Assembly (NCBI GenBank): GCA_007117065.1
Contig: SKHI01000015.1
Coordinates: 1-37,168 of the forward strand
Direction: 5' to 3'
From: Candidatus Woesearchaeota archaeon
Lineage (GTDB): Archaea; Nanobdellota; Nanobdellia; Woesearchaeales; SKIA01
DNA length: 37,168 nt
Both the position numbers and the translations under genes were made by a program. How positions within the stretch are numbered: position 1 is the first letter of the stretch; every line of letters begins with the position of its first letter. Under the pieces are notes generated by a model that saw only the letters and a list, made by a program, of their open reading frames with translations, had not been told where the DNA came from and made no database searches. Of the stretch, positions 1 to 37,168 are shown piece after piece.

Positions 1-3000
1 ACCACCGCCACCACCGCCACCACCAGAGCTCGTATCTGAAGGAGGAGTAGGAGGAACTGGAAGGGGAGCCGGAGGAGGAAGAGGAATATCTCCGCTTAAC
101 GCGTACGTAGAAAATTGAGAAACATTAGCCCAAAGAACTCCAGGAGAACGACCTATCGCGTGCACAAAAGAAAGGTCTGGAGAAAGAGCAACCCAAGAAG
201 AACCATTAAAGTAAGAAAGAAATAACGTTTCTTCGTCTAATGAAGCTATTTCTTGGGAACTGTAGGAAATACTAATGTTCGCCCAGGAAAGGACTGAACG
301 AATAGACGGACTCAACTCAACAGTAACATGCCTAAACGCATGTTCTAACGGAACAGGAATAAAGACAGGAAGCTGAGGAGAACTGAATACAGAAACGTTT
401 CCGATAACACTTTGATTCGTGCGCAGCCGAAGGGATGCGCGAGTATTGTTCTTATTTCCTGCAATAAGGGCATCAAGAATAGGTTGAGAACGAAGAAACT
501 CTGTTTCGAAAACAGAGAATACAAACTGCTCATCAACACTGGTTCCCGCAGCATTTGTGACACGAACAGTAACCAGGGTATTGCCTGGAGAGAAAAGATG
601 TACATCAGTTTCATAGTACCCGTCAATGAACGAGAACTCCTGGAGTGGTTCAAGAAGAACAACTGAACTATTCGAGAAGCTTGAGGCATGAACACGGAGA
701 CGAGCGGTATCACCAACACGAAACAGACTTTGATTTGCAGATATCGAATGAATGCGAGGTGGATGCAAATCAAGCAACACCGTACCATTTTGTACATCCT
801 CCCAATTTCCAGCTACATCAACACTTTGAAACTCAATAAAGAATATACCAGAGGTGTTTACCTGCAGAGATGAGGCGTGTATCCAGGATGAACCGTTTAT
901 TCTTAGCCTCGTATAGTTAACTCCGGAGAGATCATCTTGTGCAGTAAGAGAAACCAAAAAGGATTCATTTATCCACCCAGAAGGAATGCTCAGAGAAGTA
1001 TTGGGAGGCGTTTTATCAATAAAGACAGATACATTTGTGGTATTGCTGTTTCCTGCGATATCAAAAGCACGTACAAAGACTGTGTACACACCATCATCTT
1101 TAAAAAGAAAATCCTCGGAAACAACCCAGTTGGTTTGATTAAAAGAGTGTTCTATATGAGATATTCCAGACAGATTGTCTGTCGCGTTCCATACAAGAAG
1201 TACAGATTCATTTGACCACGAAGAAGGCGCGAGTACTTGAAGGGTTGGCGGTACAGTATCTATACGAACAGAAAATGAGCGCGGAACCTCACTATTTCCC
1301 GCGACATCGATACTTCTAAACAGAATAGTTGCGTTTTTTGAACGAGAAAAAGAAATGTTCGTGGCGTTTAGCCATACATCATTAAGACGATATTGGGTAA
1401 CAGAGACACCCGAAAGCGCATCTGTTGCAATCAAAGAAATATTTTGAGAGCTATTGGTCCAAGAGGAAGTATTTCCTATTACAACAGTATGTGGAGGAGC
1501 GCTGTCTAAGAGGACAAAGGTTTGCTGGGGAGGTTCAGAAACATTTTGTTGACTCACACTAAAAAAGCTTAGGGAGGAGTTTCCCTCAAAATCAATAAAT
1601 ACAGCAGAGCCGTTCTGCCAAGAAGCGTTTCCTATACGAAATGAGGTATGTGAGACTGCGGTGTTGTTTGATACTGAAAAATTAACCCAAAAAGAAGCAT
1701 TCTGCCAACCAGAAGGATATAGCGCCTGTGTTCGAAGGATATTATTTTGAGAAAACGCAGAGAACGCAGAAAAAAGATCAATTCGAGAATAGTTTTGACC
1801 ACTTGCAACATCAAACAACGGCACACCAGTATCGCTTAATACGTGTATGAGAGATGAGGGGGAGGTGGAGAGATTAATTTGCTGATGTGCTTGATGGAAT
1901 AAAGCCAACGCGCCAGCAACGTGTGGAGTTGCCATGCTCGTACCAGACAATAGGCATGCATTTTGTTCAAGACAGGTGCTTGTAATGCCTACACCTGGAG
2001 CGATGAGCTCGACAAGACTATTTCTATTTGAAAAAGTTGCTACCTCGTCGTCCTTTGTACTTGCAGCAATAGCGGTAACCCCACTATGACAGGCAGGAAA
2101 TGCAATTTGGGTGTGCTGACCTTCATTTCCGCTCGCAGCAATTACTGATATCCCCGCAGAGGTAGCTGCAGATACAGCAGTATCAAAAGCACCCCACTCG
2201 CCGTCACACACACTTGTAAAACAATCACCTTTACTGCACGAAGAGCCTAAACTCATGGTAATAACTGAAATATTATACGTCTCTTTATTTGTTACACACC
2301 ACTCAATTCCCGCAAGCACATCTGAAAAACTGCCCGTTCCAGCGGCACCAAGACTACGCACAGCAAGAATGTGCGCCTGAGGAGCAACACCAACAAGGGA
2401 TGCGTTTGCAGCAACAATTCCCGCCACATGAGTCCCATGACCGTTTGTATCCATAGGATTATTGGTTTGCGAATGGAAGTCATATCCTCCGCGCACTTTA
2501 GCACAGGCACCAGAAAGAAATTGTTCAGCAGTACACCCACCCAACGCAGGATGAGTATAGTCTACACCTGTATCAATTACACAAACACCTTGATGTAAAC
2601 CTTGTATAGGCGAATACAAAAGACCGCCATCCCATACAGCATCAGCACCGATCAGAGAAACGCTCTGCTCAAGAGATATAGACACAGGAAAATCAGCAGA
2701 GATCTGCTGAATAAAAAAATGTTTCTCTAGTTGACGTATTTGCGTAGGGGTAAGATACGTAGAAAAGGTAGGAGTCAGTGAAAAAGAATGTCTTGACTCA
2801 GCACTAGTTCCCTCCAGTATACTTTGCTGCATGTAATAGAGAAGTTGCTCTTGTAGTTCAGGAGCGAAGTCAGATATGTGTGCAGCAAAAAATGCAATCT
2901 CTTGGGGATGTTGCAGGGTAACGAGCACAGGATATGTTTGCTCAACAGCATGTATACGAGAAGTAGTTGTGGATGAGGGAAAAAATCGATCTTGTTCGGG

Positions 3001-3114
3001 GAAAAAACCTTGTTCATACCCTGCAGAGACTAACTCTTGAATGGAGACAGAGTGTGCGAGAGGAACGATTAACAACAAGAAAAAAATATACGGCATACAC
3101 CAAACCAATCTCAT
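1..3114 (-). CDS. Secreted subtilisin-like serine protease (S8 family) with C-terminal Ig-like repeats and PGF-pre-PGF-like region; partial, runs off the left edge
   Basis: Continuous minus-strand frame from ATG at 3114 to base 1 (1038 codons, no stop), missing from the ORF track because it is open at the edge. N-terminal hydrophobic signal MRLVWCMPYIFFLLLIVPLAHS. Catalytic triad contexts VCVIDTGVDYTHP (Asp), DTNGHGTHVAGI (His), LSGTSMATPHVAGA (Ser). Repeats of the type DxxPP..W.N.S..L.A.D.LSG...AGN. Region ending SQFSTYAL, then Pro-rich and poly-Gly. Confidence 0.93.
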   Translation of the reverse strand, partial: MRLVWCMPYIFFLLLIVPLAHSVSIQELVSAGYEQGFFPEQDRFFPSSTTTSRIHAVEQTYPVLVTLQHPQEIAFFAAHISDFAPELQEQLLYYMQQSILEGTSAESRHSFSLTPTFSTYLTPTQIRQLEKHFFIQQISADFPVSISLEQSVSLIGADAVWDGGLLYSPIQGLHQGVCVIDTGVDYTHPALGGCTAEQFLSGACAKVRGGYDFHSQTNNPMDTNGHGTHVAGIVAANASLVGVAPQAHILAVRSLGAAGTGSFSDVLAGIEWCVTNKETYNISVITMSLGSSCSKGDCFTSVCDGEWGAFDTAVSAATSAGISVIAASGNEGQHTQIAFPACHSGVTAIAASTKDDEVATFSNRNSLVELIAPGVGITSTCLEQNACLLSGTSMATPHVAGALALFHQAHQQINLSTSPSSLIHVLSDTGVPLFDVASGQNYSRIDLFSAFSAFSQNNILRTQALYPSGWQNASFWVNFSVSNNTAVSHTSFRIGNASWQNGSAVFIDFEGNSSLSFFSVSQQNVSEPPQQTFVLLDSAPPHTVVIGNTSSWTNSSQNISLIATDALSGVSVTQYRLNDVWLNATNISFSRSKNATILFRSIDVAGNSEVPRSFSVRIDTVPPTLQVLAPSSWSNESVLLVWNATDNLSGISHIEHSFNQTNWVVSEDFLFKDDGVYTVFVRAFDIAGNSNTTNVSVFIDKTPPNTSLSIPSGWINESFLVSLTAQDDLSGVNYTRLRINGSSWIHASSLQVNTSGIFFIEFQSVDVAGNWEDVQNGTVLLDLHPPRIHSISANQSLFRVGDTARLRVHASSFSNSSVVLLEPLQEFSFIDGYYETDVHLFSPGNTLVTVRVTNAAGTSVDEQFVFSVFETEFLRSQPILDALIAGNKNNTRASLRLRTNQSVIGNVSVFSSPQLPVFIPVPLEHAFRHVTVELSPSIRSVLSWANISISYSSQEIASLDEETLFLSYFNGSSWVALSPDLSFVHAIGRSPGVLWANVSQFSTYALSGDIPLPPPAPLPVPPTPPSDTSSGGGGGGGG

Positions 3115-3148
3115 AACAGAATTAATGTGAGAGAATTATTAAATGTTC

Positions 3149-3544
3149 TTATAATTTGGCATCAATATTCTTTGCGACGGCACGCATCAGTTTGATCATA
3201 GCATGCAAGTTTTGTTCTAATTGGTCAATACTATCGTGCATAGATTTTTTAACAAGACGATAGCCAGCTTTATCCCCCATTACAAGACCAGCGTCTTGTA
3301 GCTTACGTAAGTGATGTACGACAGTTCCTCGAGAAAGACCGCAATGAAAAGCTATTGTATCACTTGAAAGCACCTGTTGCATGTGCGCAGCACGTACAAG
3401 GGAAATAAAGATACGAAAACAACTGCTGTCCTTGTCACGTTCATTGAATAAACCCAAGACAGCTCCAAGCCATTGCAACTCAACATTTACGTCAGTCGTA
3501 TGGGGCGGCTCCATATGAATTATTGTGATACGTTCAAGATTCAT
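3149..3544 (-). CDS. Winged-helix (ArsR-like) transcriptional regulator, candidate heat-shock repressor
   Basis: 131 aa; HTH core SSDTIAFHCGLSRGTVVHHLRKLQDAGLVMGDKAGYRLVKK; divergent from the GrpE/DnaK/DnaJ operon. Confidence 0.75.
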   Translation of the reverse strand: MNLERITIIHMEPPHTTDVNVELQWLGAVLGLFNERDKDSSCFRIFISLVRAAHMQQVLSSDTIAFHCGLSRGTVVHHLRKLQDAGLVMGDKAGYRLVKKSMHDSIDQLEQNLHAMIKLMRAVAKNIDAKL

Positions 3545-3645
3545 GTTGATTTAACGTTGACAGTATTTATAAATATATCCGATAAATATATAAATAATTA
3601 TTGCATACATATCTCTACGTTGATTTAAAGTCAACAAACTGCGAC
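3545..3645. promoter_or_regulatory. Divergent heat-shock promoter with two TATA-like elements and two operator-like repeats
   Basis: GTTGATTTAACGTTGAC at 3545-3561 and GTTGATTTAAAGTCAAC at 3619-3635 flank TATA-like tracts TTTATAAATATAT (~3565-3577) and AAATATATAAATAA (~3584-3597). Confidence 0.6.
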
Positions 3646-3900
3646 ATGGTACACAAAAATATATATGCATTGAACTGTCAAGAGACAGCGGAAGGAATTT
3701 TTATTCACGGAACGCTCCCACAGGCAGAAATACAGCAAACAATAGTGTACCCTGGAAGTATTCAGCTCATGGGAACTAAAGATGAAGCTCCCTTTGAGGC
3801 AAACATCCCTCTACGCAAATACATAGACGCAGAAGAAACACTGGTTATAACCAGTGGAAAAACAATCTGCATTGCAGCTCCATGGAGGAAAGACACATGA
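3646..3900 (+). CDS. Small Hsp20/alpha-crystallin-like protein (minimal domain), first gene of heat-shock operon
   Basis: 84 aa from ATG at 3646 (track ORF starts at 3601). EGIFIHGTLPQAEIQQTIVYPGSIQLMGTKDEAPFEANIPLRKYIDAEETLVITSGKTICIAAP resembles the LPG...I.L.G...F...I.LP..VD....A....G.L.I..P pattern of Hsp20 proteins; context with GrpE/DnaK/DnaJ. Confidence 0.5.
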   Translation: MVHKNIYALNCQETAEGIFIHGTLPQAEIQQTIVYPGSIQLMGTKDEAPFEANIPLRKYIDAEETLVITSGKTICIAAPWRKDT

Positions 3901-4043
3901 ACACAGAACAAATATATTGGTATGAAGAAGAGAACAATGAAGACCGACTAGAAGAAATCTACACAGATGGCGAAGAATTCGTCGAAGACGATAGTATCGC
4001 AGACTGGGAAGAAGGATTCATGAACGGATATGCGGAAGCATGA
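3897..4043 (+). CDS. Acidic 48-aa microprotein of unknown function
   Basis: [52 protein letters not shown] overlaps with both the upstream Hsp20-like ORF (stop 3898-3900) and downstream grpE (ATG 4040). Confidence 0.65.
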   Translation: MNTEQIYWYEEENNEDRLEEIYTDGEEFVEDDSIADWEEGFMNGYAEA

Positions 4044-4507
4044 AAGATAAAGAACTAACTGCGGAACAAATAAAGGAAAGTACGGAGTACCAAGCGCTTG
4101 AGGAACAACTCAAGCGCGTAACCGCAGAATACGCTAATTATAGAAGAAGAACACAAGAACAAGAAGAACTAGTTAAAAAAAGAGCAGCAGAAACACTCAT
4201 ACGAGAATTACTAGGAATAGCAGATAATCTTGAACTCGCACTTGCTCAAGCTTCACAACAAGACACTCTTTACAAAGGAGTAGAACTCGTGTTTGGACAA
4301 CTCATAAGTACGCTTGAAGAACAAGGCATTACAAAAATATCCTCGGAAACATACGATCCACAACACCATGAAGCACTCATGAGCGAATACAGTCAGACGC
4401 ATAAGGAAGGAGAAATAATAGAAGTCCTTCAACAAGGATACCTCTTAGGAGGAAAGGTGCTTCGCACCGCAAAAGTAAAGGTAAGTAAAGGAAAGGAGAA
4501 CAAATAA
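4040..4507 (+). CDS. grpE: Nucleotide exchange factor GrpE
   Basis: N-terminal coiled coil, [37 protein letters not shown] and C-terminal YDPQHHEAL...[23 protein letters not shown]; directly upstream of dnaK. Confidence 0.95.
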
Positions 4508-4508
4508 C

Positions 4509-6344
4509 ATGACAAAAATAATAGGTATAGACCTCGGAACAACATTTAGCGCAGTTTCGGTGATGGAAGGTGGAAAGCCAGTAATCATTGCAAACAGTGA
4601 AGGAAAAAGAACAACGCCTAGTGTAGTAGCTCTAAAAAAAGATGGTGAACGCATCGTAGGAGACGCAGCAAAAAACCAAGCAATACTACATCCAGAACAA
4701 ACAATACGAAGTATAAAGCGACACATGGGCGAAGACCACAAAGTACGCATACATGACAAAGAATACACCCCTCAAGAGATAAGTGCAATTATCTTAGGCA
4801 AACTAAAAAAAGATGCAGAAGATTATCTTGGAGGACCAGTACAAAAGGCAGTTATCACAGTACCAGCATACTTTAATGACAGTCAAAGACAAGCAACAAA
4901 AGATGCAGGAAAGATTGCAGGACTCGAAGTAGAACGAATAATTAATGAGCCAACAGCAGCAGCACTTGCGTATGGACTCGATAAACAACAAGAACACACC
5001 ATCCTCGTATTCGACTTTGGAGGAGGAACATTTGATGTGAGCATTCTTGAGCTGGGAGAAGGAATTTTTGAAGTAAAAGCAACCAGCGGAGATAACAACC
5101 TTGGAGGAGATGACATCGACCAACTCCTCATCGACTACTTTGCAGATGAGTTTAAGAAAGAAAACAGCATCGACTTGCGTAAAGACAGCCAAGCACTACA
5201 AAGACTAAAAGAAGCAGCAGAAAAAGCGAAAATTGAGCTTTCAACCAAACAGAGCACAAGTATTAATCTGCCCTTCATCAGTGCAGGTCAAGACGGGCCA
5301 AAACACTTTACCATGGAACTGTCAAGAAGTAAGTTCGAACAACTCATTGACAACATCCTCGAGCGCCTTAAGAAACCTACAAAACAAGCAATAGAAGATG
5401 CAAAACTCAGCGCCAATGACATTGATAAAATAATCTTTGTAGGAGGAAGTACAAGAATACCAGCAGTACAAAAACTTGTAAAAGATATTACTGGAAAGGA
5501 AGGAGATAAAAGTGTAAACCCTGACGAAGCAGTATCTCTGGGAGCAGCAATACAAGCAGGAATATTAGGAGGAGATGTAAAAGACGTCCTTCTTCTTGAC
5601 GTGACACCGCTGAGCCTAGGAATAGAGACGCTTGGTGGCGTGTTTACCAAGCTCATCGATAAAAACACCACCATCCCAACCAAAGAAAGCAAAGTATTTA
5701 GCACCGCAACAGACAGTCAATCTGCAGTAAGCATACATGTATTACAGGGAGAAAGACCCATGGCTACAGATAACCAAACGCTTGGACGCTTTGATCTTAT
5801 GGGAATACCACCTGCACCAAGAGGAGTTCCACAAATAGAGGTAACCTTTGACATAGACGCAAACGGAATAGTAAACGTAAGCGCAAAAGATCTTGGAACA
5901 GGAAAAGAACAGAGTATTAAAATAACAAGCTCTACGAATCTGTCAAAAGAAGAAGTAGAAAAAATGCGTGCTGAAGCAGAAAAATACGCTGACGAGGACA
6001 AGCAAAGACTAGAGAAAATAGAAGTTATCAATGAAGCAGACAGTCTTGTGTATCAAACAGAAAAAACTGTTAAAGACCTTGAAGAAAAAGTTGATAAAAA
6101 AGAGCTAGAAGAAATCAACACCCTCGTCAAAGAGCTAAAAGAACTTCTTGGAGCAACAGAGCACGATGTTGAAGCAATTAAAAAGAAAAAAGAAACACTG
6201 CAACAAACATTTATGCAAGTAAGTCAAAAATTGTATGAAGAAGTTGCAAAAAAACAACAAGAAACGCAACAAGAAGAAAAAAAGACAGAAGACGATGTTG
6301 TTGACGGAAAAGTAAAAGAAGAAACCGAAAACAAGAAAGACTAA
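4509..6344 (+). CDS. dnaK: Molecular chaperone DnaK (Hsp70)
   Basis: [71 protein letters not shown], substrate-binding domain; 611 aa. Confidence 0.99.
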
Positions 6345-6402
6345 TGTCAAAACAAATATTTTTCAAAGTTTTTTTAAATACTAGCCCATTCAACCCATAA
6401 AC

Positions 6403-7524
6403 ATGTCAGATTATTACAGTATACTCGGAATTAGCAAAAATGCATCTCAAGACGAGATAAAAAAAGCATATAAAAAACTTGCCAAACAATACCACCCAGA
6501 CCTCAACAAAAACAAGCCAGAAGCTGAAGAAAAATTCAAACAAGTTAACGAAGCATACAAAGTTCTTGGAAATGAACAAAAAAGAACACAATACGATCAG
6601 TTCGGACACGACACCTATAAACAAGGAGCAAAAAGTGGAGGCTTTGACGGAGGATTTAGCGGATACGACAACACCGGAGGATTTGGAGGGTTTGAAGATA
6701 TATTTAATGACTTCTTTGGAGGAGGATTTGGAGGATCAAGACAACAAACAAGACGAGGAGACGACCTTCAAACAACAATTGGAATTACACTAAAGGAGGC
6801 ATATACAGGAACAGAAAAACGCATTGACGTAGAAATGTATGCTGCATGTGAGCCCTGTGCAGGCACAGGAGCACAGGACAAAAAACGTAAAACATGCGCT
6901 ACATGTAACGGAGCAGGAAGAGTAGTGCAACAACAACGCACCGTATTTGGAACATTTCAGACACAACGCACCTGTGGAACCTGTGGTGGAAGAGGAAACA
7001 TACCAGAACAAAAGTGTACAAGCTGTCTTGGAACAGGAAGAAAACGCACAAGAAAAAATTTACGCATAGAAATACCTGCAGGGATACAAACTGGACAACG
7101 CATCCGTCTGAGCGGACAAGGAGAAGCAGGAGAAGCAGGAACCCCGCCAGGAGATTTATATATACTCGTGCTTGTTGAAGAAAATGAACTCTTTAGACGT
7201 GAAGGAGAAAACTTGTATTGTGAAATACCTATCAGTTACACACAAGCAGTTCTTGGAGATGACGTAACCATACCAACCCTCGAAAAAAACGCGACACTAG
7301 AAATACCCGCAGGAACACAAAGCCACACCCAGTTCAGAATTAGGGGTTACGGTATGCCCAGTGCGCGTGGAAGAAAAGGAGATTTATATGTGCGAGTAAA
7401 AATAGAGGTTCCTAAGAAAATTACAAAAGAAGAACGAGAACTACTCCATGCATACGCAAAACTACAAGGAGAAGAGACGAAACCACAAAAAAGTTTCTTC
7501 GACAAGATACGAGATGCCTTCTAA
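6403..7524 (+). CDS. dnaJ: Chaperone DnaJ (Hsp40, type I)
   Basis: J domain with HPD (YHPDLNK), G/F-rich region, four CxxCxGxG zinc motifs, C-terminal domain. Confidence 0.99.
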
Positions 7525-7532
7525 AAGAAGGA

Positions 7533-7546
7533 ACATTTAAATATAA
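7533..7546 (+). promoter_or_regulatory. Archaeal TATA-box-like element upstream of the repeat lipoprotein gene
   Basis: ATTTAAATATAATC about 55-65 nt upstream of ATG 7600. Confidence 0.4.
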
Positions 7547-7599
7547 TCGCTCTGTTTCCCCTTTAGAGTAAATATAACTACTCAGAGGGGATATAACCA

Positions 7600-8796
7600 A
7601 TGAAACTACCAATAGTACTGGCAACAATTTTCCTGTTCTTATTTGCAGCATGTACGATTCAACCTATTGATATCGAAACACCTGAAACAAGCGAACAAGA
7701 AACATTCACGCCATCAGAACCAGAAGAGAACAACGCAGATACAAACACCACACAGGAAGAAACTACTCCTCCACCAACGCAAGACACAAGATTTGCAGCA
7801 ATAGTGGAAGCAGTAGAAGAAGAACTTATTCAACTCAGAACACAAGCAGTTGATCCTGACGGAGGAGAAGTAGTCCTTACATTCCAAGCACCCTTTAATC
7901 AAAGTGGCGCATGGCAAACACGAGTAGGAGATGCAGGAGAATATGAAATAGTCATAACAGCATCTGACGGAATCGATACAACAAGCATCACAGTACTTGT
8001 TATCGTTAATGAATTAAATCTTCCCCCAGTCATCGAAGGACCTGAGCGCATCGTTGTAAACGAAGGAGAGCGCATTGACCTTGGAATATTCACCATTACA
8101 GACCCAGAAGGAGATGATGTATTGGTAAGTTATGCAGGGTGGATGACTACAAGAACGTACACCACAACATTTGATGATGCAGGAATACATGAAGTACGCA
8201 TCATAGCCGAAGACACAGCAGGTAACGAAGTAGTCAAAACAGTCGCTATCGAAGTAATCAATGTAAACAGAGCTCCTGTGCTCGAACTTGAACAAACAAG
8301 AATAGAAGCAACCGAAGGAGACCGCGTACGCATTAACTTCAGCGCATTTGACCCAGACGGAGAGGAAGTAACCATTACATTTAGTGAACCTGTTCGCGAA
8401 GATGGCGTCTGGCAAACACGAGTAGGAGATGCAGGAGAATACACCATTACCGTAACAGTAACAGACGGAATTGATACCGTCACTGAAGAAGTAGTGATTG
8501 TGCTAGAAAGAAGAAACCGCGCACCAGTAATCATACTAAATGATGAAATAGTAGTCAATGAAGGAGACTTCATAGATCTGAAGAACTTCGTTACGATCGC
8601 TGATCCAGACGGAGACGATGTAGTGATTACGTATAGCGGATGGATGACATCAAGCACGCGAAGCACAACATATGGAGACGCAGGAGAATACCAAGTCACC
8701 ATAAGTGCCTCAGACGGAGAGCTTGTTACGACAAAAACAGTAGACATAACTGTACAATTCGTAAACAGACCACCAGTGTTTGTCATTCCAGCATAA
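7600..8796 (+). CDS. Secreted lipoprotein with alternating tandem Ig/cadherin-like repeats
   Basis: 398 aa; signal peptide with lipobox-like LFAAC; two A-type (WQTRVGDAGEYxIxVTxTDGIDT) and two B-type (ITDPEGDDVxVSYxGWMTxxTxxTTxxDAG) domains in A-B-A-B order; same fold signatures as PKD/cadherin-like surface proteins. Confidence 0.8.
   Translation: MKLPIVLATIFLFLFAACTIQPIDIETPETSEQETFTPSEPEENNADTNTTQEETTPPPTQDTRFAAIVEAVEEELIQLRTQAVDPDGGEVVLTFQAPFNQSGAWQTRVGDAGEYEIVITASDGIDTTSITVLVIVNELNLPPVIEGPERIVVNEGERIDLGIFTITDPEGDDVLVSYAGWMTTRTYTTTFDDAGIHEVRIIAEDTAGNEVVKTVAIEVINVNRAPVLELEQTRIEATEGDRVRINFSAFDPDGEEVTITFSEPVREDGVWQTRVGDAGEYTITVTVTDGIDTVTEEVVIVLERRNRAPVIILNDEIVVNEGDFIDLKNFVTIADPDGDDVVITYSGWMTSSTRSTTYGDAGEYQVTISASDGELVTTKTVDITVQFVNRPPVFVIPA
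7912..8441 (+). repeat. Intragenic ~498-bp tandem duplication in the lipoprotein gene
   Basis: Identical 32-mer tggcaaacacgagtaggagatgcaggagaata at 7912-7943 and 8410-8441 (spacing 498 bp = 166 codons). Confidence 0.85.
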
Positions 8797-8811
8797 ACAC
8801 ACCAAAAAAAT

Positions 8812-8838
8812 ACTTTTCCCCCTCTTTTTTTCTTTTTA
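8812..8838 (+). terminator. T-rich archaeal transcription terminator candidate
   Basis: tacttttccccctctttttttctttttaa just after the lipoprotein stop at 8796. Confidence 0.5.
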
Positions 8839-8894
8839 AAAAAAAAACAAAATATTATAAACAACCACATTCTCATCATCCTAGGTGAGTAGAA

Positions 8895-9266
8895 TTGGGT
8901 TTATTTTCAAGTAATAAAGACGATACCAGAGCAAAAATAGAGGAGTTACGTGCACGAATGCAGCAAACACCCCCTCAAAATAATATGGCACAGTCAGAAC
9001 AACAAGAGTCCACGCAACAAGCATGGCAAATGACAAAAGCACAAAAGCCCGAGGATCGTGAACAAACCTGGACGCCTCCAAGACGGCAGGAACAAGAGAT
9101 ACCTCCACAACAACCAAAACTTGAAGAAAAGAAAAAAGAAGGAGTTCTTCTTGAGCTTGGAGACGGGATATCGCTTAATCTTCCTATTCGTGAAAAAATG
9201 CGTCTCGACGAATTTCTTCGCATAGCAGACAGAATTAGAGAACTAAAAAAAATAGATCATAATTGA
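8895..9266 (+). CDS. Conserved hypothetical protein, Gln/Pro-rich linker plus C-terminal helix; probable TTG start
   Basis: MGLFSSNKDDTRAKIEELRARM...EGVLLELGDGISLNLPIREKMRLDEFLRIADRIRELKKI; upstream GGTGAG; TATA-like aatattataaac ~8851-8862. Confidence 0.65.
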   Translation: MGLFSSNKDDTRAKIEELRARMQQTPPQNNMAQSEQQESTQQAWQMTKAQKPEDREQTWTPPRRQEQEIPPQQPKLEEKKKEGVLLELGDGISLNLPIREKMRLDEFLRIADRIRELKKIDHN

Positions 9267-9667
9267 AGCTTTTTCTGAATACGCAATAGTTGATCTTCAG
9301 AACTCTTAAACAGCGATTGTACACGGACATCAACACCATCATTTTTCCAACGAGGAATAAGATGTAAATGTAAGAAAACTACGTGTGGACCAGCAGCTTC
9401 CTGATCGTTTACAAGCATATTTACCCCTTCACATGCAAGCACTTCGCGTAAATGCTGATTCATCTTACTTACAGTTAAGAAAAAAGCATTCCGTGCATCC
9501 TCAGAAAGCTGAATAATCGATGTTACGCGTTCTTTTTTCGGAAGAACAAGAAGGTGACCTGGAGAAACAGGAAACGCGTCAAGAATAACAAGCGTGTGCT
9601 CATCTTCATATATTTTTTTTGCAGGTATCTCGCCATCAAGAATTTTTTCAAAAAGAGTTTTTTCCAT
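9257..9667 (-). CDS. HIT (histidine triad) family protein
   Basis: FEKILDGEIPAKKIYEDEHTLVILDAFPVSPGHLLVLPKK; HIT motif VVFLHLHLIPR. Confidence 0.93.
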   Translation of the reverse strand: MEKTLFEKILDGEIPAKKIYEDEHTLVILDAFPVSPGHLLVLPKKERVTSIIQLSEDARNAFFLTVSKMNQHLREVLACEGVNMLVNDQEAAGPHVVFLHLHLIPRWKNDGVDVRVQSLFKSSEDQLLRIQKKLQL

Positions 9668-9679
9668 AAAACAACACCA

Positions 9680-9958
9680 TTATGTATTCATTGATAAGAG
9701 TGTCGGTTCGTGAACAGATAGATACTTTTGCGTGTACAATAATAAGAGTCTTTTTGCAATTGCATTTGCTTCTTGCGGAGAATATCCAACATATAATAAT
9801 CGTCGATACACTAACTCCTTTGCACATAAGAGTTCATCAGAGCAAAAAGACAGTATAAGATCTACTTGCTCGTCAAAGAAATCCTTGACCTCTTGTGCCA
9901 CAGTGCCAGAATACAAATTCCATAACACTAAACTATGCGTTACTATACGTGATTTCAT
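9680..9958 (-). CDS. Hypothetical helical protein (~92 aa)
   Basis: Start probably at MKSRIVTHSLVLWNLYSG (9958) rather than the track start at 9976. Confidence 0.55.
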   Translation of the reverse strand: MKSRIVTHSLVLWNLYSGTVAQEVKDFFDEQVDLILSFCSDELLCAKELVYRRLLYVGYSPQEANAIAKRLLLLYTQKYLSVHEPTLLSMNT

Positions 9959-9970
9959 AAGGAAAAGAAA

Positions 9971-10345
9971 GCTCATCAGAGGTTTTGATGAGCAAGATTT
10001 TGGGAGGCGATTTGGTTACTAATACGAGTTACTTAACGAGAGTAACTGCTGTTCCTGCCAATCAAGGCGTTTTGGGTTACTGTATATGCAGAGAGGGGGA
10101 GAGAATGGTGGTTACTAAGCGACCAAGATCATATTCCACAGGAACAGCAGAAAATATAAATCCGAGACCCGAAGGTCTCGGCTCACCTCTTCTCCATAAA
10201 GAAGAGAGTTGTTAGAAAGATAAACTCTGGGTACAAAGAGTGGAGAGGATACGAGAGTGGATTGAGAGAATGCACCCAGAGTAGTACTATAATTTCTTAC
10301 TGTGTGTTGCCTACTTAACCGATGAGTAACATGCGCTTACTCACC
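9971..10345. ncRNA. Candidate structured non-coding RNA, family and strand unassigned
   Basis: Intergenic region with several perfect helices: 9971-9978/9986-9993 (8 bp), 10046-10057/10139-10150 (12 bp), 10162-10169/10174-10181 (8 bp, CGAA loop on +, cUUCGg loop on -), 10187-10193/10200-10206 (7 bp), 10224-10232/10274-10282 (9 bp), 10324-10329/10337-10342 (6 bp); no convincing ORF. Confidence 0.6.
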
Positions 10346-10346
10346 G

Positions 10347-10763
10347 TTATTTCTTTACTTCGAATGGGAAAGGAGCCTTTCTTGTCTCTTGAAGCCACAT
10401 CAGACCTATTTTCATGAGGTTTTTATTGAATTGCTCACTTATCTTGTAATTTTTCTTGTACATGTCGTACTGTATCATACCCATTGTTTTCATGGGTGTG
10501 AGGATGCGATCGTAGAATTGACGCTTGTTATAGCTAATCTTTTCTTTCTTTTTTATAGGAATAGGAAAACGCTGTTCTGTTTCTATAGTAAATCCATCAT
10601 GGAGTTGTGTTGCAAACATACTCATCTCTGTCTTTCCCATCTCCCCATCGTGTTGTTTTATTTCTTCGATGAGAAGTTTTCCTACGATTACTTGTTGACT
10701 TGTCGCAAAGATAAGTTCATAGACGTTATCTGGCATATTGTATTGGTCGAACAGAATAACCAT
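10347..10763 (-). CDS. Predicted winged-helix-like small protein of unknown function
   Basis: ...EKISYNKRQFYDRILTPMKTMGMIQYDMYKKNYKISEQFNKNLMKIGLMWLQETRK, consistent with a wHTH; TATA-like ATTTATATATTAG (minus) at ~10783-10796 suggests start at 10763 (MVILFDQYN) or 10736 (MPDNVYEL) rather than 10781. Confidence 0.6.
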   Translation of the reverse strand: MVILFDQYNMPDNVYELIFATSQQVIVGKLLIEEIKQHDGEMGKTEMSMFATQLHDGFTIETEQRFPIPIKKKEKISYNKRQFYDRILTPMKTMGMIQYDMYKKNYKISEQFNKNLMKIGLMWLQETRKAPFPFEVKK

Positions 10764-10837
10764 ACAAAGTATATTTAGCAACTAATATATAAATCTGTCG
10801 ATTAATGTAGTAATGTGTATACTGTTTGCGTGTTTCG

Positions 10838-12709
10838 TTAAAACAATGTGCTTTGTGAGCCAGGAGCAGAAACAGAAAAAAATGAAGAAAGAACTTTTGT
10901 AGGTGACTCTTCAATAACAAGATCCCAGGTAGGAGGAAAACACCGCTTATAATTATTCCACGCATACCGTTCATCAAGAAAAATAAGTGCGCCCCTATCC
11001 GTCTCCGAACGAATACAACGACCAGCCGATTGCAACACCTTATTAAAAGCAGGAAATACATACCCATAATCCCAACCACGAGAAAATTTCTCATCATAAT
11101 ACTTCATTAATGCCTGGGTCTCTAAATCAGGTTTAGCTAAGGGCAAACCAACAATAACAACAGCTTTTAACGCATCACCAGGAAAATCAACTCCTTCAGC
11201 AAACGAACCAGAAGTAATTGCAAACAACGTAGCACCAGATGAGCGAGCAGCAAAGAAACGCGATAATAACTCTTGACGATCTCCTTTTTTCATACCTCTT
11301 GTTTCAAGAAATACTTCTTTGTTACACGAAAAAACACTCAAAACCTTATCCCGAAGAGCATACGAAGGGAAAAAAATAATGGAATTGCCCGGAGTAATAT
11401 TTACGATATCAGAAATAATCTTTGCTTGCTGAGAGTACATCCCATCACTCCGAGCAGTGTATTTAGTACTTGTGACAGGGACAATAAGAGAGAGACGATT
11501 TTGTGCAGGAAAAGGACTTTGAAACGTATACTCACGCGTCCTGAGAGGCAAGTCAAGAAGTTCAGAATACATAACAGTAGGCGTTAAGGTACCAGACATA
11601 AGAATGGATGAATAACAGCCGCGAAAAAGAGGACCTGAAACAACCCCAGGATCAAGGCAACGAAATGACAAAGACACAACAGAATCAAAGGAAGTAAGAA
11701 TACGACAAAAGCCCTCGTCAGGTTCATCCCAGAAAGATAAAAATTCCCCAACAGAGGCTATGTACGACCGCTGACGAACCTCACGAACCTCATCACCGCG
11801 TTTTAAGAGCAAATCCACATCATAAGAAGCAGCACCTAAAGCAACTTTTAGGTCTGCACGAGAAATAAACCGCTCACCCTTCTGAGAACCAAGTGCGACA
11901 AGAGCAGAACGTAACGATTCAAATACAGGAAAATCAAAATCAAAATCAGCAGCTTCCTCAATAGCACGCGAAAGAACGAATAAAGACAAGCGAGAAGAAG
12001 CAAGATCTTTAATTCGGTCAGGAACATTATGCGCTTCATCAATAACAAGAATACACTGAGATAAATCCTTACCAATTTTTGAAAGAAAATTATCGCGAAT
12101 GCGCGGATGAAATAAATAAAAATAATCCGTAACGATAACGCGAGCGTGCTTAGCAGAAAGAATGCCTATTTCGTAGGGGCAAACAGAATGTTCTTTTCCA
12201 ATACGAAGAAGAGAAGCACTATCAGGCGAAGAAGAAGCCTTTTCAAGTGCGAGACGAGCATCAACAGAAAGAGAACCAGAAGTACGTAAATTCTCATAAT
12301 ACAAACATTTATGATCTTCACGAAGCGCACGACAATACTCGATAAATTCACCACTTCCCATCGAATCGACACCGTTTTGCAAACACATCCATTTCTTTCC
12401 AATAAGATTTGCAACCGGAACTGAGACGGAGTATCGCTCCTCAATGCGCTTTATGGTGTCCAGTGCGATACGATGCTGCGTATGACGACTCGTAAGAAAA
12501 AAAACAGTAAGGTCATTTTGTATAGCAAAGGCAACAGCAGGACCTAAAGATGCAGCAGTTTTCCCCAGCCCAGTAGGCGCGTGTACCACAAGATGATGCT
12601 TATCTTGTAATGATTCATCAACAGCTAAAACGAGCTCATCTTGAATAGGGCGTACAGAGTCATGGGGAAACAGAAGAAGGCGACGACGTTGCTCATTTAA
12701 CATACACAT
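10838..12709 (-). CDS. XPD/Rad3/DinG-family superfamily 2 DNA helicase with Fe-S cysteines
   Basis: Walker A HAPTGLGKTAASL, DEAH box VIDEAHNVPD, four Cys (KKWMC, EYC, HKC, SVCPYE) in Fe-S domain position, C-terminal QSAGRCIRSETDRG. Confidence 0.93.
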   Translation of the reverse strand: MCMLNEQRRRLLLFPHDSVRPIQDELVLAVDESLQDKHHLVVHAPTGLGKTAASLGPAVAFAIQNDLTVFFLTSRHTQHRIALDTIKRIEERYSVSVPVANLIGKKWMCLQNGVDSMGSGEFIEYCRALREDHKCLYYENLRTSGSLSVDARLALEKASSSPDSASLLRIGKEHSVCPYEIGILSAKHARVIVTDYFYLFHPRIRDNFLSKIGKDLSQCILVIDEAHNVPDRIKDLASSRLSLFVLSRAIEEAADFDFDFPVFESLRSALVALGSQKGERFISRADLKVALGAASYDVDLLLKRGDEVREVRQRSYIASVGEFLSFWDEPDEGFCRILTSFDSVVSLSFRCLDPGVVSGPLFRGCYSSILMSGTLTPTVMYSELLDLPLRTREYTFQSPFPAQNRLSLIVPVTSTKYTARSDGMYSQQAKIISDIVNITPGNSIIFFPSYALRDKVLSVFSCNKEVFLETRGMKKGDRQELLSRFFAARSSGATLFAITSGSFAEGVDFPGDALKAVVIVGLPLAKPDLETQALMKYYDEKFSRGWDYGYVFPAFNKVLQSAGRCIRSETDRGALIFLDERYAWNNYKRCFPPTWDLVIEESPTKVLSSFFSVSAPGSQSTLF

Positions 12710-12740
12710 GCTAAAGAGTTCTTGTTTAAAAAAGGTCGCA

Positions 12741-13415
12741 TCATTTTTTCCAAGAAGAAATTTTCTCTTTCAAAGAAGAGATAAAAGACGGAGGAGACTC
12801 TTCTAAGGAACGTTTCGTATCAGAAAGACGTTTATGAACCAACTCGCCAAAATTTTTAAACTCCATATTAATGTCTTCAGTAGAACGGCGCTGGCCATAC
12901 ACATCCCAAAAAGTCATTTGATCAAGAGGATTTACGTCCTTTTCTATTAAGGATTGCGCAGAAAAACCAAGAGGAAGAACAGCAACAGGAAGAACAGAGT
13001 CAGGAGCACCTATGGCCTCAAGAATGGAAGCTGACTGAAAAGAAGCAACCCAACACGAACCTAAACCTCTACTCGTAGCCGCAAGTAAAAAATTCTGAAT
13101 AGCCGCACAAACACTGTCACGGGACCACAGGACGCCTTCTTCACCATGATATGACACTGCGCGGTGCACATTGAGTAAGATGATGACAAGAACAGGAGCA
13201 GTGGATAACCACCCTGCGTCCTCGCAAGAAGAAACAATGGCATCACGAACAGAAACATCTCTAATAACAACAAACTCCCACGGCTGAATATCGCCAGCAC
13301 TCGGAGCAAAAGAAGCAGCAAGCAAACAATCAGCAATATCTTCATCAGAAACACTCTTTGAAGAGAACTTACGCACACTACGTCTTTCTTGAGCAAATGC
13401 TAAAAAATCCTTCAT
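12741..13415 (-). CDS. Nitroreductase family protein
   Basis: ERRSVRKFSSKSVSDEDIADCLLAASFAPSAGDIQPWEFVVI; GLGSCWVASF. Confidence 0.9.
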   Translation of the reverse strand: MKDFLAFAQERRSVRKFSSKSVSDEDIADCLLAASFAPSAGDIQPWEFVVIRDVSVRDAIVSSCEDAGWLSTAPVLVIILLNVHRAVSYHGEEGVLWSRDSVCAAIQNFLLAATSRGLGSCWVASFQSASILEAIGAPDSVLPVAVLPLGFSAQSLIEKDVNPLDQMTFWDVYGQRRSTEDINMEFKNFGELVHKRLSDTKRSLEESPPSFISSLKEKISSWKK

Positions 13416-13472
13416 AGAGAATATGAGGAGTTACTCCTTAAAAAAGTGATGTGTCGGTACCTGCTCAAATCC

Positions 13473-13859
13473 TTAAAAATAGGTGTAATAATACCAAGTA
13501 AGAATTGCTATTGAGAAAGGAATTACCAGAATACCTAAAAAAAGACCACCAGTACCAGCACCTATACATTCTAAACCACCAGAACACGATACCACGGATA
13601 ACATAATAAATCCGAAAAAAAGGAGCAGGGAAACACCAAAAGAAAAAATGGAGGTCCCTACAGAAAACAACCAAGAGCGAGCGCGTGTAGACACGTAATA
13701 TCGATAGTAATTATTTAAAATAAATGCGAGAATAAGAGCTAATAAGAATAAAGGAAAAATAGTGTTGAGCAGTATAGGAAAAACGAGAAGATAAAAAAAT
13801 ACTGAGAGAACAACACTTAATATTGTATATTTACGCAAACCAGATACAGGCGAGTTCAT
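13473..13859 (-). CDS. Small multipass membrane protein of unknown function
   Basis: 128 aa with about four hydrophobic segments. Confidence 0.6.
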   Translation of the reverse strand: MNSPVSGLRKYTILSVVLSVFFYLLVFPILLNTIFPLFLLALILAFILNNYYRYYVSTRARSWLFSVGTSIFSFGVSLLLFFGFIMLSVVSCSGGLECIGAGTGGLFLGILVIPFSIAILTWYYYTYF

Positions 13860-13923
13860 ACATAGTTTTCAGAAAAGCAGTATATAAAATGTCCCAAAAA
13901 ATAAACAGAAAAATATAGAACTA

Positions 13924-14907
13924 TTAATACTCTGAATTCGTTAGTGAAGTGGAAAGTTTACTTGCTAACTCAAAAAAGAGGTCTAAACGGTCTTGCATAA
14001 CAGCTGTATCTTCCTCAGACACATCTAAACTGCTTAAACGAAGACCTTTTTTATTAGGAAGCAATGAACCAGGAGCAGTAAAGACGATACACTCTTGCTC
14101 AAAAAGTATGCGAGCACCACCCATTGACCGCGCAGTGCCAGCTTTTACCTTATAAAAAGACACAAGATCTTCGATAACGACAGGGGATAAAACAGACATG
14201 ATATCCACCTTCGTCTCGGAATCATTATTCTGATAACTGAAACTAAAAGAATTATTAAAATCAATTGACTCTGTTACAATGTTTTGTTTGAAAAAAAAAT
14301 TCGTTATACGCGAAGCAATATTTTTTGAATACAACCTGAATTCGCCCTTAATATCTGTACGCATACGAACAATAAAAAAATGATCCGTGTAGCGAACAAT
14401 ACTCCTATCCTTTCCTGAACTCCGTTCTACATAATAATTAAAATCACCAGCCATAAAATCATAAGAATTTGTTTGCTTATCAAAAGCACCCCAAAAAACA
14501 TGCTCAAAGAAAGGAGTATATCTTCGTGACCGCAAGGTAGATGTTTCTTCATAAAAAAAACGTTTAAAACGTTGAGAGAACAAACTAAACAAATATGTGC
14601 TACGAGCAGGGCTGTACACCCATTTATTCTTTTCAGCGACTTTTAGTTTAATTAAACCCTTTTTGAGAGAAAGGATAGACGCGTGTAACCAGACAAAAAG
14701 AAAGAAACTTAAGATAATAAATAAGATAAAAAATGGAAACTGATTAATAGCCAACCATAAAAAAGAACTCATTAGAACTACAATAATTCCTGCAATAAAC
14801 CCATAATAATAACGCTTAATAAAGGATTCCTTTTTTTTCAACGAAGCAATATCTTCCTCAAATGATATCTTAGAAAAATCAATCTCGACAGGACTCCAAA
14901 CGCTCAT
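13924..14907 (-). CDS. DUF3137-like membrane protein
   Basis: Two N-terminal TM helices then soluble domain (YTPFFEHVFWGAFDKQTNSYDFMAGDFNYYVER...); 4-nt overlap with the LemA gene. Confidence 0.6.
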   Translation of the reverse strand: MSVWSPVEIDFSKISFEEDIASLKKKESFIKRYYYGFIAGIIVVLMSSFLWLAINQFPFFILFIILSFFLFVWLHASILSLKKGLIKLKVAEKNKWVYSPARSTYLFSLFSQRFKRFFYEETSTLRSRRYTPFFEHVFWGAFDKQTNSYDFMAGDFNYYVERSSGKDRSIVRYTDHFFIVRMRTDIKGEFRLYSKNIASRITNFFFKQNIVTESIDFNNSFSFSYQNNDSETKVDIMSVLSPVVIEDLVSFYKVKAGTARSMGGARILFEQECIVFTAPGSLLPNKKGLRLSSLDVSEEDTAVMQDRLDLFFELASKLSTSLTNSEY

Positions 14908-15440
14908 GATTGATCCTCCAATACGTAGAGATTTTGTTCCTGAAAACCAAACAATTTGTTTAGGACGTTGTTAGGAAATATTTGCAGCTGAGAATTAAAG
15001 AGAGTAACGTTAGAGTTATAAATTCTTCTCGAGGCAGCAATCTGATTCTCAAGATGAACAAGTTGCTTTTGTAACGAAAGAAACTGCTGGCTTGCTTGTA
15101 ACTCAGGATAGCCTTCAGCAACAGCAAATAAAGACGTAACGTGTTTTGAGAGAGCCATGTCTTGCGAGGACAACGTAGAAATATCTTTTTTTTCTAAACA
15201 AGAATATACTTCTGAACGCGTCTTTGCAATTGATTGAAATAAACTTTGTTCATGCTTAGCATAACTCTGTACAATAGTTACGAGATTAGGCAATACGTCA
15301 TTACGTTTTTTGAGTTGTACATCAATACCGGAAAAAGAATTAAATACTTGATTTCTCAAACGAACAAACGAGTTATAGGTAAATAAAAGATATAAGAGGA
15401 AGGCTGCGAGAACAGAAAAAACAAGATATACTGTTTCCAT
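14904..15440 (-). CDS. lemA: LemA family protein
   Basis: YNSFVRLRNQVFNSFSGIDVQLKKRNDVLPNLVTIVQSYAKHEQSLF; FGFQEQNLYVLE. Confidence 0.92.
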   Translation of the reverse strand: METVYLVFSVLAAFLLYLLFTYNSFVRLRNQVFNSFSGIDVQLKKRNDVLPNLVTIVQSYAKHEQSLFQSIAKTRSEVYSCLEKKDISTLSSQDMALSKHVTSLFAVAEGYPELQASQQFLSLQKQLVHLENQIAASRRIYNSNVTLFNSQLQIFPNNVLNKLFGFQEQNLYVLEDQS

Positions 15441-15523
15441 ACACAGAAAGAATTAAGAAAGTATAAAAACGTATGTACTTGTTCGTGCTAAAGCATTAAA
15501 TACTCAGACTGGTTTATGCCTGT

Positions 15524-17254
15524 ATGGAATATTCTGTTCTCTGTCAAACATATGCACGTATTGACTCCACAAGTAAGCGATTAGAAAAAACGCGTTTCAT
15601 AGCAGAATTGCTCAAACAAAGTGGCGAATCACTTCGTCTCATCTGCTATTTATTACAAGGAAGAATACACCCAGCATGGAATAAAGAAGTACTTGGGATA
15701 TCGCACAAACTCATCATAAAAGTTCTTGCACAAGTAAGTGGCAGCAGCACACAACACATTGAACGAACCTGGGAACAGACAGGAGACCTGGGTATCGTTG
15801 CCGAACAACACATACGTTCACGAACACAAGAAACACTTTTTTCACAAACACTCACAGTACAACATGTACATACACAACTTAGCCGCATTGCACAGACGCA
15901 AGGAGTAAAAAGCACAGATATCAAACTAAAAATAATAAGCGAGCTTCTCAGTAACGTAAGCGGACAAGAAGCAAAATATCTCATTCGAACAATACTCGAG
16001 CAACTTCGCATAGGAACAGCGGATGCTACCATGCGAGACGCTATTATCTACGCATTTCTCGCACAAGAGGCAGGAGTGGATGCCAACTATACTATTACAG
16101 AGCGAGAAGCATACACGAGAGTAACAACACAGGTGCAAAACGCGTATGACAGAATAAACGACTTTGGGGTGCTTGCAGAAACAGCAAGAAAGGGGCTTGA
16201 AGAAATAAAACAAATACGAATAACACTTGGAAAACCAATAAAAATTATGCTTGGATATAAAGGAACAACACCCACAAACGCACTTAAAACACTTGACAAA
16301 CCAGTGCTGTTCCAATATAAGTACGACGGGTTTCGTGTAGAAATACACAAACAAGATGATGAGATAACAATATTTACGCGCAGACTTGAGAACGTGACAG
16401 AACAATTTCCTGATGTAGTTGCATACGCACGAGAAGCGATCACTGCAAGAAACGTTATACTGGATGCTGAAGCAATAGGGCTTGATAAACATACAGGCGC
16501 ATACAAACCATTTCAACACATCAGTCAACGCATACGAAGAAAACACTCCATAGAAGAAGTAGCTAAAGAGTTACCAGTAGAAGTGCGCGTATTTGACATC
16601 CTCTATAAAGACGATGAAGAAGTGCTTGAGCATAGTCTTGAGCACCGACAACACATACTCGAACAAACGATACACAATCACAAACAGTTCCTACTCGCAC
16701 ACACTATCATTACAGGAGACGAGAAAGAAGCAGAAGAATTCTATACACAAGCACTGCGAGAAGGAGTTGAGGGCGTATTTGCAAAAAAAATTACAAGCAC
16801 ATACCAACCAGGAACACGAGTAGGAACATGGATTAAACTCAAAGATACACACGAACCAATAGACGTAACTATTGTGGGCGCCGAGTGGGGAGAAGGAAAA
16901 CGAAGCGGATGGCTTACAAGTTTTACACTTGCAATACAAGACGAAGAAGGAAACTTGTGTACTATTGGAAAAGTAGGCACGGGCCTAAAAGAAAAAGAAG
17001 AGGAAGGATTTAGCTTTCCAGAAATAACACGACTCCTTGAACCACTCATACGAGAAAAAAAAGGAAAAGAAGTAGTCATAGAACCAGGAGTACAAGTAGA
17101 GGTAACGTATGAAGAACTACAAAAAAGCAGTGCGTATGACAGCGGATATGCACTCAGATTTCCCCGAATCCTTCGAAATAGAACAGAAGAAAAAAACGTA
17201 GAGGATATTACAAATATACACTATATAGAACAGATATATCGTGAACAGGAATGA
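15524..17254 (+). CDS. lig: ATP-dependent DNA ligase
   Basis: Adenylation motif KYDGFRVEIH, motif V GVFAKKITSTYQPGTRVGTWIKLK, 576 aa. Confidence 0.97.
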   Translation: MEYSVLCQTYARIDSTSKRLEKTRFIAELLKQSGESLRLICYLLQGRIHPAWNKEVLGISHKLIIKVLAQVSGSSTQHIERTWEQTGDLGIVAEQHIRSRTQETLFSQTLTVQHVHTQLSRIAQTQGVKSTDIKLKIISELLSNVSGQEAKYLIRTILEQLRIGTADATMRDAIIYAFLAQEAGVDANYTITEREAYTRVTTQVQNAYDRINDFGVLAETARKGLEEIKQIRITLGKPIKIMLGYKGTTPTNALKTLDKPVLFQYKYDGFRVEIHKQDDEITIFTRRLENVTEQFPDVVAYAREAITARNVILDAEAIGLDKHTGAYKPFQHISQRIRRKHSIEEVAKELPVEVRVFDILYKDDEEVLEHSLEHRQHILEQTIHNHKQFLLAHTIITGDEKEAEEFYTQALREGVEGVFAKKITSTYQPGTRVGTWIKLKDTHEPIDVTIVGAEWGEGKRSGWLTSFTLAIQDEEGNLCTIGKVGTGLKEKEEEGFSFPEITRLLEPLIREKKGKEVVIEPGVQVEVTYEELQKSSAYDSGYALRFPRILRNRTEEKNVEDITNIHYIEQIYREQE

Positions 17255-17255
17255 A

Positions 17256-18446
17256 TTATTCTTGAGAAGAAAGAAAAGAAGACACTTCAGAAACGCTCAA
17301 GGAACGATACGTAGCTTTTCGTGCTTGCTCTCGTTCAGATAAAGGAAGAGAAAAAATAGCTTCATCCACTTCTCCACAGCGATACGCATTTAAGGAGCGA
17401 AGAAGAGAAACAGTCTGTGCAGGAGAAAATGAACGATCTAGAGCATACGAAGCAATGAGTGCGTGTGCTTGGTGTGAAGCCCAAGGAGCAGATGAAGCCA
17501 CAAGAGAAGCGTACTGATCTAAGGACGAATACAAAGGAACATGCACGCGAGCAGTGAATCTACGAAATAAAGCATCATCAAGCTTGTCAGACCTATTTGT
17601 ACAAGAGACAAAGAGCGTGTTTCCATATAATGACTTCTGCAAACCATCCATGAGCTGCATTAACAAACCAGTCACTTGTAAGCCGGAGTGAGAACTAGAC
17701 GCATCATCCCTACTCTGTACAACCATATCAATATCATCCAAAATGAGCATTCCAACACCAGAAGGATTACTTACTCTGAGAAACTTTTCATGCAAAGACT
17801 GGGAAGACTCACCCACCCATTTACTATAATCGGAAGCAACAAACGTTTCATGACAAAAAGGAATGCCAGAAAGACCGCTCAAACGTTGCGCTTGAAAGAG
17901 AAGATAACGACACAGACTCGTCTTGCCAGTGCCTGGAGGACCATAAAAAAGTATTCCTTCATGACGAGTAGAAGACTCACAATTATCTTGACGAGACGGA
18001 TTATACATAAACAACTTCTTTACCTCATTAAAGGCATATGAAACCTGTTTATCGCAACCAATAATTTTTGGAGGGGTGTAAGAAGGCGCTCTTTGATACT
18101 GTACTTCGCCGACAAGAACCCTTGGAGGAGGCTGAGAAAAAGAACGCGTATACGCGTGCAAACCAGCTATTTGTTCGGAAAAAGATTCTTTTGCAGAAAG
18201 ATTTGTAAGAAAATCTTCTAAAGAAGAAGAACGAACAAAAGAAGAAGTTGGTTGAGTATGGACGAGACCAGAGGCTACCTCTAAAGCATGGAGAGCGCAA
18301 AGACCTGCACGAGTAGCTGCTGTATAGAGCGTGACGAGTTCGGATAAAGAGTCATCAGAAATATTTTTCTGTGAGAGAATTCTTTGCGCGTGTTTCCGAG
18401 CAGCACCAAGCTCAACAGCTGTTATACTGATTTTATCTTTTGCCAT
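17256..18446 (-). CDS. AAA-family ATPase (classic AAA clade) with uncharacterised helical N-terminal domain
   Basis: Walker A FYGPPGTGKTS, Walker B MLILDDIDMV, SRH CTNRSDKLDDALFRRFTARVHVP. Confidence 0.9.
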   Translation of the reverse strand: MAKDKISITAVELGAARKHAQRILSQKNISDDSLSELVTLYTAATRAGLCALHALEVASGLVHTQPTSSFVRSSSLEDFLTNLSAKESFSEQIAGLHAYTRSFSQPPPRVLVGEVQYQRAPSYTPPKIIGCDKQVSYAFNEVKKLFMYNPSRQDNCESSTRHEGILFYGPPGTGKTSLCRYLLFQAQRLSGLSGIPFCHETFVASDYSKWVGESSQSLHEKFLRVSNPSGVGMLILDDIDMVVQSRDDASSSHSGLQVTGLLMQLMDGLQKSLYGNTLFVSCTNRSDKLDDALFRRFTARVHVPLYSSLDQYASLVASSAPWASHQAHALIASYALDRSFSPAQTVSLLRSLNAYRCGEVDEAIFSLPLSEREQARKATYRSLSVSEVSSFLSSQE

Positions 18447-19312
18447 AAATCAACAGTGGAGTCCTTAGTAAGAGAGGGGATATTAGCTCGATACGCGCCA
18501 TCAAACACCGCTCTACTGTCAGTTATTTGATGCTCTTTGAGAGTATTATTTACTTTTTGAGTGAGAATACCGATATTTTCGTACAACTCCTGAACATTTT
18601 GTTGTTTAGCACCATAATGCAAACGCTTCTTCATCTCAAAATTATGAATATGAATAGCCACAGTATTCTTCTGCGTTTCTAACTCAGTAAGAACTCCTTC
18701 TAACTCTTCAGATTGTAAACGCAACGCATACTCTCTATTTCGTACACTTGTGTACGCGACCATACTCTGGTCCGTTTCTTGACGCAACGAAATAAGGGAG
18801 TCTTTTAATTCAAGTAACTGCTCTTTTTTTGCATACACATCAGGATGAACAGAATCAGTGGACTCAGAGAGTAATTCCACCTCCGCCTCCACCATATCCA
18901 CCTGCTGAACAAGACGCTGATAAGACTCAATACACGACTTAAAATAAAGCTCAGACGCATGTAATTCTCTGCTTGCAGAACGTTGTTCTTGTAAACGATC
19001 AGAGCGAAGAGAATCTAACTGTCGCACCCGTTTCTCATATACTGTAAAGGAACGTTTAAGACGCGTTAGCTGGTTTGTAAACACGCGCTCGGGACTAGGA
19101 GAAAACAACTTTTTTAGACTTGAGCGCACACGAACGCTCAAAGACTCTTCTTCTTGGAGTTGCTTTCTTTGCGAACGCTTGTATTCTTGTAAATCAATTT
19201 CCTGAGGAGAAAAAGAAACATTTTCGCGCAAAGAAGACCTATACGCTGCCAACTCAGCATCACTCATTTTGGTAACATCACGAATTTTGTTCTCTAAATC
19301 TTCATGTATCAT
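18422..19312 (-). CDS. Coiled-coil protein of unknown function, overlaps the AAA ATPase start
   Basis: 296 aa, long heptad-rich charged helices; 25-bp overlap with the AAA gene. Confidence 0.75.
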   Translation of the reverse strand: MIHEDLENKIRDVTKMSDAELAAYRSSLRENVSFSPQEIDLQEYKRSQRKQLQEEESLSVRVRSSLKKLFSPSPERVFTNQLTRLKRSFTVYEKRVRQLDSLRSDRLQEQRSASRELHASELYFKSCIESYQRLVQQVDMVEAEVELLSESTDSVHPDVYAKKEQLLELKDSLISLRQETDQSMVAYTSVRNREYALRLQSEELEGVLTELETQKNTVAIHIHNFEMKKRLHYGAKQQNVQELYENIGILTQKVNNTLKEHQITDSRAVFDGAYRANIPSLTKDSTVDLWQKIKSV

Positions 19313-19452
19313 AAAAACAATAAGAAAAAAAGAGTTTAGAAACGTTTATCAGAGAAAAACGAAAAATACATGTGCAAAAAGAGAAAAAAATAGTTGTAGA
19401 CAAATATTTTCCGGTGCAAACGCTCTTAAATACACACATATTTTCTCCATAC

Positions 19453-21195
19453 ATGATACGAGCACCCATATGCACTGTCGTAGGACACGTAGACCATGGA
19501 AAAACAAGCTTGCTAGACACCATCAGAGGAACAGCAGTAACAGCAGGGGAAGCGGGAAAAATAACACAGGCCATAGGAGCAAGCATTATTCCCATAGAAC
19601 ACATCCTCGAACGATCAGCAAGCATCATAAAAAAACAGCACATAACCATACCAGGACTGCTTTTTATAGATACACCAGGACACGCAGCATTTAGTGGGAT
19701 GAGAAACAGAGGAGGAGGACTCTCTGATATCGCGATACTTCTCGTGGACATTAATGAAGGCTGTAAACCACAGACAAAAGAAGCAATAGAAATTCTCAAA
19801 AAACACAAAACACCATTCATCATAGCCGCTAATAAAATAGACCTCATCACAGGATACAGCCAAAAAAATGAGAATATCATACAAGACATACAACTACAAA
19901 ACGCAAAAACACAAGAAATAATAGAAACAAAAACCTATGAACTCGTAGCGCAAGTAGCAGAACAGGGAATACAAAGCGACCGATTTGACCGAGTAGAGGA
20001 TTTTACCAAAAAAATAGCTATCGTGCCCATAAGCGCACGAACAAAAGCAGGAATAAACAGCATGCTTGCACTCATTGTAGGACTTGCACAAAAATTCCTA
20101 GAAACACAACTTCACGCAACCGCAGAAGGACCCGCAAAGGGAACCATACTGGAAGTGAGCGAAGAACAAGGGTTAGGAACTACACTTAATGTTATTTTAC
20201 AGGACGGAACAGTGCGAGTAGGAGACACACTCCTGATAGGAACCCTGCAACAAGAACCCATAATAACAAAAATACGCGCACTCCTTCAACCCAATAGCAT
20301 AGCAGACCTGAGAGATAAAAAAGCGCGATTCAAAAATGTACCAGAAGCAATAGCCGCAACAGGAGTAAAAATCGTTGCACCAGGGATAGAAAATGCACTT
20401 GCAGGAATGCCAATCATGACTGGACAAAGCGAAGAAGCAAAAAAAGCAGTCCAAGAACGCATAGCACACGTCACAATACACACAGACAAAGAAGGAATCA
20501 TCATAAAAGCAGACAATATAGGCTCACTCGAAGCACTCGTACAGCTCTTTAAAGAAAAAAATGTGCCAATACGCATAGCAGATATTGGACCAATAACAAA
20601 AAAAGATCTGTTAATGGCAGCAAGCAACCCAGAAGAATTTGCCACGATATACGCATTCAACCTACCAAGAACAAAAGAACCCATACCAGAAGGAGTACAA
20701 CTATTTGAAAAAAATATTATATACGCACTCATAGACGACTATGAAGAACAACAAAGAAAAAGAGAAGAAAAAATACGAGAAGAAAAAGTAACACAATTAA
20801 ATCTTCCTGCAAGAATACGCGTACTCGAAGGATGCATATTTAGAAGCAGCAACCCACTCGTATGCGGAGTAGAAGTGCTTAAAGGAAATCTCAAAAAGAA
20901 TACAAAACTCATCAAAGAACAAGCAATAGACCAGAGTGTAGGATACGTAAAAGAAATACAAGAAAAAAATAAGAACATATCTCTTGCAAAAACACAATCA
21001 CAAGTAGCAATTAGTATCCCAGGAGCAATAGGAGGAAAACACGTTCTCGAAGGAGACATACTGTGGAGTGCTATAAGCGAAGAAGAATTTAAACAAAGCA
21101 AACAATACGCAAAACTTCTTGATCAAGAAACAAAAGAAACACTCAAAGAATATGCAGAACTCATGAGAAGACAACAACCACTGTGGGGAATATAA
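19453..21195 (+). CDS. infB: Translation initiation factor aIF5B (IF-2 homolog)
   Basis: MIRAPICTVVGHVDHGKTSLLDTIRGTAV, DTPGHAAF, NKID; start set to ATG 19453 with an upstream TTAAATACACA TATA-like element; track ORF begins at 19372. Confidence 0.97.
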   Translation: MIRAPICTVVGHVDHGKTSLLDTIRGTAVTAGEAGKITQAIGASIIPIEHILERSASIIKKQHITIPGLLFIDTPGHAAFSGMRNRGGGLSDIAILLVDINEGCKPQTKEAIEILKKHKTPFIIAANKIDLITGYSQKNENIIQDIQLQNAKTQEIIETKTYELVAQVAEQGIQSDRFDRVEDFTKKIAIVPISARTKAGINSMLALIVGLAQKFLETQLHATAEGPAKGTILEVSEEQGLGTTLNVILQDGTVRVGDTLLIGTLQQEPIITKIRALLQPNSIADLRDKKARFKNVPEAIAATGVKIVAPGIENALAGMPIMTGQSEEAKKAVQERIAHVTIHTDKEGIIIKADNIGSLEALVQLFKEKNVPIRIADIGPITKKDLLMAASNPEEFATIYAFNLPRTKEPIPEGVQLFEKNIIYALIDDYEEQQRKREEKIREEKVTQLNLPARIRVLEGCIFRSSNPLVCGVEVLKGNLKKNTKLIKEQAIDQSVGYVKEIQEKNKNISLAKTQSQVAISIPGAIGGKHVLEGDILWSAISEEEFKQSKQYAKLLDQETKETLKEYAELMRRQQPLWGI

Positions 21196-21668
21196 CTGTG
21201 GAATTCCTAAACTCAAAACAAAGAAAAATTTTCTTTCAAGCACTCACAAAACAATACGGATACACAGGAAGTACAGATTATGTACTCTACAAAGGAGGAC
21301 AAGATAAATACTATGTCATTAGCCGAGGAGTAGAAAATATTCCTTTTACAGAAATGCGAGTACGCATGGCAGGACTGTACGTGGCATCCTGGAAAGGAGA
21401 CGATCTCAGACTAAGTATGGATGGAGCAATGTTCTTTGGAGCGGACTGTGCCAACTGTTTCGTAGAAGCAGATGAAGAACAAAAGAACGCTTGGATGAAA
21501 GGAGAAGATATACCAGGAGAAGGACACGGACACTGCATAGTGACCTATAAAACATACATACTTGGATGCGGAAGCAGAAGCAATGGGTGGGTAAAGAACT
21601 TTGTAGCAAAAGGAAGAAGAATTACAGAACCTCACGAAACACGAGAATCAAGAGTCCCGCCAATATAA
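21183..21668 (+). CDS. PUA-like domain protein resembling the NOL1/RsmF C-terminal RNA-binding domain
   Basis: ...GHCIVTYKTYILGCGSRSNGWVKNFVAKGRRI resembles the LxVxRxGxxxLGCGxxxxGxxxNxxPK motif; possible GTG start at 21198. Confidence 0.6.
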   Translation: MGNITVEFLNSKQRKIFFQALTKQYGYTGSTDYVLYKGGQDKYYVISRGVENIPFTEMRVRMAGLYVASWKGDDLRLSMDGAMFFGADCANCFVEADEEQKNAWMKGEDIPGEGHGHCIVTYKTYILGCGSRSNGWVKNFVAKGRRITEPHETRESRVPPI

Positions 21669-23257
21669 AATGCTTTGTCTAAGTGTTCAACAGGGTTTTC
21701 TGCAGTAAATATCTGCTCGTTTAAAGTTAAACTTCTGTCAGCTAGATGATATAAAAGCCTGTCTAATAGGTATATTGTCTCAATGTTTGATAGTTTTTTA
21801 TTAAAGTCGCGTTTTTTGCGCGCCAAGACAACAGCAATTTCTGAAAAACGAGCAAGAAAAGTAAATTGTTTAGGCAAATTAGGATCGTGGGATCGAGAAT
21901 ACACCATGCTATCCTCGGTAGCCAAGTATTCTTTTACTAAACGCTCATAGCTATTAACTTTTTCAATAGGCATACCATTAAGAACTACGTGATTTGCAGA
22001 TTCCCTCATTGCTTCCTCCATAGTTTTTTGAAATAATTTTTGACTCGCAGCTACTGTGGAATTTAGCAAGTAATCAGTTACTCTATCAGCTTTTTTTGCT
22101 CGTGAAGTATACGCTACGCGTAAACTAGCATCAGCAAGAATAAATGCCCAAACTATCTCTTCAGTACGTTTTACTTTATCACGAACATAAAGCCCTGAAT
22201 GAGTAAATAATTTTCGAACTAACTTATTCTCCTCACGGTTAAGTTTTACACGTGCCGCATATTCATCTGGATCTTTTTCCCAAAGGTTTTGTAATATAGC
22301 TTGCTCTTTCAAAAGATTTTCAAGAGAGATCTTATCAGACGCGAAACTCAGATTCTCAATAAACCTATGTTTGTCTTGAGGCGTAGTGATCTTCTCACGC
22401 AAGTCAGGAAATAACCTATACACATCAGGAAGTGATAGAGATCGCAGTTTATCAATAAAATAAGTCCCAGATGGAAGGTTCGTTTCTACATTTTCAATTC
22501 GATCACCACCAGCTTTAACAGTGAAAAAGTTCAACGTATCAGCTACTGTAGAGAGTATACCAGCATCCCGGTGTGGCCTCTCAGCCTGAATGATATACGT
22601 GAAAAAATTGGGGTGCTCTTTTCTACTCGGTCGACCACGAGTAAGTTTTCCAATAACAGGAGTTATATCATGTATCAACTGCGATAATTTTCCTTTGTCA
22701 TACCCGTTATACAGAGAAGATATATTTTCCACAAAATCAGTTAAATCTGAATGAAAGCGATTCAATTCAATTTTACGAATATACCCCTGCAACGCATCAT
22801 CTGTTTGAAATATACCTTTGTGATCTTTAACTGATTCTTTGAACTTTTTTTCAACTTGCTCTTCAACAGTATCATGAGCCAATGCTGAACTATATAACAG
22901 TGATTCAGTATCAAGATCAACTACTTCCGCAGAATTATCAAGTGAAGGTAAAATGGTATTTAAGATCGTACATATTCGAATTTGATGCGAAAGATATGGC
23001 TTGCGAGTGAGTTTACGAATATCATCTTTAAAAACTGCTTCAGCTTGAAGAAGTAGATAATCAAAAATTGCAAGATATTCTCTACCAAACTGCCGCTCTT
23101 TAAATACATCTCGTATCGCAGAAAATTGTTTTTTTTCTTCAGGTGTAACTCCGGAATTATTAAGTAGTTCTTCAAGAGAAAAAGAGGGAACCTGATATCC
23201 TTGCTCTTGGAGCTGAGACTTAATAACATTGAATTCTACAAAATTGTTTTTTTCCAT
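21632..23257 (-). CDS. HD-domain protein with RelA/SpoT-hydrolase-like signature
   Basis: RKPYLSHQIRICTIL, LLYSSALAHDTVEEQ, VIGKLTRGR, ILSTVADTLNFF align by eye with SpoT GEPYITHPVAVACIL, LLHDVIEDT, ..KLT, IKLADRTHN; 541 aa, no obvious synthetase domain. Confidence 0.65.
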   Translation of the reverse strand: MEKNNFVEFNVIKSQLQEQGYQVPSFSLEELLNNSGVTPEEKKQFSAIRDVFKERQFGREYLAIFDYLLLQAEAVFKDDIRKLTRKPYLSHQIRICTILNTILPSLDNSAEVVDLDTESLLYSSALAHDTVEEQVEKKFKESVKDHKGIFQTDDALQGYIRKIELNRFHSDLTDFVENISSLYNGYDKGKLSQLIHDITPVIGKLTRGRPSRKEHPNFFTYIIQAERPHRDAGILSTVADTLNFFTVKAGGDRIENVETNLPSGTYFIDKLRSLSLPDVYRLFPDLREKITTPQDKHRFIENLSFASDKISLENLLKEQAILQNLWEKDPDEYAARVKLNREENKLVRKLFTHSGLYVRDKVKRTEEIVWAFILADASLRVAYTSRAKKADRVTDYLLNSTVAASQKLFQKTMEEAMRESANHVVLNGMPIEKVNSYERLVKEYLATEDSMVYSRSHDPNLPKQFTFLARFSEIAVVLARKKRDFNKKLSNIETIYLLDRLLYHLADRSLTLNEQIFTAENPVEHLDKAFYIGGTLDSRVS

Positions 23258-23318
23258 ATGTACATTATGTACAAGAACAGAAAAGAAGCAGACTATAAAA
23301 AATGAACGTTTTTATCAC

Positions 23319-23765
23319 TTACGAGGCATTATATTTGTTCCACTGCTCGTCACCCACATAGTACAGCGAGGAAAGTACTTTTCCTGAAGAGAGTCCAAGC
23401 AGTTCTGAAGAAGAATATAAGCTTTGCGCCAGAGCCAGAGGCTTTTTATGCCGTTCATCAACAACAGCAACCACTGCTCCAGAAGGGAATTCATCGCAAG
23501 AAACAATACCTGGACGCATAATGTCAGCACCATTTGTTACAAAACGAACCGCACCCATATCAACAACTACTTGCGGCAACAACGTTGGTTGTTCTTGAAG
23601 CAAAAATAATGAAGGAACCCATGCACCTTCACATAAGAAAAAAGACCAACGACCATTAATGAACAAGAAAGTATCAGAACGCGTGACCATATCTTTTTTT
23701 TGAAGTGAAACAGGCAGCAGAGCTGAAAGCTCGCGAATTTCACTTTTGCGTAATTGTTTTGACAA
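23319..23765 (-). CDS. PUA-domain RNA-binding protein (MCT-1/DUF1947-like)
   Basis: VVVDMGAVRFVTNGADIMRPGIVSCDEFPSGAVVAVVDERHKKPLALAQS; probable TTG start at 23765 (LSKQLRKSEIREL). Confidence 0.85.
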   Translation of the reverse strand: MSKQLRKSEIRELSALLPVSLQKKDMVTRSDTFLFINGRWSFFLCEGAWVPSLFLLQEQPTLLPQVVVDMGAVRFVTNGADIMRPGIVSCDEFPSGAVVAVVDERHKKPLALAQSLYSSSELLGLSSGKVLSSLYYVGDEQWNKYNAS

Positions 23766-24450
23766 CAGAAAGCACCTCAGAAAAAGACTTGATAGAATAA
23801 TCAATATACGCAAAAGACTTATTTTTTTGACGTTCAGAAAGACCTTCTCGCGTCCACACAGTAGTCATGCCCAACATCTTAGCAGAAGAGAGATCGGCAA
23901 CAGGATTATCCCCCACCATAATCGCTTCCTTAGGGGAAACTCCTAACCGCCTACACACTTCAAGAAATCCTCGAGGGTGCGGCTTGTTAACGCGCACCTC
24001 ATCACTTGTGAGAATCACTTGAAAATACTGCTCGATACCAAGTTTCTTAATGCGCATATCCTTCCATTTTCGATCTCCATCACTATCAGAAAGTATCCCT
24101 AAAGAGAAATCTTTACGTAACTCCTCCAAGACCGGTTTTACATCAGGAAACAAGCGTATACGAGCTGTGAGCGCATCCCAGTATGCAGAAACCAATGAAG
24201 CAATATCAGCATTGTGTATGTTAAAATGTGCTAGGCTTTCAGAAAACCAAATATCGCGCCCATAATCTTGCGGTAAGCTCCTACTATGAAAATATCCTGA
24301 TTTAATAGCATTAAAGACTGCAAGAAAGGCGTCTTTATCGAGAGAATATTTCTCAGAGAGCATGTGAGCGAACTGTTCTTCTACTTCATCCTCGTGAGGA
24401 ATCCACTCTTCTAATGTGTTATCAAAGTCAAAAATAATTGCCTTAATCAC
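23740..24450 (-). CDS. HAD superfamily hydrolase
   Basis: IIFDFDNTLEEW; GILSDSDGDRKWKD; VRVNKPHPRGFLEVCRRLGVSPKEAIMVGDNPVAD. Confidence 0.95.
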   Translation of the reverse strand: MIKAIIFDFDNTLEEWIPHEDEVEEQFAHMLSEKYSLDKDAFLAVFNAIKSGYFHSRSLPQDYGRDIWFSESLAHFNIHNADIASLVSAYWDALTARIRLFPDVKPVLEELRKDFSLGILSDSDGDRKWKDMRIKKLGIEQYFQVILTSDEVRVNKPHPRGFLEVCRRLGVSPKEAIMVGDNPVADLSSAKMLGMTTVWTREGLSERQKNKSFAYIDYSIKSFSEVLSVVKTITQK

Positions 24451-24671
24451 AGAATATCTTCAATAGGTTTCTTGCTCTTATTTACAAGAGGAGTTTCCGG
24501 CTCCGCCTCAAGATTAATACCCAACTTTTTTAACTCCTGAGAATGCATTTGAATGAGCTGCTCCACAATACTGAGAATGCGAGCTAATTCTGCGCGCTCC
24601 TTAGAAAGCGTTGAAAGACAGCCTTTATGATACCCAATAGTCTCGTCCTGCGACATAGTTTGTTCTGACAT
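24447..24671 (-). CDS. Small conserved hypothetical protein
   Basis: 74 aa, helical; overlaps HAD start by 4 nt. Confidence 0.6.
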   Translation of the reverse strand: MSEQTMSQDETIGYHKGCLSTLSKERAELARILSIVEQLIQMHSQELKKLGINLEAEPETPLVNKSKKPIEDIL

Positions 24672-24711
24672 ACACTAGTATAAGAAGAGAGCTTTTAAAA
24701 GATTACGCATT

Positions 24712-25233
24712 ATGTACTGCATGATCACCTTTGCAGAAGTAACTGTTCAAACGCAAGAAATCATGACGATAGTAACGCAGACAGTCGTGTTTCCAATACT
24801 CATTTTATTTATCGGAATTATCCTGGGAGTAATCATAAAAAACGCCTCAATGAGTCTAGGAAAAGCTATAGAACTAGATGTGCACGTGCAGACAGCAATA
24901 AATCAACCCATACCAGCAACAGAACTCCTTGCAGGATTATTTGCAGCAATTACCTACGGTAGCGCAGTAATACTTGCACTTCTCCAAGCAGGAATACTAC
25001 TACTTGCTGCACAGATAGTCGGAGGGTTTCTTCTCATCCTTGGAATACTTGGAGGACTCCTTGGTCTAAAAGACTACGTACAATCGCTATGGCTTAATAA
25101 AAACGATCTTCTTGGGAAAACAATCACCGTACAAAACATTAAAGGAACAGTTATTGAGGAAAAAAGAACAGGAGTACTCATACAAAGTACTACAGGACAA
25201 AAAATTTTCATACCATATAAACAACTACAATGA
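24712..25233 (+). CDS. Small MscS-like mechanosensitive channel-related membrane protein
   Basis: TM helices then GLKDYVQSLWLNKNDLLGKTITVQNIKGTVIEEKRTGVLIQSTTGQKIFIPYKQLQ, the MscS beta-domain pattern. Confidence 0.75.
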   Translation: MYCMITFAEVTVQTQEIMTIVTQTVVFPILILFIGIILGVIIKNASMSLGKAIELDVHVQTAINQPIPATELLAGLFAAITYGSAVILALLQAGILLLAAQIVGGFLLILGILGGLLGLKDYVQSLWLNKNDLLGKTITVQNIKGTVIEEKRTGVLIQSTTGQKIFIPYKQLQ

Positions 25234-25470
25234 CTCAATACACACAGAAATGCGCCACAACTGTGAGCGAATAAAAGAGTCAATATCGCTCTCTTCATCC
25301 AGCTCATCCAAAATACTGCGCACCCTATCGATGCGTAACGAAAGAGAATCTGAGGAGGATAACATAGTACGTATCAGAGAAAATCGTTCACGTAAGAACG
25401 AAGAAATATCTTCCTCTTCAAGTTCATCAAGAAGAGAATATATTTGGACTATGCGATCGTCAGTCATCAC
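25225..25470 (-). CDS. Small hypothetical protein downstream of prefoldin beta
   Basis: 81 aa, acidic helical; in the L37Ae-RpoP-Pcc1-prefoldin cluster; overlaps prefoldin gene. Confidence 0.6.
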   Translation of the reverse strand: MMTDDRIVQIYSLLDELEEEDISSFLRERFSLIRTMLSSSDSLSLRIDRVRSILDELDEESDIDSFIRSQLWRISVCIESL

Positions 25471-25726
25471 GAGCAGAAGAACGCTGTAAACGAGATTCTT
25501 GTTCTTCCAAGGTATGAATTCGTTGTTTCAATAAAGAGCGTTTCTCCTCCAATTCAGCAACAAGCGCTGATGAATCAGAGCGAATCATTAACGTACCAAC
25601 TATTTTGTAGACCTCATCACTCGTACCTAACTCTTCAAGAGCACTTTCCACTTCAATAAGGTCACGCTGAAGTGAGCGACGCTGTACCGAAAGAGACTGA
25701 ATGTGTTGTTCATTAAAAGCAGTCAT
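25460..25726 (-). CDS. pfdB: Prefoldin beta subunit
   Basis: MTAFNEQHIQSLSVQRRSLQRDLIEVESALEELGTSDEVYKIVGTLMIRSDSSALVAELEEKRSLLKQRI. Confidence 0.9.
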   Translation of the reverse strand: MTAFNEQHIQSLSVQRRSLQRDLIEVESALEELGTSDEVYKIVGTLMIRSDSSALVAELEEKRSLLKQRIHTLEEQESRLQRSSARDD

Positions 25727-25935
25727 AGGTGTGCACTCCGCTCCCAAATACCTAAAACCTTTGTTATAGCATGAAGCAATGTTCGTAACGCAGTAGCGTC
25801 TTGGGCCTGAATGAAAAAGACGAGCTCATCACCTTCCTGTCTATAGGTATAGGAAGCACGACCAATATCAGTGTCCTCAGCGGCAAATAACTCGAATAAA
25901 CGAGCATCATAAGCGACAGAAATTTGTGCTTTCAT
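25723..25935 (-). CDS. pcc1: KEOPS complex subunit Pcc1
   Basis: Small protein, DTDIGRASYTYRQEGDELVFFIQAQDATALRTLLHAITKVL; conserved position after rpoP. Confidence 0.85.
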   Translation of the reverse strand: MKAQISVAYDARLFELFAAEDTDIGRASYTYRQEGDELVFFIQAQDATALRTLLHAITKVLGIWERSAHL

Positions 25936-26069
25936 CTTGCAAGAACAGTCGTTGGGCGTACACGAGGCTTGAAGATTATCTTACTACCGCAGTAGGGACA
26001 ACGAACTTTTTTTACTAAATAAGAAGCATCAACATTTTTGCCACAGTTAAAACACGTGTAATCAGCCAT
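25932..26069 (-). CDS. rpoP: DNA-directed RNA polymerase subunit P (Rpb12-like)
   Basis: 45 aa, below ORF-track cutoff: MADYTCFNCGKNVDASYLVKKVRCPYCGSKIIFKPRVRPTTVLAR. Confidence 0.95.
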   Translation of the reverse strand: MADYTCFNCGKNVDASYLVKKVRCPYCGSKIIFKPRVRPTTVLAR

Positions 26070-26070
26070 A

Positions 26071-26325
26071 CTAGAAATCTTCCTCTACTTTTTGCTTTAA
26101 AACAGGGAATTTAGTAACTTGATACGCTCTGCTTGCAAATTTTGAACCGCACTTACCACAAGACCAGATACCTGCAGCCTCTCGTGATACTTTGTCATAC
26201 CCACAGGATGGGCAAGAGTACGTTTTTCTTGCTTGCGTTTCAAGGAAAGCAAATTTATCTCTATTTCTTCGGCCATAACGACTTCCAAATCGTTTACCAC
26301 TTGCAACAGCTTTATTACGCGCCAT
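26071..26325 (-). CDS. rpl37ae: 50S ribosomal protein L37Ae (eL43)
   Basis: CPSCGYDKVSREAAGIWSCGKCGSKFASRAY zinc-ribbon. Confidence 0.97.
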   Translation of the reverse strand: MARNKAVASGKRFGSRYGRRNRDKFAFLETQARKTYSCPSCGYDKVSREAAGIWSCGKCGSKFASRAYQVTKFPVLKQKVEEDF

Positions 26326-26375
26326 ACATAAAGGGAGAGAGAATTGCTTTATAAATTATGTGGTTTGAACACATA

Positions 26376-27587
26376 CTATTTTCTACGCCTCTGTGGACGA
26401 AAGCGATTCTGCGTGTGTCGAAAACGGCGCTTCTTCATCTTAGGCAGAATTTTTGCATGCATAGCTTCAGCAGAGTGAAACTTATGATCCTCGTGCTCTA
26501 TAGTATCAGAAATTGCCTTTTGAATAGATTCCAAAAGAGCCTTATCTGTCTCTGAACAAAAGCTATACGCGACGCCAGAGGCTCCAGCACGAGCAGTTCT
26601 TCCAATCCTGTGCACATAACTTTCTGGATCAGTAGGTAATTCGTAATTAATAACATGCGAGATGTTATCAACATCAATACCTCGAGCAGCCACATCAGTT
26701 GCAACAAGAATAGATACTTTACCACTCACGAAATCAGCTAATGCTCGCATACGCTGTTTTTGCGACTTATCACCATGAATCGATACAGCAGGAAATCCTT
26801 TTTTTGACAAAAAAGAAGCCACTTTATCCGCACGATGCTTCATTTGTGTAAACACAAGAACCTTCTCCATATGTTGCTCAGAGAACAAGTGAAATAACAA
26901 CTCATCTCGCTGAGAAGAGCGAACATATAGAACGCGCTGATGAATATTATCAGAAACAGTGGCTTGAGAGAGTTCTATACGAGTAACATTTTTTGTTAAA
27001 GAAGCCGATAACGCATCAATAGTCGAAGACCACGTAGCAGAAAAGAGCACTGTTTGTGGACTGCGAAGTAAAGCAGCTATGCGCTTAATATCAGGAATAA
27101 ACCCCATATCAAGCATTCTATCAGCTTCGTCAAGAACAAAAAACTCTACATCAGACAAAAAAATCTTTTTTTGCTGAATAAGGTCTTGTAAACGACCAGG
27201 AGTAGCTACAAGAATTTCAACCCCGCGCGACAAATGACGAACTTGAGATGATTGATTTACTCCCCCAAAGACAGAAGCGCACCGAATACGAGCGTATTTT
27301 GCGTACTGATCAATAGCAGTAGTAATCTGCACAACAAGCTCTCTTGTGGGAGCGATAATCAGAGCTAGCGGTTTATGCGGTTTGGCCACACGACCATAAA
27401 TTTTTTGTAATAAAGGTATGCTAAAAGCAGCAGTTTTACCTGTACCCGTCTGTGCAATACCAATGACATCTTTATCTGCGAGAATAAGAGGAATAGTCTG
27501 CTCCTGAATAGGAGTAAGTTCAACGTAGCCTAACTCGCCTAATGCTCGATGCAAAGAAGAGTGTATAGAAAGATCTGAATAAAACAT
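26376..27587 (-). CDS. DEAD-box RNA helicase
   Basis: Q motif, AQTGTGKTAAF, VLDEADRMLDMGF, SAT, ARGIDV, HRIGRTARAG. Confidence 0.98.
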   Translation of the reverse strand: MFYSDLSIHSSLHRALGELGYVELTPIQEQTIPLILADKDVIGIAQTGTGKTAAFSIPLLQKIYGRVAKPHKPLALIIAPTRELVVQITTAIDQYAKYARIRCASVFGGVNQSSQVRHLSRGVEILVATPGRLQDLIQQKKIFLSDVEFFVLDEADRMLDMGFIPDIKRIAALLRSPQTVLFSATWSSTIDALSASLTKNVTRIELSQATVSDNIHQRVLYVRSSQRDELLFHLFSEQHMEKVLVFTQMKHRADKVASFLSKKGFPAVSIHGDKSQKQRMRALADFVSGKVSILVATDVAARGIDVDNISHVINYELPTDPESYVHRIGRTARAGASGVAYSFCSETDKALLESIQKAISDTIEHEDHKFHSAEAMHAKILPKMKKRRFRHTQNRFRPQRRRK

Positions 27588-27605
27588 AAAAAGAAAAAGA
27601 GCCGC

Positions 27606-27824
27606 TTACGCGGCTTGATTAACTGCCTGAGCAGATCGCTTTACAAGAGTTGCACGAAGACCTCTTTCTCCTTGTTCGCCTTCGAATTCAACTGAATCGC
27701 CATCGCGAACAAGAGAACCCTCAATCACAGTTTTGTGAAAGAAGTATTCATCTTCATTTGCATCATCTTTGAGGAATCCAAATTCCTTTGTCCTATTATA
27801 AAACTTTATAGTTCCTTGTTTCAT
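27606..27824 (-). CDS. Cold-shock domain protein (CspA-like)
   Basis: MKQGTIKFYNRTKEFGFLKDDANEDEYFFHKTVI...GDSVEFEGEQGERGLRA. Confidence 0.95.
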   Translation of the reverse strand: MKQGTIKFYNRTKEFGFLKDDANEDEYFFHKTVIEGSLVRDGDSVEFEGEQGERGLRATLVKRSAQAVNQAA

Positions 27825-27918
27825 TGTGTTCTCCGATCAAATACTACTACTGAACACGTAAAAAGAATAAACGGTGCGGTACGAGGTAACTGATACTACA
27901 AGATGAGAATAAAGCTCT

Positions 27919-27930
27919 GTTTATAAATGA
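27919..27930 (-). promoter_or_regulatory. TATA-box-like element for the cold-shock operon
   Basis: ATTTATAAAC on the minus strand, ~95 nt upstream of the CspA ATG. Confidence 0.45.
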
Positions 27931-28002
27931 ATGTATTTCTTGATGCACTCGTTATAGTGTAATATTCAGAACAATTAAATAGTTTTCAAGCGCACTCAGA
28001 GG

Positions 28003-28518
28003 ATGCTTACCGCGTTAGACACATTTCTTCTCTCGCAACTGTTGATAGGCTTCGCACTCATATCAGATATCATATCATTTCAGGTAAGAAAACGAGAACA
28101 CATCCTCATCTTCCTTGCAACATCAGCATTTCTTATCGCTGTGCACTACCTGTTACTTGGAAAAATAACAGCAGGAATACTGGTCTTTCTCTCCTTTGCA
28201 TCGTTTATCACTGCAAGAAAAACAACGAACAAAAAATATCTCTATTTCTTTATGATACTCTACCTCATCCCCATACTGTTGACGTACGATGCTTTTGTAG
28301 ACACCGTCATTTTTATTGGGATGTACGTGGCACTCATTGCACGATTTCAAGAAAATGATAAACAACTACGCATCCTTATGATGGTGGCAACAAGTATCAT
28401 AATCACATACAATGCACTCATATTCACCCCGATGGGCGTACTCCTTGAAACAATATTTCTCATCAGTAACATAGTAGGCTACTACCGATACTACGTGCGG
28501 GAACGCAAAAAGGAGTAG
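28003..28518 (+). CDS. YgjV-like inner membrane protein
   Basis: 171 aa multi-TM; LSQLLIGFALISDIISFQVRKREHILIFLATSAFLIAVHYLLLG. Confidence 0.7.
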   Translation: MLTALDTFLLSQLLIGFALISDIISFQVRKREHILIFLATSAFLIAVHYLLLGKITAGILVFLSFASFITARKTTNKKYLYFFMILYLIPILLTYDAFVDTVIFIGMYVALIARFQENDKQLRILMMVATSIIITYNALIFTPMGVLLETIFLISNIVGYYRYYVRERKKE

Positions 28519-28719
28519 TATTCAATTACTGTCCTGAACTAATAAAATACATAAAAAAAAGTTTGCAGAAGCACATAAAAAGTACTTTGAAATACATTGA
28601 AAAATAGTGAAGGAAAAACCTAAACAAACACCAAAAATGGTCTCTATATGATATATAACGCGCCCACATATTCTCTCAAAGAAGAAAGGCTTAAAACAAA
28701 GTAAAATGATTTTGCATTC

Positions 28720-29631
28720 ATGAATGTAAAAATAGTATTAACAAAAAATCTTAACTTATATCAAGACCAAATCGAACGAATTAAGTCAATAGGGGAGGTT
28801 AAATTTTATCATGATGAATCAGCAAGTCCCGACGAATGGTTAGAAAGATGTAAAGGAGCAGACATTATTTGTTCAGGAGTGTTCGGGTTACGATCAGATA
28901 AAGTATATGAACTACGCGATGTTTTTTTATCACTGCCTTTTGTGGGTGTAGATTTCCTGGACAAAAAGAAATTAGCAGAAAGAAACATCATTGTCTCTAA
29001 CACACCGGGATGTAATAAAGAAGCAGTTACTGAATGGATCATCGGAATGATCCTTATGCGGTTTAGAAGATTAAACGAATTAACAAACACAACAAACCAA
29101 AACAGAAAAGAAGTCATACAAACAGGAGCAAGCCTCTACAACAAAAAAATAACAATTCTTGGAGTCGGAAACATTGGAAGATATTTAGGATCAATATGTG
29201 AATGTCTTGGAATGAAAGTAACATTTTTTAGACGTGAAGATGACTTACTCGCATCCGTTGAAAATGCAGATATTATTGTAAATTGTTTAGGTGTAAACGA
29301 AACAACAAATAAGTTATTAGATAAAACATTTTTTTCCTCACTAAAAAAAGGGTCTTTTTTTGCATCTATAGCCAGACATCAAACATACGACGTTCAAGCA
29401 CTCATAAACGCGCTTGATAAAGAAATCCTTATTGGAGCAGTAGACGATATGGCACATATAGACATAGGAGACGTTAATAATGATGATTACAAGGCATTAT
29501 TGACGCATCCAAAAATGTTTATCACACCACATATCGCATGGTCTGCTGACTCAGAAATTAGAAAATCAAATGATATAATGATTGATAATATCGAAGCATG
29601 GATTAACAAAAAACCAATAAATCTAATATAA
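28720..29631 (+). CDS. D-isomer-specific 2-hydroxyacid dehydrogenase
   Basis: NAD-binding ITILGVGNIGRYLGSICECLGMKV; TPHIAWSADSE. Confidence 0.92.
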   Translation: MNVKIVLTKNLNLYQDQIERIKSIGEVKFYHDESASPDEWLERCKGADIICSGVFGLRSDKVYELRDVFLSLPFVGVDFLDKKKLAERNIIVSNTPGCNKEAVTEWIIGMILMRFRRLNELTNTTNQNRKEVIQTGASLYNKKITILGVGNIGRYLGSICECLGMKVTFFRREDDLLASVENADIIVNCLGVNETTNKLLDKTFFSSLKKGSFFASIARHQTYDVQALINALDKEILIGAVDDMAHIDIGDVNNDDYKALLTHPKMFITPHIAWSADSEIRKSNDIMIDNIEAWINKKPINLI

Positions 29632-29642
29632 AAGAAATAAAC

Positions 29643-29715
29643 TGGGGCTATCCAGATTTGAACTGGAGTTCCATGGTCCCAAACCATGAGTGATACCAAG
29701 CTACACTATAGCCCC
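29643..29715 (-). tRNA. tRNA-Pro (anticodon UGG)
   Basis: Cloverleaf on minus: GGGGCTA/TAGCCCC acceptor, CATGG-TTTGGGA-CCATG anticodon arm, TCCAG-TTCAAAT-CTGGA T arm; discriminator A; CCA not encoded; no intron. Confidence 0.96.
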
Positions 29716-29751
29716 GAAATATTAGTGTGAAACAAGACTAGTTTATAAATA

Positions 29752-31296
29752 TTAATCTTCTATCTTCACAAACTTCTCAGCAAGTTCCGCAAACGCAGGA
29801 CGCGTAACAAGAACACCTACAGCAACACCGAGAATAGTAGTGATAGCGAAACCACGAACGAGACCCGCACCAGCCCACATAAGAGGAAGCATCGCTGCAC
29901 ATAAGGTGAAGAAAGCTGCAAAGATAATAAAAAATGCTCGCTTCATACGTTGCTTCCATGTACCGCCACGCGAACCACCATTCTTAATCTCATCAACAAT
30001 AATTATCTGATCATCAACACCAGTACCAATAGCAATAAGTAAACCAGCAATGGCAGCCAAGTCAAGATTCCAGCGAATAAGAGCGGCGATACCAAGAACA
30101 ATAACGATCTCAGACACCATAGCAATAATCATAGGAACACTAATACGCCAATCACGGTAGCGCACAGAAACAGTAATGACAATGGCAAGAAGGGCAAGGA
30201 AACCCACAAGGAGAATGTTGCGAATAAAGGATGCACCTAAAGCACCACTAATCGTGTCTGTCTTCACAACGTTTAAGTCAACCGGAAGACTTCCTGTGGC
30301 AAGAACAGTTTGTAGACGCTTCATCTGCTCCTGAGCAGCGCGCGCAGCAGCCTCTTGGGTAGAACCTGCGCCTGAACCACTTATCTGAATTTGTGTAGAG
30401 GCACGACCTTGCAAACCAGCACTAATTTGTAGACTGGTAATATTTTGTCCATCAAGGAATAAGTCAAGAGTTTCGCTTAAATAGGCGCCGTCAGGAGCTC
30501 TAATCACATCAAGAGGACGAGTGATGTCTGCGTGACGCTGAGCGGCCTCACTTGATAAGCTGATAACAAAAAAGAATCGACACACAAACGCGCCATCACC
30601 AGGAAAACAGCGCTCAATGCCGCTGTCACGAGCAGAAGTACCTACGTACGTAACGTCATTATCACCAGTAAAGACCAAATTATTGCCGATAAATGCTTCG
30701 AAACGACCCTGACTTGTAAGCAAGTCAACAATAGACTGTTCGCCAGTACCAGCGATTTCTACAAGAACAAATTGATTTCCTTCAAAATCACGTACATCAC
30801 GAACAGTAACATCACTTAAACCAAATACGTTGAGTCGTTCTTCTAAATTCGCAAGAAGTAAATCCATAACATCCTCAGATATCGGCTCTGCAGGCTCAAG
30901 TAACACTCTTGCACCACCTGTAAGATCAAGACCCTGGCGGATATTACTCGTGGCAGCAGGAGCTACGTGGATTCCTAAATCAGTTGTATTTCCTAAAGAC
31001 ACCGCATAGCTTTCTCTGTTTGTTCTCACCTGAACAAACGTATTTGGCTCAAGAGAGAGGAGCGCACGCTCAAAATCATCTATAGTAGAAATATCAGTCG
31101 TACCAATACGTAATATGCGCTCTCTTTGCACAGGTTGTGTCAGAGAGGACGGACCACGAATATCGGCTTGTGCTGCAGGACTGCCTACGTCAACAGCAGT
31201 TATTACAACTCCTTGCGCATTTGGTTGTGGACTAATAGCAACGATTGCCAAAACGAGTACGGCAAGCAAAATCCATGTTCGCACACCAATCCTCAT
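29752..31296 (-). CDS. secD: Protein-export membrane protein SecD
   Basis: GLDLTGGARVLLEP; multi-TM AIGTGVDDQIIIVDEI; paired with SecF. Confidence 0.96.
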   Translation of the reverse strand: MRIGVRTWILLAVLVLAIVAISPQPNAQGVVITAVDVGSPAAQADIRGPSSLTQPVQRERILRIGTTDISTIDDFERALLSLEPNTFVQVRTNRESYAVSLGNTTDLGIHVAPAATSNIRQGLDLTGGARVLLEPAEPISEDVMDLLLANLEERLNVFGLSDVTVRDVRDFEGNQFVLVEIAGTGEQSIVDLLTSQGRFEAFIGNNLVFTGDNDVTYVGTSARDSGIERCFPGDGAFVCRFFFVISLSSEAAQRHADITRPLDVIRAPDGAYLSETLDLFLDGQNITSLQISAGLQGRASTQIQISGSGAGSTQEAAARAAQEQMKRLQTVLATGSLPVDLNVVKTDTISGALGASFIRNILLVGFLALLAIVITVSVRYRDWRISVPMIIAMVSEIVIVLGIAALIRWNLDLAAIAGLLIAIGTGVDDQIIIVDEIKNGGSRGGTWKQRMKRAFFIIFAAFFTLCAAMLPLMWAGAGLVRGFAITTILGVAVGVLVTRPAFAELAEKFVKIED

Positions 31297-32315
31297 ACAG
31301 TATCCCCCTTACGTAAAACGTACCAGTAAAGAATTCCTGCGTTTTGCAACCAAGTAAAAATAATATCTCCCACCATGCCAATAAGTAAGATAAGCATTAT
31401 TTGACTAATAACTTCGCTTGTTGAGACAATAAAGGCAACAGTAACCGCGACAGTAGTCGTAACTTGCATGGTCAGACCAGTTTTGACGCCGCCAAGCAGG
31501 CGTTGGAACAATGGAGCAGACCCTTTACCTGTCTTTAATACGCGCGTAGAAACGAGAATGTCTGTATCTACACTATATCCAATAATCATAAGAAACGCTG
31601 CTACCCCAGCTGTTGAAAGACGAACCCCCATAAGGTTAATCACGGCAAGAGTGAATAGAATAGTACTTGCAGCAGCCAAGATTATCGCACCACTTGGAAC
31701 GCTTACTATAAGGTAGAACACTATGTGAGCAAGAACAACAGCAAACAACAACACAAGACCAGTAGTGCCCGAAAAAACGCCCGAGGTTACAAGAATAGTT
31801 GCGCTCAGAGCAATTACCCCAAGTAATACCTTAAGCCATTTACCTGAGCCAAAGTAAAGAAATACAACCCAACCCATCCACAGGAATGCCAGAAGAACAC
31901 CGAGAATAGTTTGATTAAAAAAAGATGCTCCAAGACTTGGACCAGTAGTTTCTAATGAAACGCTTGTAGCAGATAACTCCTGAACAAAATACGCCTCTAA
32001 AGCATGAGCGGCTTCTTGCTCCCCTCCTAGGAGGTTAGCGGCTTCGACAACATATGTAGGAATAGAGCCAGAAAGGGTTCGAACCGCAAAATCACCATCG
32101 GGAAACGCTTCAAGAAGAGCTGTTGAGAGAACGTCTCGACCAACTGGAGCGTCCAGAGTTATTGTGGCAGACACGCCACCAGATAAACTAACACCCTTAC
32201 GCACAAAACTGCCTGTATCATGAATCGTATAGGCAATAACACCAATTGAGAGAATCATAAGAAGAAGAGGTATGAGAAATAGTTTCTTATAGTGTTGATG
32301 ATACCAACTCTGCAT
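31293..32315 (-). CDS. secF: Protein-export membrane protein SecF
   Basis: GVSLSGGVSATITL; MIIGYSVDTDILVSTRVLK. Confidence 0.96.
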   Translation of the reverse strand: MQSWYHQHYKKLFLIPLLLMILSIGVIAYTIHDTGSFVRKGVSLSGGVSATITLDAPVGRDVLSTALLEAFPDGDFAVRTLSGSIPTYVVEAANLLGGEQEAAHALEAYFVQELSATSVSLETTGPSLGASFFNQTILGVLLAFLWMGWVVFLYFGSGKWLKVLLGVIALSATILVTSGVFSGTTGLVLLFAVVLAHIVFYLIVSVPSGAIILAAASTILFTLAVINLMGVRLSTAGVAAFLMIIGYSVDTDILVSTRVLKTGKGSAPLFQRLLGGVKTGLTMQVTTTVAVTVAFIVSTSEVISQIMLILLIGMVGDIIFTWLQNAGILYWYVLRKGDTV

Positions 32316-32380
32316 AAAAAAGCAAAATAACGCATACTATATAAACATTCACATCCTCTATTGTTCTGAGGTGTAAAAAA

Positions 32381-32602
32381 ATGAATCATTTTGTGTCAAG
32401 GACGCTTCCTACAAGCTTTATGGTGATGAGCCTTATTGGATTCTTATTTAGCATGCTTATCGTGACACGATGGGATGCCACGTGGGGATTTACGCTGAGT
32501 CTTGTATTTATGATTTGGCTCGTTGCAGCAATATACAACTTCACACACGGGCCAGATGAAGAAATGCTTGATATCCATAATAGCAAAAAATATCTCCGTT
32601 AG
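32381..32602 (+). CDS. Small two-TM membrane protein
   Basis: 73 aa; TATA-like actatataaac at ~32336-32346. Confidence 0.6.
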   Translation: MNHFVSRTLPTSFMVMSLIGFLFSMLIVTRWDATWGFTLSLVFMIWLVAAIYNFTHGPDEEMLDIHNSKKYLR

Positions 32603-32898
32603 GAAAAACGCTCATCGAATATTTTTTTTGCGTATTCTTCCTTGTAGTATACAACGTGACTTGTGCGTTTTTCAAAGAAAGCAATAGCAAGTTGCACCAC
32701 ATTGGTCTGATATTCTTTCAGCTTTCGCTCCCTCACAAGAGCATACGCATCATCGAGACACTCGCGCATCAAAGAAATATGGTCTGCGCGAGCAGTAGAC
32801 TCGATACGCTCTTCTTCAGACTCGCTCAGAGCTACCTCAACCCACTGTGGATACGGACTTGTTGGTTGATTCTTCGGAAAGCGCTTACTAAAAGACAT
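32599..32898 (-). CDS. Conserved hypothetical protein
   Basis: 99 aa, convergent 4-bp overlap with preceding ORF. Confidence 0.6.
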   Translation of the reverse strand: MSFSKRFPKNQPTSPYPQWVEVALSESEEERIESTARADHISLMRECLDDAYALVRERKLKEYQTNVVQLAIAFFEKRTSHVVYYKEEYAKKIFDERFS

Positions 32899-32928
32899 AC
32901 ACGCAATACGTAATACTCCTATTTATAC

Positions 32929-33585
32929 TTACCACTTCCACCATGAAGAACGTTTTTGTTCGCGTAAACGCTGAATATACGCAGACAACTGTTCTTCAGC
33001 ACGAGGAAGAAGAAATTTCTTTTCGTCTTCGCGAAACGCCCGCGTATGATGGCGCGTACGACCAGACGAAGTGCACGTAAATTTATGTTTTTTATGCAAT
33101 AACTCATGATACAATACATAATCCAAGAGAGGACCTGCTTCTTTTAGAGCAGTACTAATACTTACTGTATCAGACGCATACTCATAATGACCTAGTTTCG
33201 TTAAGGAATAAGAACCCCAAACAAGATTTGGCTGAGACAATAATCCAGAAAAGTACTGCTCGTTTAGCACCGCAAAACGCGCACTGAGTAAAGAATCACT
33301 TGCGGTACGCGGAGCATATTCGCTTAAGTTTTGCAAAAAAAATGTATACAGTTGGGTTGAAGGCGTAGTGAGCTGCAACTTATGAAAACGAATAAGGAGC
33401 TGTTGAATTACACCCTTACGAATGGACACATCAACATCCTTCCACAAGTAGCTCAGAGAAAAGACATACGTATTCTTTGTGACACGCATGTTCGCATTAT
33501 ACCCTTTAAACCGCTGAGAATAGGAGACAGAAGCAGGATAATTTGGAAGAGACAATTCTATAAAACACTCTTGCAACCAATCCAT
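32929..33585 (-). CDS. SprT-like zinc metalloprotease
   Basis: LLDYVLYHELLHKKHKF (HExxH) ... HHTRAF (third His); start MDWLQECFIELSLPNYP at 33585; the upstream part of the 359-aa track ORF overlaps the Nudix gene and is likely non-coding. Confidence 0.8.
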   Translation of the reverse strand: MDWLQECFIELSLPNYPASVSYSQRFKGYNANMRVTKNTYVFSLSYLWKDVDVSIRKGVIQQLLIRFHKLQLTTPSTQLYTFFLQNLSEYAPRTASDSLLSARFAVLNEQYFSGLLSQPNLVWGSYSLTKLGHYEYASDTVSISTALKEAGPLLDYVLYHELLHKKHKFTCTSSGRTRHHTRAFREDEKKFLLPRAEEQLSAYIQRLREQKRSSWWKW

Positions 33586-33666
33586 AAGATATGCAAAAAA
33601 AAGAATGGTATTTAAGAATATTCGCTTCAGTAACCTTAATAAAAAAATACCTTCATAAATACACCC

Positions 33667-34215
33667 ATGATACCCAAAAACGCTCGTATAGCCTATCAAG
33701 GAGACATTTTTCGCGTGTACGAATGGGAGCAAAAACTCTTTGATGGAAAAATAAAAACATTCGAGGCAGTAAAACCAAAGGAGAGCGTACAAGTATTTGT
33801 CATAGAAGGAGATGAACTTATCTATGTACAAGAACAGCAACCACACATAAAGCCCTACCTTGGCCTTGCAGGGGGCCTCTGCGCAGATTGGGATGAAGAC
33901 CCCCTCGTTGCCGCACAAAGAGAGGTGGTAGAGGAGCTGGGAATAACAGGCAGTTTTAGAAAAGTATTTAGTCTTAAGAGGGATGGAAAACTGTACCTTG
34001 CAACACATTACTACGTATGCAATGTAGAGAAATACACAAATACATCACTTGACCCAGGAGGAGAAAAAATTAGTGCGCAACGAATACGCCTTACAGACAT
34101 GCTTACACTCATGAGAAAAAAAGAATTTCGTAACCAGGATGTACGACACTATGTTGAAGATATACAGAGAGAAGGAAGATTTGAAGAATTCCTGACAACA
34201 CTTAAAAAAGAATAA
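33667..34215 (+). CDS. Nudix hydrolase (ADP-ribose pyrophosphatase-like)
   Basis: GGLCADWDEDPLVAAQREVVEELGITG. Confidence 0.92.
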   Translation: MIPKNARIAYQGDIFRVYEWEQKLFDGKIKTFEAVKPKESVQVFVIEGDELIYVQEQQPHIKPYLGLAGGLCADWDEDPLVAAQREVVEELGITGSFRKVFSLKRDGKLYLATHYYVCNVEKYTNTSLDPGGEKISAQRIRLTDMLTLMRKKEFRNQDVRHYVEDIQREGRFEEFLTTLKKE

Positions 34216-34230
34216 CACATTCCTCTTTAT

Positions 34231-35358
34231 ATGAACTATAACGAAGAATCATTACGGCTGCACGAAGAAAAACAAGGAAAAATAACACTCGCACTCACAG
34301 TACCCATACACACAAAACAAGATCTCTCAATAGCATACACTCCAGGAATAGCAGCAGTCTCAAAACACGTAGCACAACACCCAGAAGCACTACGCACCCA
34401 CACCTTTGTAGGAAGAAGCGTAGGAGTAATCAGTAATGGAACAGCCGTACTGGGACTTGGAAACATCGGAGCAGCAGGAGCATATCCTGTAATGGAAGGA
34501 AAAGCAGCATTGTTTAAACGATTTGGTAACGTAGATGCACTTCCCGTCGTACTTGAAGAAACAGACCCAGAAAAACTTGTTGAGCTAATCGAAGCTCTCG
34601 CAATAAACTACTCAGGAATAAACCTTGAAGATATCCGCGCTCCCGACTGCTTTTACATAGAAGAAGAACTCAAGAAAAAACTCTCCATACCAGTTTTTCA
34701 TGACGACCAACACGGAACAGCAGTAGTCGTAAGTGCTGCACTCAAAAACAGCCTCAGATTACTGGGTAAACAACTCTCAGAAATAAAGATCGTACTGAGC
34801 GGAGCAGGTAGTGCAGGAATAGCAATAGCAAAATTGTTGCGAGCACAAGGAGCAAAGAAACTGTACGTACTCGACAGCAAAGGACTCATAACCCAAAAAA
34901 GAGAAGTGAACACGTACAAAAAAGCATTTGCAGTAGATGAACCCGCACAAACACTCCAAGAAGTAATCGTAGGAGCAGACGTGTTTATTGGCGTATCCCA
35001 ACCACACATCCTACGTAAAGAAGACGTAGAAAAGATGAAAGAACCCATCATCTTTGCACTCAGTAACCCCGTAGCAGAAATAGAACCAGAAGAGGCACGA
35101 GCAGGAGGAGCAAAAATAATTGCTACAGGCCGTAGCGACCACCCAAACCAGATAAACAACCTCCTCGTATTCCCAGGACTTTTCAGAGGACTGCTTGATG
35201 CAAACATAACAGATATTAGCCAAGAACTCCTTATAGAAATAGCAGACGCACTAGCAAACTACCAGGAAGCAAATGCAGAAGCAATTATTCCCTCAGCACT
35301 CGATGAAAAAGTCCATGAAGTAGTAGCGCAAACAGTGCGCGAATACCAGAGTAAGTAA
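34231..35358 (+). CDS. NAD(P)-dependent malic enzyme
   Basis: YTPGIAAVS, GLGNIGAAGAYPVMEGKAALFKRFGNVDALP, FHDDQHGTAVVVSAALKN, LSGAGSAGIAIAKLL. Confidence 0.97.
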   Translation: MNYNEESLRLHEEKQGKITLALTVPIHTKQDLSIAYTPGIAAVSKHVAQHPEALRTHTFVGRSVGVISNGTAVLGLGNIGAAGAYPVMEGKAALFKRFGNVDALPVVLEETDPEKLVELIEALAINYSGINLEDIRAPDCFYIEEELKKKLSIPVFHDDQHGTAVVVSAALKNSLRLLGKQLSEIKIVLSGAGSAGIAIAKLLRAQGAKKLYVLDSKGLITQKREVNTYKKAFAVDEPAQTLQEVIVGADVFIGVSQPHILRKEDVEKMKEPIIFALSNPVAEIEPEEARAGGAKIIATGRSDHPNQINNLLVFPGLFRGLLDANITDISQELLIEIADALANYQEANAEAIIPSALDEKVHEVVAQTVREYQSK

Positions 35359-36128
35359 TGAGCGAGAAACTCTATGAAGAAATACTATCATTAATAGAGG
35401 AAAAACTTACTTCAACAAGGCTACTTCCCAGCGGAAGCAAACGAACAAACGTATTACTTAACGAAAAATATGTTTTGCGAAAAACAAATACTGCAGAAAA
35501 AGAATTCTTAATGCGCACAAAAGGATTTTTCGGGCCAAACGTATATACGCATAAAAATGAATACATACTTGAAGAATACATTTCTGGAGCACACCCAAAA
35601 AATTATTTGCAAATAGAAGAAGAGCTTGCAATATTTTTTTCTCAACTACACGCTCAAGAATATGACAAAAAACAATTTACTCTTACTTTTAGAGAACAAG
35701 AAGAAATACTTCCTTTGATTAAACAAGTAAAAAAGCTCTTTAAGACACTACCTGAACAACCCCTTGTGTATACGCATAACGATGTTTCGTTAACAAACAT
35801 TATGTGTGAGCAAGAAAAAATACGTCTTATTGACTGGGAACATGTACGACTCGCGCCTAAAGAATACGAACTTGCAGGAATACAATACAAATATTACTTT
35901 GCAAAAAAAGAATTTTCTTCGTTCATAGAACAGTACGCATTAACCGTAGATGAAGAAACACTAGAAAAACTCTTTTTTATCAAACGAGTAGAACAACTCA
36001 GCAACCTCATAGACAGAAAAGAAAAAATACTTCTCGGAAACATAGACCCTTCTCTACGCTTTACAAACATACAGCCAATAGAACAAAGGATTAAACAAGA
36101 AAAAGAAAAGTTATTTTCTCTGATATAA
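35358..36128 (+). CDS. Aminoglycoside/choline-phosphotransferase-like kinase
   Basis: YTHNDVSLTNIMCEQEKIRLIDWEHVRLAPKEYELAG (HxDxxxxN...DWE); ATG overlaps malic enzyme stop. Confidence 0.8.
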   Translation: MSEKLYEEILSLIEEKLTSTRLLPSGSKRTNVLLNEKYVLRKTNTAEKEFLMRTKGFFGPNVYTHKNEYILEEYISGAHPKNYLQIEEELAIFFSQLHAQEYDKKQFTLTFREQEEILPLIKQVKKLFKTLPEQPLVYTHNDVSLTNIMCEQEKIRLIDWEHVRLAPKEYELAGIQYKYYFAKKEFSSFIEQYALTVDEETLEKLFFIKRVEQLSNLIDRKEKILLGNIDPSLRFTNIQPIEQRIKQEKEKLFSLI

Positions 36129-36132
36129 CTGA

Positions 36133-36757
36133 GAAACAAACCTTCCCAACTCCACAGTGCACAGAGACGTAAATAGTCTGATAGAAAAAGGAATTATTAA
36201 CTACATACTCGAAGGAAAGAGACGCGTACACCAAGCAACAGATCCAGAATATTTTATGGAATAGATAGAGGAAAAAAAGAGACAATTCAAACGCATCCTG
36301 CCAGAACTGAAACAGAAACAACAACGAGAACAAAAAAAAAGAGGTTGCGACCGTATACAAAGGAATACGCGGATTAAAAGAAGCATATCACCAGATGATA
36401 CAAGACCCAAAACAAGAATACAACACTTTTGGAGGATGCCCAATAACCGTAGAAATACTTGGATGTACCTGGTGGCAGAATTTCCACAATAAATGAGTAA
36501 CAAAAAAAATGGTTTCCAGACAAGTGTTTGATGAGAGTGTTCGAGAAGAAGGAGACATACTTGCAGATAACGCATACACAAACGTTCGCTACCTCAGTAA
36601 AGAATTCGCACAATTTCAAGAAACAATTATTACAGGTACAAAGATAATGATAGCAGTGTATTCAGACAACCCATACGCGTTTGTCATACAAGACAAACTT
36701 GTCGCACAGAGCTACAAGAAATACTTTGAATTGCTTTGGAGTGTCGGAAAGCCCTAA
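36133..36757 (+). pseudogene. Decayed TrmB-family transcriptional regulator
   Basis: Three-frame reconstruction: ETNLPNSTVHRDVNSLIEKGIINYILEGKRRVHQATDPEYFME* (TAG 36262-36264) / frameshift at A-run ~36331-36340 / VATVYKGIRGLKEAYHQMIQDPKQEYNTFGGCPITVEILGCTWWQNFHNK* (TGA 36494-36496) / MVSRQVFDESVREEGDILADNAYTNVRYLSKEFAQFQETIITGTKIMIAVYSDNPYAFVIQDKLVAQSYKKYFELLWSVGKP. HTH plus C-terminal TrmB effector domain pattern. Confidence 0.82.
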
Positions 36758-37168
36758 AATTCTACTGCGTAGCGAAGAATGGCGGCAACACCACCCATTT
36801 TTTCAAGTTGATTTCCCTCGCGCGTCTCGCCACTAATAAGCTGCGTTTCAGAACCCATGCTTTCAGCAGCAACCTCCAACTCAGCAATTAACGCGTCATC
36901 AAGTGATTCGCTTAGTAATAACACATCCACTGCTCCAAGCTCAATGAGACGACGAATATCTGCTAATCCATAGCCGGCAAGACCAGTATCCTTTGAAAGT
37001 TCATGAAAGAAGCGTTGCATAATAACCTTCTCACCCATAACATCTTCTTCGGAAAGAGTGTCCTGACAGCGCTCAAGAAGCTCCTGTAAGCCAAACTCTC
37101 CTGTGTACGAAAGATCTTTAATAGCAATCATCTTATCTTTTAATTCTTGGGTGAGCTGACCTTGTTCA
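36754..37168 (-). CDS. prf1: Peptide chain release factor aRF1, C-terminal part; truncated by window edge
   Basis: MQRFFHELSKDTGLAGYGLADIRRLIELGAVDVLLLSESL; frame continues upstream as EQGQLTQELKDK to the window end. Confidence 0.93.
   Translation of the reverse strand, partial: EQGQLTQELKDKMIAIKDLSYTGEFGLQELLERCQDTLSEEDVMGEKVIMQRFFHELSKDTGLAGYGLADIRRLIELGAVDVLLLSESLDDALIAELEVAAESMGSETQLISGETREGNQLEKMGGVAAILRYAVEF

Follow-up and report, generated by a model that had tools for sequence, protein, structure and literature searches.

The window, by which we mean the whole 37,168-nt stretch of DNA analysed here, carries on its minus strand a gene for a winged-helix-like protein (Table 1). The upstream neighbour of this gene, as in many but not all relatives, is an XPD/DinG-like helicase gene (10838-12709, minus strand; Pfam DEAD_2 and Helicase_C_2). 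On the other side lies a small minus-strand gene (9680-9958; 92 amino acids from the second ATG), whose similarity is limited to two congeners among the loci searched. Between the small gene and the winged-helix-like gene is the RNA region that is the subject of this analysis. An earlier note, made from the sequence alone, described this interval as highly structured and as carrying six perfect short helices. The helices it named are all present in the window, with two of their starts corrected, and the predicted fold of the 401-nt region beats 100 of 100 shuffled sequences on the plus strand (-121.8 kcal/mol, z -4.65) as well as on the minus strand (-112.4 kcal/mol, z -5.57).

Table 1. Features of the structured RNA region and of the adjoining gene, in window coordinates.
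Feature	Position	Strand	Basis or remark
12-bp long-range stem, CTGCTGTTCCTG / CAGGAACAGCAG	10046-10057 / 10139-10150		sequence
Stem, ACTCTGGGT / ACCCAGAGT	10224-10232 / 10274-10282		sequence
Tetraloop hairpin, CCGAGACC / GGTCTCGG	10162-10169 / 10174-10181		loop CGAA (plus), cUUCGg (minus)
Stem, GCTCATCA / TGATGAGC	9971-9978 / 9986-9993		sequence
Structured RNA region, whole	9963-10346	-	3' UTR of the 10347-10763 gene; 5' end 10346, 3' end near 9963
Hairpin GGUGAGUAA..UUACUCAUC	10321-10345	-	directly past the stop codon; not clearly retained in congeners
Unit 1: stem ACUCUGGGU/ACCCAGAGU, loop GCAUUCUCUCAAUCCACUCUC..	10224-10282	-	probable homolog of the order-wide element
Purine motif GGAGAAGAGGUGAGC	10181-10195	-	located between unit 1 and unit 2
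Spacer hairpin, cUUCGg tetraloop	10162-10181	-	compensatory change in 2 of 8 pairs among congeners
Unit 2: 12-bp stem CUGCUGUUCCUG/CAGGAACAGCAG, large pyrimidine-rich loop with UUAGUAACCACCAUUCUCUCCCCC	10046-10150	-	
Small hairpin GUUACU..AGUAAC (plus-strand DNA GTTACT..AGTAAC)	10028-10046	-	sequence; not clearly kept in congeners
Terminal hairpin GCUCAUCA..UGAUGAGC, then UUUCUUUUCC	9963-9993	-	terminator-like
Gene, winged-helix-like protein of ~138 aa (~140 aa)	10347-10763	-	RNA region lies in its 3' UTR
Gene promoter: TTTATATA (10786-10793) and GTATAC site (10817-10822)	10786-10822	-	aligned upstream regions of 82 homologs

The earlier note found none of the hallmarks of RNase P or SRP RNA in this region, and proposed that it might be either a divergent housekeeping RNA or a new RNA class. 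Consistent with the first observation, none of the 4227 families of Rfam 15 matches the RNA region at gathering score, and the same is true of 20 relatives. At this score, the sole match in the whole window is a tRNA elsewhere, and a permissive scan of the RNA region returns only animal RNAs at chance level. Archaeal RNase P RNA (RF00373) and SRP RNA (RF01857) are likewise large structured RNAs, but neither has a match in the window, and the genome's own copies score above cut-off on other contigs (107.6 bits on G000:C32 and 112.5 bits on G000:C48, respectively). Because both RNAs are clearly present elsewhere in the same genome, we rejected both readings. Size and structure alone would suit some other divergent known RNA, but given the lack of Rfam matches in the window and in the 20 relatives, we assign such explanations practically no weight. 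The housekeeping half of the proposal therefore falls, and the other half stands: the region is a genuine structured RNA that belongs to no known family. Our searches of the literature brought up neither a description of such an RNA nor any regulatory RNA family of Woesearchaeota.

We compared three genomes of the genus, namely that of the window and two congeners, G001 and G002. The region was found by a DNA match in G002 (E 2.6e-8) and at the same place in G001 (locus L025), and in all three genomes it lies between the winged-helix-like gene and the small gene starting at 9958. Four helices are kept in the congeners, namely the two units, the UUCG spacer hairpin and the terminal hairpin. Compensatory changes in homologs, which the earlier note had proposed as a check, are present in 8 of the 39 pairs of these helices (with 4 cells unpaired), and the stem of related elements covaries strongly across the order, as detailed below. 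All 12 pairs of the unit 2 stem are kept in the three species, one with a compensatory change and one as a G-U pair on the minus strand. At the site of the terminal hairpin, the congeners have CCUGCCC../..GGGCAGG, and 4 of its 8 pairs show compensatory changes. Some changes, in unit 2 and the terminal hairpin of G002, give G-U pairs on the minus strand only. We also observed four copies of GUUACU on the plus strand (AGUAAC on the minus) within positions 10015-10116 of the RNA region; mostly matching copies occur in both congeners, and one of them is GUCACU in G001.

The winged-helix-like protein has homologs in 260 of the 292 sampled genomes of the order, and mean column identity over 26 aligned homologs is 77%. 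When the whole class was searched, matches came from 95 genomes, every one of them in the window's order. The named loci are mostly labelled Candidatus Woesearchaeota, and some are labelled Nanoarchaeota/Nanoarchaeia or Euryarchaeota. An AlphaFold2 model (pLDDT 80.7) has a winged-helix-like arrangement. Foldseek searches with this protein returned only weak matches to eS19-like winged helices (best E 9e-3, TM about 0.3); by sequence, there was no match in the PDB, and neither Pfam nor NCBIfam offered a convincing family. Several genomes (G121, G048, G009, G092, G045 and others) have two copies of the gene. The promoter of the gene, which combines GTATAC repeats with a CGAAA-type BRE and TTTATATA, is strikingly conserved across 82 homologs. 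Over half of these homologs have the beginning of TTTATATA 28-35 nt ahead of the start codon, and therefore their predicted mRNAs lack a leader. In the window, about 30 nt separate the TATA box from the start codon, so the mRNA is probably leaderless there too.

In most relatives, this gene is directly followed by a hairpin whose loop is strongly conserved, usually within about 40 nt of the stop codon. The element consists of a stem of 7-13 bp (consensus GGCUCCC/GGGAGCC) closing a G-poor loop of the form UUCU..AACCACCCC(U/C)CCC. Of 87 distinct regions downstream of the gene, 64 have a hairpin with a C-rich loop. By the same threshold, the opposite strand has none in any of the 87, and among 470 random pieces drawn from these loci only 2 have such a hairpin (Fisher p about 1e-61); it is important to consider that the hairpin criterion, which was tested against these controls, and the members of the models below were picked after inspecting examples. 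About 20 of the 87 regions have no such hairpin.

We built two covariance models of the element, whose E-values are rough. The first, R1, with 13 members in antisense orientation, matches in 76 of the 292 genomes of the order. Where an R1 match shares its contig with a listed gene copy (49 matches, one of them the reverse-strand echo of another), it is always on the downstream side of the gene and mostly 5-40 nt from it. The second, R2, represents the sense strand and was built from 36 members, including standalone ones (see below); it matches in 181 of the 292 genomes, and outside the order it gives only four weak matches (E >= 4.6e-4), all in the same class. Where the genome has a listed gene copy, 82 of 101 R2 matches lie at most 600 nt downstream on the same strand, with a median gap of 24.5 nt. 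Most genomes have one element locus. Covariation in the stem exceeds that in shuffled alignments: in alignment A7, 9 of 10 stem pairs have changed on both sides (69 such cells, as against 20.2 in shuffles), and the sense-strand alignment A9 has 44 cells as against 12.9.

Some other structural ideas were less fruitful. With the first (antisense) alignment, RNAalifold was misled into pairing CUCCC with the loop's GGGAG over 5 bp. A nested hairpin within the loop (GGUU..AACC) pairs well in some families only. We also considered mimicry of the anti-Shine-Dalgarno sequence at the 3' end of 16S rRNA by the loop sequence ACCACCCCUCC, but the match is inexact.

As to the strand, which the earlier note had left uncertain, several observations agree. 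Among 70 distinct stems, interior G-U pairs outnumber A-C pairs by 46 to 14 on the gene's sense strand (p=4e-5 in a test that treats stems without regard to shared ancestry). Past the 3' arm on the sense strand, there is a richer U tract (10.8 vs. 7.8 U per 20 nt, p=8e-5). Because of these two asymmetries, we read the RNA on the strand of the gene, i.e., minus in the window, which is the side of the UUCG loop that the earlier note had counted for minus. The plus-strand alternative, which had been suggested by purine-rich loops, gains something from the fact that the stem folds on either strand and from a GUAA tetraloop on the plus strand of one congener. However, both asymmetries run against it, the promoters of standalone copies (see below) point in the minus-type sense, and the weak TATA-like TACTATACG that the earlier note had counted for plus turns out to lie within the first part of the coding sequence of the next minus-strand gene, which is a gene conserved in the congeners. 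We regard a plus-strand RNA as very unlikely.

How the window's RNA relates to the order-wide element is a matter of graded similarity. R2 scores 21.5 bits in a sister genus of the same family (E 1.5e-4), 14.5 bits in a congener (E 0.02) and 10.8 bits in the window (10217-10282, minus strand; E 0.28). This weak last match is not significant alone, so the case for homology rests on position, architecture and the gradation in scores. It is the best R2 match on either strand of the 37 kb, it falls on unit 1, and the element that it marks is directly downstream of the winged-helix-like gene, in the sense orientation. On the minus strand, units 1 and 2 are each a stem closing a G-poor, C-rich loop, and unit 2 shares the element's plan of a stem plus a loop with UUAGUAACCACCAUUCUCUCCCCC. 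Moreover, arrangements of two units occur in distant relatives (L123, L132, L133, L137, L142 and L144). Given the graded scores, the plan of unit 2 and these relatives, we interpret the window's RNA as a genus-specific enlarged form of a new family of structured non-coding RNA in this order, a reading to which we assign a probability of roughly 0.7. The expansion comprises the two units, the UUCG hairpin and the terminal hairpin. Judging by sequence comparison, we consider the identity of the element and its strand, taken by themselves, to be highly probable.

It might seem simplest to view the element as acting purely in cis, i.e., as a 3'-UTR terminator or stability hairpin of the winged-helix-like gene, possibly bound by the winged-helix-like protein itself, with no separate role for the RNA. 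It usually stands right behind the stop codon and is followed by U-rich sequence, and its copies are single or in tandem, and are not scattered behind other genes. However, a plain terminator has no need of the conserved UUCU..AACCACCCC loop; the marks of an intrinsic terminator and nothing more, namely a loop that is not conserved and occurrence behind many genes, were not what we found, as the loop is conserved and most genomes have a single locus. In addition, some copies are separate from the gene. Copies located away from the usual gene generally have a promoter of their own, of GTATAC plus TATA, in the upstream sequence, and there are loci at which no reading frame intervenes between this promoter and the element. 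Of 29 candidate standalone loci, 22 have GTATAC in the 200-nt upstream stretch, compared with 44 of 640 controls, and 18 have TTTATATA, compared with 22 of 640; several of the standalone loci also served in building R2. GTATAC starts 18 nt before TTTATATA at L163, L164, L167, L172, L215, L216, L221 and L223, and at L168, L213, L218, L219, L220 and L222 it follows the beginning of the TATA box by 31 nt. At five of the 29 candidates (L207-L210 and L224), the RNA lies right behind what looks like a diverged copy of the protein gene, and these loci are therefore really gene-coupled. Finally, two genomes that are at least 92% complete (G067 and G082) have the RNA, and the protein gene was not detected in them. 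In view of these loci, we think a purely cis-acting element improbable, and in a sizeable minority of genomes the standalone element looks like a free non-coding RNA. At two further loci (L074 and L075), the element is behind an XPD/DinG-like helicase gene, the window neighbour of the protein gene.

Returning to a structured RNA with a role of its own, the function that we favour is that of a stable RNA whose C-rich loops are offered to a putative partner. The RNA could be made within the mRNA, be freed from it, or be produced as a free RNA of ~90-170 nt, and it would act through its single-stranded C-rich loop. The partner might be purine-rich (Shine-Dalgarno-like) sites in mRNAs or a protein that binds C-rich RNA; a loop with almost no G, held open by a strong stem, fits either. 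Duplicated units, as in the window, would provide more binding sites. It is important to emphasize that this mechanism is tentative, and we would put it somewhat short of even odds. By description, it resembles bacterial small RNAs with C-rich loops, e.g., those of the staphylococcal RsaE type, which are derived from 3' UTRs or are standalone. They share a stable stem, a C-rich single-stranded loop and an origin in a 3' UTR or from an own promoter, but the element here is archaeal and no sequence relation is expected.

A narrower version of this function, compatible with it, is that the RNA serves as a decoy for a protein, either the winged-helix-like regulator or another protein that binds C-rich RNA. 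The model for such a role would be CsrB/CsrC-type RNAs, in which a repeated unpaired GGA motif is carried on hairpins and the number of units varies. The likeness lies in a repeated unpaired motif presented by hairpins in variable number; the motif here is C-rich rather than GGA, and the partner protein is putative. Long unpaired loops, the repetition of the C-rich motif, the duplicated units and the promoter type common to the RNA and the regulator gene would all suit a decoy. However, the loop does not resemble a GTATAC site, and no solved structure is clearly related to the protein model. We consider a decoy less likely than not. A different comparison is with raiA-type and similar gene-linked orphan RNAs, which are conserved structured RNAs beside one gene family. 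The element shares this arrangement, but is unrelated to them in sequence and structure, and the gene here encodes a lineage-specific winged-helix-like protein.

The conserved promoter GTATACnAAAAnGTATACAAAACGAAATATTTATATACTAGT, observed upstream of the winged-helix-like gene in the window (10786-10822) and in homologs, is likely the operator of an order-wide regulator. The protein probably binds GTATAC sites, by prediction, and would thereby control its own gene as well as the RNA. Across genomes, the double GTATAC pattern occurs at only a few sites per genome, modestly above its reversed control. The furthest-reaching possibility, which we consider rather doubtful, is a lineage-defining regulatory pair, both members on GTATAC promoters, in which a winged-helix protein specific to the group is partnered by a structured RNA acting in trans. 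The RNA would occur either in the 3' UTR of the protein's mRNA or as a gene of its own, and would be the first conserved regulatory non-coding RNA family of Woesearchaeota. This large group is known mostly from metagenomes and has so far been beyond genetics. With the RNA in most sampled genomes of the order and the protein in about nine tenths of them (and in none outside the order in the searches made), the two form a concrete and testable candidate regulatory circuit, and the new covariance model could be added to Rfam.

An additional point concerns the purine motif GGGAAAAAGAGGU(GA), which we observed shortly before or after the element at L105, L115, L127, L150, L161, L170, L173, L205 and L206, and which may belong to the RNA as a second part. 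An exact search for the 11-mer found 7 copies in 376 kb, while two control words had 0. The motif is sometimes located behind a small UUUCC..GGAAA hairpin, and its counterpart in the window is GGAGAAGAGGUGAGC.
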